From assembly GCF_029625215.1 (NCBI RefSeq), contig NZ_CP121197.1, positions 3,162,001 through 3,226,000 of the forward strand: a DNA stretch of 64,000 nucleotides. The letters run 5' to 3'. A program made the translations under genes and the position numbers. Of this stretch, positions 1 to 64,000 are shown in pieces. Each line of letters starts with the position of its first letter. Positions within the stretch are counted from its first letter, which is position 1. The notes beneath the pieces are model-generated. The model worked only from the letters and a program-made list of their open reading frames with translations, did not search any database and was not told the DNA's origin. The DNA is from Aurantibacillus circumpalustris (GTDB taxonomy: Bacteria > Bacteroidota > Bacteroidia > B-17B0 > Aurantibacillaceae).

Positions 1-254
1 AAGTCATTCAAAAAATAAATTACCATGCAAATTCTGACGATTTTGTTTTTGATAATCAAATGATTTCGCAAATTTTTTATGCAGGCTTTGATATTGCAGA
101 GGTAACCTGTCCTACTAAGTATTTTCCTGAAGCTAGTTCAATTAATTTCAGGAGAAGTATGAAATATGGAATTGGAGTATTAGGAGTGTCTTTTAGACAT
201 TTTTTTAACCGTATTGGTCTAATGAATTCTGAAATATACAAAACCAAAAACTAA
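1..254 (+). CDS. Glycosyltransferase family 2, C-terminal fragment
   Basis: The reading frame is open from the window edge (codons in phase from base 3) to TAA at 252-254, giving about 83 residues, so the 5' part lies outside. The visible part contains DNQMISQIFYAGFDIAEV and later TKYFPEASSINFRRS, which resemble the C-terminal part of GT-A fold family 2 glycosyltransferases of the dolichol-phosphate-sugar-synthase type: the product region that selects the sugar donor, then an amphipathic end. No membrane segment is visible in this piece. The next gene starts 5 bp after the stop, so the two may be co-transcribed. The family call is by resemblance to familiar Bacteroidota proteins and the donor sugar cannot be told. 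Confidence 0.6.
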   Translation, partial: VIQKINYHANSDDFVFDNQMISQIFYAGFDIAEVTCPTKYFPEASSINFRRSMKYGIGVLGVSFRHFFNRIGLMNSEIYKTKN

Positions 255-259
255 TTAAA

Positions 260-931
260 ATGGCTATTTATCGTTTTAAAGTTTTTCTTGAAGATAATGA
301 AGATGTTTTTAGGGACATTGATATTAAAGCGGCACAAAACTTCGAACAATTTCATACCATAATTCAAGAAGCTTTTAAATTTGATTCAAAACATGCTTCT
401 GCATTCTTTGTAAGTGATGATTATTGGCGCAAAGGCCAGGAAATTACTTTGAGAAAAGAAGATTTACCGCTTGAAGAAGAAGAAATTCGAAAAAATGTAG
501 ATCCTAAGAAGTTAATGTCTGAGACAAAAATTGCAAAATTTATTGAGCAACCGCATCAACGATTTGTTTACGTTTTTGATCCTATTGTTCAATGGACTTT
601 TTTATTGGAAATGATTAAGATCGTCGAAGACAATCCAAAAATCACTTATCCAAGTATTGTAAAAAGTTATGGCACCGCTCCAAAACAATACAAACAAGTT
701 AATGTGGCTAAGGAAGAGTTAAGTCCTGATATGGCAATGGCTGGTTTACTAGATGATTTGAATGTGGAAGATGAAGAAGTGTACAAAACTTTGGATACAG
801 GTGAAGAGGCTGTTGAAGAAGATGATATAAACAGTCTTGAAGGTGAAGAAGGTGAAGAAGAATCTGAAGACGATTCGGAAGATGGAGAAGGAAGCAGTGA
901 TTATGGTTTTGATGCAGAGACAGAGGATTAA
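260..931 (+). CDS. Plasmid pRiA4b ORF-3 family-like protein with acidic tail
   Basis: A 223-residue soluble protein. Residues 1 to about 150 (starting MAIYRFKVFLEDNEDVFRDI, then FEQFHTIIQEAFKFDS and later FVYVFDP) match the pattern of the pRiA4b ORF-3-like domain (IS1096 TnpR-type), whose biochemical role is unknown. From about residue 170 the chain is almost wholly Glu/Asp/Ser/Gly, a disordered acidic tail. Such chromosomal copies are common in Bacteroidota without a nearby transposon, and none is seen here. ATG at 260 follows the upstream glycosyltransferase stop by 5 bp. It converges on the gene that ends at 937. The family is fairly clear, the function is not. Confidence 0.7.
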   Translation: MAIYRFKVFLEDNEDVFRDIDIKAAQNFEQFHTIIQEAFKFDSKHASAFFVSDDYWRKGQEITLRKEDLPLEEEEIRKNVDPKKLMSETKIAKFIEQPHQRFVYVFDPIVQWTFLLEMIKIVEDNPKITYPSIVKSYGTAPKQYKQVNVAKEELSPDMAMAGLLDDLNVEDEEVYKTLDTGEEAVEEDDINSLEGEEGEEESEDDSEDGEGSSDYGFDAETED

Positions 932-936
932 TTAGA

Positions 937-1464
937 TTATTCTCCCGTGTCTTTCTTATTTAAATCCTGATAATTTATAGTTAAAACTTTTAGATAAGTA
1001 CTCTCTTTTATTCTCAGTTGTTTTTTTTCTAATTGCTTTATTAAATAGCCCGTAACAACTAGTGCCGCTGATATGTATGCAGCTTTTGCATCTAATGCAG
1101 GTTGATCGCCAATAATAATATTGTTTATGGTATTCAGCGAGAAAAAAACAACTCCACCTGCAATAAAAATAAAACTAACAGATGAGACTAGATGATTGTT
1201 TTTGTTTACCCTTAAAGCTTTCAACTGATTCCATTTAACTTCTATGTCGTTAGCAAATACAAGAGTGCTATCACTCATAGCAATAAGTTTTGCCTTATGA
1301 AAAATAAACTGGCCTTTTAATTTATATTCTAAAACTTCATTTATAAAAATGTCATAACTTTTTGGATTATTGAAAGAAGTATTGGTTACACGGAGAAATG
1401 TTTGCGAATGAAGTAAACACTGAGCGAAAAGTAGAAAAAAAGACAAGCGGCATTTAATTTTCAT
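937..1464 (-). CDS. Hypothetical exported/membrane protein, two TM segments
   Basis: A 175-residue protein not recognised as a named family. It starts with a signal peptide (LSFFLLFAQCLLHSQ, likely cleaved near residue 20). A soluble stretch follows (about 22-90) that includes LIAMSDSTLVFANDIEVKW, then two hydrophobic helices at about 94-113 and 127-143 and a basic C-terminal end. The fold of the soluble part resembles small envelope proteins frequent in Bacteroidota, but I would not assign a role. The ATG at 1462-1464 lies 5 nt after an exact TAAATTTG box on the same strand, which supports this start and predicts an almost leaderless transcript. Confidence 0.65.
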   Translation of the reverse strand: MKIKCRLSFFLLFAQCLLHSQTFLRVTNTSFNNPKSYDIFINEVLEYKLKGQFIFHKAKLIAMSDSTLVFANDIEVKWNQLKALRVNKNNHLVSSVSFIFIAGGVVFFSLNTINNIIIGDQPALDAKAAYISAALVVTGYLIKQLEKKQLRIKESTYLKVLTINYQDLNKKDTGE

Positions 1465-1469
1465 ATAGA

Positions 1470-1477
1470 CAAATTTA
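1470..1477 (-). promoter_or_regulatory. Bacteroidota -7 box (TAAATTTG), near-leaderless
   Basis: The minus strand reads TAAATTTG, an exact match to TAnnTTTG. Only 5 nt separate it from the ATG of the 937-1464 gene. No good -33 TTG sits at the usual 17-23 nt spacing, so the assignment rests on the -7 box and on the recurrence of the arrangement in this window. Confidence 0.5.
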
Positions 1478-1591
1478 CATAAATCTATACCAAGTTATCT
1501 ATTTAAACAAAGTTCCATGTATTTGGATTTTAGCCCCCTACTCCTCTATCTTTAAATAAAATCCTTTTAATAATTTGAAAACTTTTTTTGT

Positions 1592-1599
1592 TATCTTTA
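1592..1599 (+). promoter_or_regulatory. Possible -7 box (TATCTTTA)
   Basis: TATCTTTA differs from TAnnTTTG only at the last base and lies 15 nt before the ATG at 1615. It lies downstream of the upstream in-frame TTG at 1588, which argues for the later start. Confidence 0.3.
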
Positions 1600-1614
1600 A
1601 TAAACCTTAACCCA

Positions 1615-2586
1615 ATGAGAAATTTTAAAATTATCGCACCCTGGACATTTAACTTCTTTCTGAAACAAAGAGAATTAACCATAAAAAAAACACAATTAAT
1701 TAAACCATTACTGCCATTCTCAGTTGTTTTTGTTATGGCATTTACCAGTACGACAGCTCAAATCACTTTGGTTCTGCAGCCTGGACCTGAAGATGGATTC
1801 GATACACCGATTGGTTTCTATACTCCACAGAATTATTCTATAATGAATTTTAGTTTTATGTCAGAGCTTCTTGCCAAGGCTCTAACAGTTGGCGGAGACT
1901 GTTCTGTTGCTCGTAGCTTACTGCGTTTTGATTTATCGGCTATACCCGTTAGTGCCGTCATTCTTTCAGCTAATCTTACTCTATATTCTGTTTCCAACGT
2001 TAATCCTCCTCATAGTGGTAGTAATTCCAGCTATATTCGTCGCGTCACATCCAGTTGGACCAACAGCCTAGTTACTTGGAATACCGAACCAAATAATACT
2101 TCTGTAGATCAGGCCACGCTGGCACAAAGTATGTCTTCCACTCAGGACTATAACGTTGATGTCACAGCGATGGTGAGTCACATGACAGCCAATCCTCAAA
2201 CAAACTACGGTTTTGAATTAGGACTCTTTAATGAAAGCTGCGGCAAAATTTTAACTTTTGGATCTTCTAAGAATAGTAATCAAGCCAAAAGACCAAAACT
2301 AGTAGTGCAATATTCTTTACTCAATGTTGCTATCAATGAAAATAAATTGTCACAAGCCACTAGTATTTATCCCAATCCTTCAAGTGGAAAAATTCATGTT
2401 CGATCAAGTGAAGGCGATTTAAGATTAGAATTGTATAACTTAATGTCCGGTCTGGTACTAGTAAAAGAAGTTTGTGAGCCTAATCAACAAATAGACATTA
2501 GTCATCTGCCTACGGGGGTTTATATCTACAAAACCACGTCGTTTAAGGGGCAGAACACTGCTGGGAAAATTATCGTAGTTAACTAA
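1615..2586 (+). CDS. DNRLRE-domain protein with T9SS type A sorting domain
   Basis: A 323-residue secreted protein if started at ATG 1615; an upstream TTG at 1588 is possible but lies before the likely promoter. A long basic n-region precedes a hydrophobic segment ending TSTTAQ (about residue 50), typical of Sec signal peptides here. Residues of about 55-240 form a DNRLRE/CBM96-like beta-sandwich (RSLLRFDLSAIP, SANLTLYS, VTWNTEP), a domain seen in cell-surface and carbohydrate-binding proteins. The last 75 residues are a T9SS type A sorting domain (IYPNPSSGKIHVRSS, PTGVYIYK, KIIVVN), so the protein should cross the outer membrane by T9SS and be cleaved. Its binding target is unknown. Confidence 0.8.
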   Translation: MRNFKIIAPWTFNFFLKQRELTIKKTQLIKPLLPFSVVFVMAFTSTTAQITLVLQPGPEDGFDTPIGFYTPQNYSIMNFSFMSELLAKALTVGGDCSVARSLLRFDLSAIPVSAVILSANLTLYSVSNVNPPHSGSNSSYIRRVTSSWTNSLVTWNTEPNNTSVDQATLAQSMSSTQDYNVDVTAMVSHMTANPQTNYGFELGLFNESCGKILTFGSSKNSNQAKRPKLVVQYSLLNVAINENKLSQATSIYPNPSSGKIHVRSSEGDLRLELYNLMSGLVLVKEVCEPNQQIDISHLPTGVYIYKTTSFKGQNTAGKIIVVN

Positions 2587-2605
2587 ATAATAACTTATCC
2601 TCAGT

Positions 2606-4072
2606 TTACTTAATTAATTTAAATTTCCTGAACACTTTATTTACTTCTTCAATTGTATTGTATTTTATGTTCATTACCGAAAAGACTATTCCGGTGAATG
2701 AACAGCCTATTGCAGCTGTAATAAATGGATGTAATGAATTTGGCATCAAAAATAAAACAAGTGAAATCACTAAAATGGATGCCAAAATAAAACCGGTGTG
2801 TTTTGAAAAAGGCTGCATTTTAAATCTAATAAGGATATAAATATACTTAAGTAAGTTAAATGTTGCTATTGCAATAAGCGTGCTCATTGCAGCGCCAGAA
2901 ATACCGTATAAACTTATCAAAGTATTGTTTGCAATAAATGCTACCAGAATTAAGGCGAATAAGAATAAAGAAGCGACAAAATACTTGTGTGAATATAAAA
3001 TTACAGAGGAATTAACGCCTGTTAAAAGATTAAAAAGTGAGGAAAATGAAATTATAAAAAAGGCAGTTTTTCCTTGCAAATACTCCGCTGGCAAAAATAA
3101 AAAAATAAGGTCGATACTTGACCAAAGAATACAAAATAGAAATCCGCCAACAAAAAACATATACCGACTGCTCATTTCATAGATCTTAGCAACTTCTTTG
3201 ACATCATTGATACTCCAAGCCGAAGCAATTTTTGGCTGAGCAATACGATCAAGACTATTAAATGGAATTTCCATAATGGCACAAATCATGACACAGGTTG
3301 CATAAACGCCCACCAGATTTTCATTCAAAAAATGCCCGATCATTAATTGGTCAATAAATTTAATACCTAAAGAGGCAAATGCTGTTAACATCATTAACAG
3401 TGCAAAGAAGATAATTTCTTTGAGTGGCAGGGTTTTGTAAAACTTCCAGTTAATTCTAAAAGAAACAGCCTTGCTTCTAACTAAATAAAACAACAATAAG
3501 ATTAATTGAACTAAAAAGACACCTATGTATGATAAAACAAGCGTGTGCTTGTCGATAATTTCATAATGATAAATTATTATTAAAAAGAGCTGACCTAATC
3601 TCGTAAATATGTCGGTTAAAAAAACGGTAATAGTTGTTTTAAAAAGAGAAACTGAATAAACTGAATACAATGAAATGAGAGAAAGAATAAATGCAAATAT
3701 GAGTGCTTCATTAAAGTAAACAGGAAATTCAGCAGACTTTTTGTAATAATCGACAAAAAAATATTTATTTAAATACAAAAGAGAGGCGATAACCGAAGCT
3801 CCCAAAGATGCTACGAGTAATAATAAAGCGAATAAGCCATTATGAGTTTTGCTTTCGTTTTTAATTTTAGGGAAGAATTTCATGGTGACACTACCAAAGC
3901 CAAAAGGCATAATGATGGCTGCCATCCATGAAAACGAGTAAAGTAATCTCAGTAAGCCAATATCAGCTGAAGAAATTAAATGAGGCTGTATGTAGATGAT
4001 TAAAAAACCAATCCCAGCACCAACGTAACTCAGTATGGTATTGTTAATACTTTGTTTTTTTATCTCACCCAT
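2606..4072 (-). CDS. Oligosaccharide flippase family protein (Wzx/MOP superfamily)
   Basis: A 488-residue integral membrane protein with about 14 predicted helices spread over its length, from ILSYVGAGIGFLIIYIQ near the N terminus to the helices before IKYNTIEEVNKVFRKF at the end. The length and topology fit the polysaccharide biosynthesis/lipid-linked oligosaccharide flippase branch of the MOP superfamily, which moves undecaprenyl-linked sugars across the inner membrane. The motif region FASLGIKFIDQLMIGHFL is typical of these transporters. The FkbM methyltransferase gene lies 42 bp upstream on the same strand, so both probably belong to a surface-glycan unit. The substrate cannot be predicted. 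Confidence 0.85.
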   Translation of the reverse strand: MGEIKKQSINNTILSYVGAGIGFLIIYIQPHLISSADIGLLRLLYSFSWMAAIIMPFGFGSVTMKFFPKIKNESKTHNGLFALLLLVASLGASVIASLLYLNKYFFVDYYKKSAEFPVYFNEALIFAFILSLISLYSVYSVSLFKTTITVFLTDIFTRLGQLFLIIIYHYEIIDKHTLVLSYIGVFLVQLILLLFYLVRSKAVSFRINWKFYKTLPLKEIIFFALLMMLTAFASLGIKFIDQLMIGHFLNENLVGVYATCVMICAIMEIPFNSLDRIAQPKIASAWSINDVKEVAKIYEMSSRYMFFVGGFLFCILWSSIDLIFLFLPAEYLQGKTAFFIISFSSLFNLLTGVNSSVILYSHKYFVASLFLFALILVAFIANNTLISLYGISGAAMSTLIAIATFNLLKYIYILIRFKMQPFSKHTGFILASILVISLVLFLMPNSLHPFITAAIGCSFTGIVFSVMNIKYNTIEEVNKVFRKFKLIK

Positions 4073-4114
4073 TCAATTTTCTCTTTCAAGAGATGTTAGA
4101 TATAATTTCAGAAA

Positions 4115-5014
4115 TTAAATAATAAATTTTTCAATAAGTACTTTTCTCTCCTTTGGCACCAAATAATAGTCAACGTATTCAGTGGTATTATTTAGGAAAG
4201 ATTCGACTTGTTTCAAGCCTTGATTTGTGGCTCTGTAGTAGAGATAATCGTACTTTCTAAGAATGGCATCTATTTCGTTCTCAATTTGATTTTTAAGAAT
4301 TTCACATTGAATTATTGGTCGGTGTTCACTCAAAACTAAATGCGAACCAGATAATACATGATGTTCATTCGCTTCCGTATCAAGCTTAATAAGATCAATT
4401 TTCAGGGTTCCTAAGTTTTCCTTCACAAAATTATCAAGCGTGTCAATCTGAACTTCAAAATTAACCTTGCTCCTATCACCAGACTGGGCCTGACTTAAAC
4501 CACCATCCCCAGTTAATTGAGGCATGTCTTTAAATTTTGGATTTACGATTGAGTAAAAAGTCGTTGAACCCTTTTCAGCAGAAAGTGCAAGTTGTTGTGG
4601 CTTAATATTCGTGAAGTTATTTATTAGAATATTTTCCTTAAGATAATTAAAGGCTGAAGGCATTGGTTCAAAAGCGTAAACGACAATGTTTGTATTTTTA
4701 ATACTGCTTGCTAGCAACGAATAATAACCAATGTTGGAGCCGATATCGAAAAAAACACTTGAATTTTTTACAACTTCGCAAAAGATTTTAACGGAGTTAA
4801 ATTCGAACCCCTCCACGTTATCCCAAAAAACCTTTTTTGAGAACCAACTTGTTGGATTGGTTGATACTTTAAACTGTTTTATGTTATTTCCTTTGACAGA
4901 AAAAATGCCATTCACAGGAAATTTAAGATTGTCGGGAATTATTTTTGAAAAAGGCTTTAAACAAGTTCTTAGAAAACTATTTATACTTTTGTTGTAAATT
5001 ATCGAAAATTTCAT
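4115..5014 (-). CDS. FkbM family SAM-dependent methyltransferase
   Basis: A 299-residue Rossmann-fold methyltransferase. Motif I, VFFDIGSNIGYYSLLAS, lies at about residues 87-103; an acidic end of strand 2 is in YAFEPMPSAF (113-122); IDLIKLDTEANEHHVLSG (206-223) is the FkbM signature strand with the catalytic-site Asp/Glu. The family O-methylates sugars and polyketides; next to a flippase and a GT4 gene it most likely methylates a glycan. Its ATG (5012-5014) is only 2 bp from the ATG of the divergent GT4 gene (5017), so its promoter must lie inside that neighbour. No clean TAnnTTTG was found for it. Confidence 0.85.
   Translation of the reverse strand: MKFSIIYNKSINSFLRTCLKPFSKIIPDNLKFPVNGIFSVKGNNIKQFKVSTNPTSWFSKKVFWDNVEGFEFNSVKIFCEVVKNSSVFFDIGSNIGYYSLLASSIKNTNIVVYAFEPMPSAFNYLKENILINNFTNIKPQQLALSAEKGSTTFYSIVNPKFKDMPQLTGDGGLSQAQSGDRSKVNFEVQIDTLDNFVKENLGTLKIDLIKLDTEANEHHVLSGSHLVLSEHRPIIQCEILKNQIENEIDAILRKYDYLYYRATNQGLKQVESFLNNTTEYVDYYLVPKERKVLIEKFII
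4984..4991 (+). promoter_or_regulatory. -7 box (TACTTTTG) for the GT4 gene
   Basis: TACTTTTG is an exact TAnnTTTG match, 25 nt before ATG 5017 and inside the first codons of the divergent FkbM gene. It lies downstream of the alternative in-frame start at 4945, which argues that translation begins at 5017. The -33 element is not clear. Confidence 0.5.
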
Positions 5015-5016
5015 TT

Positions 5017-6144
5017 ATGAGCTCAAACTCTGTTTTGTTTTTAACTTATTGGTACCCAAACAAAAATAACAAAAGTTTTGGGATATTTGTAAAAAGGCAC
5101 GCACACGCTGCAAATCTTTATATTAATACTGTGGTTCTTTCCTTAAATATTGCTAAAGGAAGTTCTTTTTTTGAAAAAAACATTATTGTTTTTAAAGATG
5201 AAAAAGGCGTTGAAACCCATCAAATTGATTTAAACTCAAAGTATTATAAACTGCTTTATGTTCTTTTGCCATTACACTATTTTATTTTAAAAAGATACCT
5301 AAAACTAACACTCAATAAACAGCATACATTTGATACAATTCATTCTAATGTTATTTTCCCTTGTGGTATAGTTGGTCAAAAATTAGCAACGAAATTCGGT
5401 TTAAAACATGTTATTACAGAGCACTGGACAAAAATAGATAAATTTTTTAGAGTTAGTTTATATTCTTATTCTGGAAAAAAGGTATTAAATAAGGCCAATG
5501 CTTTAACATGTGTGTCTCAACAGTTGAAAGATACTTTAAAAACGCACACTATAAATCATAAAATCTCAATCATTCCAAATGTAATTGAATCGAGCGAATT
5601 TTATTACGATCCCACAATTAACAAGAACGATGTTTTTACATTTATAGCCGTTGCTAACTGGGGACAACATAAGAATCCTTTTTATTTTTTGGATGCTCTA
5701 CAAGAACTACTGATCACAGAAAAAATTACAAATTTCAAAGTTGTTTTAATCGGTGACGGAGAGCAAACTGAAAAAATTAGAAAAAAAAAATATGATTTTC
5801 AAATCGAATTCAAGGGGATCATTGCCAGTAAAGAAGTTAAAACCGAGCTAAGTAAAAGTCACATTTTTTTACATGGATCTGATTTTGAAACATTCTCAAT
5901 AGTAATGGCCGAAGCTTTAATGTGTGGTTTACCTTCTGTTTTGAGTCCGGTAGGTATTGCAAAAGATGTTATAAATAAGGATAATGGCTTTGTAACAAAC
6001 AATACTGTCAGTGATTGGAAGGAGAAAATTTATCTCTGTTACACGACTAAGTACGATAACCAATTAATTTCAGAACAATTAAAAAATAAATTTGATCTTA
6101 AAGCTGTCGGCACTCAATTTAAAAAACTGTATGAAGATTTGTGA
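5017..6144 (+). CDS. Glycosyltransferase family 4 (GT-B fold)
   Basis: 375 residues from ATG 5017 (MSSNSVLFLTYWYPNKNNKS). The N-terminal Rossmann domain has the FGIFVKRHAHAA loop and NVIFPCGIVGQKLA. The second domain has IPNVIESSEFYYDP, FTFIAVANWGQHKNP and the nucleotide-sugar site HGSDFETFSIVMAEALMCG, the E-x7-E-like retaining-GT4 signature. It probably adds a hexose or related sugar to a lipid-linked or surface glycan in the cytoplasm. An in-frame start at 4945 would add 24 residues but would lie before the -7 box and overlap the FkbM coding region, so 5017 is preferred. Confidence 0.85.
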   Translation: MSSNSVLFLTYWYPNKNNKSFGIFVKRHAHAANLYINTVVLSLNIAKGSSFFEKNIIVFKDEKGVETHQIDLNSKYYKLLYVLLPLHYFILKRYLKLTLNKQHTFDTIHSNVIFPCGIVGQKLATKFGLKHVITEHWTKIDKFFRVSLYSYSGKKVLNKANALTCVSQQLKDTLKTHTINHKISIIPNVIESSEFYYDPTINKNDVFTFIAVANWGQHKNPFYFLDALQELLITEKITNFKVVLIGDGEQTEKIRKKKYDFQIEFKGIIASKEVKTELSKSHIFLHGSDFETFSIVMAEALMCGLPSVLSPVGIAKDVINKDNGFVTNNTVSDWKEKIYLCYTTKYDNQLISEQLKNKFDLKAVGTQFKKLYEDL

Positions 6145-6227
6145 TTAGATTTTAGATCCTTTAAGAATAAAAAAACTCTCTGTTAAGCGCAATGAAATGT
6201 TTCAATCTATTTAAATAGCTTATTTTT

Positions 6228-6527
6228 TTAATTGAGTATAAGATCAGGTAAAGCCTTATGAGCGGCGTCATGAAAAGCAAGTTCATGAATAATCACTTTT
6301 ACTTCTTTTATAATAGGAAAACTATTTAAACGATTCCTCACTTCTTTTTCACTATTGGCAGAAATAAAAACCCAAACGTTTTTTCTTTCCATGTCTAAAG
6401 AGTAGCTAATTATAATTTGCCTTTCGAGAAGCTCATTAATATGATTTCTTTGTTTTTGTATGAGGTCATAAAAAGCTTGGGAAAAAACATCGGGTAAAGT
6501 GATATGTACTAGGTATATATCTTTCAT
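6228..6527 (-). CDS. Small muconolactone-isomerase-like (ferredoxin-fold) protein
   Basis: 99 residues from ATG 6527 (MKDIYLVHITLP). The pattern of one strand, helix (AFYDLIQKQRNHINELLER), two strands (IISYSLDMERKNVWVFISA), helix (EKEVRNRLNSFP) and a last strand (VKVIIHELAFHD) fits the dimeric alpha/beta-barrel fold of muconolactone isomerase-like proteins. No aromatic-degradation genes are near, so the enzymatic role is open. A TTG at 6534-6536 would give three more residues, but that codon is part of the -7 box TATATTTG at 6534-6541, so the ATG is the better start, 6 nt after the box. Confidence 0.6.
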   Translation of the reverse strand: MKDIYLVHITLPDVFSQAFYDLIQKQRNHINELLERQIIISYSLDMERKNVWVFISANSEKEVRNRLNSFPIIKEVKVIIHELAFHDAAHKALPDLILN

Positions 6528-6533
6528 CTTAAT

Positions 6534-6541
6534 CAAATATA
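6534..6541 (-). promoter_or_regulatory. -7 box (TATATTTG), near-leaderless
   Basis: An exact TAnnTTTG on the minus strand, 6 nt before the ATG at 6525-6527. It rules against the alternative TTG start that overlaps the box. Confidence 0.5.
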
Positions 6542-6593
6542 AATGAAAATGTAACTCATTTTACAATTACTTTCAGATTAAGTCACTTAAAAC

Positions 6594-6622
6594 AAAAAAA
6601 CGGACTAAAAAGCCCGTTTTTA
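6594..6622 (-). terminator. Rho-independent terminator after the GIN-domain gene
   Basis: A hairpin with A-run, CGGaCT, AAAA loop, AGcCCG, T-run. Being flanked by A and T runs it works in either direction; it lies 20 bp beyond the stop of the leftward GIN-domain gene. Confidence 0.7.
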
Positions 6623-6641
6623 TAAGAAATCTTGATTCTAA

Positions 6642-8075
6642 TCAACTAAATGGTATCACGCGTATTCCTCCAGTAAAAGGATACAGGTCAGGTCCTTTGC
6701 CATATTGAAATAAAGGTGTTAAATTATATTCAGCAAAAAACATCCAGCCGCGGTAACCTAGATTAACATGTGCCTTCGCGGTAAAGGGAGTCATGTTATA
6801 GTTATCCTTTCTTACTTTTGTGAGTTCGTCTTTCCCTTGTGTTAAAACTTGTTTTGTTCTCGATGAAATTAAAAACTCACCAATTACACCAAATGCAATA
6901 TGGAATGTTTTTTTAGGATCGTTACTTGTGTTAAACTCTAATAATAAAGGAACTTGTATGTATGTATTACGCAATCTGTTTTTCTTGTAAGTGTACGTAT
7001 CAGTTGAATCTATAGTTCCCCAGGTAAAAGAACTGTCAGCATTCAAGCTTGTTTTTTTAGCAAGTTCATAGGAGTGATAATCAAATCCAAATCCGGTAAC
7101 AATTTTAAAGTTATTATCTATAATATTAAAGTTACGTTCAATCAAGTTAAATTGTAGATTAAAACTGTTTTTATAAACAACCTCCATGTATTGGTAATTA
7201 CTTGGAATGTTAACAGCTCCTGGCGAAGTCATTAAACCGTTAATACCCAAGGAAAAACCTCTCCAGTGTTTAAATTCTTCAACGGCATCGTTAGCTTTAG
7301 TTTCAGAATCTTCGCTATTTCCAATCAAAAGTATTTTTCTTTTTTTTAAGTTAAAGTACGTTGTATCTCCATCATTTTTTCCATCTTTTGCCGATACACT
7401 TTTAATTCTTGTAATGTTAGCAGCCGTGCTAGTTTCTACTGTTACATCCTTAGGATCACCTTTCACCTTAATATCACTTGCACTTGTAGCAACAGCATTT
7501 AGTTTATCTGTTACATTTACTTTTGCGCTCGCAGCTCCTGATGTAGTTAAAACAGCATCTTTAACTATTAAATTATAACTTTTTAAAGAAGCCGCTCCAG
7601 ATATTTTAGCATCCATATAATCCGCGCTACCTTCTAAAACTAAGTTACTTGCCCCTACTTCAAAGCAACTAACTTTTTTTGTTTCTAGCTTTGCGTGAAT
7701 ATCAGATGCGCCAGAAACATCAAATAGAATGGAATCAGACTTTAACGTGTTAGTAGTTTTTAACCTGGCAGCTCCTGAGGTTTCGATATTTACTAAGCCA
7801 TTGTTTTTAATGTAAATATTCATTTCTGAGTTAAAGCTGCCTTTACTTGTAATAATTAAAGTGGAATTCTCCATTTTGGTTTCGATCTTATCAAAATCAC
7901 TTTCTTTACCCTTTATTATTAAACCCACTGTATCTGAATTTGTGTAAATAACATTTACGGCACCTGACAGTTTAATTTTATCGAATTTGGAAATTGTTCT
8001 CTCTTGGCTTCTTTGTGCGTGACAGCTAATAAAACTTGAAATAAGAACGACGAGTAGTATTGAAATTTTATTCAT
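6642..8075 (-). CDS. GIN-domain (DUF2807) protein with outer-membrane beta-barrel end
   Basis: A 477-residue envelope protein. The signal peptide ends ISSFISCHAQ; Cys18 could be a lipidation site, but the lipobox is imperfect. Residues of about 25-220 are the GIN/DUF2807 parallel beta-helix-like domain, with recurring SGAA/SGAS turns (LSGAVNVIY, ETSGAARLK, DVSGASDI, KISGAASL). Residues of about 265-477 alternate hydrophobic and polar strands (FSLGINGLMTSP, LQFNLIERNFNI, HVNLGYRGWMFFAEYNL), as in an outer-membrane beta-barrel. It is the last gene of an ECF sigma / anti-sigma-like operon, starting about 95 bp after the previous gene, so it may act as the surface or signal component. A terminator follows. 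Confidence 0.75.
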   Translation of the reverse strand: MNKISILLVVLISSFISCHAQRSQERTISKFDKIKLSGAVNVIYTNSDTVGLIIKGKESDFDKIETKMENSTLIITSKGSFNSEMNIYIKNNGLVNIETSGAARLKTTNTLKSDSILFDVSGASDIHAKLETKKVSCFEVGASNLVLEGSADYMDAKISGAASLKSYNLIVKDAVLTTSGAASAKVNVTDKLNAVATSASDIKVKGDPKDVTVETSTAANITRIKSVSAKDGKNDGDTTYFNLKKRKILLIGNSEDSETKANDAVEEFKHWRGFSLGINGLMTSPGAVNIPSNYQYMEVVYKNSFNLQFNLIERNFNIIDNNFKIVTGFGFDYHSYELAKKTSLNADSSFTWGTIDSTDTYTYKKNRLRNTYIQVPLLLEFNTSNDPKKTFHIAFGVIGEFLISSRTKQVLTQGKDELTKVRKDNYNMTPFTAKAHVNLGYRGWMFFAEYNLTPLFQYGKGPDLYPFTGGIRVIPFS

Positions 8076-8170
8076 GTTATATTTTTTAATTAATTTATTT
8101 AATTTGTAACAACGTTGTTGGTTTATTTAAGAGTAAGACGGAGATGCAATTAAAAAGTTACAGACTTAAA

Positions 8171-9415
8171 TTATTTTTTTTCTACACTAAATGAATTAAA
8201 GGATACACGAAAATTACTTTCTGAATCTTCCTGTCCATCAATAGATTTAACACCGAGCTTATTAGCTTTTCGGGCCAACTTTACAGCACGTTTCCAAAAT
8301 CCATTTTTTTCAGGGATTTCATCATTGCTTAGATCAACGTTTTCAATAATATCTTCGGCTAGGGCAAGATAATTGCGCTTGCTTAAAGCGGAATCACTAT
8401 TTGGTAAAATAGTATTGGGAGCGATTTCAATTTTTTGCTTTTCTTCTGGAATAATTTTTTCCTCAATTTTTTGGTCTTGCACCTTTGCAATTTCTATAAC
8501 TTCTTTTATTAAAGGAAGTTGATCAGTTTCTTTCGAATCTTTTTGGATAACTGTCGCTTCTTCGACAACCGTTGCTGTAATTTTATCTGAATTCTTTTTT
8601 TCAATTTGAGATTTATCAGCCAGATTTTGTTTGCTGTTTATTATTTTAGGAGAATCAATTACCTTAATTGTTTCTTTTACTAAAGGTGGTTTTACCATAG
8701 AAATTACATCACCAGTCTTTTGATTTGAATTGTAAAACCGAATAAGTCCAACTAGCCCAAATAACAAAAGAATAGCTGCAGCCAAAGAACCAGCAGATCT
8801 TAAGCTAAACAACGGAATAACTCTGCTTTCTTTCTTAAGGGATTCTTTCGAGGAGTGGACAATTGACAAATCAGCAACCAGAACTGTTTTTGAGAATAAA
8901 TCAATTTCTTTTTGTAATTCTGTACTAGCGGAAATTTCTTTTTCTAATTGTAATTTCTCGGATTCTGATAATTGATTTTCAACGTAAAGAATTAATCTAT
9001 TATTTAGAATCAAATCGTCTTCTGATTTTAATAAAGTTTCTTTATTAGCATAGACCTGCCTAGTATCCGCTGCTAGCAAGGTTTTTTGGTAAGACTCTAA
9101 ATCACGAGCTAAGTCTTGATCTTGAGCTACTTTATTTTCAAATGCAAGCTTTTCCTTTTTTGATAAATTACCTTCAATGTAATCGATTAGTTCTTCATCC
9201 GGAACTTCGTTGGCGCTCCTTTTTAAACTTCCTTTAAAGTCGGCTATATCAGAGTCTTTGTTTAAATACGGCAAACTAAAATCTTCCAAATCAATGTCTA
9301 ACTCAGGGTGAGCAAGCACAAAATCCTTCAATAAAACAGAGTCCTCTGCATTTAAATTCCCTTCACTGTAATCTAGCAAAAAGGCTTCGTAATTATGTAG
9401 ATGAATGCGTTTCAT
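8171..9415 (-). CDS. Anti-sigma-factor-like membrane protein with triplicated N-terminal module
   Basis: 414 residues. The cytoplasmic N-terminal part holds three copies of one helical module at about 9-51, 74-116 and 139-182; each contains the pattern L-x-D/L-Y-x-E-x-x-L-S-x-x-E-K-x-x-L-E followed by a second helix (ELIDYIEGNLSKKEKLAFE in copy 2). This resembles the start of zinc-finger-like anti-sigma domains but lacks the Cys/His. One TM helix lies at about 207-228 (SLAAAILLLFGLVGLIRFY). The periplasmic part is Lys/Glu/Ile-rich and ends in a basic segment, GFWKRAVKLARKANKLG. Its ATG overlaps the sigma-factor stop by one base (TAATG), so the two are translationally coupled. It probably tethers the sigma factor; this is inferred from context. 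Confidence 0.65.
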   Translation of the reverse strand: MKRIHLHNYEAFLLDYSEGNLNAEDSVLLKDFVLAHPELDIDLEDFSLPYLNKDSDIADFKGSLKRSANEVPDEELIDYIEGNLSKKEKLAFENKVAQDQDLARDLESYQKTLLAADTRQVYANKETLLKSEDDLILNNRLILYVENQLSESEKLQLEKEISASTELQKEIDLFSKTVLVADLSIVHSSKESLKKESRVIPLFSLRSAGSLAAAILLLFGLVGLIRFYNSNQKTGDVISMVKPPLVKETIKVIDSPKIINSKQNLADKSQIEKKNSDKITATVVEEATVIQKDSKETDQLPLIKEVIEIAKVQDQKIEEKIIPEEKQKIEIAPNTILPNSDSALSKRNYLALAEDIIENVDLSNDEIPEKNGFWKRAVKLARKANKLGVKSIDGQEDSESNFRVSFNSFSVEKK

Positions 9416-9900
9416 TAAATAACTGTTTCCACTTTACCGATATAATTTTTTAAAAATGTTCTTGCTCTAAAAATATAAACCTTAACCTGACTCTCGGTCA
9501 GCTGTGTGATCTCTCCAATTTCGGCGTAATCATAACCCTCATAATCTCGTAATAATAAAACTGTTTTTTGAATTTCTGATAACTGCTCTAAGCCTCTATT
9601 CAAGACTTCTTTTAAATCAGAGTATTGTTTGCTATGACTGTGTTGATTAAAATCAACCTCATTAAATTTGCCTTGTTTGGCACCTCTTCTCGTATAATCT
9701 ACAAGCGTGTGATAAGCTGTTGTAAACAAATAAGTTTTTGATTTAGTCGCATCAATGGTATCAATCTTACGCCACATTTTTTCGAACGAATCCTGAACAA
9801 TGTCTTTTGCAACATCTTTATCACGAATATGTTTTAACACAAATCGGTACACCCCATCTGCGTGCGTGTCAACACAGCTATTATAATCCGATAAATTCAA
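9415..9900 (-). CDS. ECF-type RNA polymerase sigma factor
   Basis: A 161-residue sigma-70 family ECF protein. Region 2 (about 10-75) includes KDIVQDSFEKMWRKID and TYLFTTAYHTLVDYTRR, for core binding and -10 recognition. Region 4 (about 105-155) includes LSEIQKTVLLLRDYEGYDYA, then EIGEITQLTESQVKVYIFRAR, a helix-turn-helix. It begins with TTG (9898-9900); no ATG is available near. It heads a leftward operon with an anti-sigma-like membrane protein and a GIN-domain outer-membrane protein, the usual Bacteroidota layout for envelope-responsive regulation. Confidence 0.88.
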   Translation of the reverse strand: MNLSDYNSCVDTHADGVYRFVLKHIRDKDVAKDIVQDSFEKMWRKIDTIDATKSKTYLFTTAYHTLVDYTRRGAKQGKFNEVDFNQHSHSKQYSDLKEVLNRGLEQLSEIQKTVLLLRDYEGYDYAEIGEITQLTESQVKVYIFRARTFLKNYIGKVETVI

Positions 9901-9916
9901 TTTATTAGTTGTAAGA

Positions 9917-9924
9917 CGAAGTTA
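9917..9924 (-). promoter_or_regulatory. Possible -7 box (TAACTTCG) of the sigma operon
   Basis: TAACTTCG differs from TAnnTTTG at one position and lies 16 nt before the TTG start of the ECF sigma gene. The same variant occurs before the polysaccharide deacetylase gene at 18669-18676. Confidence 0.3.
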
Positions 9925-9981
9925 GGCAGGAAATGTTACAGCTAATTTTGATTTTTAATTAATTAACAATCAATTAATTAA

Positions 9982-10632
9982 CTAAACGGTAAAGCTTTTT
10001 ATTTTGTCTGAAGTCGATAAAAACTCAATCAATTTATTGTGGTTGTTATCGCTACCACTTACTTCGTAAACGATAATAAGATCAGCATCAAGCTTTGCGT
10101 AATTCAACCAGGAAAATTTTAAACCATGAGATTTAATATGAGACTCGATTTCAGCTTTTAACTCCAGATTATTTGGAATAGTAATATTGTAAACCATTTC
10201 CTTGTTGTACCTATCAATAAATTGCTGTACCCAAGCAAAGCCTAATAAAATTAGTAATACAGTAATGGTAACCAGAACAGCTAATTCATACTGAGCAATA
10301 CCGCAGGCCATTCCAATAGCCGCACTTATCCATATAATTGAGGCAGTTGTAACTCCCCTTACACTTACTCCATCACGAAAAATAGCCCCAGCCCCTAAAA
10401 AACCAATACCAGTAACTATGTTGGAAGCTACTCGTGCAGGATCGCTGCCATCACCTATAATAAAAGAAATTATTGTAAAGAAAGTAGATCCAAGTGTTAT
10501 TAAAATAATAGTTCTGAATCCAATATTTCTGCCCTTGTACTCCCTTTCGGCTCCAATAGAAGCTCCTAAAACCAGAGAAACTGCTAGTTTAATGGATGTA
10601 TCATAAAGAAAGGGATAATCAAGGTGTATCAT
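9982..10632 (-). CDS. MgtC/SapB family membrane protein
   Basis: 216 residues. The N-terminal two thirds hold four or five TM helices with the family's conserved loops: LGASIGAEREYKGRNIGFRT (about 21-40), then GIGFLGAGAIFRDG and VRGVTTASIIWISAAIGMACG. The C-terminal part (about 145-216) is a small soluble ACT-like domain. MgtC proteins help survival at low magnesium and modulate F-type ATPase in some pathogens; in free-living Bacteroidota the role is not defined. The start lies 1 bp after the kmo stop, so the gene is read from the kmo promoter. Confidence 0.85.
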   Translation of the reverse strand: MIHLDYPFLYDTSIKLAVSLVLGASIGAEREYKGRNIGFRTIILITLGSTFFTIISFIIGDGSDPARVASNIVTGIGFLGAGAIFRDGVSVRGVTTASIIWISAAIGMACGIAQYELAVLVTITVLLILLGFAWVQQFIDRYNKEMVYNITIPNNLELKAEIESHIKSHGLKFSWLNYAKLDADLIIVYEVSGSDNNHNKLIEFLSTSDKIKSFTV

Positions 10633-10633
10633 T

Positions 10634-11980
10634 TTAATTTAATTGGTTCAACATTTCATTTTCAATTTCCACAGACTCCCAAATAGATTCAATATTCGGT
10701 TTGTCCATAATTTTATCCATAATAGCTTGCTGTTTATTGCCTTGCTTTAAAGCAGTGCTATAACGGATTTGTGGACTAAAGGTCACCATACTGTATGAAG
10801 GAATCCATTTATCAGGATATTTGCTAGAAAATTTGGCTTCTATTTTTTTCTGTAGTAAAAATTTTGGATCAGCTGTTCTGTCTCGCATCTCAATAAAGTT
10901 AGCAACTGCCAGATCTGCAATTGCATCTGCATCAGGCTTACGCAATGTTTCATATTCCTTGAGAATAAGTGGCCAGTTTTCTTTGTGTTTTTCAATTAAA
11001 TCATTTAACACAACACAATCTTCAAAACCGCAATTCATTCCTTGTCCGTAAAATGGAACCAACGCATGCGCTGCATCACCAATCAGTGCTATTTTCTCAT
11101 CAAATGTCCATGGAAAACATTTTACTGTTACCAAAGAAGAAACAGGATTGTTTTTAAAATCTTCTAAATACGTTGGCATTAAAGGAATTGCATCTGGAAA
11201 TTCTTCTTCGAAAAAACGTTTTACTTGCGCTTCTGTTTTTAAATTATCAAAAGATTTTTCACCATCAAACGGTAAAAATAAGGTGCAGGTAAAATTGCCG
11301 TCAGGATTTGGAAGGGCAATCATCATGAAGGTTCCGCGCGGCCAGATGTGAAGGGCATTTTTTTCCATTAAAAATTCACCATTTTTTCCGGGAGGAATAA
11401 TGAGTTCTTTATAACCACAATTAATATAATGCTGATTGTATTCAAAGCGATCGCTCTGCAGCTGCATATTTAAACGTGAAGCGGCAAAGGCACCGTCTGC
11501 ACCAAATAAAAGATCAGATTTTGTTTCTGTAATTTCTTTTGTTGAATTATCTTCAAATGAAGCCACAAGTTCTCCGCGCGAAATATGTGCGCAACGCTTA
11601 TCAAAATGAAAAGTGACATTGGCTTGTTCCTCTGCCAAATCCATCAGTTTCATGTTAATATCGGCACGTGATACCGAATAAATCGCCTGGTTATCTTTTC
11701 CATAAGGTTGGTAGGCTTTTGTTCCATCTTTGTGATGAATATGGCGACCATACATTGGAATACTAATTTTCATAATATCTTCTGCTATTCCAACAGCTTC
11801 CAAGCCTTTCCAACCGCGATCACTTAACGCAAGATTAATCGATCGTCCAGCAAGGAGATTTGCTTTGCGCATGTCTGGACGTCTTTCATAAATATCAATT
11901 TTATAGCCTTTTTTGGCCAGATAAAGCGATAAAAGAGAGCCTACTAAACCGGCTCCAACAACAGTAACTTTTTTACTCAT
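10634..11980 (-). CDS. kmo: Kynurenine 3-monooxygenase
   Basis: A 448-residue FAD-dependent aromatic hydroxylase that turns L-kynurenine into 3-hydroxykynurenine with NADPH and O2, a step of tryptophan breakdown and de novo NAD synthesis. The Rossmann GxGxxG is in VVGAGLVGSLLSLYLAKKG (7-25), followed by the acidic IYERRPD. GRSINLALSDRG (about 45-56) is characteristic of KMO. The second FAD motif is ALIGDAAHALVPFYGQGMNC. The C-terminal part carries the helices of the family but no obvious membrane anchor. No other kynurenine-pathway gene is in the window. The ATG is 4 nt after an exact TAAATTTG, so the message may be leaderless. Confidence 0.9.
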   Translation of the reverse strand: MSKKVTVVGAGLVGSLLSLYLAKKGYKIDIYERRPDMRKANLLAGRSINLALSDRGWKGLEAVGIAEDIMKISIPMYGRHIHHKDGTKAYQPYGKDNQAIYSVSRADINMKLMDLAEEQANVTFHFDKRCAHISRGELVASFEDNSTKEITETKSDLLFGADGAFAASRLNMQLQSDRFEYNQHYINCGYKELIIPPGKNGEFLMEKNALHIWPRGTFMMIALPNPDGNFTCTLFLPFDGEKSFDNLKTEAQVKRFFEEEFPDAIPLMPTYLEDFKNNPVSSLVTVKCFPWTFDEKIALIGDAAHALVPFYGQGMNCGFEDCVVLNDLIEKHKENWPLILKEYETLRKPDADAIADLAVANFIEMRDRTADPKFLLQKKIEAKFSSKYPDKWIPSYSMVTFSPQIRYSTALKQGNKQQAIMDKIMDKPNIESIWESVEIENEMLNQLN

Positions 11981-11984
11981 GGTT

Positions 11985-11992
11985 CAAATTTA
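11985..11992 (-). promoter_or_regulatory. -7 box (TAAATTTG) of kmo-mgtC, leaderless layout
   Basis: An exact TAnnTTTG on the minus strand with a 4-nt gap to the kmo ATG. No clear -33 element is visible at 17-23 nt. Confidence 0.55.
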
Positions 11993-12085
11993 CTTAAAAT
12001 TAGGAGTGTGTTTAAACATTCCCATTAAATTTAACCTGATTTATGTCAATAGGACCATCACATCTAATTTATTATTCGAATGGCA

Positions 12086-13300
12086 TTATATTTCCCAAAC
12101 GGATAGTTTATTTTTTTCCTTTTTAAAAGACGCTACTAGCAATGGATACTCTTCATAAACAGATCGAAATAATTTGTATTTACTTTCTTTAAATTCTTCT
12201 TGTTTAAATTTAATTTCAAGCGCTTTTTTATCTTTTAAAATAAAATCGACTTCGTTTTGTTCTGTGGTGCGCCAGTATTTAATGTCTTGTTCACGGTAAT
12301 GAACTAATAATTGTTGTAAGGTTTGGTTTTCAAGCAAAGTACCTTTGTCATCGCGGGTTATAAGGCGAGAAAAATTATTCAGTAGAGCGTTTCGAAAACC
12401 ATTGTCTTGAAAAAATAGCTTTGGCATTTTCACTAATTCTTTGGAATAATTATTAAAAAAGGGTTTTACCTGCGTAATATGGAATGATTTTTCGAGCAAA
12501 TGCAGATAATTATTTATAGTTGGAACTGTGGCTTTAACCATTTTACTCAAATCATTTACGTTCAATTGGCCGCAACATTGCGAGGCAATTAACTCTAGCA
12601 TCATTCTGAATTCGTTACTTTTTCTTACGCCATTATCAAAAAGATCTTTTTGTACATAGGATGTAGAAATTTCAATAAGAATATCAATTTTTTCTTGTAC
12701 ATCATCTGTTTTAACAACTGCCGGATAGCCCCCAAAAACAAGGTATTCATCAAAAAGATCTTCCATTTCAGTAGCATAAACTTGCGGAATACTATTTTTA
12801 GGATTTAAACCTTTTGCTAAATAACTAAAATAATCTTTGCCTTTTTTGTAAAGTATAAACTCGGCGAAAGAAATTGGCTTAATATGAAATAACCGCTTTC
12901 TACCTGCAAGACTATCTTTAAACTTTTCGTCAATATAAAACGCTGAACTGCCTGTAACAACCAACTTGATGTCAGTTTTATATTCGTCGTATAAAAGCTT
13001 TAAAAAGTTACTTGGATTTTTTAAGTACTGTATTTCATCAATAAAGACAATGGTTTTGCTACCTTTTTTAGTGGGAACAAAATCGAAAAGATGAAGGGGG
13101 TTTTCATTAAAAGCATTCAGGTAATTTTCAAACTCAAGGTTAAAATGAAAAAATGTTTTCCCCTGACCTTGAAGTTTGTCTTGAATTTGCCTCATAAGCG
13201 TAGTTTTACCTACTTGCCGTGATCCTGTTAAAAGAGTCACTTCAGGTGCTTCGAGGTGCTTAACAAGTTTAGGGTTTTCTATGCGTGTAATGTCTTTCAC
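12086..13300 (-). CDS. AAA-type ATPase with DUF4143 C-terminal domain
   Basis: 404 residues. The N-terminal P-loop ATPase has Walker A GSRQVGKTT (26-34), Walker B in TIVFIDEIQYLKNPSNFL and a sensor-like KLVVTGSSAFYI. The C-terminal DUF4143 region ends with a PD-(D/E)xK-like stretch (NEVDFILKDKKALEIKFKQ), as is common in this family. These proteins are widespread in genomes of environmental bacteria and archaea; their biological role is unclear and may involve nucleic acid or toxin-like functions. The start is GTG (13298-13300), 4 nt after the exact box TATATTTG. Three 33-bp-spaced AGTATACT palindromes lie just upstream and may be operator sites. Confidence 0.85.
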   Translation of the reverse strand: MKDITRIENPKLVKHLEAPEVTLLTGSRQVGKTTLMRQIQDKLQGQGKTFFHFNLEFENYLNAFNENPLHLFDFVPTKKGSKTIVFIDEIQYLKNPSNFLKLLYDEYKTDIKLVVTGSSAFYIDEKFKDSLAGRKRLFHIKPISFAEFILYKKGKDYFSYLAKGLNPKNSIPQVYATEMEDLFDEYLVFGGYPAVVKTDDVQEKIDILIEISTSYVQKDLFDNGVRKSNEFRMMLELIASQCCGQLNVNDLSKMVKATVPTINNYLHLLEKSFHITQVKPFFNNYSKELVKMPKLFFQDNGFRNALLNNFSRLITRDDKGTLLENQTLQQLLVHYREQDIKYWRTTEQNEVDFILKDKKALEIKFKQEEFKESKYKLFRSVYEEYPLLVASFKKEKNKLSVWEI

Positions 13301-13304
13301 ACCG

Positions 13305-13336
13305 CAAATATACTATTTTTATAGTATACTATCAAA
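13305..13336 (-). promoter_or_regulatory. Promoter of the AAA/DUF4143 gene (TTTG-N20-TATATTTG)
   Basis: On the minus strand the -33 TTTG is at 13333-13336 and the -7 TATATTTG at 13305-13312, with a 20-nt spacer, a full match to the Bacteroidota consensus. The gap to the GTG start is 4 nt. A perfect 12-bp palindrome (ATAGTATACTAT, 13321-13332) fills much of the spacer. Confidence 0.65.
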
Positions 13337-13410
13337 ATTATCGGTTTTTTATATAAGTATACTATTATAATTATCGGTTTTTTATATAAGTATACTATTA
13401 CAATTATCGG
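13310..13410. repeat. 33-bp tandem repeats carrying AGTATACT palindromes
   Basis: Two full 33-bp units (13337-13369 and 13370-13402) differ at about one base; a partial unit precedes them and ATTATCGG repeats at 13403-13410. Each repeat period carries AGTATACT, at 13323, 13356 and 13389. ATACTAT-TTTT-ATAGTAT (13310-13327) adds an inverted pair. The location over and upstream of the ATPase promoter suggests an operator array, possibly also affecting tilS on the other side. Confidence 0.7.
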
Positions 13411-13527
13411 AAAATGCCAGTTCGATCAATATAAATCGCTATCAACTCTTAACTACTTCCATTATAAAACGGACTATCTGAATACCTTTACGTATTTTGT
13501 AGTCTATGTTTACTAAGTCCATTTTAC

Positions 13528-13535
13528 TACCTTTG
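13528..13535 (+). promoter_or_regulatory. -7 box (TACCTTTG) of tilS, leaderless layout
   Basis: An exact TAnnTTTG with a 4-nt gap to the GTG start of tilS at 13540. A TTTG occurs at 13496-13499, but the spacing of 28 nt is too long. Confidence 0.5.
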
Positions 13536-13539
13536 TTAT

Positions 13540-14859
13540 GTGTTAAAGGAATTTGAATCAAACATACTTAAAACAGACCTTTTTAACAAGAAACATAATC
13601 TTCTTGTTGCTGTTAGTGGCGGCATTGATTCCATTGTCCTAACACACTTATTAAAAAACTCGGGCTTCAAATTTTCCATAGCGCATTGTAATTTTCAATT
13701 ACGCGGAAAAGAAAGTCTAGCAGATGAAAAGTTTTGTAAAGATCTCGCAAAAAAAATTAAAATTCCTTTTTACACAAAAGCATTTGATACCGAAGCCTAT
13801 TGCACAAAACATAAGACCAATGTTCAGTTAGCAGCCAGAAAACTTCGATACGATTGGTTTCACGAATTAATAATCGAAAAACAATTTGATTATGTGCTTA
13901 CCGCGCATCATGCAAATGATGTAATAGAGACTGTATTTATAAACCTTTTAAGAGGCACTGGTATTAAAGGAATTAAAGGGATTTCAGAAAAAAAAGGTCA
14001 AATAATTCGTCCACTCTTAAATTTTACACGTGAACAAATAGATGCGTTTGCGAAAAAACATACCATCGACTTTAGGTTAGATAAAAGTAATTTGGAAGAC
14101 AAATACGAGCGTAATTTTATTCGCTTGAATATTATTCCATTGTTTAAAAAGATAAATCCAAAACTAGAAGAAACTTTTATTCGCAATACGGCCAACTTCA
14201 GACAAGAGGCGGGAATTGTGCATGATTATCTTGAAGAGAAGACAACCGAGTTAATAACACAAACACACGATGCTGTTTTTATTAATAAGAAAAAACTGAA
14301 ACACGAAACATACAGCAGAAGTGTTTTGCATAATTTGATAAGTGGTTATGGCTTTAATGATACTCAACAAAAAAACATTTTAAGTAATCTGGGAAAGGAT
14401 GCTCAATCCGGGAAAATTTTTAAGTCCCCTACTCACCAGCTCATCATTGATAGAAATGATCTTGTTATCAAATCACTTTCTGAAGAAACGTTTAATGACA
14501 AATTAATCGCGTCGTATGATGAATTAATAAAACAGAAATTATTCTCTTGCAAAAAACTTGCAGCCTTTAAATTACCAAAACCAAATGAATTACTTTTAGA
14601 TGAATCAAAATTGCAATTTCCACTTAGTATTCGGTTAAAAAGAACGGGAGACAAGTTTAAACCTTTTGGTATGAAAGGGTTTAAACTATTAAGTGATTTT
14701 TTAAAAGATGAAAAGTTATCCATACCAAAGAAGGAAAGTTGTAAAGTATTGGTAAATGGTAATGGAGATATCATTTGGGTAATAGGCCATAGAAGTGATG
14801 AACGCTACCGTGTAAACTCAAATAAAAAGAACATTTTAAAACTCAAACTCATTGAATAA
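13540..14859 (+). CDS. tilS: tRNA(Ile)-lysidine synthase
   Basis: 439 residues. The N-terminal PP-loop domain has SGGIDS (26-31), the ATP-pyrophosphatase signature, followed by IAHCNFQLRGKESLADEKFC and TAHHANDVIET. The central TilS linker and the C-terminal domain (KRTGDKFKPFGMKGFK, SDFLKDEKLSIP) are present and of normal length. The enzyme puts lysidine at the wobble C34 of the AUA-reading tRNA-Ile and is essential. The start is GTG at 13540; the N-terminal MLKEFESNI agrees with family members, and no other start lies before the PP-loop. The promoter box ends 4 nt before, so the mRNA may begin at the start codon. Confidence 0.92.
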   Translation: MLKEFESNILKTDLFNKKHNLLVAVSGGIDSIVLTHLLKNSGFKFSIAHCNFQLRGKESLADEKFCKDLAKKIKIPFYTKAFDTEAYCTKHKTNVQLAARKLRYDWFHELIIEKQFDYVLTAHHANDVIETVFINLLRGTGIKGIKGISEKKGQIIRPLLNFTREQIDAFAKKHTIDFRLDKSNLEDKYERNFIRLNIIPLFKKINPKLEETFIRNTANFRQEAGIVHDYLEEKTTELITQTHDAVFINKKKLKHETYSRSVLHNLISGYGFNDTQQKNILSNLGKDAQSGKIFKSPTHQLIIDRNDLVIKSLSEETFNDKLIASYDELIKQKLFSCKKLAAFKLPKPNELLLDESKLQFPLSIRLKRTGDKFKPFGMKGFKLLSDFLKDEKLSIPKKESCKVLVNGNGDIIWVIGHRSDERYRVNSNKKNILKLKLIE

Positions 14860-15388
14860 AGGCGAAGTATTATTTGAAGAGAAACAATACCTTGGTCACA
14901 ATAGACTTAGTATTGTAATTCGGACAATGCTGGCCTTGTTTTGCTTTTTGGGATATTATTGGAGTGAAAATCCTAAGCCCGTTCAGGTATCATTTTTTAA
15001 GATTGGCTCCTACCCTATTCAAAGTATAAGTAATTCAGGTTTGATTTTTTTTATTGTCGGTACAAGTATTCTTATTTTAAGTGCGGCCTTAACCTTTGTG
15101 TTACACATCAAAACAAAAGTATACAAAGGATACATGGTGCTTGATGGTTTTTGGACTTCACGGATAATTAAAATTGATTTAAGTACCATTACCTCTATCC
15201 GCAAAAGCCGCTACAAAAGAAATATCTTTAAACGGGCGGTTTATAATTTGCATAACAATGGCATCATACGCTTTTATACCAGTGGGGAGGATTTCATAGA
15301 ACTTATTGATAATACGGGATTTACCTATAAAATAGGTAGTCAAAAGCCACAAGAGTTATACAATGTGCTTAAAGCCAACCAAAAATAA
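14852..15388 (+). CDS. Hypothetical membrane protein, two TM helices, PH-like C-terminal part
   Basis: 178 residues from TTG 14852, overlapping the end of tilS by 8 nt, so it is likely read by coupling from tilS. TM helices lie at about 23-40 (TMLALFCFLGYYW) and 60-85 (SGLIFFIVGTSILILSAAL). The C-terminal 90 residues (HIKTKVYKGYMVLDGFWTS, then IDLSTITSIRKSRYK and IELIDNTGFTYKIGSQKP) look like a beta-rich membrane-tethered PH-type domain. I do not recognise a named family. No promoter is visible between it and tilS. Confidence 0.6.
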   Translation: MNKGEVLFEEKQYLGHNRLSIVIRTMLALFCFLGYYWSENPKPVQVSFFKIGSYPIQSISNSGLIFFIVGTSILILSAALTFVLHIKTKVYKGYMVLDGFWTSRIIKIDLSTITSIRKSRYKRNIFKRAVYNLHNNGIIRFYTSGEDFIELIDNTGFTYKIGSQKPQELYNVLKANQK

Positions 15389-15483
15389 AGACTTAAAAGG
15401 TACTTGTTTTTGTAGAGACAATATTTTAAATTTGATATAACTTAATTAAGTCAGTAATTAAATTAACCTTCATCCCCCATCTT

Positions 15484-15771
15484 ATGGTTACTACAGATTT
15501 TGAACAAATCGAAAAAGAGAAGATCGAGAATTTAAAATTTCCTTCTTCTGAAGTTTTACTTGATTCAGAAAGGATCAAAGAAAGAACAAATGATTTAGAG
15601 CGGGCACTTTCATTAGGGAATCTTGAACACTCAAAAATTAAGATTTATTTTGAAGATGATATTTCATGCAAACTTGTTGAAACTACTGTTTGGGCTGTAA
15701 CAGACAAACGTGTTATTTTAAAGCAAGGGGTTGGAATTCCTATTAATAGAATTCACTCCGTGAAGTTATAA
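15484..15771 (+). CDS. Small conserved hypothetical protein, possibly bacterial PH-like
   Basis: A 95-residue acidic soluble protein with no signal or TM segment. The N-terminal half is helical and charged; the C-terminal half (KIKIYFEDDISCKLVETTVW and TDKRVILKQGVGIPINRIHS) has the strand pattern of a short bacterial PH-like domain. Its last codons overlap the end of the convergent cdsA gene by 6 bp. No function can be assigned. Confidence 0.55.
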   Translation: MVTTDFEQIEKEKIENLKFPSSEVLLDSERIKERTNDLERALSLGNLEHSKIKIYFEDDISCKLVETTVWAVTDKRVILKQGVGIPINRIHSVKL

Positions 15772-16608
15772 TAACTTCAAGATCACGTAAACAAAAGGCG
15801 CAACAAAAATAAGACTGTCAAAACGGTCTAAAATACCGCCATGACCTGGCATTATATTTCCCGTATCCTTTATTCCGGCTTGCCTCTTTAACAAGCTTTC
15901 TACTAAGTCGCCGATAGTTGAAAGTATTGGAACAAGTATGCCGAACAAAAGCCATGGACTAGTTCTATCCTGCAGAATTAATTCTCCAACAATGTAGCTA
16001 GAAGCAATCGTCATTAATACCCCGAAAATTGTTCCTTCCCAGGTTTTCCCTGGAGAAATACGCTCAATCATTTTATGCTTACCAAACAAACTTCCACCCA
16101 AATAAGCAAAGGTATCGTTACTCCATATTAATAAAATTATGCCCAATAGCAATTGCGGCTGAAATATGACAATTTTACTTGCTAAATAGTCAAGGCTTAC
16201 AATACTGTGTAACAAAGCAAAAGGTAATACGGCGTATAAAATTCCAGCAATTGTGTATACCGAATTTTGGATAGGCTTGGTTCTGCCACTAAATAGTGCG
16301 ATAGAAAAAATTATAAAAGGCACTAATACTACAAACAATTTGAGATGTTCTTGATCTGTAGCGTTTGTAAAGTTAAAGTTGATAAAAGAAATATAAACTA
16401 ACGCGCCTGAAATGAGACCAAACCATTTATGAGGTTGTGCATCTAGTTTTTCAGAAAGCTTGTAAAATTCATTCAGTCCCATCATGGCAACCAAAAAAAA
16501 GAAAATAGTGAAGGAATAATAATTCCACAATAAACTACCCAATAAAACCACTACAAACACAAGCGCTGTTAAAGCCCTAGTTCCTAATGTTTTCATATTT
16601 AATGCCAT
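15766..16608 (-). CDS. cdsA: Phosphatidate cytidylyltransferase
   Basis: A 280-residue inner-membrane enzyme making CDP-diacylglycerol from phosphatidate and CTP, the branch point to phosphatidylethanolamine and phosphatidylglycerol. About eight TM helices are present. The family signature is at about 238-262: it runs from LLKRQAGIKDTGNIMPGHGG to the final Asp-Arg pair. SPGKTWEGTIFG earlier in the chain is also conserved. ATG 16608 gives the expected short N terminus. A TACTTTTA box lies at 16628-16635, leaving about a 19-nt gap. Confidence 0.92.
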   Translation of the reverse strand: MALNMKTLGTRALTALVFVVVLLGSLLWNYYSFTIFFFLVAMMGLNEFYKLSEKLDAQPHKWFGLISGALVYISFINFNFTNATDQEHLKLFVVLVPFIIFSIALFSGRTKPIQNSVYTIAGILYAVLPFALLHSIVSLDYLASKIVIFQPQLLLGIILLIWSNDTFAYLGGSLFGKHKMIERISPGKTWEGTIFGVLMTIASSYIVGELILQDRTSPWLLFGILVPILSTIGDLVESLLKRQAGIKDTGNIMPGHGGILDRFDSLIFVAPFVYVILKLL

Positions 16609-16705
16609 GTTATTTGTTTTGTTGCGGTAAAAGTAGAATAAATTTGTTTGTATTTTATTAACGAAAACAAAAAATAAGACACTATATTGATTTGCTTTTT
16701 AAACT

Positions 16706-16713
16706 TAATTTTG
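16706..16713 (+). promoter_or_regulatory. -7 box (TAATTTTG) of the marC-like gene, near-leaderless
   Basis: An exact TAnnTTTG with a 5-nt gap to the ATG at 16719. TTG at 16687-16689 could be a -33 element with a 16-nt spacer. The box lies downstream of an alternative TTG start at 16692. Confidence 0.5.
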
Positions 16714-16718
16714 CGGCC

Positions 16719-17381
16719 ATGTTTGACTTCGCTTTTTTTATAACCATTTTAATAGGTCTTTTTTCACTGATTAACCCATTAAGCGCTTTACCTATATATC
16801 TTGGCTTAACGCAAGACGAGACCGAGGAAAATAAATTAAGAACCTTAAAAAAAACATGTCTGTATATTTTAATTATTTGTCTAGCGTCCTATTACCTCGG
16901 TGTTTATTTACTTAACTTTTTTGGAATCACCATTCCTGCCTTACGTGTGGCAGGTGGTTTAATTATTTTTAGATCGGGTTGGCAGTTACTAAATGTTCAA
17001 CACAAAAAAGAATTAAAAGGAAATATTAAAGAAGAAATGGGTGAAAAAGACGATATTTCCTTCTCCCCTTTGGCAATGCCATTATTAGCAGGACCAGGTT
17101 CTATGTCTTTTCTTATTACTTTATTTTCAAATAGAAGTCGTAATATTAATATGGCTTTTTATCAGGATTTATTTGCCATAACAGCAATAGTAATTGTTAT
17201 GTTTTCGATCTATTTCATTTTCAAGTTCGCACCACGTTTGATGAAATACGCTGGGAAATCAGGCTTAACAGCGCTTTCAAAAATAATGGGTTTTATAGTA
17301 ATTGGAATTGGTGTTCAAATGATTCTTTCAAGCATTTCTACAATTGTAAAAACCATCTTTCTAGATCTTCATACAGGCTAA
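16719..17381 (+). CDS. MarC/UPF0056 family membrane protein
   Basis: 220 residues with six TM helices from MFDFAFFITILIGLFSLINP. Conserved loops include INPLSALPIYLGLTQDET, RVAGGLIIFRSGWQLL and PLAMPLLAGPGSMSF, as in MarC/NAAT-type proteins. The family's transport role is uncertain; the early link to multiple antibiotic resistance was withdrawn for E. coli MarC. The start at ATG 16719 is preferred to TTG 16692 because a -7 box lies between them. It converges with the deacetylase gene: stop codons are about 4 bp apart. Confidence 0.85.
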   Translation: MFDFAFFITILIGLFSLINPLSALPIYLGLTQDETEENKLRTLKKTCLYILIICLASYYLGVYLLNFFGITIPALRVAGGLIIFRSGWQLLNVQHKKELKGNIKEEMGEKDDISFSPLAMPLLAGPGSMSFLITLFSNRSRNINMAFYQDLFAITAIVIVMFSIYFIFKFAPRLMKYAGKSGLTALSKIMGFIVIGIGVQMILSSISTIVKTIFLDLHTG

Positions 17382-18664
17382 TTCTTTTTCACCAGATTTA
17401 AAAACTCTAAATAGAATTTTTTGATTCTTGGTGTGAATACCTCATTGTGAAAAATAGAGATTAGCTCTCCATTATATTTTTTCACTTCATCAATGATTGG
17501 TGTTGCCAAGTCAATCAGTGTTTCATCATCCTTTTTTCTCGCGATGAGATCATTTTCAGTTATGGCAAAAGAGTGAATTGTCAGGGAACTTACCGACTCA
17601 ATATCTAAGCTGTACCATTTATAAGGATAACAATAAGACGAGCGAAATCCATTATGATTTGTGTAGCCCATCGAATAATCGGCAAATAAACCCGCTTGTA
17701 ATAAATCTTTGTAGGTACGCGGAAAACTTAACATCGAAAAATGTTGTCTACTTTTTACGATAAGGCGATGTGTAATATTTCCAAGTCTACTCGTTTCAAT
17801 TTTTAATTGTTTTAAATTATTATTCGAACCAAAAGACGGGTGAATGCCGACCATCGAGTAATCTGCTAAATGTTTTATGAGTGATTGAAATCTGAGATCG
17901 GAAGACGAATGGTTTTTATCATTAGGCCCATAATCACCTAAAAGAAAAAAGTAAATAGCTTTTGTCTCAGTTTGCTTGTGAGCATCGATCAGAAAACCGT
18001 AACAATCAAAAGGATCCTTTTGTTTACCCAGGAGAATGCGAACTCGTTGCCGCATTTTTTTGAAACTCCTGTCTGAAATTAAACCAGCCAGACTTCTAAC
18101 AAAACCTTTGTGTTTGTATTTGTAAACATTATCAATATCAACCGTTGAGATATAATTGTATTCTCGTTCAGTAAATTCAAGAGATGGAAATTGCCCAGAT
18201 AACGCTTTTCTAAATTCTAATAACCACAGATTTACCAAAGGATAATGCAGGAATTCGTACTGATAGGCCAAGCTAGACTTAAAGTTAAAACGACTGTAAC
18301 GATCGCTTTTGTGGGGGAGATATTCTTCATAACGCGTTAATAACCAAAAAGCAGCACCAAATAAATCAAAGGGAATAGATCCAGACGTATTTTTAAAAAA
18401 GACCTTTTCGAAAGGAGAATTAGTACTTACCTGCAAATGATAATCCCGAATGCCATGATCGAAAAGAATACTGTGCGGTTTTATGGTAAATGTGTTTTCA
18501 ATGGATACGTTTGAGTAATTAAGCTTATGTTCAGAAAACGAACTAAACTCTTCAAGATTATTGGTTATGGTAAAATCAATTCCTAAACCCTCAGTCAGTA
18601 ATGTCTTTAAAATATACGTCAGGCGATTACTGCCTTTTTCTGAATATACAAGTAGAGTATTGAT
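17378..18664 (-). CDS. Polysaccharide deacetylase family protein, probable ATC start
   Basis: The conserved part (DUF7033-like N-terminal region plus a deacetylase-type domain) includes DLFGAAFWLLTRYEEYLP, TVDIDNVYKYKHKG (metal-binding Asp pair), VGIHPSFGSNN (His) and a final FHNEVF. The nearest standard start is TTG at 18434-18436 (352 residues), but the frame stays open upstream for 76 more codons reading INTLLVYSEKGSNRLTY and onward, as in the N terminus of related Bacteroidota proteins. Upstream of that there is no ATG, GTG or TTG in frame. ATC at 18662-18664 lies 4 nt after TAACTTCG, the same spacing as the other leaderless genes here. The full protein would be about 428 residues. Confidence 0.7.
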   Translation of the reverse strand: MNTLLVYSEKGSNRLTYILKTLLTEGLGIDFTITNNLEEFSSFSEHKLNYSNVSIENTFTIKPHSILFDHGIRDYHLQVSTNSPFEKVFFKNTSGSIPFDLFGAAFWLLTRYEEYLPHKSDRYSRFNFKSSLAYQYEFLHYPLVNLWLLEFRKALSGQFPSLEFTEREYNYISTVDIDNVYKYKHKGFVRSLAGLISDRSFKKMRQRVRILLGKQKDPFDCYGFLIDAHKQTETKAIYFFLLGDYGPNDKNHSSSDLRFQSLIKHLADYSMVGIHPSFGSNNNLKQLKIETSRLGNITHRLIVKSRQHFSMLSFPRTYKDLLQAGLFADYSMGYTNHNGFRSSYCYPYKWYSLDIESVSSLTIHSFAITENDLIARKKDDETLIDLATPIIDEVKKYNGELISIFHNEVFTPRIKKFYLEFLNLVKKN

Positions 18665-18668
18665 GACA

Positions 18669-18676
18669 CGAAGTTA
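18669..18676 (-). promoter_or_regulatory. Variant -7 box (TAACTTCG) before the deacetylase gene
   Basis: One mismatch to TAnnTTTG, with a 4-nt gap to the proposed ATC start codon. Alone it is weak; the spacing matches kmo, dgkA, tilS and the ATPase. Confidence 0.35.
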
Positions 18677-18736
18677 GAAAAGTGCGAGCAATTTGAAAAG
18701 CTAAGTAAGGAAAGTTATGGGAAGGTGTGTGTTAAT

Positions 18737-19102
18737 TTACCAAATAGACTTTAGGTAAGGTAAGAATACCAGAATACCAACAATCATTGCAAAAACACAA
18801 GCAATAAGAACCGCTCCAGCCGCAACATCTTTAATGTATTTTATTTTGGGATCTTGTTCAGGTTTAATTATGTCGCAGAGCTTTTCAATTACTGAATTAA
18901 TCATTTCTAAAGAGATAACTAAAGCAATTGCTAATAAAAGAAAGAGCCAGTCTGTTTTAGAAATGTGTAGTAAAAAACCCATGTTGACTACAATGAGACT
19001 GATTATCAAATGAAGCTTAAGATGCGTTTCTTTTTTAAAGGCTTGAAACACACCAGATAAGGCTACACGAACTGCACGCATTCTTTCATTAAAATAACTC
19101 AT
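18737..19102 (-). CDS. dgkA: Diacylglycerol kinase family protein
   Basis: 121 residues with three TM helices after a basic amphipathic N-terminal helix (MRAVRVALSGVFQAFKKETH). The conserved active-site segment LVISLEMINSVIEKLCDII (about 62-80) and DPKIKYIKDVAAGAVLI are typical of the small trimeric prokaryotic DgkA/undecaprenol kinase family. It phosphorylates diacylglycerol or undecaprenol in the inner membrane; the two cannot be separated from sequence alone. ATG lies 4 nt after an exact TACTTTTG box. Confidence 0.88.
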   Translation of the reverse strand: MSYFNERMRAVRVALSGVFQAFKKETHLKLHLIISLIVVNMGFLLHISKTDWLFLLLAIALVISLEMINSVIEKLCDIIKPEQDPKIKYIKDVAAGAVLIACVFAMIVGILVFLPYLKSIW

Positions 19103-19106
19103 AATT

Positions 19107-19114
19107 CAAAAGTA
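19107..19114 (-). promoter_or_regulatory. -7 box (TACTTTTG) of dgkA, leaderless layout
   Basis: An exact TAnnTTTG on the minus strand with a 4-nt gap to ATG 19100-19102. Confidence 0.55.
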
Positions 19115-19188
19115 AAGATTATTGAGTTCCTAAGATCACTATGTTAATATTAACTCAGAATAAACAACATTCAAAGGTAAATGAATTT

Positions 19189-19196
19189 TACTTTTA
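19189..19196 (+). promoter_or_regulatory. Possible -7 box (TACTTTTA) of the arginase-fold gene
   Basis: One mismatch to TAnnTTTG; 19 nt to ATG 19216. In contrast to its neighbours this gene would have a short leader. Confidence 0.3.
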
Positions 19197-19215
19197 ATAA
19201 ATACAAAACAAACTC

Positions 19216-20394
19216 ATGAGCGACATTGCGCATTTTTTTACTCCTGTTGACCCAGAAAGTATTCTTGATTTTAAAGCATTAAAAGAATTACAATTCGGAA
19301 ATCTATTTTCGATTTATACCGATACAGATAATTTTCCGGAACTTGATAATATTGATATTGCAATTATTGGTGTATCGGAAGATAGAAATTCTGAAAATAA
19401 TGCCGGTTGCAGCGTTGCGCCAGATGCCGTTCGTGCTTATTTGTACAAATTATATGGTGGGAGTTTTACAATTCGTGTGGCTGATTTAGGAAATATAAAT
19501 CCTGGTCATACCACAGAAGATACTTATTTTGCTTTGAGAAGTACCGTTGATCAACTTATTCGCAGAAACGTTGTACCTATTATTATTGGTGGTTCGCAGG
19601 ATTTAACTTACGGACAGTTCCTTGGCTACAAAGATTTGGAACAAACCATTAATGTGGTAGCTGTTGATAGTGTTTTTGATCTTGGAAATCCTGATGAAGA
19701 TATTACAAACACCTCTTACCTCGGTAAAATTATTTTACACCAACCTAACTTTTTATTTAACTACAGTAACATTGGGTATCAAACCTACCTCGTCGATCAA
19801 AACAGTTTGCAAATGATGAACAGGTTGTATTTTGATGTTTATCGTTTAGGTCAAGTACGTGATAAAATTGAAGAGGCAGAACCTATTATCCGGCAAGCAG
19901 ACATGATTACTTTTGATATTACTGCCATTAAACACTCTGATGCGCCTGCTAACCCTAATGCTTCACCAAACGGTTTTTATGCAGAAGAAGCGTGTCAAAT
20001 GATGCGTTATGCTGGCATGAATGATAAATTATCATCACTTGGTCTTTATGAAATTAATCCTGAATTTGATATCAGCGGAAAGACTGTTCACCTTGCTGCT
20101 CAAATGATTTGGTGTTTTATGGATGGATTTTACAACCGTAAAAATGATTTTCCAAATCGCACAAGTCCAGAGTATACACGCTTTCACGTAATTCTACAAG
20201 ATGAGAAATACGAAATTAATTTTTACAAAAGCAAAAAGAGCGACCGCTGGTGGATGGAGATCCCCTACCCGCCTCACAAAGATTTAAAGTTTGAGAGACA
20301 TACCTTGATTCCTTGTTCTTATAAAGATTATGAGTTAGCTACAAATAACGAGATTCCAGATCGTTGGTGGCAGACTTATCAAAAACTGAGTTAG
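19216..20394 (+). CDS. Arginase/formimidoylglutamase-fold protein with degraded metal site
   Basis: 392 residues with the ureohydrolase architecture. The three canonical metal motifs are altered. The GGDHS position reads GGSQD (Gln128 for His), DAHxD reads DSVFD (151-155, Val for His) and the DxD position reads FDIT (Asp234, Thr236). So three of six Mn ligands of classical arginases are replaced, and simple hydrolase activity is doubtful. The tail (about 320-392), with RFHVILQDEKYEINFYKS and DRWWMEIPYPP, is an extension not found in arginase. Such proteins are annotated formimidoylglutamase in many Bacteroidota; a structural or regulatory role is possible. Confidence 0.7.
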   Translation: MSDIAHFFTPVDPESILDFKALKELQFGNLFSIYTDTDNFPELDNIDIAIIGVSEDRNSENNAGCSVAPDAVRAYLYKLYGGSFTIRVADLGNINPGHTTEDTYFALRSTVDQLIRRNVVPIIIGGSQDLTYGQFLGYKDLEQTINVVAVDSVFDLGNPDEDITNTSYLGKIILHQPNFLFNYSNIGYQTYLVDQNSLQMMNRLYFDVYRLGQVRDKIEEAEPIIRQADMITFDITAIKHSDAPANPNASPNGFYAEEACQMMRYAGMNDKLSSLGLYEINPEFDISGKTVHLAAQMIWCFMDGFYNRKNDFPNRTSPEYTRFHVILQDEKYEINFYKSKKSDRWWMEIPYPPHKDLKFERHTLIPCSYKDYELATNNEIPDRWWQTYQKLS

Positions 20395-20420
20395 TCTCAC
20401 TTTCTTTTCGTTTCAATTTA

Positions 20421-20768
20421 AACACAGAGATTCTGAGGTTCACAGAGATAATGAATTAAAGTTACTGTTAGTTCGAGTAGAAAAATCCGCCTCTTTTGGT
20501 TTTCGTATCGAAAACCAACTTAATCGTTCTCGATACGGTTTGCAAAGTGGCAGCAAACCTACTCGAACGGACTAGTTCAGTTAATCCCTAATTTTCTCAA
20601 TTGAACACAAAGAAACAGAGGTACTGAGGCACCGAGAGATAATCAATTTAAGTTACAGTCTGTTCGGGTAGAAGAATCCGCCTCTTTTGATTTTTCGTAT
20701 CGAGAACTAGCTTAAAAGTTCTCGATACGGTTTGCAAGGAAGTAGCAAACCTACTCGAACAGATAGTC
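20421..20768. repeat. Two copies of a palindromic repeat element
   Basis: The 499-bp space between the arginase-fold gene and ompA has no gene. It holds two related elements. Core 1 (20471-20568) begins GTTCGAGTAG and ends CTACTCGAAC; core 2 (20662-20760) begins GTTCGGGTAG and ends CTACTCGAAC. Inside each are two more inverted pairs: GTATCGA...TCGATAC and GGTTTGC...GCAAACC. Both copies are preceded by a related CACAGAGA / ACTGAGG stretch. The nested hairpins point to a REP/MITE-like element or a structured RNA. Confidence 0.75.
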
Positions 20769-20893
20769 TTAGTTTAGTGCATGAATATTAGATTAGTTAC
20801 GGAATCTTAATTCGTTTTTTTTTCTTCAATTTCTATCTGAACACTATTTAAGCTCAGCGCATCCGTGCCGCATAAGTTCTGTGTTAGAACCAC

Positions 20894-21751
20894 CTAGTTC
20901 TCAATAATTTTAAACTCCACCCTCCTATTCATCTGCTCGTCTTCTGGTGATTTTTCAATTTTTATTTTTGGTTGTGTATGTCCGTAACCCTTATAAGTTA
21001 AACGATCTTCGTCAATTCCGTTGCGGACTAAATAATTGTAAATAGCCAACGCTCTGTTCTCAGACAAATTCATTTCTTGTGTATCCAGATCAAGTCCATC
21101 AATATTACCCGGTTCACAACAGATGTGCCCCTGAATTTCGATTTTTAAATTAGGGTGTTCTTTTAGTGTTTCTAAAACTGATTCTAAAATTGGAATCGCG
21201 GTTTTTACAATAACATGTCGCCCAGGAATAAAATTAAGTCCTTCAAAGCTCATGCTCTCTCCTTTTTCAATGGTGATAAGATTTTTTGGTCCTCCAACAG
21301 CCACAGGCTTATCTTTTTTCTGCGTGATGTTTTCTCTTTCTCCTATTCGCTTACGTGGAAACGTTACAGCTACAATTACATCAACTCTTCTTTGAGATGG
21401 TTCACCAAGAATAGAAGAATTATCATACGAATTCTTTTCGCCCACTCCGACACATTTAATCACGTTGAGTGAAGGGTTCTTCTTTAGTAAATAATCTTTT
21501 ATCGCATTCGCCCTTTTAAGTGATAAGTCTTTATTGTAAGCGTCATTACACAGAAAGTCGGCATACCCACAGATGTTAACTGCTAGCGTGTTTTTAGATT
21601 CTGCGGTAAGCATAGAATCTAATCGATTAAAATTTAAGTTTGATTCTACTTCATTTATCGCATAAAAAAGACTTATCGTAAAGGTTTTGTTTTGAGTAAA
21701 GGCTGCTTTTAAATTTAAAAGTAGTGTAAGAAAAAGAATCGAATACTTCAT
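20894..21751 (-). CDS. OmpA family protein with two OmpA-like domains
   Basis: 285 residues. The signal peptide is MKYSILFLTLLLNLKAAFTQ. Two OmpA C-terminal-like peptidoglycan-binding domains follow: a divergent first (about 35-130, with VNICGYADFLC, LSLKRANAIKDYLLKK, QRRVDVIVAV) and a better second (about 165-285, with IEIQGHICCEPG, NLSENRALAIYNYLVRNGI, GYGHTQP, NRRVEFKI). The protein probably sits in the periplasm or outer membrane and binds cell-wall peptidoglycan. A TATCTTTA box ends 4 nt before the ATG. No Cys for lipidation follows the signal peptide. Confidence 0.82.
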   Translation of the reverse strand: MKYSILFLTLLLNLKAAFTQNKTFTISLFYAINEVESNLNFNRLDSMLTAESKNTLAVNICGYADFLCNDAYNKDLSLKRANAIKDYLLKKNPSLNVIKCVGVGEKNSYDNSSILGEPSQRRVDVIVAVTFPRKRIGERENITQKKDKPVAVGGPKNLITIEKGESMSFEGLNFIPGRHVIVKTAIPILESVLETLKEHPNLKIEIQGHICCEPGNIDGLDLDTQEMNLSENRALAIYNYLVRNGIDEDRLTYKGYGHTQPKIKIEKSPEDEQMNRRVEFKIIEN

Positions 21752-21755
21752 CGGT

Positions 21756-21763
21756 TAAAGATA
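21756..21763 (-). promoter_or_regulatory. Near-consensus -7 box (TATCTTTA) of the ompA-like gene
   Basis: One mismatch (last base) to TAnnTTTG on the minus strand, 4-nt gap to ATG 21749-21751. Confidence 0.35.
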
Positions 21764-21802
21764 CTGGAATTAATTTTGGTGGATTGCGAACCAAATTTTA
21801 AA

Positions 21803-21836
21803 TAAAAAAAACGCATACCTTTTAAAGTATGCGTTT
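21803..21836 (-). terminator. Rho-independent terminator after the APC permease gene
   Basis: A perfect 10-bp stem, AAACGCATAC / GTATGCGTTT (21809-21818 and 21827-21836). On the minus strand it is followed by a T-run, 19 bp after the permease stop. Confidence 0.85.
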
Positions 21837-21854
21837 CTAATTTAAGTTTAAAAT

Positions 21855-23429
21855 CTATTCCGGTTTATTAAGATTACTATGTTTTCTGCTGTACATAAAA
21901 TAAATTAAAAGCCCAAGAATCATCCATGCTCCAGCCGATGCTAAAGTAAAAATATCCAAAGCAATAATCATAAATGCACAAACAATAATACCTAAAATTG
22001 GAACCAATGGAACTAAAGGAGTTCTGAATGGACGCGGCACATCTGGATCGCTTTTGCGCATAATCAGAATACCAGCACATACCAATACAAAGGCAAATAA
22101 GGTTCCAAACGAAGTAAGATCACCGGCAACGCTACCTGGAATAAAAGCGGCAAACAATCCAACAAAAACTAATAGAATTAAATTTGATTTGTAAGGTGTT
22201 TGAAATTTAGGGTGCAAATTAGAGAACACGCGTGGAATTAAACCATCTTGCGACATCGTAAAGAAAACGCGAGATTGACCCATTAACATTACTAAAATTA
22301 CAGAAGAAAATCCTGCAAGAATAGCAATCGTAACACTTGTACCCAACCACTCATAACCAATCATGTATTTTTGAATGGCATACGAAACAGAAGCCTCTTT
22401 TCCTGCTGCACCAAATTCACTCCAATGAGCAACACCGGTTAATACATAAGAGAATAAAACATAAAGAATTGTACAAACAACTAAGGAACCTAAAATTCCA
22501 ATTGGCATATCGCGTTTAGGATTCTTTGCTTCTTGCGCAGCAGTAGATACCGCATCAAAACCAATAAAGGCAAAAAACACAACCGCAGCACCTCCTAAGA
22601 TTCCACCATAACCCCAGGTAAAAATTGATTCATGTCCAGGTGTACCTTCAGGAATTAAATATGGCGTATGATTAGCTGGATCAATAAAATTCCAACCAAT
22701 CACAATAAATACGAGTACAATACTCACTTTAACAAAAACAATAATGCCGTTTACGATAGCGGACTCTTGTGTTCCTTTAATTAATAATAAAGTTAGAATA
22801 AGTAAAATACCAAGTGCAGGAATATTAACTAGACCAGACTGTACATTTACAGTGGCTTTCAATGTTTCTGATAAATGTTCGTACTGACCGTCGGACAAAA
22901 CTAAAACACCGTCTTTGGCCATTTTTGATATTTCGGCAGGAAACTGAGCAATGGCTGAACCGACGACCGTATAAAGACTTTCAAACGGAGAGTGACAGAG
23001 TTCATAAGGTATTCGTCCACCTAACAAGTTGTTGAGATATTCACTCCAAGCAATAGAAACCGTTGCTGCACCTAAAGCATACTCCATGATTAACGCCCAA
23101 CCAATAATCCAACCAATTAGTTCTCCCATAGTGGTGTATGCGTAGGTATACGCGCTTCCAGCAATGGGAATCATGGCTGCGAATTCAGCATAACAGAGTC
23201 CAGCAAAAGCACAACCAACAGCTGCAACAACAAACGACATAGTAACACCAGATCCGGCATTATCAGCTGCTGCTGCTGCAGTTCTAACAAATAAACCAGC
23301 ACCAATAATAGCACCAATTCCTAATGCGATCAATGACCACATTCCTAAGGTTTTCTTTAACCCATGTTCTCCGGAGGCCGCATCTGCCAACAATTTACTT
23401 AATGACTTTTTTCTGAAGATATCTGACAT
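21855..23429 (-). CDS. APC family amino acid permease
   Basis: 524 residues with about 12-14 TM helices. The N-terminal GIGAIIGAGLFVRTAAAAAD is the substrate-binding unwound helix 1 of APC carriers. FFAFIGFDAVSTAAQEAKNP (helix 6 region) and DMPIGILGSLVVCTILYVLF are also conserved. It resembles the CAT/YfnA group of cationic or broad-range amino acid permeases. It is monocistronic, with a strong terminator after it. The exact substrate cannot be called. Confidence 0.9.
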   Translation of the reverse strand: MSDIFRKKSLSKLLADAASGEHGLKKTLGMWSLIALGIGAIIGAGLFVRTAAAAADNAGSGVTMSFVVAAVGCAFAGLCYAEFAAMIPIAGSAYTYAYTTMGELIGWIIGWALIMEYALGAATVSIAWSEYLNNLLGGRIPYELCHSPFESLYTVVGSAIAQFPAEISKMAKDGVLVLSDGQYEHLSETLKATVNVQSGLVNIPALGILLILTLLLIKGTQESAIVNGIIVFVKVSIVLVFIVIGWNFIDPANHTPYLIPEGTPGHESIFTWGYGGILGGAAVVFFAFIGFDAVSTAAQEAKNPKRDMPIGILGSLVVCTILYVLFSYVLTGVAHWSEFGAAGKEASVSYAIQKYMIGYEWLGTSVTIAILAGFSSVILVMLMGQSRVFFTMSQDGLIPRVFSNLHPKFQTPYKSNLILLVFVGLFAAFIPGSVAGDLTSFGTLFAFVLVCAGILIMRKSDPDVPRPFRTPLVPLVPILGIIVCAFMIIALDIFTLASAGAWMILGLLIYFMYSRKHSNLNKPE

Positions 23430-23607
23430 ATGTGATTATTTATTATAAAGCCAAATTAACTAATTTAAGTCCGAATAACCAAACCTGTAACGCAATTGAT
23501 GGAGCATTGATCCTTATAAATCAAATATTTAGCTTCGATTTTTTTAGATTTTCATTTTAAACCTTTTAACACAAACCTAAATACGGCACGTATAAAAATT
23601 ACGATAT

Positions 23608-24012
23608 TTGCGTATCAGTAATTTAAAAAAATATTTATTCGGTCTTGTAGTAATAACTTACGTTATTACTGTTATAGGCATTCCTGTTTATTACCATTAT
23701 TGTGGCGGTGAATTGGAAGAAATAAACTATGTTTTAAAGGGTAGTAATTGTTGTGGTGATGACGATTCTCAGGAAGAAAATGATGGCTGTTGTAAAAACG
23801 AAAGTCATGTTTTAAAAAGTAATATTGATTTTACTTTTAAGACCACGGGTGATTACGTTTTTTTAAAGGATAGCGGCATCAACTATTCTTCTTTACCATT
23901 TAAATCGTCTATCAAACGTTTAATTTCGATTCCCAGTTTTGTTTATGTTAATACTCCACCATCGCGAGTCCAGCATAGTCTAGTTATATCTACCTCTGTT
24001 CTGAGGATTTAG
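23608..24012 (+). CDS. HYC_CC_PP family protein
   Basis: 134 residues, starting at TTG 23608 (MRISNLKKYLFGLVV); another uncommon start cannot be excluded. One N-terminal hydrophobic helix (about 9-29) leads straight to His-Tyr-Cys (30-32), then paired Cys at 48-49 and 61-62 and Pro-Pro at 117-118, the residues that give the family its name. The Cys/His content and its position before an HMA-domain protein and a TonB receptor suggest metal, probably copper, handling at the envelope. Function is not established for the family. Confidence 0.72.
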   Translation: MRISNLKKYLFGLVVITYVITVIGIPVYYHYCGGELEEINYVLKGSNCCGDDDSQEENDGCCKNESHVLKSNIDFTFKTTGDYVFLKDSGINYSSLPFKSSIKRLISIPSFVYVNTPPSRVQHSLVISTSVLRI

Positions 24013-24077
24013 AATTTGTTGTTTTGAGTAATCACTCTCAAATTTTTAGTACAAACAAATTTTAATTAAAAGATATT

Positions 24078-24425
24078 ATGAAAACATTAATGATAGGATT
24101 TATATCCTTATTTATTTCTTTGTCAGGATTGGCACAAGATAATACAGTAAAAACCGCCACCATATTGGTAAAAGGTAATTGTGAAGAATGTAAAGAAAGG
24201 ATTGAAAACGCCGCTGATATCAAAGGCGTAAAGATCTCTTCTTGGGATGAGAAAACACAAATTTTAACCGTTACCTATAAATCAGATAAGGTAAGCTTGG
24301 TACAAATAGAAAAAGCTATTGCTGTCAGTGGTCATGATGCTGCTGATATAAAGGCAGGTGACGCTAGTTATAAGAAACTCCCTTCTTGTTGTAAATACCG
24401 CGACAGGGCTTGCGAACCAAAATAA
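24078..24425 (+). CDS. Secreted heavy-metal-associated (HMA) domain protein
   Basis: 115 residues. A signal peptide (to about residue 19, SLSGLAQ) is followed by one HMA domain with GNCEEC (Cys35, Cys38), the copper-chaperone CxxC site. A C-terminal Cys-Cys pair (LPSCCKYRD) may add ligands. Being exported, it probably binds metal in the periplasm. It lies 66 bp after the HYC_CC_PP gene and 2 bp before the TonB receptor start, so the three form an operon. Confidence 0.85.
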   Translation: MKTLMIGFISLFISLSGLAQDNTVKTATILVKGNCEECKERIENAADIKGVKISSWDEKTQILTVTYKSDKVSLVQIEKAIAVSGHDAADIKAGDASYKKLPSCCKYRDRACEPK

Positions 24426-24427
24426 CC

Positions 24428-26674
24428 ATGCAAGGCTTACGATATTTATTCGTTTTGCTGGGAATAATTCTGGCTACGAATTACAACGCACAAGTAAAAG
24501 GTAAAGTTGTAGAAATTTCAAAAAAATCTGATACCACTATTGTTCCTGGTGTAGTTGTGATATGGGAAGGATCTGCTATAGGATCAACAACAGACGAAAA
24601 CGGAAACTTTACACTTCCAATATTTTCAGAAACCAATCGCTTGATCATAAGCTCTGTCGGTTATGAAAACAAAACGATTACTGTTATGGATACGAGTAAG
24701 TTTTTATTACTTGTTTTAAAAAGTGGAATTGATTTAAACGAAGTTGAAATTTTATATTACACTAATGGTACTGAAGTTTCGTATCTGAATCCAATTAAAA
24801 TGGAAATGCTTAACGAGCGCTCTTTAATGAAGGCAGCTTGCTGTAATCTTTCTGAAAGCTTTGAAACCAATCCAAGTATTGATGTAAATTTTGCCGACGC
24901 AATTAGCGGTGCAAAACAAATTCAAATGCTTGGACTTTCTGGTCAGTATGCGCAAATCACGAAAGAGAACATGCCATATTTAAGAGGACTTGCAAATAAT
25001 TACGGCCTAAGTTTTATTCCCGGCACTTGGATTCAATCCATACAGCTGAGTAAAGGAGCGGGTTCTGTGGTAAATGGATACGAAAGTTTAACCGGACAGA
25101 TTAACACCGAACTTCAAAATCCCGAAAGCAGTGATAAATTAAACTTCAATGTTTATGCAAACGAAAATGCACGGAACGAGTACAATCTTAATTTATCACA
25201 TCGTTTTAATCCTAAATTATCGTTTGGTTTATTAAGTCATATGAGTTATAATCCATTAGTTCAAGATTTAAATAAGGATGGGTTTGCCGATATTCCAACA
25301 GGAAAACAATACAACTTTATGAATAAATACGCCTTTAACAATGGCAAAAATTTTGAAGCACAAGTTGGTGCAGCTTATGTAAAGGATGAACGCGCTGGCG
25401 GACAATACGCTGGTACCGTAAAAAATTACAACGATACTGTTCCACTTTATAAGATTGGTATTGATAATGAGAAATGGGAAGTGTATAGCAAAACCGGATT
25501 TGTATTTAAAAAGAAACCTGGAACTAGCATGGGTTTGCAGTTATCATACTTAGATCACAATCAAACTAATTTTTATGGCAATAATAAATATAATGGCCTT
25601 GAAAAAACGTTTTACGCTAATTATATTTTTCAAGGTATACTTGGAACAACCAACAACACCTACAAAATTGGTGCTAGCTTTATGAACGATGAGGTGAAGG
25701 AATCATTTAATCTTTACAAATTTAAACGTCTCGAACAAGTTACTGGTGTCTTTGCTGAATATGCCAAAAACTACAAAGAAAAGTTTAATATCGTTGCCGG
25801 CATTCGTGTAGATCAACATAATTATTACGGTTTATTTGTTATACCCCGTCTTCATTTACGTTATGCTTTTAAACCAACAAGTGTGTTAAGATTCAGTGGA
25901 GGAAGGGCTTTACGCACAGCGAATATTTTTACCGATAATTCATACTTGATGGCATCGTCGCGACAATGGTATGTTGAGACTTCTGATCTTGCAAAACCGT
26001 ACGGACTAAATCCAGAAACTGCTTGGAATTATGGTTTAAATTACACACAGAAATTTAAAATTAATTACCGTGATGCTTATGTTACTTTAGATTTATACAG
26101 AACTGATTTTGTAAATCAAGTAGTAACTGATATTGATTACAATACACAGGAGGTTCATATTTTTAATTTGAAGGGTCCCTCCTACTCGAATACGTTTCAA
26201 TTTGAATTTAATATGGAACCGCGCAAACGTCTTTTTGTAAAAATGGCTTACCGATTTGTGGATACAAAAATGAGTTTCAAAGAAGGCTTAATGCAAAAAG
26301 CAATGGTATCAAAACACAGAGCCTTTATTAACATTGGTTACGAAACAAAAAATAGTCATTGGCTATTTGATTTTACAACACAGTACAACGGCGCTAAACG
26401 CTTACCAGGAACCGAGACTAATCCTGATGAATACCAACGCGCTGCTTATTCGCCAGACTATTTTAATTTACTCGGACAAATAACCTATGTAACCAAAATT
26501 AAAAAAGCAGACTTTAATATTTATTTAGGCGTGGAAAATTTATTGAACTACAAACAAACGAATCCTATTGTTTCGGGCGATATGCCTTACAGTAAATATT
26601 TTGATGCCAGTATGGTTTGGGGGTCCATTTACGGAAGAATGTTATATATGGGATTAAGATTTAAAATAAAATAG
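24428..26674 (+). CDS. TonB-dependent receptor with N-terminal carboxypeptidase-like domain
   Basis: 748 residues from ATG 24428. An earlier in-frame TTG at 24410 lies inside the HMA gene and is less likely. The signal peptide ends NYNAQ. A carboxypeptidase-D regulatory-like domain (about 22-100, with GSTTDENGNFTLPIFSE) precedes the TonB plug (about 115-225) and a 22-strand barrel ending in YGRMLYMGLRFKIK. Cys-Cys in the plug (MKAACCNLSESFETNP) is shared with other metal-linked receptors. Co-transcription with HYC_CC_PP and HMA proteins suggests uptake or sensing of copper or a copper complex; this is inference from context. Confidence 0.88.
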   Translation: MQGLRYLFVLLGIILATNYNAQVKGKVVEISKKSDTTIVPGVVVIWEGSAIGSTTDENGNFTLPIFSETNRLIISSVGYENKTITVMDTSKFLLLVLKSGIDLNEVEILYYTNGTEVSYLNPIKMEMLNERSLMKAACCNLSESFETNPSIDVNFADAISGAKQIQMLGLSGQYAQITKENMPYLRGLANNYGLSFIPGTWIQSIQLSKGAGSVVNGYESLTGQINTELQNPESSDKLNFNVYANENARNEYNLNLSHRFNPKLSFGLLSHMSYNPLVQDLNKDGFADIPTGKQYNFMNKYAFNNGKNFEAQVGAAYVKDERAGGQYAGTVKNYNDTVPLYKIGIDNEKWEVYSKTGFVFKKKPGTSMGLQLSYLDHNQTNFYGNNKYNGLEKTFYANYIFQGILGTTNNTYKIGASFMNDEVKESFNLYKFKRLEQVTGVFAEYAKNYKEKFNIVAGIRVDQHNYYGLFVIPRLHLRYAFKPTSVLRFSGGRALRTANIFTDNSYLMASSRQWYVETSDLAKPYGLNPETAWNYGLNYTQKFKINYRDAYVTLDLYRTDFVNQVVTDIDYNTQEVHIFNLKGPSYSNTFQFEFNMEPRKRLFVKMAYRFVDTKMSFKEGLMQKAMVSKHRAFINIGYETKNSHWLFDFTTQYNGAKRLPGTETNPDEYQRAAYSPDYFNLLGQITYVTKIKKADFNIYLGVENLLNYKQTNPIVSGDMPYSKYFDASMVWGSIYGRMLYMGLRFKIK

Positions 26675-26685
26675 CATACTGACAA

Positions 26686-26736
26686 TTAATACCCACTCTC
26701 ATTCTGAGCGCAGTCGAAGAAGACAGTGGGTATTAA
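26686..26736. repeat. Intergenic 12-bp inverted repeat, REP-like
   Basis: TTAATACCCACT (26686-26697) and its exact reverse complement (26725-26736) enclose a 27-nt loop containing TCATTCTGAGCGCAGTCGAA, a short sequence of a kind often dispersed in Bacteroidota genomes. It lies between convergent genes. No T-run follows, so it is not a simple terminator. Confidence 0.65.
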
Positions 26737-26751
26737 CGTTAACTGATTCTT

Positions 26752-27708
26752 CTATCTATTTAAAAGAAATAATAGAATTGGTCCTACAAAAATTCCAATA
26801 TAGAAGAGTACCATCAATACTCTCTTGAAAAGATTAAGATCAGGATTCAAATTTACCTGCAAAACCGCATTTATTTGTTGAATAACAATAGGTTCAACAA
26901 TGGCGTATTCGTATTTACCAGGTGTAAGTAAATTATATTTTTTAGGAAAAGAGAAGATTAGGCAATCACGAATTAACCAATAATCTTTATCTGGTAAGTT
27001 CACGTAATCAACATGATAATTAATTTTTTCATGTTTTAAATATTCTCTAATTTTTTGGTGTTTGTTTTCGTTGTACAACTCCAATCCAATAATTACAGGC
27101 ACAATAAGCAATATTGGATTTAAATACGCGAATAAAAATAACAGTACTATAATGGATATAATTCCAAACACTAAACGAATGATGTAGTTTTCTTTAAAAA
27201 ATAAAGTTTCTATGAGTCTTCCGCCATCTAAAGGAAAAAAAGGCAAACAGTTTAAAAGATTTATGACAAGAAAAGAGGAATATAGCATCTCTATTGTTTC
27301 ATTCTTTAAATCTTTATTTAGCCAAAATAACAAACAACCAATAATAATTCCCGGAAGTGGTCCTGCTAATATAATAAGACTTAATTGCCATTGAGATACT
27401 TGTTGTTTTTTTCCTGAGGTAAATGCTCCCAGTAGTGGAATAATAAAGATTTTTACATTACTATAATTAAATAGTTTCATAAAAAGAAAATGTCCCATCT
27501 CATGGATTATAAGCACCAAAAGAATAGCCGCAATATAAACGATGTTGCGATCGAACAAAAAATAAAACATCAAAGCATAAATGGCCAAGCTAATTAATGA
27601 GCGCCTTAGAGCATTTTGACTTTTTTCTTCCACAATTGGTTTAGGAGGAAAACTACTTGTGAATTTTTCTTCGGATGGATTTTGTTCTTGATTAAACGAT
27701 TCGCTCAC
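26752..27708 (-). CDS. Site-2 protease family protein (M50 metalloprotease)
   Basis: 318 residues. The zinc site HEMGH lies at 69-73 within a TM helix, and the second conserved motif FFPLDGGRL supplies the third ligand. About six TM helices are present with a soluble segment between about 215 and 285. Such intramembrane proteases cleave membrane-bound regulators or signal peptides; no anti-sigma partner lies adjacent. GTG 27706-27708 overlaps the stop of the heme A synthase gene by one base, so the two are coupled. Confidence 0.85.
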   Translation of the reverse strand: MSESFNQEQNPSEEKFTSSFPPKPIVEEKSQNALRRSLISLAIYALMFYFLFDRNIVYIAAILLVLIIHEMGHFLFMKLFNYSNVKIFIIPLLGAFTSGKKQQVSQWQLSLIILAGPLPGIIIGCLLFWLNKDLKNETIEMLYSSFLVINLLNCLPFFPLDGGRLIETLFFKENYIIRLVFGIISIIVLLFLFAYLNPILLIVPVIIGLELYNENKHQKIREYLKHEKINYHVDYVNLPDKDYWLIRDCLIFSFPKKYNLLTPGKYEYAIVEPIVIQQINAVLQVNLNPDLNLFKRVLMVLFYIGIFVGPILLFLLNR

Positions 27709-28775
27709 TAGATGCTTGGTTTTTTATTAGATAAATGATAAATCAAATAGATGCTAATTGAAAATAAAAAGAAGGCGCCCGTTTGATGCAATGTGCCCAT
27801 AATAACCGGCACATTGTATAACAAAGTCAATACTCCTAAAATAAATTGAATAGTAACGCCAAAAATAAGTAAGTTAATTCCTAAAGTTTGCTGTTTGTTG
27901 AGACTAAGTTTATTTGATTTATACCAAAGCATGCAAATTAGTACAACAATAAGTAAAGCAATCGTTCTATGCATAAACTGTATGCCGCTAGGATTTTCAA
28001 GTATATTTTCAAGCACACCTTCCTTCATGTACACCTGTTCTGGAATCCAGTCATTACCCATTTTTGGCCAGGTGTTAAAGATATGTCCAGGTCTAATCTT
28101 TGTATTATCGCCTTCAGCATACCCTGCTGTAAACGCACCGTAAATAATTTGAATGATTAATACAATAAAAAACAGGAATGTAAGTGATTTAATTTTTTTT
28201 CCATCTGTTTCTTCGGCTTCTTCTTTTGGATAGATTAAGCGTAATGCAAACCAAAATGTAAAAGCAAACAAAATAAACGCACTCATTAAATGTGCCGCTA
28301 AGCGATAATGACTAACGGCCGGTTGTTTTTGAAGTCCGCTATAAACCATCCACCAGCCAATAACAGCTTGCATTGCTCCCATAAAAAAAAGAAGTACAAA
28401 ACCAGGCCACATACTCTTTTTGATTTTCTTCTTCAATAAAAAATAAATAAATCCAAAAGCAAACACGTACATCATTGTTCTACCAATCATGCGGTGAATA
28501 TATTCCCAAAGAAAAATTGGTTTAAATTCTTCAAGCGTCATTTCAAAATTGACTTTCTGAAACTCAGGACTTTGTTGGTATTTCGCAAAACGTTCCAACC
28601 ACATATTTTCGTTTAAGGGAGGAATAGATCCCATAAAACTCCAATCAGTAATTGACAGACCAGAATGCGTTAATCGTGTTAAACAACCAACTACCACCAT
28701 CACATAAATTAAGAAGCAACCAACTAGAAGCCAGTAAATAATTTGTTTGTGAGGAGACTGTGAAATTGAAGCCAT
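27708..28775 (-). CDS. ctaA: Heme A synthase, COX15/CtaA family
   Basis: A 355-residue membrane protein that oxidises heme O to heme A for cytochrome c oxidase. Eight TM helices are arranged as two four-helix repeats. The heme-ligand histidines appear in IFLWEYIHRMIGRTMMYVF, AAHLMSAFILFAFTFW, QFMHRTIALLIV and TLHQTGAFFLFSISIY. Its presence implies an aa3-type oxidase and aerobic respiration. A TAAATTTG box lies 13 nt before the ATG, leaving a leader of only a few bases. Confidence 0.9.
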   Translation of the reverse strand: MASISQSPHKQIIYWLLVGCFLIYVMVVVGCLTRLTHSGLSITDWSFMGSIPPLNENMWLERFAKYQQSPEFQKVNFEMTLEEFKPIFLWEYIHRMIGRTMMYVFAFGFIYFLLKKKIKKSMWPGFVLLFFMGAMQAVIGWWMVYSGLQKQPAVSHYRLAAHLMSAFILFAFTFWFALRLIYPKEEAEETDGKKIKSLTFLFFIVLIIQIIYGAFTAGYAEGDNTKIRPGHIFNTWPKMGNDWIPEQVYMKEGVLENILENPSGIQFMHRTIALLIVVLICMLWYKSNKLSLNKQQTLGINLLIFGVTIQFILGVLTLLYNVPVIMGTLHQTGAFFLFSISIYLIYHLSNKKPSI

Positions 28776-28788
28776 TGTAATTTGACCG

Positions 28789-28796
28789 CAAATTTA
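28789..28796 (-). promoter_or_regulatory. -7 box (TAAATTTG) of the heme A synthase operon
   Basis: An exact TAnnTTTG on the minus strand, 13 nt before ATG 28773-28775; predicted leader of under 10 nt. Confidence 0.5.
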
Positions 28797-28894
28797 AAGG
28801 GAATTTGAATAGATACCAATTAAAAAACTGTAAATAATGTGTTTAATCTTAATACAAAAGCATGAATGCCAATTAAACAAGTTCTGAGGTGTTT

Positions 28895-30439
28895 TTATTG
28901 TGCCTCGTAAGCACCGGCTGTTACGGAATCTACATTCCGGGGCTTTCCATTTATGTCTTCGGCGGGAAGAATAATAGAAGCATCTTGTTTTGCAAGCGTA
29001 CCAGTGAAACCTGTAATTCTTTTTTCCGAAGCCTTGGGTTCAAAATTATACATGCTTTTGTCTTCATATTCAAGTTCGGCAGTTTTATCTCCTTTTCTGT
29101 TATTTATAAAAATAGTCACATCAGAAGTATTCATGGTTGATTTTAACCAGTTATTACTAAAAGTATAACTGACAACGGCATTCGGTATTGTACTTGGAGT
29201 TTTAATATCAAGACTTACTTCGTTTTCTAATTTCCCATCTATTATACAATTTGAAATACGAAGACTTAATGGCAAGACTTGAGTTTCACTGTAATTGTTG
29301 ATTTTAAGTGTTGGCTTATCTCTCGACTTGTCCTTACTCCAGTAATTAGCGAAGGTACACTGTGAGAAAATATATTCTCCACCAAGTAAAATATTCACGC
29401 TATGTTCTTGACAATTACTGATCACATTATTAAAACCAAATACTCCATAGTATAAGCAATAAAGACCCCATAAACTCATGTTTTGTATTTTGGTATTAGT
29501 TAGCCTTAATACGCCTTTTGAGCTGAGTTTTGGATCTTCACCAATGAATTCACACTGTACACCAATAAAACCATTTTTAATGATAGCATAATTAATTATG
29601 TTATCGTTGCTTCCTTCATTAATCCAAATTCTATCCCATTGTCCGGGCTCGTCAGCAAAATCTTTTTCGCGGCGCGCGCCTTGAAAGACAACTTCCTGAC
29701 CTTTTTTTCCTAATACTTGAATTCTAGCTCCTGCGTAAACCCAAATACCTGATTTGTAATTCATGAAAATTTTTGTTCCTTCAAGAATTTTCAAATTCTG
29801 TGCAGGTTCATTCGTTATAGAATCTGGGCCATTCACAACAAGATATCCATAAACTACATGCGGTTTATCATTTTTCCAAACAAATTCATCCCCAATTAAA
29901 TTGTAAGAATTAGGAACAGCATTAGCCAAGGAATATGGAAAATATGATCCGTCTTTAAATTTAATAACGCTATCGGGCCTGTGATAGTATGCATCCTGAC
30001 CCCAAGCTTCTAAATTCAGTTTTTGCTGGTTTCCATTTACCAAAAAAATAAGTGCGTCACTAATAATCAGTGGCGAATTAATATTTGTTGGGTTTACATT
30101 CACCTGAATAAAAATATACATGCTGTCATTTGCAGCAATTTCAATATCTGTAAAGGAAGTTCCTTTTGCTCCGTCTACGTTAACAATAAATTGTGAGGCA
30201 TTACCACCCTGCAATTGGATTGAGGAAATTTTAATTCGCTGGTTGTTTTTATTTCTTACACGAATATTCTGTGTTGCAGAACCTATGGTTGTAAAAACGG
30301 TATCAAACAAAACAGAGTCTTGAGAAAATTCAATTTTGGCTCCTGAATCAGTAATTAATTTATCCTTTTTACAAGAAAATAATTGACTTATAAAAAAACT
30401 AAAGAGACAAAAGCTTATTATTTTAAATAGTAGTTTCAA
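28895..30439 (-). CDS. Surface lipoprotein with beta-helix-like domain
   Basis: 514 residues if started at TTG 30437-30439, which gives the textbook lipoprotein signal MKLLFKIISFCLFSFFISQL followed by FSCKK (lipid-modified Cys). An earlier TTG at 30446-30448 is part of the -7 box and so unlikely. An Ig-like N-terminal domain (about 30-135) is followed by a right-handed beta-helix-like region (about 195-430) with repeating short strands such as TKIQNMSLWGLYCLYYGVFG. The end (INGKPRNVDSVTAGAYEAQ) is conserved in Bacteroidota lipoproteins of this type. It is probably anchored in the outer membrane; the ligand is unknown. Confidence 0.72.
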   Translation of the reverse strand: MKLLFKIISFCLFSFFISQLFSCKKDKLITDSGAKIEFSQDSVLFDTVFTTIGSATQNIRVRNKNNQRIKISSIQLQGGNASQFIVNVDGAKGTSFTDIEIAANDSMYIFIQVNVNPTNINSPLIISDALIFLVNGNQQKLNLEAWGQDAYYHRPDSVIKFKDGSYFPYSLANAVPNSYNLIGDEFVWKNDKPHVVYGYLVVNGPDSITNEPAQNLKILEGTKIFMNYKSGIWVYAGARIQVLGKKGQEVVFQGARREKDFADEPGQWDRIWINEGSNDNIINYAIIKNGFIGVQCEFIGEDPKLSSKGVLRLTNTKIQNMSLWGLYCLYYGVFGFNNVISNCQEHSVNILLGGEYIFSQCTFANYWSKDKSRDKPTLKINNYSETQVLPLSLRISNCIIDGKLENEVSLDIKTPSTIPNAVVSYTFSNNWLKSTMNTSDVTIFINNRKGDKTAELEYEDKSMYNFEPKASEKRITGFTGTLAKQDASIILPAEDINGKPRNVDSVTAGAYEAQ

Positions 30440-30445
30440 GGCTTG

Positions 30446-30453
30446 CAAATATA
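30446..30453 (-). promoter_or_regulatory. -7 box (TATATTTG) of the lipoprotein gene
   Basis: An exact TAnnTTTG; its last three bases are the alternative TTG start, and the corrected TTG start lies 6 nt downstream. Confidence 0.5.
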
Positions 30454-30490
30454 CAACGTATTATACTCTTAAATAGTATAAATTATTCAT

Positions 30491-30521
30491 AAAAAAAGTC
30501 CGGTGTTTGCCGGACTTTTTT
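30491..30521 (-). terminator. Rho-independent terminator after T9SS cargo paralogue 1
   Basis: GTCCGG (30498-30503) and CCGGAC (30510-30515) with a 6-nt loop, flanked by A7 and T6, 19 bp beyond the stop of the leftward gene. Confidence 0.85.
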
Positions 30522-30539
30522 GGTATTTGAATACAAAAT

Positions 30540-33500
30540 TTATTTCGTCACCACAATCTTCTGATAAATCTGAAGCCCATCTTTTTGTCCACTCACAAAA
30601 TAAATTCCTTTTGCAAGATCACTGATATTTACCTCATGGTTATTGGTTGCAGACAAATTAATCACTCTGATTAATTGACCAAGCTCATTCACCAAACTCA
30701 ATTTTAAATCAGCGGTGCTTTGAATCGTGAACTTACCATCGTTAGGGTTTGGATAAATGGTTATTCCGTTATTTAAATGCCTTAATTCATTTAATCCAGC
30801 GCAGCTTGATATTTTCACTTGAACAGTTGCGGTACTGCTACAACCGTTATCATCTGTTCCTGTTACTGTATAATTGGCAGCAGTGCCGTTTGGAGACACT
30901 GTAATGGTTGGCCCTGTCATGGTATTATCCCAAGCATAACTTGAGCCTCCGGCTGCCGTAATTTCAACAGATTCTTTTACACAAATAAGCGTTCTTGCGG
31001 GAACAGCAGTAATGGTAGGGTTGTAATAAATACCCAAAGCAATGGTTTGTGTTGCAGGACAAATTAAACCAACAGAATTGCTATTGGCAGTAAGAGTGAA
31101 TACAGATGCTACAGTAAGCGGTATTTGTAAAATTTGATTGGTAATTGGAGTCCCACTACCTGTATGCCAGTTGTATGTACCCAAAACGCCATTACCTCCA
31201 TTTAGATTAATTAGTCCGCCAGAACAAGTGTTTGTGCTACCACTAATAGTAAGTGTTGGAATAAATACGCTTACTGCAACTGTTTGAGTGTTTTTACAAC
31301 CTGTACTGGAGTTTGTTCCTTCCACGGTATATATAATAGCACTTGAAGTAAGTGCAATTGGATTTACAACAGCTGCCTGAGTTAAAACATTGTTGGCATT
31401 TGCATCCCAACTGTATGTGCTAGCTCCAAGAGCTGTTAAAGTGGCGCCACCACCAGAACAGATCAAGGCTTTATTTGATGTTACCGTTAAGTTAGGTTTT
31501 GCATAAACTAAAACAACCTGACTAGCACCGGAGGTACAACCAAAAGAATTATCACCTGTTACATTATAAGCAGTAGCAGTTGTTGGAGTATCAGCAATAC
31601 TGGCTCCAGTAAAAACACCACCACCGGTAGCTGTCCAGTTATAATTAATTCCACCAGTAGCATTAAGGTTAACGGTTTGACCTTCACAGAGTGTTGGTGT
31701 GCTCGCAGAAACCGTAATTGTTGGATTTGGATTTGCATTTAAAAACACCGTGGTTGTACTAATACAAGTTCCATCAGAAGCAGCCACTGAATAAACTGAA
31801 GGCGCAATAGGACTAACAATAGGACTAGAACCGGTAAAGGTATAAGTTGGAGGTCCTGGAGACGTCCACGTATAAGTTAGAGCACCACCAATGGCAAGCG
31901 TTGCAGGTGTTAGTGCACAAACTACGGTAGGAGTTACAATCGCAAAAACAGTTGGTAAAGGATTCGTTTGCAGTGAAAGTACTTGTGTATTAACACATGA
32001 AGAATTTGCTTTAGTAATGGTATATGTTGTAGTTCCCAAAACCGGAGTCACAATAAAATTGGCTGTGTTTACCGTTTGTGTGGCACTCGACCAGGTGTAA
32101 GAAAGAGCTCCTGTTGCAGAAAGGGTAGAAGAACCCCCAATACAAACTAAACCGGGATTTGCGGTAGGTACATTAACCGGCGTTGGATAAACCGTAACCG
32201 GCATAGTAGCAAAAGCTGTACAACTTAAAGCACTTGTTCCAATAACGGTATAAGTTGCCGTTAACGGAGGTGTGAAACCCACACCGTTAGTGATACCGCC
32301 AGAACCGCCAGACCATGCATAATTGGTTGCATTACCAGTTGCTGTAAGCGTTACACTACCACCTGCACATAAAGTAGAAGCGCTCGTTGCAGGATTAACT
32401 GTTGGAAAAGGGTGCACAGAAACAGAAGTAACTGCTGTTGTTGTTCCACAACCATTCACACCACTCACAGTATAACTAACTGCTGAAGTGGGAGAAAATA
32501 CAACTCCGTTGGTTACAGGAATCGCTCCACCTGCCCAGTTGTGAACTAAAGCACCATTTGCTGTAAGCATAACTGTTTGTGTTGGACAAATACCTCCACT
32601 TGAACTGGCTGTATTGGCAACCGTTAAAACAGGTAAAGATCCATTTACGGTTATTGTAATTGCAGCAGAAGTTGTACAATTAGAAGGACTTGTTGCGGTT
32701 AAACTATAAACTGTATTAGACACAGGAGAAACAACAATTGAAGAAGAAGTAGCACCAGTACTCCATGAATAATTACTTACCGCGTTAGTTGTTAGAGTAG
32801 CTGAATTACCATTACAAATAGCATTGATACTACTGCTGGTTAAACTTGAAAGGGAAATGTTACATAACTCTGTAATAAGCACTCTACCATTTCCAGTAAC
32901 ATCAGGATTGGCTACAAAACCTGTTTGACCATACATGATCGTTGTAGCACTAGTTACACCACCAATGTAGGAAGAACCACCACCTCCAGCAACTCTGCCT
33001 GAAGCACCGCCATAATAACCACCACCGCCACCGGCAAGGTAGAGCGCTGTTAAAGTATTTCCGTCCCATGTCATTGCTTTACCTAATGTGGCTAATGTAA
33101 GTCCGGAGGTGTAACCCGTATTTGTTCCTCCGGCGATTTGAGACCCTCCGGTAGGCCCACCTGTTTGGTCTGGACTAAAGTATGTGCCCGTTCCTCCGGT
33201 TGAGCCACCACCATTGCCACCAATATAAGAGGTATTTCTACCTGCACCACCGCCACCAGCTACAATAGCCCTACTTGCCAAACTTGTCGAATTATCCCAT
33301 AGCCCGCCTACAGTCCTCACATCCGAAGCACCGCCGCCATTTCCATAAGAGGCATTACTAGCTGGATAACCTATTCCTCCGCCATTAAATGTCCATGCAT
33401 TAGCAGTTACAGCACTCGCCGGATAACCACCAAGACCTCCAACATATATATAAATTGTTTGTGTAGAAGCCAGCGTTAATATCCCTGTAGCATAGCCGCC

Positions 33501-33713
33501 TTTTCCATTGTATCCAGCCGTTTGTGTATAGCCATCACCACCCCACGCTTTTATGTTATAAGTACCAGTCTGAAGGGTTAAGGTTTGTACACTTCCAGTG
33601 TAATTTAAAGTGTAGGTTGTTTGTGAGAAGGCCGCAGCCGAAAATACGGTCAATCCAAGTGCAAACAATCCTTGTTTTGTGCTTGATAATAATTTATAAA
33701 TGTTTCTTTTCAT
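30540..33713 (-). CDS. Giant T9SS cargo protein, Gly-rich head and Ig-like repeats (paralogue 1)
   Basis: 1057 residues. Signal peptide MKRNIYKLLSSTKQGLFALG ending AAFSQ. Residues of about 32-285 are a glycine-rich ALK/LTK-type domain (GGYATGILTL, IYIYVGGLGG, VAGGGGAG, GRVLITELCN). The stalk (about 290-980) holds nine Ig/PKD-like repeats of about 70-80 residues with the pattern C-x-G-x-S-x-T-L-x-A-x-G-x-x-x-Y-x-W followed by TTTYTV-like strands. The C-terminal 75 residues are a T9SS type A sorting domain (ITIYPNPNDGKFTIQS, KGIYFVSGQ, KIVVTK). It is probably a secreted or surface-attached adhesin. It is the last of three tandem paralogues; a terminator follows. Confidence 0.85.
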   Translation of the reverse strand: MKRNIYKLLSSTKQGLFALGLTVFSAAAFSQTTYTLNYTGSVQTLTLQTGTYNIKAWGGDGYTQTAGYNGKGGYATGILTLASTQTIYIYVGGLGGYPASAVTANAWTFNGGGIGYPASNASYGNGGGASDVRTVGGLWDNSTSLASRAIVAGGGGAGRNTSYIGGNGGGSTGGTGTYFSPDQTGGPTGGSQIAGGTNTGYTSGLTLATLGKAMTWDGNTLTALYLAGGGGGYYGGASGRVAGGGGSSYIGGVTSATTIMYGQTGFVANPDVTGNGRVLITELCNISLSSLTSSSINAICNGNSATLTTNAVSNYSWSTGATSSSIVVSPVSNTVYSLTATSPSNCTTSAAITITVNGSLPVLTVANTASSSGGICPTQTVMLTANGALVHNWAGGAIPVTNGVVFSPTSAVSYTVSGVNGCGTTTAVTSVSVHPFPTVNPATSASTLCAGGSVTLTATGNATNYAWSGGSGGITNGVGFTPPLTATYTVIGTSALSCTAFATMPVTVYPTPVNVPTANPGLVCIGGSSTLSATGALSYTWSSATQTVNTANFIVTPVLGTTTYTITKANSSCVNTQVLSLQTNPLPTVFAIVTPTVVCALTPATLAIGGALTYTWTSPGPPTYTFTGSSPIVSPIAPSVYSVAASDGTCISTTTVFLNANPNPTITVSASTPTLCEGQTVNLNATGGINYNWTATGGGVFTGASIADTPTTATAYNVTGDNSFGCTSGASQVVLVYAKPNLTVTSNKALICSGGGATLTALGASTYSWDANANNVLTQAAVVNPIALTSSAIIYTVEGTNSSTGCKNTQTVAVSVFIPTLTISGSTNTCSGGLINLNGGNGVLGTYNWHTGSGTPITNQILQIPLTVASVFTLTANSNSVGLICPATQTIALGIYYNPTITAVPARTLICVKESVEITAAGGSSYAWDNTMTGPTITVSPNGTAANYTVTGTDDNGCSSTATVQVKISSCAGLNELRHLNNGITIYPNPNDGKFTIQSTADLKLSLVNELGQLIRVINLSATNNHEVNISDLAKGIYFVSGQKDGLQIYQKIVVTK

Positions 33714-33860
33714 GATGTTTTTTTTCTTGGACTTAAATACAATAAGATGACTAAAGTTATTACATTTTACTTTAATAGACTATTGATTTTTGATAAAAAT
33801 TTTCTTGTTCTGGTTTGTTCTTAGCACTTCGGATTAACACATTCTGAAAACAGTCTCCAT

Positions 33861-33890
33861 AAAAAAACCTCCTAAATTGGAGGTTTTTTT
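33861..33890 (-). terminator. Rho-independent terminator after T9SS cargo paralogue 2
   Basis: CCTCC / GGAGG stem with a 6-nt loop, A7 before and T7 after, 21 bp beyond the stop of the paralogue-2 gene; repeated exactly at 37184-37213. Confidence 0.85.
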
Positions 33891-33910
33891 ATTTAGCTTT
33901 CTAAAGCGAC

Positions 33911-36900
33911 TTATTTCGTCACCACAATCTTTTGATAAATCTGTAGCCCATCTATTTGTCCACTCACAAAATAAATTCCTTTTGCAAGATCACTGATGTT
34001 CACTTCATAATTATTGTTAGCTGACAAATTAATCACTCTAATAAGTTGACCAAGCTCATTCACCAAACTCAATTTTAAATCAGCGGTGCTTTGAATCGTG
34101 AACTTACCATCGTTAGGGTTTGGATAAATGGTTATTCCGTTATTTAAATGCCTTAATTCATTTAATCCAGCGCAGCTTGATATTTTCACTTGAACCGTTG
34201 CGGTACTGCTACAACCGTTATCATCTGTTCCTGTTACTGTGTAATTGGCTGCTGTACCAGTTGGAGATACCGTAATGGTTGGTCCTGTCATCGTATTATT
34301 CCAGGCGTAACTTGTAGCTCCGGCCGCTGTAATTCCAACAGATTCTTTTGTGCAAATAAGTGTTCTTGCAGGAACGGCAGTAATGGTAGGATTGTAATAA
34401 ATACCCAAAGCAATGGTTTGTGTTGCAGGACAAATTAAACCAACAGAATTGCTATTGGCAGTAAGAGTGAATACAGATGCTACAGTAAGCGGCATTTGCA
34501 GAATTTGATTGGTAATTGGAGTACCGCTACCTGTATGCCAGTTGTATGTACCCAAAACTCCGTTACCCGCGGTTAGATTAATTAGTCCGCCAGAACAAGT
34601 GTTTGTGCTACCATTAATTGTAAGTGTAGGAACAAAAACGTTTACCAATACTGTTTGGGTGTTTTTACAACCTGTATTAGAGTTTGTTCCTTCAACGGTA
34701 TACATAACAGCACTCGAAGTAAGTGCAATTGGATTTACAACAGCTGCCTGAGTTAAAACATTGTTGGCATTTGCATCCCAACTGTATGTGCTAGCTCCAA
34801 GAGCCGTTAAAGTGGCAGCACCGCCAGAACAGATCAAGGCTTTATTTGATGTTACCGTTAAGTTAGGTTTTGCATAAACTAAAACAACCTGACTAGCACC
34901 AGAAGTACAACCAAAAGAATTATCACCTGTTACATTATAAGCAGTAGCCGTTGTTGGTGTATCAGCAATACTAGCTCCGTTAAAAATACCACCACCGGTA
35001 GCTGTCCAAGTATAATTAATTCCACCACTTGCATTAAGATTAACGGTTTGACCTTCACACAATGAAGGTGTGCTCGCCGTAGCCGTAATTGTTGGATTTG
35101 GATTTGCATTTAAAAACACCGTGGTTGTACTAATACAAGTTCCATCAGAAGCTGCTACAGAATAAACAGTAGGCGCAATAGGACTAACAACAGGACTAGC
35201 ACCAGTAAAAGTATAAGTTGGAGGTCCAGGAGATGTCCATGTATAAGTTAGCGCACCACCAATTGCAAGTGTTGCAGGTGTTAGTGCACAAACCACAGTA
35301 GGAGTTACAATCGCAAAAACAGTTGGTAAAGGATTTGTTTGCACAGAAAGTACTTGAGTGTTAACACACGAAGAATTTGCTTTTGTAATTGTATACGTTG
35401 TAGTTCCCAAAACTGGAGTGACAATAAAATTGGCTGTATTTACAGTTTGCGTAGTACTTGACCAAGTGTAAGAAAGAGCACCCGTTGCAGAAAGGGTAGA
35501 AGAACCCCCAATACAAACTATTGAAGGGTTTGATGTTGGAGGATTAACCGGTGTTGGGTAAACCGTAACCGGCATAGTAGCAAAAGCTGTACAGCTTAAA
35601 GCACTTGTTCCAATAACAGTATAGGTTGCAGTAAATGGCGGATTAAAACCAACACCATTCGTAATACCGCCAGCACCGCCAGACCAAACATAATTGGTTG
35701 CGTTACCCGTTGCAGTTAAAGTGACACTACCGCCAGCACATAAAGTAGAGGTGCTAGTTGCAGGATTAACCGTTGGAAAAGGATGAACAGAAACTGAAGT
35801 CACAGCCGTTGTTGTACCACAGCCGTTTACTCCACTCACGGTGTAACTCACTGCTGAAGTGGGAGAAAATACAACACCATTGGTTACTGGAATAGCTCCA
35901 CCAGCCCAGTTGTGAACTAAAGCACCATTTGCTGTAAGCATTACTGTTTGTGTTGGACAAATTCCTCCACTTGAACTGGCGGTATTTGCAACCGTTAAAA
36001 CAGGAAGAGATCCATTTACTGTTATGGTAATTGCAGCATAAGCTACACAGTTTGAAACACTGGTTGCACCTAAAGAATAAGTAGTTGTAGTTGTTGGAGA
36101 AACCACAACAGAAGAACTGCTTGCGCCTGTGCTCCACGAATAATTACTTACAGCGTTAGTTGTTAGAGTAGCTGAATTACCATTACAAATAGCATTGATA
36201 CTGCTGCTGGTTAAACTTGAAAGGGAAATGTTACATAATTCAGATATTAATACTCTTCCGTCTCCAGTAACAACGGGATTGGAGACATAACCAGTTTGAC
36301 CGAACGCGGCAGTTGTGCCGTTGGTTACACCTCCGATGAAGCCTGAACCGCCACTCTCACAACCGCCACCATACCAACCACCGCCGCCGCCGCCATAACT
36401 ACCAGCGCTTGAGCTAGCGTCCCAACCTAGACCAAAAATCGCATTTCCACCTGAAATAGCTGAAGTTCCAGGTGTCGTCTGTGTTCCACCTGTACAACCA
36501 CTTCTGGTACTATTTCCTCCTATTAATGCCCCACCGTTTCCAGGAGTAATACCTGTACAACCACCTGCACCACCCCCCGCAACGATAATAACAGCTGTTG
36601 TGTTGCTCACTAAAGAGCTTAAGACTCCTGGTGCCGTTGCAACGTGTGAAGCCCCACCGCCACCATTGAAGGAGTAACTATAGTACTTCCCATTGCCACC
36701 ACCATTCCATCCACCAGGAACACTATTACTAGTTTGCGCTCCACCGGCTCCCCCAACTGCTATATATAGCGTTGTAGTGGTAAGTAATGTAAGTTTTCCA
36801 GTTGAGTATCCGCTTTTCCCTCTGTACAAGTTTGCGTCGCTATTGTGCCACCCTCCTATTGCTCCCCAACACTCTATTGAATAATTACCTGCCGGGAGGC

Positions 36901-37036
36901 TTATGGTTTGTGTACTTCCAGTGTAATTGAAGGTGTAGGTTGTCTGTGAGTATGCCGTAACCGAACATACGGTCAATCCAAGTGCAAACAATCCTTGTTT
37001 TGTGCTTGATAATAATTTATAAATGTTTCTTTTCAT
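33911..37036 (-). CDS. Giant T9SS cargo protein, Gly-rich head and Ig-like repeats (paralogue 2)
   Basis: 1041 residues with the same architecture as the next gene downstream: identical first 23 residues, Gly-rich domain (about 32-268, with VAGGGAGGCTGITPG and GGGGGWYGGGCESG), nine repeats and a T9SS sorting domain. The Gly-rich domain differs clearly from paralogue 1, yet from ELCNISLSSLTSSSINAICN onward the two proteins are nearly identical. Its 197-bp upstream region matches that of paralogue 1 base for base as far as I can read. This points to a recent duplication with either fast divergence or exchange of the head domain. Confidence 0.85.
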   Translation of the reverse strand: MKRNIYKLLSSTKQGLFALGLTVCSVTAYSQTTYTFNYTGSTQTISLPAGNYSIECWGAIGGWHNSDANLYRGKSGYSTGKLTLLTTTTLYIAVGGAGGAQTSNSVPGGWNGGGNGKYYSYSFNGGGGASHVATAPGVLSSLVSNTTAVIIVAGGGAGGCTGITPGNGGALIGGNSTRSGCTGGTQTTPGTSAISGGNAIFGLGWDASSSAGSYGGGGGGWYGGGCESGGSGFIGGVTNGTTAAFGQTGYVSNPVVTGDGRVLISELCNISLSSLTSSSINAICNGNSATLTTNAVSNYSWSTGASSSSVVVSPTTTTTYSLGATSVSNCVAYAAITITVNGSLPVLTVANTASSSGGICPTQTVMLTANGALVHNWAGGAIPVTNGVVFSPTSAVSYTVSGVNGCGTTTAVTSVSVHPFPTVNPATSTSTLCAGGSVTLTATGNATNYVWSGGAGGITNGVGFNPPFTATYTVIGTSALSCTAFATMPVTVYPTPVNPPTSNPSIVCIGGSSTLSATGALSYTWSSTTQTVNTANFIVTPVLGTTTYTITKANSSCVNTQVLSVQTNPLPTVFAIVTPTVVCALTPATLAIGGALTYTWTSPGPPTYTFTGASPVVSPIAPTVYSVAASDGTCISTTTVFLNANPNPTITATASTPSLCEGQTVNLNASGGINYTWTATGGGIFNGASIADTPTTATAYNVTGDNSFGCTSGASQVVLVYAKPNLTVTSNKALICSGGAATLTALGASTYSWDANANNVLTQAAVVNPIALTSSAVMYTVEGTNSNTGCKNTQTVLVNVFVPTLTINGSTNTCSGGLINLTAGNGVLGTYNWHTGSGTPITNQILQMPLTVASVFTLTANSNSVGLICPATQTIALGIYYNPTITAVPARTLICTKESVGITAAGATSYAWNNTMTGPTITVSPTGTAANYTVTGTDDNGCSSTATVQVKISSCAGLNELRHLNNGITIYPNPNDGKFTIQSTADLKLSLVNELGQLIRVINLSANNNYEVNISDLAKGIYFVSGQIDGLQIYQKIVVTK

Positions 37037-37183
37037 GATGTTTTTTTTCTTGGACTTAAATACAATAAGATGACTAAAGTTATTACATTTTACTTTAATA
37101 GACTATTGATTTTTGATAAAAATTTTCTTGTTCTGGTTTGTTCTTAGCACTTCGGATTAACACATTCTGAAAACAGTCTCCAT

Positions 37184-37213
37184 AAAAAAACCTCCTAAAT
37201 TGGAGGTTTTTTT
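37184..37213 (-). terminator. Rho-independent terminator after T9SS cargo paralogue 3
   Basis: Same A7-CCTCC-loop-GGAGG-T7 hairpin as at 33861-33890, shifted by 3323 bp, which is the length of the duplicated unit. Confidence 0.85.
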
Positions 37214-37233
37214 ATTTAGCTTTCTAAAGCGAC

Positions 37234-40230
37234 TTATTTCGTCACCACAATCTTTTGATAAATCTGTAGCCCATCTATTTGTCCACTCACAAAATAAATT
37301 CCTTTTGCAAGATCACTGATGTTCACTTCAAGATTATTGTTAGTTGACAAATTAATCACTCTGATTAATTGACCAAGTTCATTCACCAAACTTAATTTTA
37401 AATCAACATTACTTTGAATAGTAAACTTACCATCGTTAGGATTAGGATAAATAGTTATTCTGTTATTTAAATTACTGAATTCAGATAATCCCGTACAGTT
37501 TGATATTTTCACTTGAACAGTTGCTGTATTACTACAACCGTTATCATCCGTTCCCGTTACTGTGTAATTTGCTGCAGTGCCAGTTGGAGATACTGTAATG
37601 GTTGGCCCTGTCATAGTATTGTTCCACGCATAACTTGAGCCTCCGGCCGCTGTAATTTCCACAGATTCTTTTACACAAATAAGAGTTCTTGCAGGAACAG
37701 CAGTGATTGTTGGATTAAAATAAACATCCACAGCCATGGTTTGCGTTAGTGGACAAGTTAAACCAACAGAACTAATATTCGCACTTAGCGTAAATACAGA
37801 CGCTGCAGTAATTGTTACTTGAAGATTTGACGTTATATGTGAACCACCATCCCCTGTATTCCAGTTAATTATATTTGAGGAATTTAAATTAATTAAGCCT
37901 CCCGAACAAGTAATTGTACTACCATTTACACTAACCGTAGGAATGAATACATTTACTAAAACGGTTTGTGTGTTTTTACAACCTGTGGTTGAATTCGTTC
38001 CTTCAACGGTATACATAACTGCACTCGAAGTTATTGCTGTTGGATTAACAACGACGCTAGGAGTTAAAACGTTATTTGCATTTGGATCCCAACTATAAGT
38101 ATTAGCTCCTATTGCTATTAAGGTTGCGCTACCACCAGAACAAACCAACGATTTATTTGATGTTACCGTTAAGCTAGGTTTTGGGTTTACCAAAACGACA
38201 TGACTAGCACCAGACGAGCAACCAAAAGAATTAGTACCTGCTACATTATAAGCTGTAGCGATTGTTGGCATATCTGTAATACTGGCTCCAGTAAAAACAC
38301 CACCACCCGTAGCAGTCCAGTTAAAACTTAGGCCACCACTCGCAGTAAGACTCACCGTTTCTCCTGCACAAAGAGTTGACGCGCTTGCCAAAACGGTAAT
38401 CGTTGGATTCGGATTCGCATTTAAAAACACAGTGGTTGTATTAATACACGTACCGTCAGAAGCAGCTACTGAATAAACAGACGGTGCAATCGGACTTACG
38501 ATTGGACTAGCACCGCTAAAGGTATAAGAAGGAGGTCCGGGAGAGGTCCATGTATAAGTAAGAGCACCTCCCACCGCAAGTGTAGCTGGGGTCAGCGCAC
38601 AAACTACTGTTGGGGTCACAATCGCAAATATGGTTGGTAAAGAATTTGTTTGCATTGAAAGTACTTGAGTATTAACACATGAAGAGTTTGCTTTAGTAAT
38701 AGTATACGTTGTAGTTCCCAAAACTGGAGTCACAATAAAATTAGCTGTGTTTACAGTTTGTGTGGCACTTGCCCATGTATAAGAAAGAGCTCCAGTTGCT
38801 GAAAGCGTAGAAGAGCCACCAATACAAACGATTGAAGGGTTTGAAGTCGGAGGATTGACAGGAGTTGGGTATACCGTAACAGGCATAGTTGCCGAGGCAG
38901 TGCAACTCAATGCACTTGTTCCAATAACAATATAGGTCGTGGTTAGTGCTGGAACAAAGCCAACACCGCTAGTAATAGAGCCTGTGCCTCCTGACCAAAT
39001 ATATGTTGTTGCGTTTCCTGCAACATTTAAAGTTACACTGCTACCTGCGCATAAAGTGGAAGCACTTGTAGATGGATTAACTGTTGGAAAAGGATGCACG
39101 GAGACAGAAGTTGCTGCTGTTGCTGTTCCACAAGCATTCATACCAGTTACCAAATAGTTGGATGCAAGTGTCGGAGAAAATACAACACCATTTGTGACAG
39201 GAGTTGTTCCACCTGTCCAAGAGTAACTTGTGGCACCACTCGCCGTTAGTGCTACTGTTGAATTAGGACAAATACCACCACTATTAGCAGTATTAACAAC
39301 TGTAAGCGTTGGAACCGCCGTATAAACATTAACGGTTAGCATAGCATTCAAAACACAGTTTTGCGGACTAGTTGTTTGAAGAGTATAGGTAGTGGATACC
39401 GTTGGACTAACAGCAACAGTAGTTGCATTTGAACCCAGGAAAGAACCTACTGGTAGCCATGTATAACTCGAAATGCCACCAGCAGTAAGCGTACTTGTAC
39501 CTGTGTTACAAAAACTAAGAGGTGTTCCACTAATTGTAAAAGTTGAAGCCACTGCCGATGCAGCTAAAACACAAATACGAGCCGTAGTAGTATTTTTTAC
39601 AATAATACGCTTAACCATTTTACTTTGATTAGCACATGAAATACCTAAATCATTCGTAAAAAAACGTGGATTTCCAGCACCACCAATATTTGCAATAGTG
39701 CCTGTAGTTCTCGTTACTCTATCAAAACCATTATAAAAGGCTGGGGGTACAGTATTAAACCAATCATACATGGTAATACCTGTAAAAACCTGTGTTGTGT
39801 TATCCGTAAATCTAACAGTAATACTTGCTGTGGCAGCACCCTCAGTAGCAAATGCTAAGAGACTTATGCTATAACATGGCGTCGGTGTTATCAGGGTTAA
39901 AGAATCTTGCAAATTAGCTGGAATGTATAAAAGGTTTGGTGTAGTATAATTCTGAAGTTGGTAAGTTCTTGTACCAGCTGCAATTAAACCGTTATTCGGT
40001 AAGCCATATGCCGAACTAAATATAGAGCCATAAGCTGCACTATAAAGTACATAGTCGCTACCATCAATTGCACCGCCGGTGGTAGAAACAGCAGTAGTGT
40101 TTTCAGCAACGGCATCTAAAGTATAACCTGTTGTTGGAAGTGGCAGGTAGGTTTGGGCAGTGTTATTTGTCGCAATAACCAATAATAAGGATAATAGTGC
40201 TGTAATTTTTTTCATAGGATTAAATTTCAT
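37234..40230 (-). CDS. Giant T9SS cargo protein with distinct head domain (paralogue 3)
   Basis: 998 residues from ATG 40230, or 993 from the second ATG at 40213-40215 (MKKITALLSLLLVIATNNTAQ), which gives the cleaner signal peptide. The N-terminal head (about 25-225, with GGAIDGSDYVLYSAAYGS, FTDNTTQVFTGITMYDW and KRIIVKNTTTARICVLAAS) is a jelly-roll-like domain unrelated to the Gly-rich heads. The stalk has the same kind of Ig-like repeats, more diverged, and the T9SS sorting domain ends KIVVTK as in the others. It is probably the oldest of the three, the first in transcription order. Confidence 0.82.
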   Translation of the reverse strand: MKFNPMKKITALLSLLLVIATNNTAQTYLPLPTTGYTLDAVAENTTAVSTTGGAIDGSDYVLYSAAYGSIFSSAYGLPNNGLIAAGTRTYQLQNYTTPNLLYIPANLQDSLTLITPTPCYSISLLAFATEGAATASITVRFTDNTTQVFTGITMYDWFNTVPPAFYNGFDRVTRTTGTIANIGGAGNPRFFTNDLGISCANQSKMVKRIIVKNTTTARICVLAASAVASTFTISGTPLSFCNTGTSTLTAGGISSYTWLPVGSFLGSNATTVAVSPTVSTTYTLQTTSPQNCVLNAMLTVNVYTAVPTLTVVNTANSGGICPNSTVALTASGATSYSWTGGTTPVTNGVVFSPTLASNYLVTGMNACGTATAATSVSVHPFPTVNPSTSASTLCAGSSVTLNVAGNATTYIWSGGTGSITSGVGFVPALTTTYIVIGTSALSCTASATMPVTVYPTPVNPPTSNPSIVCIGGSSTLSATGALSYTWASATQTVNTANFIVTPVLGTTTYTITKANSSCVNTQVLSMQTNSLPTIFAIVTPTVVCALTPATLAVGGALTYTWTSPGPPSYTFSGASPIVSPIAPSVYSVAASDGTCINTTTVFLNANPNPTITVLASASTLCAGETVSLTASGGLSFNWTATGGGVFTGASITDMPTIATAYNVAGTNSFGCSSGASHVVLVNPKPSLTVTSNKSLVCSGGSATLIAIGANTYSWDPNANNVLTPSVVVNPTAITSSAVMYTVEGTNSTTGCKNTQTVLVNVFIPTVSVNGSTITCSGGLINLNSSNIINWNTGDGGSHITSNLQVTITAASVFTLSANISSVGLTCPLTQTMAVDVYFNPTITAVPARTLICVKESVEITAAGGSSYAWNNTMTGPTITVSPTGTAANYTVTGTDDNGCSNTATVQVKISNCTGLSEFSNLNNRITIYPNPNDGKFTIQSNVDLKLSLVNELGQLIRVINLSTNNNLEVNISDLAKGIYFVSGQIDGLQIYQKIVVTK

Positions 40231-40430
40231 GCTATGAAAGTATGAAATCTATTTCATATATTTAAATCGATTTAGATGTTTGTTGAAAAAAACAGGGATT
40301 TCTATATAAATTTAGGAAAATTGGTCAAAATTGGCAAAAAACAATGAAAAACGGTTAAATATTGATTCATTTTAAGTGAATTTTACTTAACAACTAAAGT
40401 CAAAAAAAGCACAAAAACAAACGCTAAAAA

Positions 40431-41027
40431 TTAGATAGATAGAATGGTAAACAAAGCAAGAAAATTTAAAACAGACAAACCTACCAGATTATACACCTTT
40501 TCATTGAGGTTCATTACAAAGACAAAAAGCGAAATACAAATTGCAAGCATTGATAAAAGTAGAACAGGGCTGGCAGAAAACAATCGATAAGCATTATTGT
40601 AACCTTCCATAAAGCCCTTAAGATTTTTTTGAAGTAAATAATCTCTTCCAATAATAAAATAAACTGCTTTATTAGGTTCTGTTATACAATCGTCAATAAT
40701 CAGTTTATATAATTCTCCTTCCGTATCATAAATATCGACCTCATCTACATACAACTTGCCGTTTATTGATTTTCCTGAACCGTAATGTGTGATTGTATTT
40801 ACAGCATGGTAGCCATTATAATGGCAGGGTCCTATATAACAAAAGAGTAGTTCAATAAATATAAAAAAGCATATAACATTAAAAACGTTTAAAATTTTAA
40901 ACGTCTTGCTTTTTTTTAACTTACGAAGTTCTACTAGTTCTTTCTTTCGCTTGTGTGCAATAATGTGAGCAACTTCTTCTGAAGTCATTGGGTTGCGACG
41001 AGGCCTCTTATTAGGTTCACTCGTCAT
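40431..41027 (-). CDS. Hypothetical membrane protein, three TM helices
   Basis: A 198-residue protein not recognised. The N-terminal 45 residues are very basic and cytoplasmic (KRKKELVELRKLKKSKTFK). One TM helix (about 46-66) precedes a periplasmic part of about 85 residues (ITHYGSGKSINGKLYVDEVD), and two close TM helices lie at about 153-172 and 178-197. It starts 5 bp after the stop of the GT2 gene, so both are co-transcribed, but the relation between them is unclear. Confidence 0.55.
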   Translation of the reverse strand: MTSEPNKRPRRNPMTSEEVAHIIAHKRKKELVELRKLKKSKTFKILNVFNVICFFIFIELLFCYIGPCHYNGYHAVNTITHYGSGKSINGKLYVDEVDIYDTEGELYKLIIDDCITEPNKAVYFIIGRDYLLQKNLKGFMEGYNNAYRLFSASPVLLLSMLAICISLFVFVMNLNEKVYNLVGLSVLNFLALFTILSI

Positions 41028-41032
41028 GCCAA

Positions 41033-41989
41033 TTAAGTTATTTTTTTATCAATTAAATAGCTATTTCTAACTGAACTATTTCTAAGAATTAACTCTCCAA
41101 TAAAACCGGCAAGAAACATCATGCTGCCAATAACCATAGAGGTTAGAGAAATGTAAAAAGAAGAACGTTGTGTCACCAGTCTAGCGGGTTGATGCGTAAC
41201 AAAAGAAGTATAGATTTTAAATGCTCCCAGGTAAAAGGCTACACCAAATCCGAGTAAAAAAAGCAAGGTGCCTATCACACCAAAAAAGTGCATGGGACGT
41301 TTTCCGAATTTGGATAAAAAAGTAATCGTCAATAAATCCAAAAAGCCATTTACAAAGCGGTTCCACCCAAATTTACTCACCCCGTATTTGCGCACCTGAT
41401 GTATGACTACCTTTTCTCCAATCTTTTCAAAACCAGCCGCTCGTGCCATTACAGGAATAAAACGGTGCATTTCTCCATATACCTCAATACTTTTAACTAC
41501 TTTATTTTTATAAGCCTTTAAACCGCAATTCATGTCGTGCAATTGAATGCCGCTTATTTTTCGGTTTACGTAATTGTATAATTTAGAAGGAAGATTTTTT
41601 GTGAAAGCATTATCGTAACGCTTTTGTTTCCAACCACTCACCAAATCAAATCCATCCACTGTTATCATACGGTATAATTCAGGAATTTCATCAGGACTGT
41701 CCTGTAAATCAGCGTCCATGGTAATAACAACATCACCTTGAGCCATTTCAAAACCAACGTGTAATGCTGGAGACTTACCATAATTTCTCTGAAAACGGAT
41801 TGCTTTTACGTTTGGATTCTTTGCTGAAATCGTTTCAACGACTGACCAGGATTTATCCTTACTCCCATCGTCTACAAAAATAATTTCGTACGAAAAATTA
41901 TGTTGTTGCATGACGCGTAAAATCCACTCATGCAGTTCCGGCAAGGATTCTTCTTCGTTAAATAAAGGGATGACAATAGATAGATTCAT
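41033..41989 (-). CDS. Glycosyltransferase family 2, membrane-anchored (GtrB/DPM1-like)
   Basis: 318 residues from ATG 41987-41989 (MNLSIVIPLFNEEESLPELH). The GT-A domain has VDDGSKDKSW, VGFEMAQGDVVITMDADLQD (DxD metal site) and GEMHRFIPVMARAAGFEKIG. Two C-terminal TM helices follow, as in undecaprenyl-phosphate glucosyl- or aminoarabinosyl-transferases that load sugars onto polyprenyl phosphate. A longer frame up to 42172 exists, but it runs through the SRP RNA gene and has no coding character. A 6-bp inverted repeat (TTGCGT, 5-nt loop, ACGCAA) lies 9 bp before the ATG. Confidence 0.88.
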   Translation of the reverse strand: MNLSIVIPLFNEEESLPELHEWILRVMQQHNFSYEIIFVDDGSKDKSWSVVETISAKNPNVKAIRFQRNYGKSPALHVGFEMAQGDVVITMDADLQDSPDEIPELYRMITVDGFDLVSGWKQKRYDNAFTKNLPSKLYNYVNRKISGIQLHDMNCGLKAYKNKVVKSIEVYGEMHRFIPVMARAAGFEKIGEKVVIHQVRKYGVSKFGWNRFVNGFLDLLTITFLSKFGKRPMHFFGVIGTLLFLLGFGVAFYLGAFKIYTSFVTHQPARLVTQRSSFYISLTSMVIGSMMFLAGFIGELILRNSSVRNSYLIDKKIT

Positions 41990-41997
41990 AAAATATA

Positions 41998-42014
41998 TTG
42001 CGTAAATAACGCAA
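41998..42014 (-). promoter_or_regulatory. Short perfect inverted repeat before the GT2 gene
   Basis: TTGCGT-AAATA-ACGCAA. It lies in the 5' region of the GT2 gene and could be an operator or a 5' hairpin. No TAnnTTTG box is clear here. Confidence 0.3.
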
Positions 42015-42042
42015 TTCATTTCTACAAATTTTGGAATTTTAA

Positions 42043-42071
42043 TTGTAAAATAAAAATTATTGTTACTTTTG
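42043..42071 (+). promoter_or_regulatory. Promoter of the SRP RNA gene (TTG-N18-TACTTTTG)
   Basis: TTG at 42043-42045, then an 18-nt spacer and an exact TACTTTTG at 42064-42071. The predicted start, about 42076, is the first base of the GGGTAAG stem of the RNA. Confidence 0.75.
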
Positions 42072-42075
42072 CAGC

Positions 42076-42177
42076 GGGTAAGTCTTTCACGACCAGCTCC
42101 TGCTGAATCCCCCAGGCTGGGAACGGAGCAAGGGTAAGTGGTTGAGCGGTGCGATGGAAGTAGCTTACCCATTTTTT
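42076..42177 (+). ncRNA. ffs: Signal recognition particle RNA, small bacterial type (4.5S)
   Basis: About 100 nt. The 5' GGGTAAG pairs with the 3' CTTACCC, closing a single long hairpin. The tip carries the SRP domain IV: CAGG-CUG-GGAA-CGG-AGCA, that is the conserved symmetric loop, a short stem and a GGAA tetraloop that bind Ffh. Promoter TTG-N18-TACTTTTG ends 4 nt before. A T-run (42172-42177) follows the stem as terminator. The RNA with Ffh targets nascent membrane proteins to the inner membrane. The predicted protein reading frame across it on the minus strand is not real. Confidence 0.88.
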
Positions 42178-42305
42178 ATGCCCTAAAAATTGCATAAAAT
42201 CAATTTTAAACCCAAAACAACTTTCATTCACTCAGTCAAACATACGTTTCACTCAAAATTTTACAGATTTTAACATTTTTTCATGGTCGTTTCAATCAAA
42301 TGGTC

Positions 42306-42313
42306 TAAATTTG
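42306..42313 (+). promoter_or_regulatory. -7 box (TAAATTTG) of the second ECF sigma gene
   Basis: An exact TAnnTTTG, 74 nt before ATG 42388, so this gene has a normal 5' leader, unlike many in this window. Confidence 0.4.
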
Positions 42314-42387
42314 GCTAAACTTAAAAACTACCGCCGATAGAATAGACATTTACTAGCAATTAACACACGTAAAAAGCAAGTAATATC

Positions 42388-42987
42388 ATGTCTATTCAAT
42401 CATTAAATGATAACGAGTTAGTGCAACTCTATATTAGCGGAAACGAAGATTCCCTTTCCATTTTACTCCAACGTCACAAAAGAAAAATATTTTCTTCTAT
42501 CATTGTTGTTGTAAAAGATCAGCAATTAGCCGAAGATATTTTTCAAGACACTTTCTTTAAAGTTATCATGACCCTTAAGAAAGGTCAATACAACGAAGAG
42601 GGTAAGTTTTTACCTTGGATTATACGCATTGCCCGAAATTTGATTATTGATCACTTTAGGCGTATAAAAAAGATGCCGCCAATGCCTGTATATATTAATG
42701 ACGAAGGCGAGGAAGTGAGTGTTTTTAGTTCGCTTGCTGCTCCAAACGATGATACACAATCAGCTGAAGTAGGGAAATTCAAAAAGAGTATACGTAATTT
42801 GATAAATGAATTGCCAAACGATCAAAGAGAAGTAGTTCTTATGCGTATGTATTACGATATGAGTTTTAAAGAAATATCTGAGTTTACAGAAGTGTCCATC
42901 AATACAGCACTGGGAAGGATGCGCTACGCTTTGTTTAATCTTAAAAAAATGATTGAAGAAAGAAAAATGGATCTTGTTTTGAAGTAA
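42388..42987 (+). CDS. ECF-type RNA polymerase sigma factor
   Basis: 199 residues. Region 2 (about 10-85) has LLQRHKRKIFSSIIVVVKDQ, EDIFQDTFFKVIMTLKK and LPWIIRIARNLIIDHFRR; region 4 (about 130-190) has LPNDQREVVLMRMYYDMSFK and ISEFTEVSINTALGRMRYAL. The linker of about 45 residues is longer than in the sigma at 9.4 kb. No anti-sigma gene follows; the next gene is etfB after a terminator. It may be one of the housekeeping-like ECF sigma factors of Bacteroidota. Confidence 0.88.
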   Translation: MSIQSLNDNELVQLYISGNEDSLSILLQRHKRKIFSSIIVVVKDQQLAEDIFQDTFFKVIMTLKKGQYNEEGKFLPWIIRIARNLIIDHFRRIKKMPPMPVYINDEGEEVSVFSSLAAPNDDTQSAEVGKFKKSIRNLINELPNDQREVVLMRMYYDMSFKEISEFTEVSINTALGRMRYALFNLKKMIEERKMDLVLK

Positions 42988-43160
42988 CCAGAGTTTATAA
43001 AATCTCTACTTTTTGTAAATCTCGCACCTACCCTATTCTCTTATCAGCATTTACCAAGTAAGTATCGTCATTGCATGCGTAGTATTATTCTATAGTTTTA
43101 TTTCCGCAGAGAAGCAGTAATACACATCCCAAACATCTTTTTAACAAAAGCCATTTATTC

Positions 43161-43195
43161 AGCCTTAATTCTATGAAATAAGGCTTTTATTTTAT
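43161..43195 (+). terminator. Terminator-like hairpin between the sigma gene and etfB
   Basis: AGCCTT (43161-43166) pairs with AAGGCT (43180-43185), then a T-rich stretch. The 303-bp space 42988-43290 otherwise holds only the etfB -7 box. Confidence 0.6.
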
Positions 43196-43202
43196 ACTTT
43201 TG
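43195..43202 (+). promoter_or_regulatory. -7 box (TACTTTTG) of the etf operon
   Basis: An exact TAnnTTTG, directly after the hairpin T-tail and 88 nt before ATG 43291. The -33 element is not clear. Confidence 0.4.
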
Positions 43203-43290
43203 CCCCTCAATTTTGAAGGATACTAAGGCTATAATCAAAAAGATAGCTTTGGATTAAATAAAGTTCAGTAAAAATTATAAATAGCTATAT

Positions 43291-44034
43291 ATGAAAATCT
43301 TAGTTGCCATTAGTAATGTACCCGATACCACCACAAAAATTCAGTTTACGGATGGTGATACAAAGTTTAATGCTGCCGGAGTAACCTTCGTAATCAACCC
43401 TTACGATGAGTGGTATGCACTTGTTAGAGCTTTAGAATTAAAAGAAGCGAATCTTGCTGAAAAAGTGACTATTATTCACGTTGGTTTAGCTGATAGCGAT
43501 GCAACAATCCGTAAAGGATTAGCGCTTGGTGCAGATGATGCCGTGCGTATTGATTCTGAAGGGCCTGATGCACTTTTTGTTGCAGAACAAATTGCTGCCT
43601 ATGCTAAAACAAATGTTTATGACTTAATACTGGTTGGAAAAGAAACGATTAATTACAACGGATCTTCTGTTGGCGGAATGATAGCAGGTGTTTTAGATCT
43701 TCCATTTGTGTCATTAGCAACAAAATTAGAGCTTGCTGCTAACAAAGCAACTATTGAACACGATATTGATGGTGGTACTCAAATTGTGGAATGTGAATTA
43801 CCAATGGTTATTAGTTGTGCAAAAGGAATGGCTGAACAACGTATTCCTAACATGAGAGGGATTATGGCAGCGCGTACTAAACCTTTAACTGTAACGCCTG
43901 CAGTTGCTGCAAGTCCATTAACATCCATTAAATCATTTGCTTTAAGTCCAGGTCGTACAACCGTTAAGATGATAAGTGAAGATAATTTGGATGAGTTAGT
44001 GAATTTGCTTCACACTCAGGCTAAGGTTATATAA
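43291..44034 (+). CDS. etfB: Electron transfer flavoprotein subunit beta
   Basis: 247 residues. The N-terminal MKILVAISNVPDTTTKIQF and FVINPYDEWYALVRALELKE are typical of the beta subunit, as are GKETINYNGSSVGGMIAGVL and CAKGMAEQRIPNMRGIMAAR (recognition loop end). With EtfA it carries electrons from acyl-CoA dehydrogenases to the quinone pool by ETF:quinone oxidoreductase. The usual direct etfB-etfA junction is interrupted here by a four-helix-bundle gene. Confidence 0.92.
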   Translation: MKILVAISNVPDTTTKIQFTDGDTKFNAAGVTFVINPYDEWYALVRALELKEANLAEKVTIIHVGLADSDATIRKGLALGADDAVRIDSEGPDALFVAEQIAAYAKTNVYDLILVGKETINYNGSSVGGMIAGVLDLPFVSLATKLELAANKATIEHDIDGGTQIVECELPMVISCAKGMAEQRIPNMRGIMAARTKPLTVTPAVAASPLTSIKSFALSPGRTTVKMISEDNLDELVNLLHTQAKVI

Positions 44035-44485
44035 ATTATTGATTTCTTGAATTTTTGATTTTTAGAATGGAGAATAATACAATAAATACTGAATTTGCAG
44101 ATGCTTTTAAGGCGAGAACAAAAAAGCAAGCTGTAAGTATTATTAAATTTCTAAAAAACATTAAATCGAACGAGGAAATAATGGTAATCAAAAATCAACT
44201 AATTAAATGCTGTACATCTGTAGCCGCCAATTATAGAGCTGCTTGTAGAGGAAGATCAAAAGCCGATTTTATTTCAAAACTCGGAATAGTGCATGAGGAA
44301 GCGGATGAAGTGCTTTTTTGGTTAGAGTTGTTAGCTGACCTTAATTACGCGTCACCTGAACTTGAAAAATTAACAAAAGAAAGCGATGAGATTTTGAGAG
44401 TTGTGGCTAAATCTGTTGCAACATCAAGAAACAACTTAGTAAATTCAAAAAATAAGACATTAACAAATTCAAAAAATTAATAATT
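44034..44485 (+). mobile_element. IVS-like insertion bounded by 21-bp inverted repeats
   Basis: AATTATTGATTTCTTGAATT (the first 20 bases of 44034-44054) matches, in inverse orientation, 44465-44485; 19 of 21 positions are complementary. Between them lies only the four-helix-bundle gene. The unit starts at the last base of the etfB stop codon and ends 19 bp before etfA. The layout resembles 23S rRNA intervening sequences, which carry the same protein family and fold into a stem cut by RNase III. Confidence 0.6.
44067..44480 (+). CDS. Four-helix-bundle protein (S23/IVS-encoded family)
   Basis: 137 residues from ATG 44067; the TTG at 44055 is a weaker choice. FADAFKARTKKQAVSIIKFL, then IKNQLIKCCTSVAANYRAAC and FISKLGIVHEEADEVLFWLE are the pattern of the family first found as ORFs in 23S rRNA intervening sequences. 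The family forms homopentamers of four-helix bundles and its role is unknown. It lies in the same direction between etfB and etfA, inside inverted repeats, so it looks like a small selfish insertion that the operon tolerates. Confidence 0.82.
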   Translation: MENNTINTEFADAFKARTKKQAVSIIKFLKNIKSNEEIMVIKNQLIKCCTSVAANYRAACRGRSKADFISKLGIVHEEADEVLFWLELLADLNYASPELEKLTKESDEILRVVAKSVATSRNNLVNSKNKTLTNSKN

Positions 44486-44504
44486 CTAAAATTCAACAAA
44501 TAAT

Positions 44505-45485
44505 ATGTCAGTTCTAGTATTCACAGAAATAAATAAAGGCCGCGTAAAAAAAGCATCTTTAGAATGTATCAATTATGCTTCTAAAATTGCTGAATTAACC
44601 GGTTCTACAGTCACAGCTTTAGTAAACAATGCTGATGCAGCTCAGTTGGAAGAAATTGGTAAAGCAGGTGCTTCTAAAATATTATCCGTTAAGAATGATA
44701 AACTTAGCAGTGATAGCATGGCCATTAGCGCTGCCGTTGAACAAGCAGCAAAGGCTGAAAATGCAAAAGTAATTGTATTTGCTTTTGATATTGTTGGTAA
44801 AGCAGTGGCGCCAAGACTTTCTGCTAAATTAAAAGCAGGTTTAGTTGCCGGTGCGGTTGATTATCCAACTGTAAACGGTGCAGGACTTGAAGTAAAGAAA
44901 AATGTATTTTCCGGAAAAGCTACTGCATTATATAGTATTAACAGCGACATTAAAATTATTTCTCTTCTTCCAAATAGTTTCCCTGTAACTGCAGGTGAAA
45001 ACAAAGCAACTGTAAGCGATTTCGCGGTAGATCTTTCTGCTGTTAATTCTAAAATTGTTGTAAAAGAAGTTAAATCTAATGATGCAGGTGGCATGACTCC
45101 ATTACCTGAAGCTGAGTTAGTTGTAAGTGCCGGTAGAGGTTTAAAAGGACCTGAGAACTGGAAAATAATTGAAGATCTAGCTGCATCTCTTGGTGCAACG
45201 ACTGCTTGTTCACGTCCCGTTGCCGACATGCATTGGAGACCACATCATGAGCATGTTGGACAAACAGGTGTTGCTATTCGTCCGAATTTATACATTGCCG
45301 TTGGAATATCAGGTGCTATACAGCATTTAGCAGGTGTAAACGGTAGTAAAACAATTGTAGTAATTAATAACGATAAAGAAGCGCCTTTCTTCAAATCTGC
45401 GGATTATGGTGTGCTTGGTGATGCTTTCACTATTGTACCTAAGTTAACAGAGGCGATTAAAAAATTCAAGGCTAATCAAAACTAA
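44505..45485 (+). CDS. etfA: Electron transfer flavoprotein subunit alpha
   Basis: 326 residues. The N-terminal domain begins MSVLVFTEINKGRVKKASLE; the C-terminal FAD domain holds VVSAGRGLKGPENWKIIEDL, ATTACSRPVADMHWRPHHEH, VGQTGVAIRPNLYIAVGISG and IQHLAGVNGSKTIVVINNDK, all conserved. It completes the ETF with EtfB. Its transcript comes from the etfB promoter across the four-helix-bundle insert. Confidence 0.92.
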   Translation: MSVLVFTEINKGRVKKASLECINYASKIAELTGSTVTALVNNADAAQLEEIGKAGASKILSVKNDKLSSDSMAISAAVEQAAKAENAKVIVFAFDIVGKAVAPRLSAKLKAGLVAGAVDYPTVNGAGLEVKKNVFSGKATALYSINSDIKIISLLPNSFPVTAGENKATVSDFAVDLSAVNSKIVVKEVKSNDAGGMTPLPEAELVVSAGRGLKGPENWKIIEDLAASLGATTACSRPVADMHWRPHHEHVGQTGVAIRPNLYIAVGISGAIQHLAGVNGSKTIVVINNDKEAPFFKSADYGVLGDAFTIVPKLTEAIKKFKANQN

Positions 45486-45518
45486 GCCAATTTTTTTTCT
45501 TAAATTAGAATTCAGTTA

Positions 45519-46130
45519 ATGAAAAAAGTTCGATTAGAAATTGTTGGATTATCATACAGTCAAACGCAGAGTGGTGCATACGCTCTGGTTTTGGGTGAAA
45601 GTTCTGGTTCCCGAAGGTTACCTATTATTATTGGTGGTTTTGAGGCGCAGGCAATAGCTATTGAACTTGAGAAAATGAGTCCTAGTCGTCCATTGACGCA
45701 CGATTTATTTAAGTCTTTTGCTCAGACGTTCGAAATTAACGTTACTGAAGTACTTATTTATAATTTGGTAGAAGGGATTTTTTACGCGAAACTTATTTGT
45801 ACTGATGGAACACGTGAAGTTGAAATTGATGCAAGAACCAGTGATGCGATTGCCTTAGCGGTTAGATTTAGCTGCGAAATTTATACCTACGAGTTTATTT
45901 TAAAAAGCGCTGGAATTGTGTTGGATGATGATATTGAAGTGAGTTCTTTAACAGATGCCTCTTCTGCTACTTCTGACGTAAAAGGAAGCACAAGTAATCC
46001 AGATTCAGACGAATACAAAGAAAAAAGCAGCGAAGAGTTAAAAAACATGCTGCAAACCGCTCTTGAAGAAGAAAAATACGAAATGGCTTCTAAAATCAGA
46101 GACGAGTTAAATCAAAGGAAGAAATCTTAA
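45519..46130 (+). CDS. Bifunctional nuclease family (DUF151) protein with UVR motif
   Basis: 203 residues. The BFN/DUF151 domain (about 1-135) has LVLGESSGSRRLPIIIGGFE, AIELEKMSPSRPLTHDLFKS and DARTSDAIALAVRFSCEIY. The C-terminal 40 residues form a UvrB/UvrC-type coiled-coil motif (EELKNMLQTALEEEKYEMAS). Plant and bacterial DUF151 proteins have reported nuclease activity. This fusion is common in Bacteroidota. It lies 33 bp after etfA and may be in the same operon. Confidence 0.85.
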   Translation: MKKVRLEIVGLSYSQTQSGAYALVLGESSGSRRLPIIIGGFEAQAIAIELEKMSPSRPLTHDLFKSFAQTFEINVTEVLIYNLVEGIFYAKLICTDGTREVEIDARTSDAIALAVRFSCEIYTYEFILKSAGIVLDDDIEVSSLTDASSATSDVKGSTSNPDSDEYKEKSSEELKNMLQTALEEEKYEMASKIRDELNQRKKS

Positions 46131-46157
46131 TACCTTTTTCTGTTTCCCTTATTTTTT

Positions 46158-46173
46158 TAGAACTTAAGTTCTA
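46158..46173. repeat. 16-bp perfect palindrome
   Basis: TAGAACTTAAGTTCTA lies 28 bp after the nuclease-gene stop. It may be part of a transcription end or an operator; the 219-bp space to the antitoxin gene shows nothing else clear. Confidence 0.4.
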
Positions 46174-46349
46174 TTACGAAAATTTGATTTTTTATTTACA
46201 GTATACTTTTAGTTGAGAAAAATAAAGTCAACGGCAGAAGTGTTGATCATCGTTAACTAACATTGTAAGATAGCGTTGTAAGGGTTATGTCAATCTAATG
46301 ACTTGTATGTTTATCTAGAAAATTGTAACTTAGTATTAAAATTAGTATC

Positions 46350-46547
46350 ATGGAAACCGTACTTATAAATGTAGAAAAGAAGTCTGATATTGCCTTTCTT
46401 GTTAGTCTAGCGAAGAAACTTGGGATGACCGCTAAGCCTCTTTCACATGAAGAAGTTGGAGATTGGAAATTTGCTCAAAAAATCGAAGAAGGAATGAAAA
46501 CGCCAAGCGTTAGTCGGAGTGAAATTATGAAAGCTTTAGGGAAATGA
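46350..46547 (+). CDS. Antitoxin of a RelE-type toxin-antitoxin pair
   Basis: 65 residues (METVLINVEKKSDIAFLVSL start, SRSEIMKALGK end). The small size, the position 1 nt overlapping (ATGA) the toxin start, and the likeness to short DUF2683-type antitoxins of Bacteroidota support the call. The N-terminal half probably folds as a small dimer that binds DNA or the toxin, and the C-terminal helix masks the toxin. TTAGTATTAAAATTAGTAT at about 46330-46348 contains a short direct repeat that could be an autoregulatory site. Confidence 0.65.
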   Translation: METVLINVEKKSDIAFLVSLAKKLGMTAKPLSHEEVGDWKFAQKIEEGMKTPSVSRSEIMKALGK

Positions 46548-46811
46548 AAATTGATTTCAAGAAATCATTCCTAAAAGAGCTAAAAAAAATTGAAAAATAA
46601 AAGTCTTAGAGATGGCATTCATGATTGTATTGTTCAAGTAGAGTCTTCTAAAAATCTTACTCAAATTAAAAACATAAAAAAACTATCTGGCTACGACGTA
46701 TATTACCGCATAAGAGTCGGAGATTATAGAATTGGAATTAAAATCGAAGAAGATATAGTCTACTTCGTTATTTTCGAACACCGTAAAAATATTTATAAAG
46801 GATTTCCTTAA
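46544..46811 (+). pseudogene. RelE/ParE-type toxin, frameshifted at an A8 tract
   Basis: The toxin begins at ATG 46544 (MKIDFKKSFLKELKKIEK) and meets TAA at 46598-46600. The rest of the family sequence (KSLRDGIHDCIVQVESSKNL, then YDVYYRIRVGDYRIGIKIEE and a final VIFEHRKNIYKGFP) continues in another frame until 46811. One A less in the run of eight (46582-46589) would restore an 88-residue protein with the usual RelE layout and its catalytic-region Arg, Tyr and His. So this is a slipped homopolymer: a true inactivation, a reversible switch or a sequencing error. Confidence 0.75.
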
Positions 46812-46841
46812 TTTTTAATCGAAGACACTTTTTCAAGTAGT

Positions 46842-47978
46842 TTACGAAACCACTTCCTTCACTAACAATTCATTATACACCTTTTCATATAAGGGTAATA
46901 TTTTTTCGATATCGAATTTTTTTGCCTGATTGTAAGCGTTCTGGCGAAACTTTTCCAACATTGATTCGTCTTTTAATAAAGTAAGTGCGTTTTTAGACAT
47001 ATCTTCTACATCACCTACATTGCTTAAAAAGCCGGTTTTACCTTGCACGTTAACCTCTGGTAAACCACCGCTATTGGTGCTGATAACAGGTACTTTCATG
47101 GCCATGGCTTCCAAAGCTGCCAAACCAAAACTTTCTGTTTCAGACGGTAAAATAAAAAGATCTGCCACCGATAAAATTTCTTTTGGATCGGTAATTTTTC
47201 CAAGATTGATAATATCGTGCTGCAAATTCATTTGTCTGGCCAATTGTTCAATATTTGTTTTTTCGGGACCATCGCCAACAAAAATAAGTTTAGCGGGAAC
47301 TTCTTTTAACACGTTTGCAAAAACAGCCAATACGTCTTCAATACGTTTTACTTTTCTAAAATTACTAATGTGTACTAATATTTTTTCGCCATTTGGCGCA
47401 TACTTACGTTTGATACAATACTCCTTGACGTTTTCGTAATCTTTAATATTAATAAAGTTGGGTATAACGGTTATCTTATTGTCGATTTTAAAAGTTTTTA
47501 AAGTGTCTTTTTTTAAACTTTCAGAAACCGATGTTATAGCATTACTATGATTTAAAGAAAAACGAATTACGGGTTCAAAAGCCGGATCACGTCCTACTAA
47601 TGTGATGTCCGTTCCGTGAAGCGTTGTGACGTAAGGCAGATTTATTTTTTTGGATTTTAAAATTTGTTGTGCCATATAAGCTACAGAAGCATGAGGAATA
47701 GCGTAATGCACATGCAAAACATCCAAATGTTCATACATGGCAACATCAACAATTTTACTCGCCAATACACTTTCGTAAGGTTGGTATTCAAATAATGGAT
47801 AGTCGTTGACACTAAATTCATGAAAAAATAAATTCTCATTAAATAAGTTTAAACGAAAAGGTTGACTATAAGACATAAAGTGAACTTTGTGTCCTTTATT
47901 TGCTAGGGCTATGCCTAATTCTGTTGCTACAACGCCGCTTCCGCCATACGTGGGGAAACAAACCATTCCAATATTCAT
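46842..47978 (-). CDS. bshA: N-acetyl-alpha-D-glucosaminyl L-malate synthase
   Basis: A 378-residue GT4 enzyme that joins UDP-GlcNAc to L-malate, the first step of bacillithiol synthesis. MNIGMVCFPTYGGSGVVATE, then LHVHYAIPHASVAYMA and GTDITLVGRDPAF are characteristic of BshA as against other GT4 enzymes. The nucleotide-sugar site is in FILPSETESFGLAALEAMAM. Family presence suits Bacteroidota, where bacillithiol is the main low-molecular-weight thiol. A TAAATTTA box lies 6 nt before the ATG. Confidence 0.92.
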   Translation of the reverse strand: MNIGMVCFPTYGGSGVVATELGIALANKGHKVHFMSYSQPFRLNLFNENLFFHEFSVNDYPLFEYQPYESVLASKIVDVAMYEHLDVLHVHYAIPHASVAYMAQQILKSKKINLPYVTTLHGTDITLVGRDPAFEPVIRFSLNHSNAITSVSESLKKDTLKTFKIDNKITVIPNFINIKDYENVKEYCIKRKYAPNGEKILVHISNFRKVKRIEDVLAVFANVLKEVPAKLIFVGDGPEKTNIEQLARQMNLQHDIINLGKITDPKEILSVADLFILPSETESFGLAALEAMAMKVPVISTNSGGLPEVNVQGKTGFLSNVGDVEDMSKNALTLLKDESMLEKFRQNAYNQAKKFDIEKILPLYEKVYNELLVKEVVS

Positions 47979-47984
47979 AGACTA

Positions 47985-47992
47985 TAAATTTA
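47985..47992 (-). promoter_or_regulatory. Near-consensus -7 box (TAAATTTA) of bshA
   Basis: One mismatch to TAnnTTTG, 6-nt gap to ATG 47976-47978. The octamer is its own reverse complement. Confidence 0.3.
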
Positions 47993-48047
47993 CAAATTAT
48001 AAAAGAGAATAATGTTAAGGTAGTTTAAAGGGTGGGCCTTTCGTGGA

Positions 48048-48248
48048 GACACTAATTGCACGAATTTCACTAATCTGTGTTTGCTAGGAAGACGCGAATG
48101 GCACCCATTTCACGAATCTGTGTGTGTTAGGACGAAAGGACAATAATCCAATCTGTCGGAGTCGCGGATTTCACTAAATCGAAACTTAATAATACCAAAC
48201 CGTAATGCTATTTTAGTTCTTCTTCGTGTAATTCGTGCAATTAGTGTC
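48048..48248. repeat. MITE-like element with 19-bp perfect terminal inverted repeats
   Basis: GACACTAATTGCACGAATT (48048-48066) and its exact reverse complement (48230-48248) bound 201 bp of non-coding DNA between bshA and queE. Internal CACTAATCTGTGTTTGCTAGG is repeated with few changes about 40 bp later. There is no reading frame. The motif type (CGTGAAATTAGTG-like) is familiar from dispersed repeats in environmental Bacteroidota. It ends 20 bp before the queE -7 box. Confidence 0.75.
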
Positions 48249-48268
48249 GCTTTTGAAGAAACTATCCT

Positions 48269-48276
48269 TAAATTTG
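48269..48276 (+). promoter_or_regulatory. -7 box (TAAATTTG) of queE, leaderless layout
   Basis: An exact TAnnTTTG with a 5-nt gap to the TTG start at 48282. TTTG at 48252-48255 is too near for a -33 element. Confidence 0.5.
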
Positions 48277-48281
48277 CAGCC

Positions 48282-48935
48282 TTGAATTACAAATTACATA
48301 GTTTATCTGAAGCCGATGATGTGCTTTTAAAAGCTGGGAAACTACTGCCTTTGATGGAGGAGTTCTATACCATTCAAGGTGAGGGATTTAATACCGGTAA
48401 AGCTGCTTATTTTATTCGGATTGGTGGTTGTGATGTTGGTTGTCATTGGTGCGACGTGAAAGAAAGTTGGGATGCGAACATTCATCCTTTAACTCCGATT
48501 GAAAAAATAATTGAAAATGTAATTGCTTATAAAGCGAATAGTGTTGTGGTTACTGGCGGTGAGCCTTTGATCTATAATCTAGATAGTCTTACCGCTTTAT
48601 TAAAACAAAATAATATTGAAACGTTTATTGAAACGTCTGGTGCTTACACCTTAAGTGGCAACTGGGACTGGATTTGCCTTTCTCCTAAAAAAACGATGGC
48701 GCCTTTAAAAGAGGTGTATTCAAAAGCAAATGAGTTAAAAGTGATTATTTTTAATAAGCATGATTTTGTTTGGGCCGAAGAGCAAGCTGCTCTGGTTGGT
48801 AAGGACTGTTATCTTTATTTACAACCTGAATGGAGTAAACATGCGCAATTGGTTCCAGAAATTATTGAGTATGTAAAGGATCATCCGAAATGGATGATTA
48901 GTTTGCAAACGCATAAGTACATGAATATTCCTTAG
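48282..48935 (+). CDS. queE: 7-carboxy-7-deazaguanine synthase
   Basis: A 217-residue radical SAM enzyme of queuosine synthesis that turns 6-carboxytetrahydropterin into 7-carboxy-7-deazaguanine. The cluster motif is CDVGCHWC (Cys50, 54, 57; CX3CX2C). EFYTIQGEGFNTGKAAYFIR before it and VVTGGEPLIY after it (SAM-binding GGE) are conserved. The start is TTG 48282, 5 nt after the -7 box. No other queuosine genes are in the window. Confidence 0.9.
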   Translation: MNYKLHSLSEADDVLLKAGKLLPLMEEFYTIQGEGFNTGKAAYFIRIGGCDVGCHWCDVKESWDANIHPLTPIEKIIENVIAYKANSVVVTGGEPLIYNLDSLTALLKQNNIETFIETSGAYTLSGNWDWICLSPKKTMAPLKEVYSKANELKVIIFNKHDFVWAEEQAALVGKDCYLYLQPEWSKHAQLVPEIIEYVKDHPKWMISLQTHKYMNIP

Positions 48936-48981
48936 TCTAGGAAGGGTTTTCTTAATTATTTTTGGTAAGATATACTGCAAG

Positions 48982-49196
48982 CCCGTCATTCCGAGGCAAA
49001 TGCATGTAAAGAACAGAACCGAAGGAATCTCTGCAAGGTATTAGCTCGCTGAGACTGCTTCGGGTTCGTTGCAATCTTCCGCATTCCTCGCAGTGACGGG
49101 TTCATAGACCTCGTCATTCCTAGGTAAACGCATGTAATGAACAGTACCGAAGGAATCTCTGCATGGTATCATCTCGCTGAGACTGCTTCGGGTTCG
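48982..49196. repeat. Two copies of an 85-bp repeat, one within a palindromic element
   Basis: Copy 1 (48984-49068) and copy 2 (49112-49196) share CGTCATTCC, GAAGGAATCTCTGCA and GAGACTGCTTCGGGTTCG with few differences. CCGTCATTCCGAGG at the left is matched in inverse by CCTCGCAGTGACGG at 49086-49099, so copy 1 is the left part of a palindromic unit of about 119 bp. The right arm of the second unit is missing. There is no gene between 48936 and 49225. Confidence 0.75.
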
Positions 49197-49225
49197 CTCG
49201 AAAATTAGAAGGGCTTTGGAAGATC

Positions 49226-50455
49226 TCAACGCGCTATTACAAAACGTTTATTCACACTATTAGAATTACTACTTTTTAATCTCAAAAAATAAACACCATT
49301 TGGTAAATCACTTGTTGTTATTCTAACAGACTTATTTTCAAAATTTATTTTTTGCTCATCGATTAATTGACCGAGATTATCATAAATACTGACCGTCTTA
49401 ATTTCTTTGAATAGTTCTAGGGGTGTAATTTTTAATTCTAAATAATCATCAGCGGGATTTGGGAATGTTTCTAATTTATCATTTAACATCTCTAATTCAA
49501 CATTTCCAACAGGATTCATATAAACAACGACAGTATCCCATTTCTCAGCACTGCAATCTAGTACTTGTTTTACAACATACGTTGACGTGACAGTTGGCTT
49601 CACCCATAAACCAGAACTAATTTTAATAGGTGTACTCATATTTGGAAACTTATACCAAGTGCAACCTGAATCAATCGCAAAATCAGATTCTCTTCCAATA
49701 TAAACACTGTCTCCTAAAAGCAAAGCTTTATCAGGACCTGCATAAGCAGGAAGATCCAATTCTATAACACTAACAGCATCTATTAAATATTCTGCAAAAT
49801 TTGCAGGGAAGTTTGTCGGATTTGTTAGAGCTGTATCAGTGTTTGCGTTACTTTTAAAATTACCAATGAGCATGTACTTTTCAGAACCGTTGGCAACAAA
49901 AGTGCCTGTTATCAGTACCCAGTTTAATGTATCAGTAATAATGTTGTTTATTGGATTTTCGATTTGTGGAGTTAAATAGGTAATTGGGTCTGTACATTTT
50001 GTAATAGTATCCAAAGCATTACCACCGAAAAAAGCACCAATGGCGTCAACACCATGAGTGGATTGATCTGAAAGATTTACATAAAATGAAACGCAATAAA
50101 CGGAACCGTTTTTTAAATTTTCTTTAAGTCTGTTTCTAGGGTAACCTCTATTGTTGTATGTATTTATTGAAAAAAACGCCGTTATTAAATGATTTTTTCC
50201 TTGTTTCGGAAATTGAAAAGTGAAGCTTGATAATGGAATATTTGATGGGGTTGTTAATAACCCACCGTAAAACTTAGAACTATCTGTAGCACCCCAATAA
50301 TAAGGTACTTTATTAAGAATATTTGGCATGAAATAATTCTCAAAGCTTCCATTATTCACATAATTCCCAATTTGCTGGCCCTTTATACAGGCCACACTCA
50401 AAAAGAATAATCCTATGAAAATTATTTTTTTAATGCTATGGGTTTTATTTAGCAT
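49226..50455 (-). CDS. T9SS cargo protein with CBM-like N-terminal domain
   Basis: 409 residues. Signal peptide IIFIGLFFLSVACIKGQ. The region of about 28-230 begins IGNYVNNGSFENYFMPN and has the layout of the galactose-binding-like domain that often follows a NGSFE start in Bacteroidota exoproteins. A short Ig-like part (about 235-315, with YAGPDKALLLGDSVYIG and TSTYVVKQV) precedes a T9SS type A sorting domain (TFPNPADDYLELKITP, PNGVYFLRLKSS, KRFVIAR). It is likely secreted and processed by the T9SS sortase. The ligand is unknown. Confidence 0.8.
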   Translation of the reverse strand: MLNKTHSIKKIIFIGLFFLSVACIKGQQIGNYVNNGSFENYFMPNILNKVPYYWGATDSSKFYGGLLTTPSNIPLSSFTFQFPKQGKNHLITAFFSINTYNNRGYPRNRLKENLKNGSVYCVSFYVNLSDQSTHGVDAIGAFFGGNALDTITKCTDPITYLTPQIENPINNIITDTLNWVLITGTFVANGSEKYMLIGNFKSNANTDTALTNPTNFPANFAEYLIDAVSVIELDLPAYAGPDKALLLGDSVYIGRESDFAIDSGCTWYKFPNMSTPIKISSGLWVKPTVTSTYVVKQVLDCSAEKWDTVVVYMNPVGNVELEMLNDKLETFPNPADDYLELKITPLELFKEIKTVSIYDNLGQLIDEQKINFENKSVRITTSDLPNGVYFLRLKSSNSNSVNKRFVIAR

Positions 50456-50528
50456 GGGTAGTTTTTGAAAATCTCTTCGGATACTTATTATCTAATTTAC
50501 AAAATAAATCTTGCTTGACAGTTTGCGT

Positions 50529-51809
50529 TTATTTTTTTATAAGAAACATTTCTATGGCCTGATAATAACTCAAAGCCACTTTATACAATCTATCATTCGC
50601 TCTAATACCGTAAATATCCATGTCAGAGCGCATTAACAAACCGGTTTCTTTTTCATTATCCTGATACAAACTCTCGCCGTAAACTAAGGGTGAGTTTACT
50701 CTTCGACACAGTGCTAAGTTTCTACAGAATACGCCTGGACTAACAGTGGCAATACAATTATCCTTCAAATAATCGGCATCGCTTGCTTTTGCCAATGGTA
50801 TTTCAAGAATTTTGTTGAAGTTAGAAACAGCTTTAGCCGAGAGATTTTCAGAACGGTTCAATTGATTGGTTAAAAGAAGCCGAAGAAAATTAATTTTATT
50901 ATCTGTTTTGCTTAAGTTATCCGCCGTGAAAGCTCCTCCAATAAAGGTCATGGAGAAGTTCTTTTGTGTGTGCTGTTTCCAAGGTGCGTTTTTTTCATCA
51001 ACGTTGTAATGAATAATCACAGTCACATCTGGTTTGTAAGCATTAATTTTATCGGCTCTGTTTGCTAATTCATAATCCCTAAAAAAATCCCAGAATAAAT
51101 CATGATTATTGGCGTTTAAGAGTTTTTTATATTTTTCTTGGCTTAAGATTTTAAAGTGCTGTAGACTGTCGAGCGCTCTTTCTTTATAAAGTTTAATCCA
51201 ATCTTGATAAGTACAATTAAAGGATGTGAAATCTGCTTGAGTTCGTGTAATAAACACCTCTGCCCCCTTCTCTTCCAGCATGTTTTTTAAAATATGTGCC
51301 GTGTTAAAAGTCAACGCGCTCTCAAAAATCTTTATCGTATCAAAACGCGCATTAATCGTATCGGCAACAAAATACAGGTATTTTTGTTCAGACTCCGCAT
51401 CAGCCAGATTCGTTGAAAAGTGCCCAGGATCAAGCGCAATGCGGTAACCCTTTAATGGTAAATTTTGAGCTCCAAAATTTCTTATTGTTGGTCTTTTGAA
51501 AGAGGAGACCAAACTATCAACCTGTTTTTTTGAAAACTTATTTGTTTTTTTTATACGAATTAAACGTTCTTGTTCTTCGGCGGTAGCATGTTGAAAGTAA
51601 TCGGAAAGTAATTTAATTTCATTGGCATACACAGCGAATTCTTTTTCGCCCTTATTCATTAAATAAAAAGCATTGCTTTCAAACTTTACCGATCGGTTTA
51701 AAGAGCCTTTAAAATTGAGGTAATTGTCAAATCGGTATTTACAGTCTTTTATTGTTTGAGCCGAAGAAACAAAAACAAACAAACAAAAAAACGAAGCGTA
51801 AAATTTCAT
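50529..51809 (-). CDS. N-acetylmuramoyl-L-alanine amidase family protein
   Basis: 426 residues. Signal peptide MKFYASFFCLFVFVSSAQ. An N-terminal region of about 100 residues precedes an Amidase_3-type domain: IALDPGHFSTN (zinc His), KIFESALTFNTAHILKNMLE (Glu), GAEVFITRTQADFTS and VTVIIHYNVDE (second His). The insert between 190 and 240 is long compared with AmiC. It probably cleaves peptidoglycan stem peptides in the periplasm. The ATG is followed upstream by TATTTTTA with a 5-nt gap, a weak box. Confidence 0.8.
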   Translation of the reverse strand: MKFYASFFCLFVFVSSAQTIKDCKYRFDNYLNFKGSLNRSVKFESNAFYLMNKGEKEFAVYANEIKLLSDYFQHATAEEQERLIRIKKTNKFSKKQVDSLVSSFKRPTIRNFGAQNLPLKGYRIALDPGHFSTNLADAESEQKYLYFVADTINARFDTIKIFESALTFNTAHILKNMLEEKGAEVFITRTQADFTSFNCTYQDWIKLYKERALDSLQHFKILSQEKYKKLLNANNHDLFWDFFRDYELANRADKINAYKPDVTVIIHYNVDEKNAPWKQHTQKNFSMTFIGGAFTADNLSKTDNKINFLRLLLTNQLNRSENLSAKAVSNFNKILEIPLAKASDADYLKDNCIATVSPGVFCRNLALCRRVNSPLVYGESLYQDNEKETGLLMRSDMDIYGIRANDRLYKVALSYYQAIEMFLIKK

Positions 51810-51875
51810 TGTAATAAAAATAAGACAAAGCCGCTGATATATTTAGTATTTTTAAAGGGTATTATCAAACCATAC

Positions 51876-52292
51876 ATGTTAACAGAAGAGCAAATACAAA
51901 AGATTTTCAAAAAGGATTTAAGCTTCCAAACCTCCCGCTCTGGTGGAAAAGGAGGCCAAAACGTAAATAAGGTAGAAACCAAAGTATCTATTGATTTTGA
52001 CGTAAAAGCATCGGTTGCGCTCACTGAACGTCAAAAAGAAACCATCCTTAAACGGCATTCTGATTTTATTGACGATTCTGTAATTCAAATTATTGGCAAT
52101 ATTCACCGCAGTCAGCTCGAAAACAAAGAAGAAGCAAAAAACAAACTCATAGCTCTTTTAAACAAATTATTAAAACCAATCAAAAAAAGGGTGGCGACGA
52201 AACCTGGTAAAGGTGCCAAAGAGAAAAAGCTGAAGAACAAAAAAATACGCGGAGAAAAAAAACAAACGCGTAAAAAGATCACTGATTTTTGA
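51876..52292 (+). CDS. arfB: Alternative ribosome-rescue factor ArfB
   Basis: 138 residues from ATG 51876 (MLTEEQIQKIFKKDLSFQTS). The GGQ catalytic loop lies at about 26-28 in SRSGGKGGQNVNKVETKV, and the C-terminal tail (about 105-138) is very basic, as in ArfB/YaeJ, where it enters the empty mRNA channel of stalled ribosomes. It releases the peptide on non-stop complexes. An open frame upstream to 51756 overlaps the amidase start and is not needed. Confidence 0.9.
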   Translation: MLTEEQIQKIFKKDLSFQTSRSGGKGGQNVNKVETKVSIDFDVKASVALTERQKETILKRHSDFIDDSVIQIIGNIHRSQLENKEEAKNKLIALLNKLLKPIKKRVATKPGKGAKEKKLKNKKIRGEKKQTRKKITDF

Positions 52293-52309
52293 TCTTAAAA
52301 TTAAATTAT

Positions 52310-53593
52310 ATGAGGCGCAGAGTCCTTTCTATTATCAACTTCCTAATTTTATTTGGCTTAATAGCTCTAAATACTTACATCTATTTTCATAGAAACGATG
52401 GTTTTGCTTATAAAGAATCATTGAACTATAGACAGTTGTATGAGTTGAAAAACAATCTCAAAATTGTATCCATTGAAAATAAAGCGACTAACCTTATAGA
52501 AATACAATTTAATACAGTGTTTCCAAATTCAAAATGGCGTGTTTATAGTGCCAGCTTTCAAACGCAAGTGGAATCCGTTTTTCCAATCATAAAATTGCAC
52601 GAAGGAAAACATCTTTACACAATAGAGAATCTCGACGATACGACTATTCCACCAATTACATTGGGCTTTAACCACACAGCGTCGGAGACTTATCAAAAAA
52701 ACAAGAGAGATCGTGAATCAGTTACAGAACTCTATTACGCTTCGATACCAATTGGTAATATTGGTGCTCGTTCTATTAGCCAATGGCAGAAGACTTCACC
52801 TTTCACTACAACAGAAGAAACAAGATTAGCACGTAAATTAATTTCTGAAAATGTATCATTGCAAAAAGGTGATTCTACGCTTATAAAAGTAAAAAAAATC
52901 AGTGCCTTTCTTTTGAAGACATTAGATGCTCATCGTGGTATTCCCGGTGACACCATGAATACGGTTAGTCCTTGGGTAGCTTACAATTTAGCGATCCAAT
53001 CAAAGTCACAAATTTGGTGTGGTGATTTTACTTCCATTCTTTCATTTTTTCTTTCGACAGAAAGTATTGTAACACGCGAAGTTTGTTTCGAAGGAAAACT
53101 TGATTCCATTTATTTGGCAGGACACAATTTAAATGAAGTGTATGTTCCGGAACTTAAAAAATGGGTGTTGGCAGATCTAACATCGAAAGCAATTTTTATT
53201 ACACATAATTCCGAATACCTTAATTTGCTTGATTTTTATGCACTTCACAAAAACAATGCGGCAGATATAGAAGTACAAACGTTTGAGAATGATAGTCTAT
53301 TTGTTAGCGATTACACTGAATTTAAAGGGTTTTATGACCATTACCTGAGTGTAGCACCACAGTTTGTTTATTATTATAGCAAACACTTTGACGCCAATTT
53401 ATATTCGTTTCGTTCTAAATGGATGCGCTACTTTTTTAAAGACGCAACCTTCGCGACCTATTCAGGCAACTCGGACGTTGATAACGAGAAATTCTATGTC
53501 AAACAAATGGCAGCTATTACACTCAAGCTATTTAGTTTGTACCTGATCGTTTTGTATCTAATAATTGGAATTCAAAAAAAACAAAATCTGTAA
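52310..53593 (+). CDS. Membrane-anchored transglutaminase-like protein
   Basis: 427 residues from ATG 52310 (MRRRVLSIINFLILFGLIAL); a TTG at 52289 overlapping the arfB stop is less likely. TM helices lie near the N terminus (about 6-25) and the C terminus (about 402-420). The region between has the Cys-His-Asp triad of transglutaminase-like folds: SQIWCGDFTSILSFFLS (Cys), GHNLNEVYVPELKKWVLADL (His, Asp). It starts a run of surface genes reaching the MBOAT acyltransferase. The substrate is unknown. Confidence 0.75.
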   Translation: MRRRVLSIINFLILFGLIALNTYIYFHRNDGFAYKESLNYRQLYELKNNLKIVSIENKATNLIEIQFNTVFPNSKWRVYSASFQTQVESVFPIIKLHEGKHLYTIENLDDTTIPPITLGFNHTASETYQKNKRDRESVTELYYASIPIGNIGARSISQWQKTSPFTTTEETRLARKLISENVSLQKGDSTLIKVKKISAFLLKTLDAHRGIPGDTMNTVSPWVAYNLAIQSKSQIWCGDFTSILSFFLSTESIVTREVCFEGKLDSIYLAGHNLNEVYVPELKKWVLADLTSKAIFITHNSEYLNLLDFYALHKNNAADIEVQTFENDSLFVSDYTEFKGFYDHYLSVAPQFVYYYSKHFDANLYSFRSKWMRYFFKDATFATYSGNSDVDNEKFYVKQMAAITLKLFSLYLIVLYLIIGIQKKQNL

Positions 53594-55089
53594 TGATTGT
53601 TTTCATTACATACGTCTTTGTATTCGTAAGTCTAACTTATTACAATGGCTTTTTTGGATTATTTAAAGATGAGTTTATTAGTAGAAAAAAGCACGCATTT
53701 CTTTTATTGACAAAAGCTTTAGCGGTGCCCGTCTTCTTTTTAGCCTATGCTAAACTTTATGGTGGAATAGAAAATTTTGATACGGGAAAATTCTATCATG
53801 ATGCAGTTGTGATAAATACCTATGGAAAAACTGATTTTGGGTTCTTTATTCGCTTACTTATTGGACTGCAAAATGACAATCCGGGTTCATCAGACTTCAA
53901 CAATTGTCTTGTAAATACATTAAACTGGGACAATGGCATCCTTAAAGATTATTTGTACAACGATAACCGAATAGTTATTAGAGTCCATTCACTACTCCAT
54001 TTTATAGCTTTTGATTCTTATTTAGCGCACGCATTTTTTAATTGTTTTTTAAGTTTTATTGGAATTTATTTTCTCTATAAAACGTTTAAGGAATGGTTTG
54101 TTGGAAAAGAGATGTTAGTCCTGCTTATTTTATGCTTTTGGCCGGCACTGTGGTTTTATACAGGCGCTTTGCTAAAAGAAGGAATCACGCTCTTTATCAT
54201 GGGTTTAACGCTCTATCAACTTAAACGATTTATTAATAGAGAAAATAGTTTTAAATCCTTGGCGTTTTTGCCTGTACTAATTTTTATTTCCTTTCTTCTT
54301 AAACCTTATATTTTAATTTTCGCAAGTATTACGTTTACCTTATTCTTTATTTATTCGAAAATCAAAAAGCAAGAAACCAAATTTCTTTTTTTCATTGGAT
54401 CGTTTGTACTTCTAGTGTTGATTGCAAACGGAGCTTCTTTGGTTCTAAAAGATAAATCATTACTATCAGCGGCTTTTGAACAGCAACATAAATTTGTTGG
54501 TGTTTCTAAGGGCGGTGTTTTTGTATCAGATTCTATTAAATTAATTCGTTTAACGGATACACTTGGTTTGGAAAAACTCGCGAACAAAAAGGATGTGTTC
54601 ACCATTAAAAAAAACATCCCGTACATGTATTGGCAAAGGCCAAGACTTCAGGATACTAATTATGTGGTCGCGAATAAAGATACTGCCACACATTATAAAC
54701 TGATGTATATTATTCAAGAAGGTAATTCAAATGTACACTTGTCTCATAAAAATTCAGTATATACAGCGGCTTCGGCTCTTTATTATACCTTGTTTTATCC
54801 AAGTGTTTTTAACGCCAAAAGCTCTTTGCAATTTCTTGCTTCCTTCGAAAACATAGTAATTATCATCTCATTATTTTTAGTTTGCTTTAATCTGATAAAA
54901 AGTCGGCGCGACAAATTTCTTCCTTTTGTATTTTTATTCTTCTGCCTTTCACTTTGTTTATTAATAGGATTAACCTCACCCAATAGCGGTGCGATATTTA
55001 GGTATAGAAGTCCGGCTATTATTTTTTTATTAATGGCAGCTTTGTATTCCATCGATTTTACAAAACAAAGAACTAGATTTAGTGACTAA
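53593..55089 (+). CDS. Polytopic membrane protein, probably glycan-related
   Basis: 498 residues with about 10-12 TM helices, not assigned to a named family. Its ATG overlaps the stop of the transglutaminase-like gene by one base (TAATG). A soluble loop of about 110 residues lies at about 285-395 (KFVGVSKGGVFVSDS, NIPYMYWQRPRLQDTN) and is followed by helices ending in SGAIFRYRSPAIIFLLMAAL. The topology fits O-antigen polymerase- or GT39-like proteins. Its place between the transglutaminase-like and MBOAT genes suggests a role in surface glycan assembly. Confidence 0.6.
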   Translation: MIVFITYVFVFVSLTYYNGFFGLFKDEFISRKKHAFLLLTKALAVPVFFLAYAKLYGGIENFDTGKFYHDAVVINTYGKTDFGFFIRLLIGLQNDNPGSSDFNNCLVNTLNWDNGILKDYLYNDNRIVIRVHSLLHFIAFDSYLAHAFFNCFLSFIGIYFLYKTFKEWFVGKEMLVLLILCFWPALWFYTGALLKEGITLFIMGLTLYQLKRFINRENSFKSLAFLPVLIFISFLLKPYILIFASITFTLFFIYSKIKKQETKFLFFIGSFVLLVLIANGASLVLKDKSLLSAAFEQQHKFVGVSKGGVFVSDSIKLIRLTDTLGLEKLANKKDVFTIKKNIPYMYWQRPRLQDTNYVVANKDTATHYKLMYIIQEGNSNVHLSHKNSVYTAASALYYTLFYPSVFNAKSSLQFLASFENIVIIISLFLVCFNLIKSRRDKFLPFVFLFFCLSLCLLIGLTSPNSGAIFRYRSPAIIFLLMAALYSIDFTKQRTRFSD

Positions 55090-55096
55090 TTAGGTA

Positions 55097-56509
55097 ATGC
55101 TATTTAACAGCCTCATATTCACCATTTTTCTACCCGTAGTTTTTGCTGTGTACTGGATTTTAAAACCCAAGTACCGCAATTTCTTTCTGCTCCTAGCTTC
55201 CTACTATTTTTATTATAGTTACAATCCTGTTTTCGTTTTGTTGTTATTTGGCACCTCTGCTTTTGATTATTGGTGTGCTAGGGAAATAGATAAAACACTT
55301 ACCCGAAAAAAATTATATCTAACACTCAGCTTAATTAGTAATCTTGGAATACTCGCTGCGTTTAAGTATTCGGCTTTTTTCTATAATTCTTTTTTTGGAA
55401 CCTTTCAATTGATTACAGGCACAACCTTTAATTATGTGGAAGACTTTATCATTCCAGCAGGTTTATCCTTCTATACTTTTCAATCCATAAGTTACACGGT
55501 GGATGTTTACAGAGGAAAATATAAAGCAAATGACAGTTTGTACCAGTTCTTGTTGTTTGTATCCTTCTTCCCACACATGGTTGCAGGACCGATTGTTCGC
55601 TATAATACCTTAATGCCACAATTTAAAATTGTAAGCTACTTTAAGAATATTAATTGGCAGTCCTTTGCAACACTTACTACTTGGGGCTACTTTAAAAAAT
55701 TAGTAATAGCCGATAATTTAAACCTTATTGTAACGCCCATTTTTAATGATGTTGACGCTTATAGCGGTTTAGAATTACTATTGGGTGGATTTTTATTTGT
55801 GATACAAGTGTATTGCGATTTTAGTGGTTATAGTGATATAGCTACTGGAATTTCAAAATTATTTAATATCAACCTGAGTTTAAATTGGCGGCGTCCCCTA
55901 CTCTCCAGTTCTTTACACGAGTTTTGGAAACGCAACCACATTAGTATTACCACTTGGTTTAGAAACTATTTATACATTGGTTTAGGTGGAAACCGTGTTC
56001 CTTATGAGCGCTGGCTACTGAATGTTTTTTTAGTGTTTGTGATAAGTGGATTGTGGCATGGCGCCAATGTTACTTTTATTGTTTGGGGAAGTATTCATGG
56101 TGTATTTTATATTGGAGAGATTTTTTTACGAAAATGGTTTCCTAACTTTTATGTACCAAAACCCCTTGGATGGTTTTATCTCATTGTATTTCATACACTT
56201 TCACTCATTGCATTTAGAGCGTCGAATGTGGTAGATCTCACAAACATTTATAGTACTATTTTTAGTTTCAAAACAAATTATTTTTCACTTGAACATTTGT
56301 TAAACTTGCAGGATCGCTTTTTCTTTGTGATTATACTATTCGTGAGCTTTGTACTATTTATAAAGGAGATCAACGAAGAGTTTGCGCTGTTAAATCGTTA
56401 CAAGACAATTTACGATTTTGCAAAACCCTTGCTTTATATCTGTTTTATAGTGCTCATTTTTATACTTGGTAATTTTTCGGCCAATACCTTTATCTATTTT
56501 CAGTTTTGA
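55097..56509 (+). CDS. MBOAT family O-acyltransferase (AlgI-like)
   Basis: 470 residues with 11-12 TM helices. The family's invariant histidine is in ISGLWHGANVTFIVWGSIHG (about 313-332), and FWKRNHISITTWFRNYLYI and the FFPHMVAGPI loop are conserved as in AlgI and DltB. AlgI-type enzymes move acyl groups across the membrane for O-acylation of exopolysaccharides. It ends 4 nt within the SGNH-like gene, its likely acyl-transfer partner. Confidence 0.9.
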   Translation: MLFNSLIFTIFLPVVFAVYWILKPKYRNFFLLLASYYFYYSYNPVFVLLLFGTSAFDYWCAREIDKTLTRKKLYLTLSLISNLGILAAFKYSAFFYNSFFGTFQLITGTTFNYVEDFIIPAGLSFYTFQSISYTVDVYRGKYKANDSLYQFLLFVSFFPHMVAGPIVRYNTLMPQFKIVSYFKNINWQSFATLTTWGYFKKLVIADNLNLIVTPIFNDVDAYSGLELLLGGFLFVIQVYCDFSGYSDIATGISKLFNINLSLNWRRPLLSSSLHEFWKRNHISITTWFRNYLYIGLGGNRVPYERWLLNVFLVFVISGLWHGANVTFIVWGSIHGVFYIGEIFLRKWFPNFYVPKPLGWFYLIVFHTLSLIAFRASNVVDLTNIYSTIFSFKTNYFSLEHLLNLQDRFFFVIILFVSFVLFIKEINEEFALLNRYKTIYDFAKPLLYICFIVLIFILGNFSANTFIYFQF

Positions 56510-57450
56510 TAAAAAGAATAATTACATATTTTTTAATTGTAACGGCTTTGTTGTATGGCTTGCGTTATTTGCATTACAAAGGATTGGTGAAACAAAAAGA
56601 AGGTTATTATGGCAAGCTTCAGGAGGCTTTTTTTGAAGAAAACGCTTATTCTGTTTTGTTTTTGGGTTCTTCACGCGCTGAAATGCATTATGACACTCAG
56701 CTATTTGATAGTTTGACAGGCGAAAATTCTTTTAATCTTGGTTTAGCCGGAGCAACACCGCGGGTGGCCTTCTCCGCCTTAAAAGCCTATTTGCTTCATA
56801 GTAAAGCACCAAAGTACTTGATTTACGAAGTAGATTATTACGCTTTAAAGAAAAAGAGTTCTGAAATAAAGGAATTCAATAATTATTTTCCGCTTTTAAC
56901 TAATCCTGTATTAAGAAAACAGTTTAGCAATATTGATTCCAGAATGAGCCAATTTTACTACAATCCTTATTTTTCATGGCCTTATACGGGTCTAAAAAAC
57001 TTGAGTACTTCCATTCATGGTTGGCTTAATATTCCCAATCAAACAGATAGCTTGTATTACAAAGGTTTTGTGCGAGAGGTATTTAGACCTTCTTTAAATT
57101 TTATATCCACTAAAAAGCAATATGCTTACTTTAATATTTCCGAAAGAAGTTATCTTGATTCGATTATAGCTTGCTGTATAGAAAATAACACAAAGATTAC
57201 CCTAATGAGTTCTCCTATATTTGCCGGTGGTTATTTAGATGTTTTAAATAAAGCATCAATTATTTCCCAACTTAAAAACATCGCCACAATAAATAAAATA
57301 GACTACTACGATCTGTCTTCTTTACCATTTTGCAATAATCGTGGTTTATTCATTGACCATAGGCATTTAAACTATACTGGCGCCAAAAATTTTAACCCCC
57401 ATCTGGTTAATATCTTTAACAATAAAATAGTCTTAAGTGCGTTAAAATAG
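56506..57450 (+). CDS. SGNH-like protein, acyltransferase partner
   Basis: 314 residues from TTG 56506, which overlaps the MBOAT stop (TTGA). One N-terminal TM helix precedes a periplasmic domain with SVLFLGSSRAEMHYDTQLF (block I, nucleophile Ser), FNLGLAGATPRVAF (block II) and FIDHRHLNYTGAKNF (Asp-x-x-His block V). These match SGNH/GDSL-type partners such as DltD and AlgJ/AlgX that receive acyl groups from an MBOAT protein and pass them to glycan. The glycan is not known. Confidence 0.78.
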   Translation: MIKRIITYFLIVTALLYGLRYLHYKGLVKQKEGYYGKLQEAFFEENAYSVLFLGSSRAEMHYDTQLFDSLTGENSFNLGLAGATPRVAFSALKAYLLHSKAPKYLIYEVDYYALKKKSSEIKEFNNYFPLLTNPVLRKQFSNIDSRMSQFYYNPYFSWPYTGLKNLSTSIHGWLNIPNQTDSLYYKGFVREVFRPSLNFISTKKQYAYFNISERSYLDSIIACCIENNTKITLMSSPIFAGGYLDVLNKASIISQLKNIATINKIDYYDLSSLPFCNNRGLFIDHRHLNYTGAKNFNPHLVNIFNNKIVLSALK

Positions 57451-57490
57451 AATTAATTATTGTTTTTTCGCTTATCTTTAGTTGCTGATT

Positions 57491-58573
57491 ATGTATAGAC
57501 TACTTCCCGTTTTAATTCTGTTTATTTCTCTGGGCTACCAGGCGCAAACCCGTAAATACAGTAATGAATTTCTAAATATTGGTGTTGGCGCCAGAGCCTT
57601 AGGCATGGGAAATGCCAATATAGCTTCGGCTGATGGCGTTAGTGCGGGCTATTGGAATCCGGCAGGTTTATTAAGCCAAAAGAACGATATTGAAGTCGGT
57701 TTAATGCATGCAGAGTATTTTGCTGGTATTGCTAAATACGATTTTATTGGGGCTTCTAAACGTATTGATTCTAATAGTGTGGCTGGTTTTTCAATTTTAC
57801 GTTTTGGTGTAGATAATATTCCCAATACACTTGAACTGGTTGATGCCAATGGAAATGTAGATTATGATCGTGTAAGTACCTTTAATGCAGTTGATTTTGC
57901 TGCTCTGTTAAGTTATGCCCGTTCAATACCAAAATTAAAAGGCGTTGAGTTAGGTGGGAATTTTAAAATTATTCGCCGTAAACTTGGTCCGTTTGGCGGT
58001 GCTTGGGGCTTTGGTTTAGATGCAGGAGCTAAATATACCACCAAAGGTTGGACTCTAGCCGCTATGGCTCGTGATGTTACCGGAACCTTTAATGCTTGGA
58101 GCTTTAATCTCGATGATAAACAAAAAGCAACCTTATTGCAAACGGGCAATGAAATTCCAAGTTCGTCAACCGAAATAACAGCACCAAAATTAATTTTAGG
58201 AATAACAAAAACATTTAAAGTTTGGAAAGAACGCGTTTCGATACAAGGAGAAGTTGATTTTATAAATACGTTTGATGGGATGCGTAATACGGTTATCAAT
58301 TCAGAAGTTTGGAGTATGGAGCCTGCTGTGGGTCTTGAGTTAGGATACAAAGGTTTTATTTATTTAAGAGGCGGCATTGGTAATATTCAAAAACAATTAA
58401 ACGACAGAGCTACTTTATATGTTACCACATTTCAACCAAATTTTGGTGTAGGAGTTAAATACAAAATTTTCACACTTGACTACGCGTTAACGGATATCGG
58501 TGACCGTTCTATTGCAATTTATTCAAATATTTTTTCACTAAAAATTGATATAAATAAAAAAATGAACAAGTGA
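57491..58573 (+). CDS. porV2: PorV/PorQ family outer-membrane protein, putative PorV2
   Basis: 360 residues from ATG 57491 (MYRLLPVLILFISLGYQAQ signal); a TATCTTTA box ends 10 nt before it. The N-terminal KYSNEFLNIGVGARALGMGN, then ADGVSAGYWNPAGLL is the FadL-like barrel start of PorV/PorQ proteins. Classical PorV has a different first block, so PorV2 fits better. PorV shuttles cargo from the translocon to the sortase. It overlaps the next gene by 4 nt (GTGA), so sortase and shuttle are made together. Confidence 0.75.
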   Translation: MYRLLPVLILFISLGYQAQTRKYSNEFLNIGVGARALGMGNANIASADGVSAGYWNPAGLLSQKNDIEVGLMHAEYFAGIAKYDFIGASKRIDSNSVAGFSILRFGVDNIPNTLELVDANGNVDYDRVSTFNAVDFAALLSYARSIPKLKGVELGGNFKIIRRKLGPFGGAWGFGLDAGAKYTTKGWTLAAMARDVTGTFNAWSFNLDDKQKATLLQTGNEIPSSSTEITAPKLILGITKTFKVWKERVSIQGEVDFINTFDGMRNTVINSEVWSMEPAVGLELGYKGFIYLRGGIGNIQKQLNDRATLYVTTFQPNFGVGVKYKIFTLDYALTDIGDRSIAIYSNIFSLKIDINKKMNK

Positions 58574-61500
58574 GACAACTATCTTTCTTAGCCATATTTG
58601 TTTTTTTTTCGATTGCCCTTAGTGCACAGAAATACTGCAATGAGTGGATAAACTTCTCTCAAAAATATTTTAAAATTCCAATTGTCAAAGAAGGACTTTA
58701 CAGAATTGATTCGATTACCCTCGCTAATTATTACAACCTTAATTCGGTAAACCCAAAAAACTTCCAACTTTTTTTTAAAGGAAAAGAACAACATTTATTC
58801 ATCCAAGGTGAATCAGATGGTGCAATAAACTCAGGCGACTTTATCGAGTTTTACGTAAACCCCATTATGGGTGATCTAGATTCACTGGCCTACACGGATA
58901 TTAAGTATGTTCCAAATCCCTACACGTATTTATTTAACGATACTATTTATGCCTTTCTAACGACAAACAATTCAATTACAAATAAACGTTATATACTAGA
59001 AACTGACATTAACTTTAGCGGCTATCCGCAGGTAGATTATTTTTACACCGAAAAGGTTTTTACTCAACGATCGAGTTATAATCCAGTTGAGGAATATTCT
59101 TATGGTAGCGCCGATCCAAGATACACGCAGGCTGAGGGTTATGGAATAAGCCTTGGAAAAGGAGCCTCCTACTCTTTTCCAGCAACAGGATTAAATACGT
59201 ATACAACTACTTCTTTACCTTTTTACATAAGTTTAAATTATTCAGGACAAAGTATTGCTGCAAATTACACTCCTGATCACCAAATCCAATTGATTTATAA
59301 TGACCAGAATAACAGTCTGGTTTTGCTTAACGACACCTCTTTTTACGGTTACAAGCCTATCCGCAAAACGTTTACACTTAGTTCTCAAAACACAAACAAC
59401 AGCACAAGCATCACTTTCAGTTCTATAGCTGCTCCTTCATTTACGGCTAACAACGCCACTATGATTCATTATGTGAATTATTTTTATCCGCATACTACCG
59501 ATTTAAATAGTCAATCTTTTTTCAAACTTTTTATTGATAATCACCCAAATTCAAACAAAAGCTATTTTAATTTTTCTAATTTTAATTCCGGTAGCGGAAA
59601 CGCAGTTTTACTAGATGTAACGAATGGTAAACGTATTAGTAATGTTGTTACAGGTTCACAAGTTGAAGTAATAATACCAAATGGCTCTGGTAAAAAAACA
59701 TGTATTTTAATTGCTGAAAAAGATACGATTGTTATCAAAAAGTTAAGTCCTGTAAACCAAAGTGGAAACTTTATAAATTATAAAAATCAAACGGCGAATA
59801 AACCATACGTTCTTATATACCATAAAAGTCTTGAGAATTCTGCGATGGCCTACAAGTCATACAGAAAAAGTATTTCCGGCGGCAGTTACGACGTAATTGA
59901 TGCGGATATTGAAACACTTTATGAGCAATTTAGTTATGGCGTAAAAAAAAATCCATTAGCCATTCGTCATTTTGTCAAGTATTTAAAAGATAGTTTAGCG
60001 AACGTTCCAAATTATGTTTTCTTAATTGGGAAGGGTGTTTCTTATCCATCAGGAGTTTACCAGGATGTAAATTTAATCCCCACAATTGGAATACCAAGTT
60101 GCGATAATCTACTAACCACCGAACTTAGTACAGGAAACTTAAGTGATTTTTTACCCGAAATACCTGTGGGACGGCTTGCGACACTTACAAATAGTGAGGT
60201 AACGCTTTATCTCAATAAAATTCAACAACACGAAAGCACGGGTCAGGCAGACTGGAAAAAACGTATTTTACATTTTGTTGGCGGAGACGACGAAGTTCTT
60301 AACGCTACATTAAGCGGTTATATGTCTAACTTCGCTTTGATCGCCTCTGATTCTTTATTTGGAGGCGACGTGTTAACCTTTCAGAAAAACACAACCTCTC
60401 CAATTCAAACCAATATAAGCGACAGTATTAAAGGCGCTATTGCGAATGGCGCGTCTTTGTTCACGTTTTTTGGACATGGTAGCGAACAAGGGTTTGATCA
60501 GGCGATAGACGATCCTGAACTTTATAACAATGCAGGTAAATATCCTTTGGTAATTGCCAACTCCTGCTACTCGGGCGATATTCATGTACCTACACGAAGA
60601 TCGGTAAGTGAACGCTTTGTATTTGCAAATCAAAAAGGAAGCATAGGATTTATTTCCACAACCTCTTATGGATTTGATTATGCGTTAAATAACTACACCA
60701 GAGAATTTTATAAAGCCTTCTCTTATTCGCGCTACAATACTGGTATTGGCGATATGATGAAAGAAGCGATTCTTCAAAACGCCAATCAAGATCTCCTAAC
60801 CAAATTAGTCGCAATGGACATGACGCTTCACGGAGATCCTGCTGTTAAAGTCAGTAATGGCGTACTCCCTGATTATCAAATCTTCGCTAACGATGTATCA
60901 TTTGATCTTAAAAAATATACAGACTCCATTGGAATAAATATTCACTACAAAAATCTGGGTAAATCAATTTGCGATTCTTTTTACGTTAGAATTGAACGTT
61001 TTTTACCAAATGGAGATTCTGCAACGTATTTCAAACGTATACCCAGCCCCATGTACAAAGACAGTTTTAAAATCTTTGTAAACTTAGATTTCACAAAAGG
61101 AATTGGCTTAAATAAATTCAAAGTTTACTTAGATTATTTAAATGAAATAGTGGAATTAACTAAAAGTAATAATACCACACCTGGAAGTGTAGACTTATTT
61201 GTGCCTGGAGGAGATGTTCTGCCTGTGTATCCTTATAAATACGCAATAGTTCCAACAACCCCAACGATAACCTTAAAAGCCTCTACTACAAATCCTTTTG
61301 CTCCTTCAACAACTTATAGGATGCAATTGGATACCAGTGACACATTTAATCACCTTATTACCACAACACTTATAACCTCTACAGGTGGCGTTTTAGAATG
61401 GAAGGTGAATTTACCTTATGGAGACAGCACTGTTTATTATTGGCGCGTGAGCAAAGATAGTACCGCTCCTACTTCAAAATTTGTTTGGAAGGAAAGTTCT

Positions 61501-63570
61501 TTTCAAACTATAGGAACTAAAAGAGGTTGGGGACAATCTCATTTTAATCAATTTAAAAGCGATGTCTTTCAATTTGTAAACTATAAAAAAACAGAACGTA
61601 AATTTATTTTTGAAAACAATAAGCACAGTCTTAGTTGCAGAGACGCAATGGCGCCTGTTATTGAAGGCGTTTCAATTGGTTATTACTTTAACAACATCAC
61701 TTTAAGTAACTGGAGTTGTGCTCCGGAAGGATGGAATTTTGTTGTCTTCGATTCCATTAGCGGTCTTCCTCAAAAAGTACAAAGTCTAAATTTTCCAACA
61801 CCTGGCGCCGGCACTTATAATAACTGTGTTTGCGTTCCGCGTCCTTTAAATTTTTATTCTTTTGGAACAGGAAACTACTGCGGCCTTCCAACAGCTACTT
61901 GGCAAATGGATGTTGAAAATTTTTTAAATGCTGTTCCTGTAAATAATTATGTTCTTGCATTTACCGTGGGCGATTCTTCGGGTACTTACGCTCAGATTCC
62001 GACCTACTCAAATTCACTCTACACTGCCTTTGAAAAAATTGGTGCAAATACGATTAGAACAACAAGCGACGACGTTCCTTATATTCTGTTTGGGCAAAAA
62101 GGAATGAGCGCTGGGCAAGGACATGAATTAAAAGGCACCAGTAAAAAATCAATTATATATTTGGAGGACAGCATAAAGACCCGTTGGCACAGTGGTTATG
62201 TGAGTTCCGAAATTATTGGTCCTTCCTACAAGTGGAACAGTTTACATTGGCGCGTAAAAAGTAGCGATGGGCTTATTGGTGATACAACAGTTTTAAAATT
62301 AGTCGGCATTCAAAAAAACGGACAAATAGATACACTTGCCAGTTTCAAACAAGATAGCAGCGATGTAATAAATCTTTCATCTTATGTAGACGCAATAAAT
62401 TATCCAAATATTAAATTGATTGCCTACATGCACGATAATATAAACCGCACATCCCCTCAACTACAACATTGGCAAGTTTTATACGATGAAGCGCCAGAAT
62501 GTGCTATAAACCCTTTAAAGGGTTTTGCGAGTATCAACGATAGCTTACAAGAAGGAGACGAGGTAACGTTTAAATTTCCAATTGAGAATATTGGCGTTAA
62601 AGATTTTACGGATAGTTTAGTTGTTACCTATTGGATAGAAAATAAGGACTTTGTGAAAATACCTTTGGCTCCTAAATTGAAAGCGGGTCCTTTCACTTCA
62701 GGTCAGATAATAGTTGACACAGTAAAAATAAATACCTTAAATTATAAAGGAAGTAATGCCTTATGGATTTTTGTAAATCCTTTAAATGATCCGCATTACC
62801 AATACGAACAAAGTCAGTTTAATAATATTGGAAGGTATCCATTTAACGTAACTACCGATATTACCAATCCATTGTTAGACGTCACCTTTGATGGTATTCG
62901 GATCTTGAACGGAGACATCGTTTCTGCAAAACCTAGTATTTTAATCACCTTAAAAGATGAAAATAAGTTTTTAGCTTTAAATGATACCAGCGCCTTCACT
63001 ATTTTCCTGCAAACACCAAATCAAGGTCAACAGCGGATTTATTTTAGTGAACAATTGAGATTTACGCCAGCTAACCTACCAAAAAACAGTTGTAGTATTA
63101 ATTATAACCCTATTTTTCCTTTGGATGGAAAATATACGCTTATAGTGCAAGCTAAAGACAGAAGTAAAAATGTTTCTGGTGCAAGAGAATACAGAGTTCA
63201 GTTTGAAGTAAATACAAGGCCAAGTGTTACGCAAGTGATGAATTATCCAAATCCATTCACCACTAGTACTCGTTTTGTATTTACACTTACAGGTAGTGAA
63301 ATACCCGAAGTGTTCACCATTCAAATAATGACCATTACAGGAAAAATCGTTAAAGAAATAACCCGCGCTGAACTCGGAAACCTGCATATTGGTAGAAACA
63401 TTACGGATTATGCCTGGGACGGCCGCGATAATTTTGGAGACCGCCTTGCCAACGGTGTTTATTTGTACAGGGTAATCACAAAATTAAACGGACAAACTAT
63501 TGAAAGAAATTCCTCCGGCGCTGATAAATTTTTCACAAAAGATTTCGGAAAAATGGTACTGATGCGCTAG
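58570..63570 (+). CDS. porU2: Putative type IX secretion system sortase PorU2 (C25 family)
   Basis: 1666 residues from GTG 58570. Signal peptide MRQLSFLAIFVFFSIALSAQ. An N-terminal beta domain (about 25-400) precedes the gingipain-like C25 peptidase region (about 410-760) with His636 in FFGHGSEQGF and Cys666 in VIANSCYSGDIH as catalytic pair. Several Ig-like domains follow; the end is a FlgD-like module (MNYPNPFTTSTRFVFTLTG, AWDGRDNFGDRLANGVYLYR). The length of about 1.65 kb residues is well above PorU (about 1.1-1.3 kb residues), hence PorU2. It would cleave T9SS sorting domains at the surface, possibly for a subset of cargo. Confidence 0.78.
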   Translation: MRQLSFLAIFVFFSIALSAQKYCNEWINFSQKYFKIPIVKEGLYRIDSITLANYYNLNSVNPKNFQLFFKGKEQHLFIQGESDGAINSGDFIEFYVNPIMGDLDSLAYTDIKYVPNPYTYLFNDTIYAFLTTNNSITNKRYILETDINFSGYPQVDYFYTEKVFTQRSSYNPVEEYSYGSADPRYTQAEGYGISLGKGASYSFPATGLNTYTTTSLPFYISLNYSGQSIAANYTPDHQIQLIYNDQNNSLVLLNDTSFYGYKPIRKTFTLSSQNTNNSTSITFSSIAAPSFTANNATMIHYVNYFYPHTTDLNSQSFFKLFIDNHPNSNKSYFNFSNFNSGSGNAVLLDVTNGKRISNVVTGSQVEVIIPNGSGKKTCILIAEKDTIVIKKLSPVNQSGNFINYKNQTANKPYVLIYHKSLENSAMAYKSYRKSISGGSYDVIDADIETLYEQFSYGVKKNPLAIRHFVKYLKDSLANVPNYVFLIGKGVSYPSGVYQDVNLIPTIGIPSCDNLLTTELSTGNLSDFLPEIPVGRLATLTNSEVTLYLNKIQQHESTGQADWKKRILHFVGGDDEVLNATLSGYMSNFALIASDSLFGGDVLTFQKNTTSPIQTNISDSIKGAIANGASLFTFFGHGSEQGFDQAIDDPELYNNAGKYPLVIANSCYSGDIHVPTRRSVSERFVFANQKGSIGFISTTSYGFDYALNNYTREFYKAFSYSRYNTGIGDMMKEAILQNANQDLLTKLVAMDMTLHGDPAVKVSNGVLPDYQIFANDVSFDLKKYTDSIGINIHYKNLGKSICDSFYVRIERFLPNGDSATYFKRIPSPMYKDSFKIFVNLDFTKGIGLNKFKVYLDYLNEIVELTKSNNTTPGSVDLFVPGGDVLPVYPYKYAIVPTTPTITLKASTTNPFAPSTTYRMQLDTSDTFNHLITTTLITSTGGVLEWKVNLPYGDSTVYYWRVSKDSTAPTSKFVWKESSFQTIGTKRGWGQSHFNQFKSDVFQFVNYKKTERKFIFENNKHSLSCRDAMAPVIEGVSIGYYFNNITLSNWSCAPEGWNFVVFDSISGLPQKVQSLNFPTPGAGTYNNCVCVPRPLNFYSFGTGNYCGLPTATWQMDVENFLNAVPVNNYVLAFTVGDSSGTYAQIPTYSNSLYTAFEKIGANTIRTTSDDVPYILFGQKGMSAGQGHELKGTSKKSIIYLEDSIKTRWHSGYVSSEIIGPSYKWNSLHWRVKSSDGLIGDTTVLKLVGIQKNGQIDTLASFKQDSSDVINLSSYVDAINYPNIKLIAYMHDNINRTSPQLQHWQVLYDEAPECAINPLKGFASINDSLQEGDEVTFKFPIENIGVKDFTDSLVVTYWIENKDFVKIPLAPKLKAGPFTSGQIIVDTVKINTLNYKGSNALWIFVNPLNDPHYQYEQSQFNNIGRYPFNVTTDITNPLLDVTFDGIRILNGDIVSAKPSILITLKDENKFLALNDTSAFTIFLQTPNQGQQRIYFSEQLRFTPANLPKNSCSINYNPIFPLDGKYTLIVQAKDRSKNVSGAREYRVQFEVNTRPSVTQVMNYPNPFTTSTRFVFTLTGSEIPEVFTIQIMTITGKIVKEITRAELGNLHIGRNITDYAWDGRDNFGDRLANGVYLYRVITKLNGQTIERNSSGADKFFTKDFGKMVLMR

Positions 63571-63678
63571 TATTTAGCTCAAGGGAGATATTGTCTTTAA
63601 TTGATAATAGTTAAGTTATTTTAAGCTTATCCCTTCATAAATTTACATTTGTTTAAGCCATTGGTACTAGAATTATTT

Positions 63679-63686
63679 TACTTTTG
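63679..63686 (+). promoter_or_regulatory. -7 box (TACTTTTG) of the GT39-like gene
   Basis: An exact TAnnTTTG, 17 nt before ATG 63704. A possible -33 TTG (63661-63663) has a 15-nt spacer, slightly short. Confidence 0.45.
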
Positions 63687-63703
63687 TACAAATAATAAAC
63701 TAT

Positions 63704-64000
63704 ATGGCTACAAAGGTTTCTGGTAAAGAAAAGTCTCTGAACTCCAAAACAATTTATGACAGACTTGGTAACTATTTTACCAAAAAAAAGTTAGTAAACG
63801 TATTCCTCCTGCTCGGTTCTATTTTCTCAATCATGAGTTTTAATGCTCGCATTAGTGAAGCGCATGACGATTCACTTTACATTGAAGCTGCGTACAGATA
63901 TGTACATGAATTCCCTAACTATTATTACACCTCCAATGCCCCGCTTTATCCTATGTTCCTGGCTTTACTGACCTTAATTGTGGGGACAAACCTTGTAATA
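63704..64000 (+). CDS. GT39-like membrane glycosyltransferase, N-terminal fragment
   Basis: The frame is open from ATG 63704 to the window end (99 residues, incomplete). After a hydrophilic N terminus a TM helix (about 36-50, LVNVFLLLGSIFSIMSF) leads to RISEAHDDSLYIEAAYRYVH and SNAPLYPMFLALLTL. An acidic first loop followed by a P-x-Y-P-x-F-L-type helix is typical of the GT39/ArnT-like family, which transfers sugars from polyprenyl phosphate in the periplasm. The call is provisional because most of the gene is missing. Confidence 0.6.
   Translation, partial: MATKVSGKEKSLNSKTIYDRLGNYFTKKKLVNVFLLLGSIFSIMSFNARISEAHDDSLYIEAAYRYVHEFPNYYYTSNAPLYPMFLALLTLIVGTNLVI

Follow-up and report, generated by a model that had tools for sequence, protein, structure and literature searches.

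An S23 four-helix-bundle gene within mirrored short-repeat arrays between etfB and etfA of Aurantibacillus circumpalustris

Intervening sequences (IVSs) bearing genes of the S23 family have been published since 1993; they are linked to rRNA, and their function is not agreed (as cited in PMC3936711 and PMC4990558). The 23S IVS of Coxiella burnetii is described as a 428-nt unit with a sense S23 ORF and an inverted stem cut by RNase III, in which tandem heptamers of strain-variable number lie just upstream of the ATG; the ORF is argued to be probably not made and decaying (PMC4990558). Insertions in the 16S and 23S rRNA genes of CPR bacteria carry ORFs of the same family (23S_rRNA_IVP) over several sites, while some of these sites also hold shorter inserts devoid of an ORF (PMC11270868). 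23S_rRNA_IVP genes have also been listed in cas loci and read as having a CRISPR-Cas-associated function (PMC3936711), and a resemblance of PF05635 to Avd of diversity-generating retroelements is stated in PMC10053308. In addition, short intergenic repeats of similar unit length are on record. The 7-nt units GGGAATC of Xanthomonas and GGGGA(C/T)T of Nostoc lie preferentially between aligned ORFs, with 70 and 75 convergent (inverted) pairs in two Xanthomonas genomes (PMC4692102), and TAACTGA is a heptameric intergenic repeat of Beggiatoaceae (PMC4679880). By term search, neither "S23" nor "four helix" occurs in the main texts of these two papers.

Here we describe an S23 gene with mirrored flanking repeats in a 64,000-nt stretch of the A. 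circumpalustris genome (the window), where it lies between the genes of the electron transfer flavoprotein (ETF) subunits. Like the Coxiella IVS as described in PMC4990558, the window element consists of a sense S23 ORF within an inverted-repeat stem, with short tandem repeats before the ORF; their period is 8 in the window and 7 in most of its array-flanked kin. Unlike that IVS, the window copy resides in a protein operon rather than in rRNA, and its S23 gene is under purifying selection. Since it does not lie inside a 16S or 23S rRNA gene, we do not call it an rRNA IVS. The CPR inserts differ from it as well, all of those described being within rRNA genes and homing-endonuclease ORFs predominating among them (PMC11270868). 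Each of the heptameric repeat studies cited above deals with one heptamer type, whereas the S23 arrays are of many private types. In the open-licence literature searched, we found no prior description of S23 elements with inverted arrays in operons.

The arrangement also recalls REPs and the REPtron of RAYT genes, which likewise combine a gene within inverted short repeats with gene-less repeats across the genome. RAYT is a nuclease, and its REPs have a conserved common sequence; in the present case the gene is S23 instead, and the arrays are alike in period, not in sequence. Unlike an insertion sequence or DNA transposon, the element has no transposase of its own, the S23 gene being the only gene between the window arms, and no terminal repeat sequence common to copies. 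It is also unlike diversity-generating retroelements: a Pfam scan of the ETF genes and seven further neighbours, one of them family-less, recognised neither a reverse transcriptase nor a nuclease beside the window copy.

The S23 gene and its arms at the ETF junction

The original prediction held that a single S23-family gene splits etfB from etfA, and this is confirmed by gene order, all three genes being consecutive on the same strand (Table 1), and by profile matches to PF05635 (E 9e-16, 58.5 bits, cut-off 33.8) and TIGR02436, four helix bundle protein (E 4.3e-23, 81.6 bits, cut-off 24). Pfam finds ETF domains in both neighbours. The S23 gene starts at the ATG at 44067; a TTG at 44055 is likewise open. 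The genome holds seven PF05635 places, the window copy among them, and the element used as a DNA query against it retrieves itself and one 116-nt match within another such place.

Table 1. Features of the S23 element and its host genes in the window.
Feature	Position	Strand	Details
etfB, upstream host gene	43291..44034	+	PF01012, E 8.8e-28
Left arm, imperfect array of 8-nt units TTATTGAT TTCTTGAA TTTTTGAT TTTTAGAA	44029..44068	+	core 44034-44054
S23 / 23S_rRNA_IVP four-helix-bundle gene, 137 aa	44067..44480	+	PF05635, TIGR02436, AlphaFold2 model, 2rld fold match
Right arm, inverted counterpart of left arm	44465..44506	+	core 44465-44485
etfA, downstream host gene	44505..45485	+	PF00766, E 8e-33

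AlphaFold2, run as a single chain with an 18-sequence alignment, models the window protein as four helices with a mean pLDDT of 93.1. The best solved fold found with Foldseek is 2rld, of the S23 family (E 5.1e-6), followed by Xcc0516 (2gsc), which reportedly assembles into a pentamer, and then by phage Avd (4dwl, E 9.4e-3; TM-score 0.80 by target length). S23 and Avd (4dwl, 8ub7) thus have the four-helix-bundle fold in common, at an identity of only ~17%. We know of no catalytic site in S23. Judged from codon substitutions, S23 is under purifying selection: the median dN/dS of same-site pairs is 0.08 (63 pairs with measurable dS, at an identity of at least 0.72, saturated dS being omitted from the median and dS often exceeding 1). 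The window protein and that of a second ETF copy in the genus (genome G028) are identical at 91 of 124 aligned residues, with dN 0.213 and dS 1.94, the latter near saturation.

The core inverted repeat is as originally described, with 21 nt complementary at 19 positions (90%) and the left arm starting with the final base of the etfB stop codon. The right core covers the last S23 codons and the stop, and the outer part of the right arm reaches the etfA start. The repeats are real, but they are imperfect arrays of period 8 (lag-8 self-match 0.62 left, 0.59 right) rather than one 21-mer, and a longer gapless inverted pair (44029-44068 with 44467-44506) extends over 40 nt at 78%. To score such flanks, we used an arm test in which the left flank of an S23 gene is compared with the reverse complement of the right flank, either its own or those of other copies; a copy passes when its own-arm score lies beyond 95% of its own swaps. 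The window copy scores 35 against a swapped-arm median of 18, and 0.5% of its swaps reach 35. Among the 31 window genes of 100-400 aa, the S23 gene included, it alone passes 0.05.

Mirrored arrays around S23 genes and the turnover of their sequence

The genus sample comprised 115 PF05635 places, of which six partial or edge-cut ones were left out; the genus rows number 110, one gene being counted twice (L067/L103), and 107 of them entered the arm test, three being short of flank. The test was also applied to 29 of 31 copies from the class and to 79 of 83 copies from named genomes, the latter representing the best 80 of 584 confirmed loci, with titles ranging over Bacteroidota, Proteobacteria, Planctomycetota, Acidobacteria, cyanobacteria and Clostridia, on to candidate phyla. 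In the genus, 70 of 107 copies pass and 37 fail (median own score 29 vs. 18 swapped); in the class, 22 of 29 pass and 7 fail; and in the named set (best 80 of 584 loci), 66 of 79 pass and 13 fail (median 35 vs. 16 swapped). Of non-S23 genes put to the same test, 8/119 pass in the genus loci and 7/101 in the named loci (best 80 of 584). Among six plasmid copies, taken from 32 records, four outscore every one of their swaps, and one lacks arms. The S23 gene with its mirrored repeat arrays is thus a unit that recurs between genes in several bacterial phyla.

What the arrays have in common is their period. Genus copies scoring at least 24 (78 copies, 156 arms) show a self-match peak at lag 7 (0.471 vs. 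0.326) and at lag 14 (0.436), and period 7 scores best in 107 of the 156 arms, as it does in 36 of 48 class arms selected alike. The passing named copies (from the best 80 of 584 loci) have period 7 in 94 and period 8 in 27 of 132 arms. Left and right arms agree in period in 67 of the 78 genus copies, an agreement that is partly by construction because the arms were selected for matching. The repeat units themselves vary between copies, and the array sequence is private to lineages; an extreme length is seen in a Planctomycetota copy (L313), whose arms align over well beyond 100 nt of ACGGTGG-type units. We found no terminal repeats with a sequence common to the S23 copies. The expectation of other copies with the same repeats therefore failed for S23 genes, which differ in repeat sequence and share period and inversion.

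Two further candidates were tried and rejected. A shared heptad motif is weak and uneven, the null reaching it in 0, 1, 20, 26, 33 and 42 of 300 trials in six cross-tests, and the published GACAGAT unit is nothing special under them. Reading the arrays as three-frame stop cassettes was dropped, the excess being weak only and lacking in class left arms.

Changes in arm sequence were followed in same-site pairs from the 104 copies with same-strand neighbours, with no score threshold, by comparing the arm match within a copy to that between copies. At an S23 identity of at least 0.9, the genomes have their arms in common, and own arms beat between-copy arms in 0 of 10 pairs (means 28.4 within, 77.3 between). 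They are ahead in 15 of 97 pairs at 0.7-0.9, in 21 of 41, i.e. even, at 0.6-0.7, in 85 of 100 at 0.5-0.6, and in 62 of 64 below 0.5 (means 27.3 within, 17.5 between); these pairs are non-independent, and separate arrivals at one site would also yield unlike arms. A thresholded version has the same outcome. The arms are private and matched, whether by turnover or by separate arrivals. As to whether arms move with the gene from one site to another, some pairs have arms in common (score 39 for L050/L078 and 43 for L067/L103), and most of 197 pairs have not (mean 18.5).

If RNA pairing were selected, G-U mismatches should be tolerated over A-C ones. The counts of G-U-type versus A-C-type arm mismatches are 75 vs. 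79 in the genus, 27 vs. 21 in the class, and 61 vs. 63 in named copies scoring at least 24 (best 80 of 584 loci). With no G-U excess, the arm pairing looks like a DNA-level inverted repeat, and selection for an RNA stem was rejected on this wobble test in all three sets. The RNA fold of the window region is no better than those of shuffles (z -0.50); the arms nonetheless pair in the centroid. As a separate observation, genus mismatches of the A-A and G-A types number 175 and those of the U-U and U-C types 85, both arms being A-leaning on the sense strand.

Residence, loss and gene-less arrays

Sense residence between co-directional genes is a strong tendency and no law. Both neighbours are same-strand in 104 of 110 genus rows, as is the upstream gene in 109/109 rows for which it was read; the corresponding baselines in the window are 21 and 30 of 48 genes. 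Elsewhere, both neighbours are same-strand for 25 of 31 copies from the class and 62 of 83 from the named set (best 80 of 584 loci), and two of the six plasmid copies are oriented against both neighbours. An Rfam search found no rRNA around S23 in the seven own-genome loci or in any of the 80 named loci (best 80 of 584). Two of the plasmid copies lie between cas6 and cas4: that of Anabaena sp. 90 has inverted ACAGGTG arrays, and that of Pseudanabaena shows no arms in the flank test. The overall pattern of S23 locations suggests a general residence in operons, as opposed to the CRISPR-Cas function proposed in PMC3936711.

The genus has ten recurrent S23 sites, which lie upstream of genes for a 2-oxoacid dehydrogenase acyltransferase, a sigma-54 activator, gyrase B, NADH dehydrogenase chain 4L, a cysteine-rich-domain (CCG) protein, a 2Fe-2S subunit, an ABC ATPase, an Fe-S assembly protein, UDP-glucose dehydrogenase and a DUF1365 protein. 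On the S23 tree, which has few columns and many unresolved forks, the site labels need 36 changes, where the minimum is 34 and shuffled labels need 87.2. Most sites have their own S23 lineage and a few have two. Thus, S23 copies mostly stay put, rarely change site, and get lost. The tree shows mostly residence by site, and no clean pair of pre- and post-insertion states with a target duplication was caught; the gene-less gaps in which target-site duplication was looked for are short, AT-rich and partly relic.

At the ETF site, S23 is present in 2 of 30 genus junctions (the window and G028), and the remaining 28 are without the gene, in line with the empty sites anticipated in relatives. Among class junctions, 0 of 84 readable ones sampled without prior knowledge hold S23; an 85th (G085, locus L165, from another family) was added knowingly, S23 having already been found there, and the survey, whose loci are part of 142 genomes with a match, included 2 of 87 loci with no readable etfB end. 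Conservation of the arrangement in distant relatives, which would have spoken against an insertion, is thus not seen. The G085 protein is 16% identical to the window S23, its closest matches being genus copies from a different site, so that this ETF copy is likely, from protein similarity, to be an independent arrival.

On the S23 tree, the window and G028 copies group in a single clade (100/99), and their hosts are not sisters on the EtfB+EtfA tree. In two species close to G028, the gap still contains the 3' portion of S23 together with the right arm (L026, similarity 108 vs. 60.9 shuffled; L025, 74 vs. 49.9; 0/500 shuffles in each case), and these truncated remnants show loss near G028. No similarity to the element is found in the gap of a third species of this group (L020), nor in L011, L012 and L023, and L033 is borderline. 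The closest relative of the window genome (L017) has no S23 gene in its gap, which resembles the window right arm (58 vs. 34.1 shuffled, 0/500) and shows no likeness to that of G028 (75/500 shuffles reach the score); this gap could still represent the state before insertion. Altogether, the ETF copy has the appearance of a long-standing resident that has often been lost. The original reading as a small mobile unit in an operon therefore stands in part: "small IVS-like unit" is the right label, and the unit does lie within a protein operon, but a recent insertion is not supported by a single clade in non-sister hosts with relics. A comparable history is seen at the gyrB-type site, where S23 is present in 8 of 28 junctions (30 loci, two without a downstream gene) and G018 retains a 3' relic of the gene (100 vs. 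35.4 shuffled, 0/1000). By eye, unscored, several other gyrB-type junctions appear to hold gene-less inverted arrays.

Relatives of the window arms do occur in the same genome, but they are without an S23 gene. A 22-nt piece of the window arm, allowing at most 3 mismatches, has five other places in the genome and none for the reversed control. Four of the five make up two gene-less palindromes, which do not differ anywhere in the 3,022 bases read in and around them; a scan of one places it between tRNA-Glu and 23S rRNA, so that two rRNA operons carry the palindrome. Its similarity to the window left arm is 36, reached by 0/1000 shuffles, and the 105 other genus left flanks reach at most 34.

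Other arm families were also counted, their matches overlapping within arrays. The gyrB-site family has 7 matches in the A. circumpalustris genome, 9, 3 and 17 in three like-armed genomes, and 1, 0, 0 and 0 in four genomes with other arms, against reversed controls of 3, 2, 2, 0 and 1, 2, 0, 0, respectively; these counts include the own arms of S23 copies (2 of 7 here, ~6 of 9 in G008). One of the seven (L419) lies between 23S and 5S, and another, at an equal offset relative to the palindrome of the second rRNA operon, is presumably at the same place there. For a third family, the counts are 20, 16 and 4 in three genomes that have such arms, and 3, 2, 2, 1 and 0 in five further genomes (reversed control: one match each in G021 and G006, else 0). 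A fourth has few matches: 4 in G006, 2 in G034, one each in G025 and G005, and none in four other genomes, with one reversed-control match each in G005 and G034. None of the 30 gene-less loci read contains S23; in 24 of them a partner arm scoring at least 24 lies no more than 130 nt away, a count with no shuffle control. Gene-less arrays could be low-complexity DNA, the reversed controls giving 0-3 per genome and, in G005, 2 vs. 3 for the pattern.

Mechanism and competing explanations

We consider it somewhat more probable than its opposite that the window unit is an IVS-type element living outside rRNA, with S23 serving its maintenance or spread and with mirrored ends that are kept alike at the DNA level. 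The two arms may be kept alike by template switching between inverted copies, combined with slippage of the short units. Template switching of this kind is described as homogenising arms, with spacers shorter than here (PMC8604942), and as creating or mending hairpins (PMC8794818). The window spacer, at ~400 bp, is longer than those of the published events (PMC8604942), an observation that goes against template switching at this locus. S23, as a structural relative of Avd, would serve the element by binding its nucleic acid and aiding either its copying or its tolerance; if so, a gene-bearing copy would also support gene-less derivatives. Copies would survive where an additional transcript hairpin does little harm, i.e. 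in operon gaps, in rRNA spacers and at the tips of rRNA helices, and the hairpin may, by analogy with rRNA, be cut by RNase III.

The purifying selection on S23 and its loyalty to sites would equally fit a gene that is useful to its host. In such an account, S23 and its arrays have been domesticated to tune operon expression, e.g. through RNA processing or binding at an intercistronic stem, and are kept for the host. The low median dN/dS (0.08), the separate S23 lineages of most genus sites, the placement of arms at both gene edges and the many sites at core genes, such as those for the 2-oxoacid dehydrogenase acyltransferase, gyrase B, NADH dehydrogenase chain 4L, the 2Fe-2S subunit and the ABC ATPase, are consistent with a host regulator. 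We nevertheless regard it as unlikely, as its distribution is patchy (2/30 ETF junctions in the genus and 0/84 in the class, plus the one added knowingly, and 8/28 at the gyrB-type site), the relics at both sites show loss, and the lack of a G-U excess gives no sign of selected RNA pairs. The explanation first put forward, a small, recently inserted mobile unit with an RNA stem that RNase III would cut, uncoupling the etfB and etfA messages, draws on repeats that are able to pair and do so in the centroid fold, on the published RNase III excision of an S23-bearing IVS (PMC4990558) and on the gene-less gap of the closest relative. The relics and clade structure, which speak for old residence with loss, together with the fold z of -0.50 and the missing wobble excess, make it quite improbable.

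A purely mutational origin, with inverted arrays arising by slippage and template switching and S23 being a small gene that merely tolerates them, would account for the absence of a wobble excess and for the gene-less inverted arrays, and both the homogenising of inverted arms and the formation of hairpins by template switching are on record (PMC8604942, PMC8794818). What speaks against such a by-product is the specificity for S23 (66/79 vs. 7/101 in the named set, best 80 of 584 loci, and 70/107 vs. 8/119 in the genus), as well as the prevalence of a 7-8 nt period across the genus, class and named sets (the last again the best 80 of 584 loci); it is already disfavoured, and we hold it to be very improbable.

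Returning to the self-maintained IVS-type element, a broader and more tentative proposal, which we think may well be wrong, is that S23 elements are a widespread form of transposase-less mobile or self-maintaining DNA whose ends rewrite themselves so as to keep matching and are set by period (7-8 nt) and mirror symmetry, not by sequence. An Avd-like S23, perhaps with a reverse transcriptase acting in trans, would drive or protect such DNA; gene-less derivatives would share the ends of their source; and rRNA IVSs, heptameric repeats and "cas-associated" S23 genes would be one class.

If the pattern holds, many S23 genes reside outside rRNA, between the genes of operons and within mirrored arrays of short repeats, and S23 with inverted heptads would be a simple diagnostic for them, linking IVSs, heptameric intergenic repeats and the S23 genes of cas operons. 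The elements would also offer a tractable system for arms that change in sequence yet stay complementary. For annotation, an S23 gene within an operon need not have the function of that operon. The recurrence of S23 with mirrored repeats across phyla makes the role of such pieces testable.

Gene-less inverted repeats in the genome of the window

Gene-less palindromes of the arm family of the window S23 element are found on contig C1 of the same genome. The two copies listed below are identical to each other; one of them was scanned, and it is flanked by tRNA-Glu and 23S rRNA. In the window itself, an inverted pair with 26-nt arms (GACACTAATTGCACGAATTTCACTAA), also without a gene, sits within an intergenic region; its units are about 9 nt as judged by eye, and its z of 12.1 is the highest among the scored intergenic inverted repeats of the window.

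Positions of gene-less inverted repeats (G000, genome of the window)
Feature	Coordinates	Loci or setting
Palindromes, window arm family	G000:C1:2011573-2011633 and 2898390-2898450	L365-L367, L369
Inverted pair	window 48048-48073 / 48223-48248	intergenic region 47979-48353

S23 genes at other sites

On a Planctomycetota contig (L313), an S23 gene is bracketed by inverted heptad arrays of unusual length, with an own score (match of the left arm to the reverse complement of the right arm) of 176. Two cyanobacterial plasmids also carry the gene. In Anabaena sp. 90 (L428) its neighbours are cas6 and cas4, and the inverted arrays around it are of the unit ACAGGTG. In Nostoc edaphicum (L429) it separates the genes for the beta and alpha subunits of ribonucleotide reductase and is read in the direction opposite to theirs; here the unit of the inverted arrays is TAGGGAG. 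At the gyrB-type junction of G019 (L353), no S23 gene was recognised in a gap of 369 bp; in its relatives the junction either contains S23 or is short.

The etfB-etfA gap

In G085, from another family (L165), S23 also lies between etfB and etfA, with long, near-perfect short-unit arrays and only 16% identity to the window S23. In the genus, the 94-bp gap of G007 (L024) consists of a gene-less inverted array, with a self-match score of 33 vs 14.3 for shuffled sequence (0/500 shuffles), and the 101-bp gap of G035 (L013) holds an insert that differs from the S23 element and whose similarity to either ETF element is not above shuffles. Small inserts seem to collect in the ETF gap.
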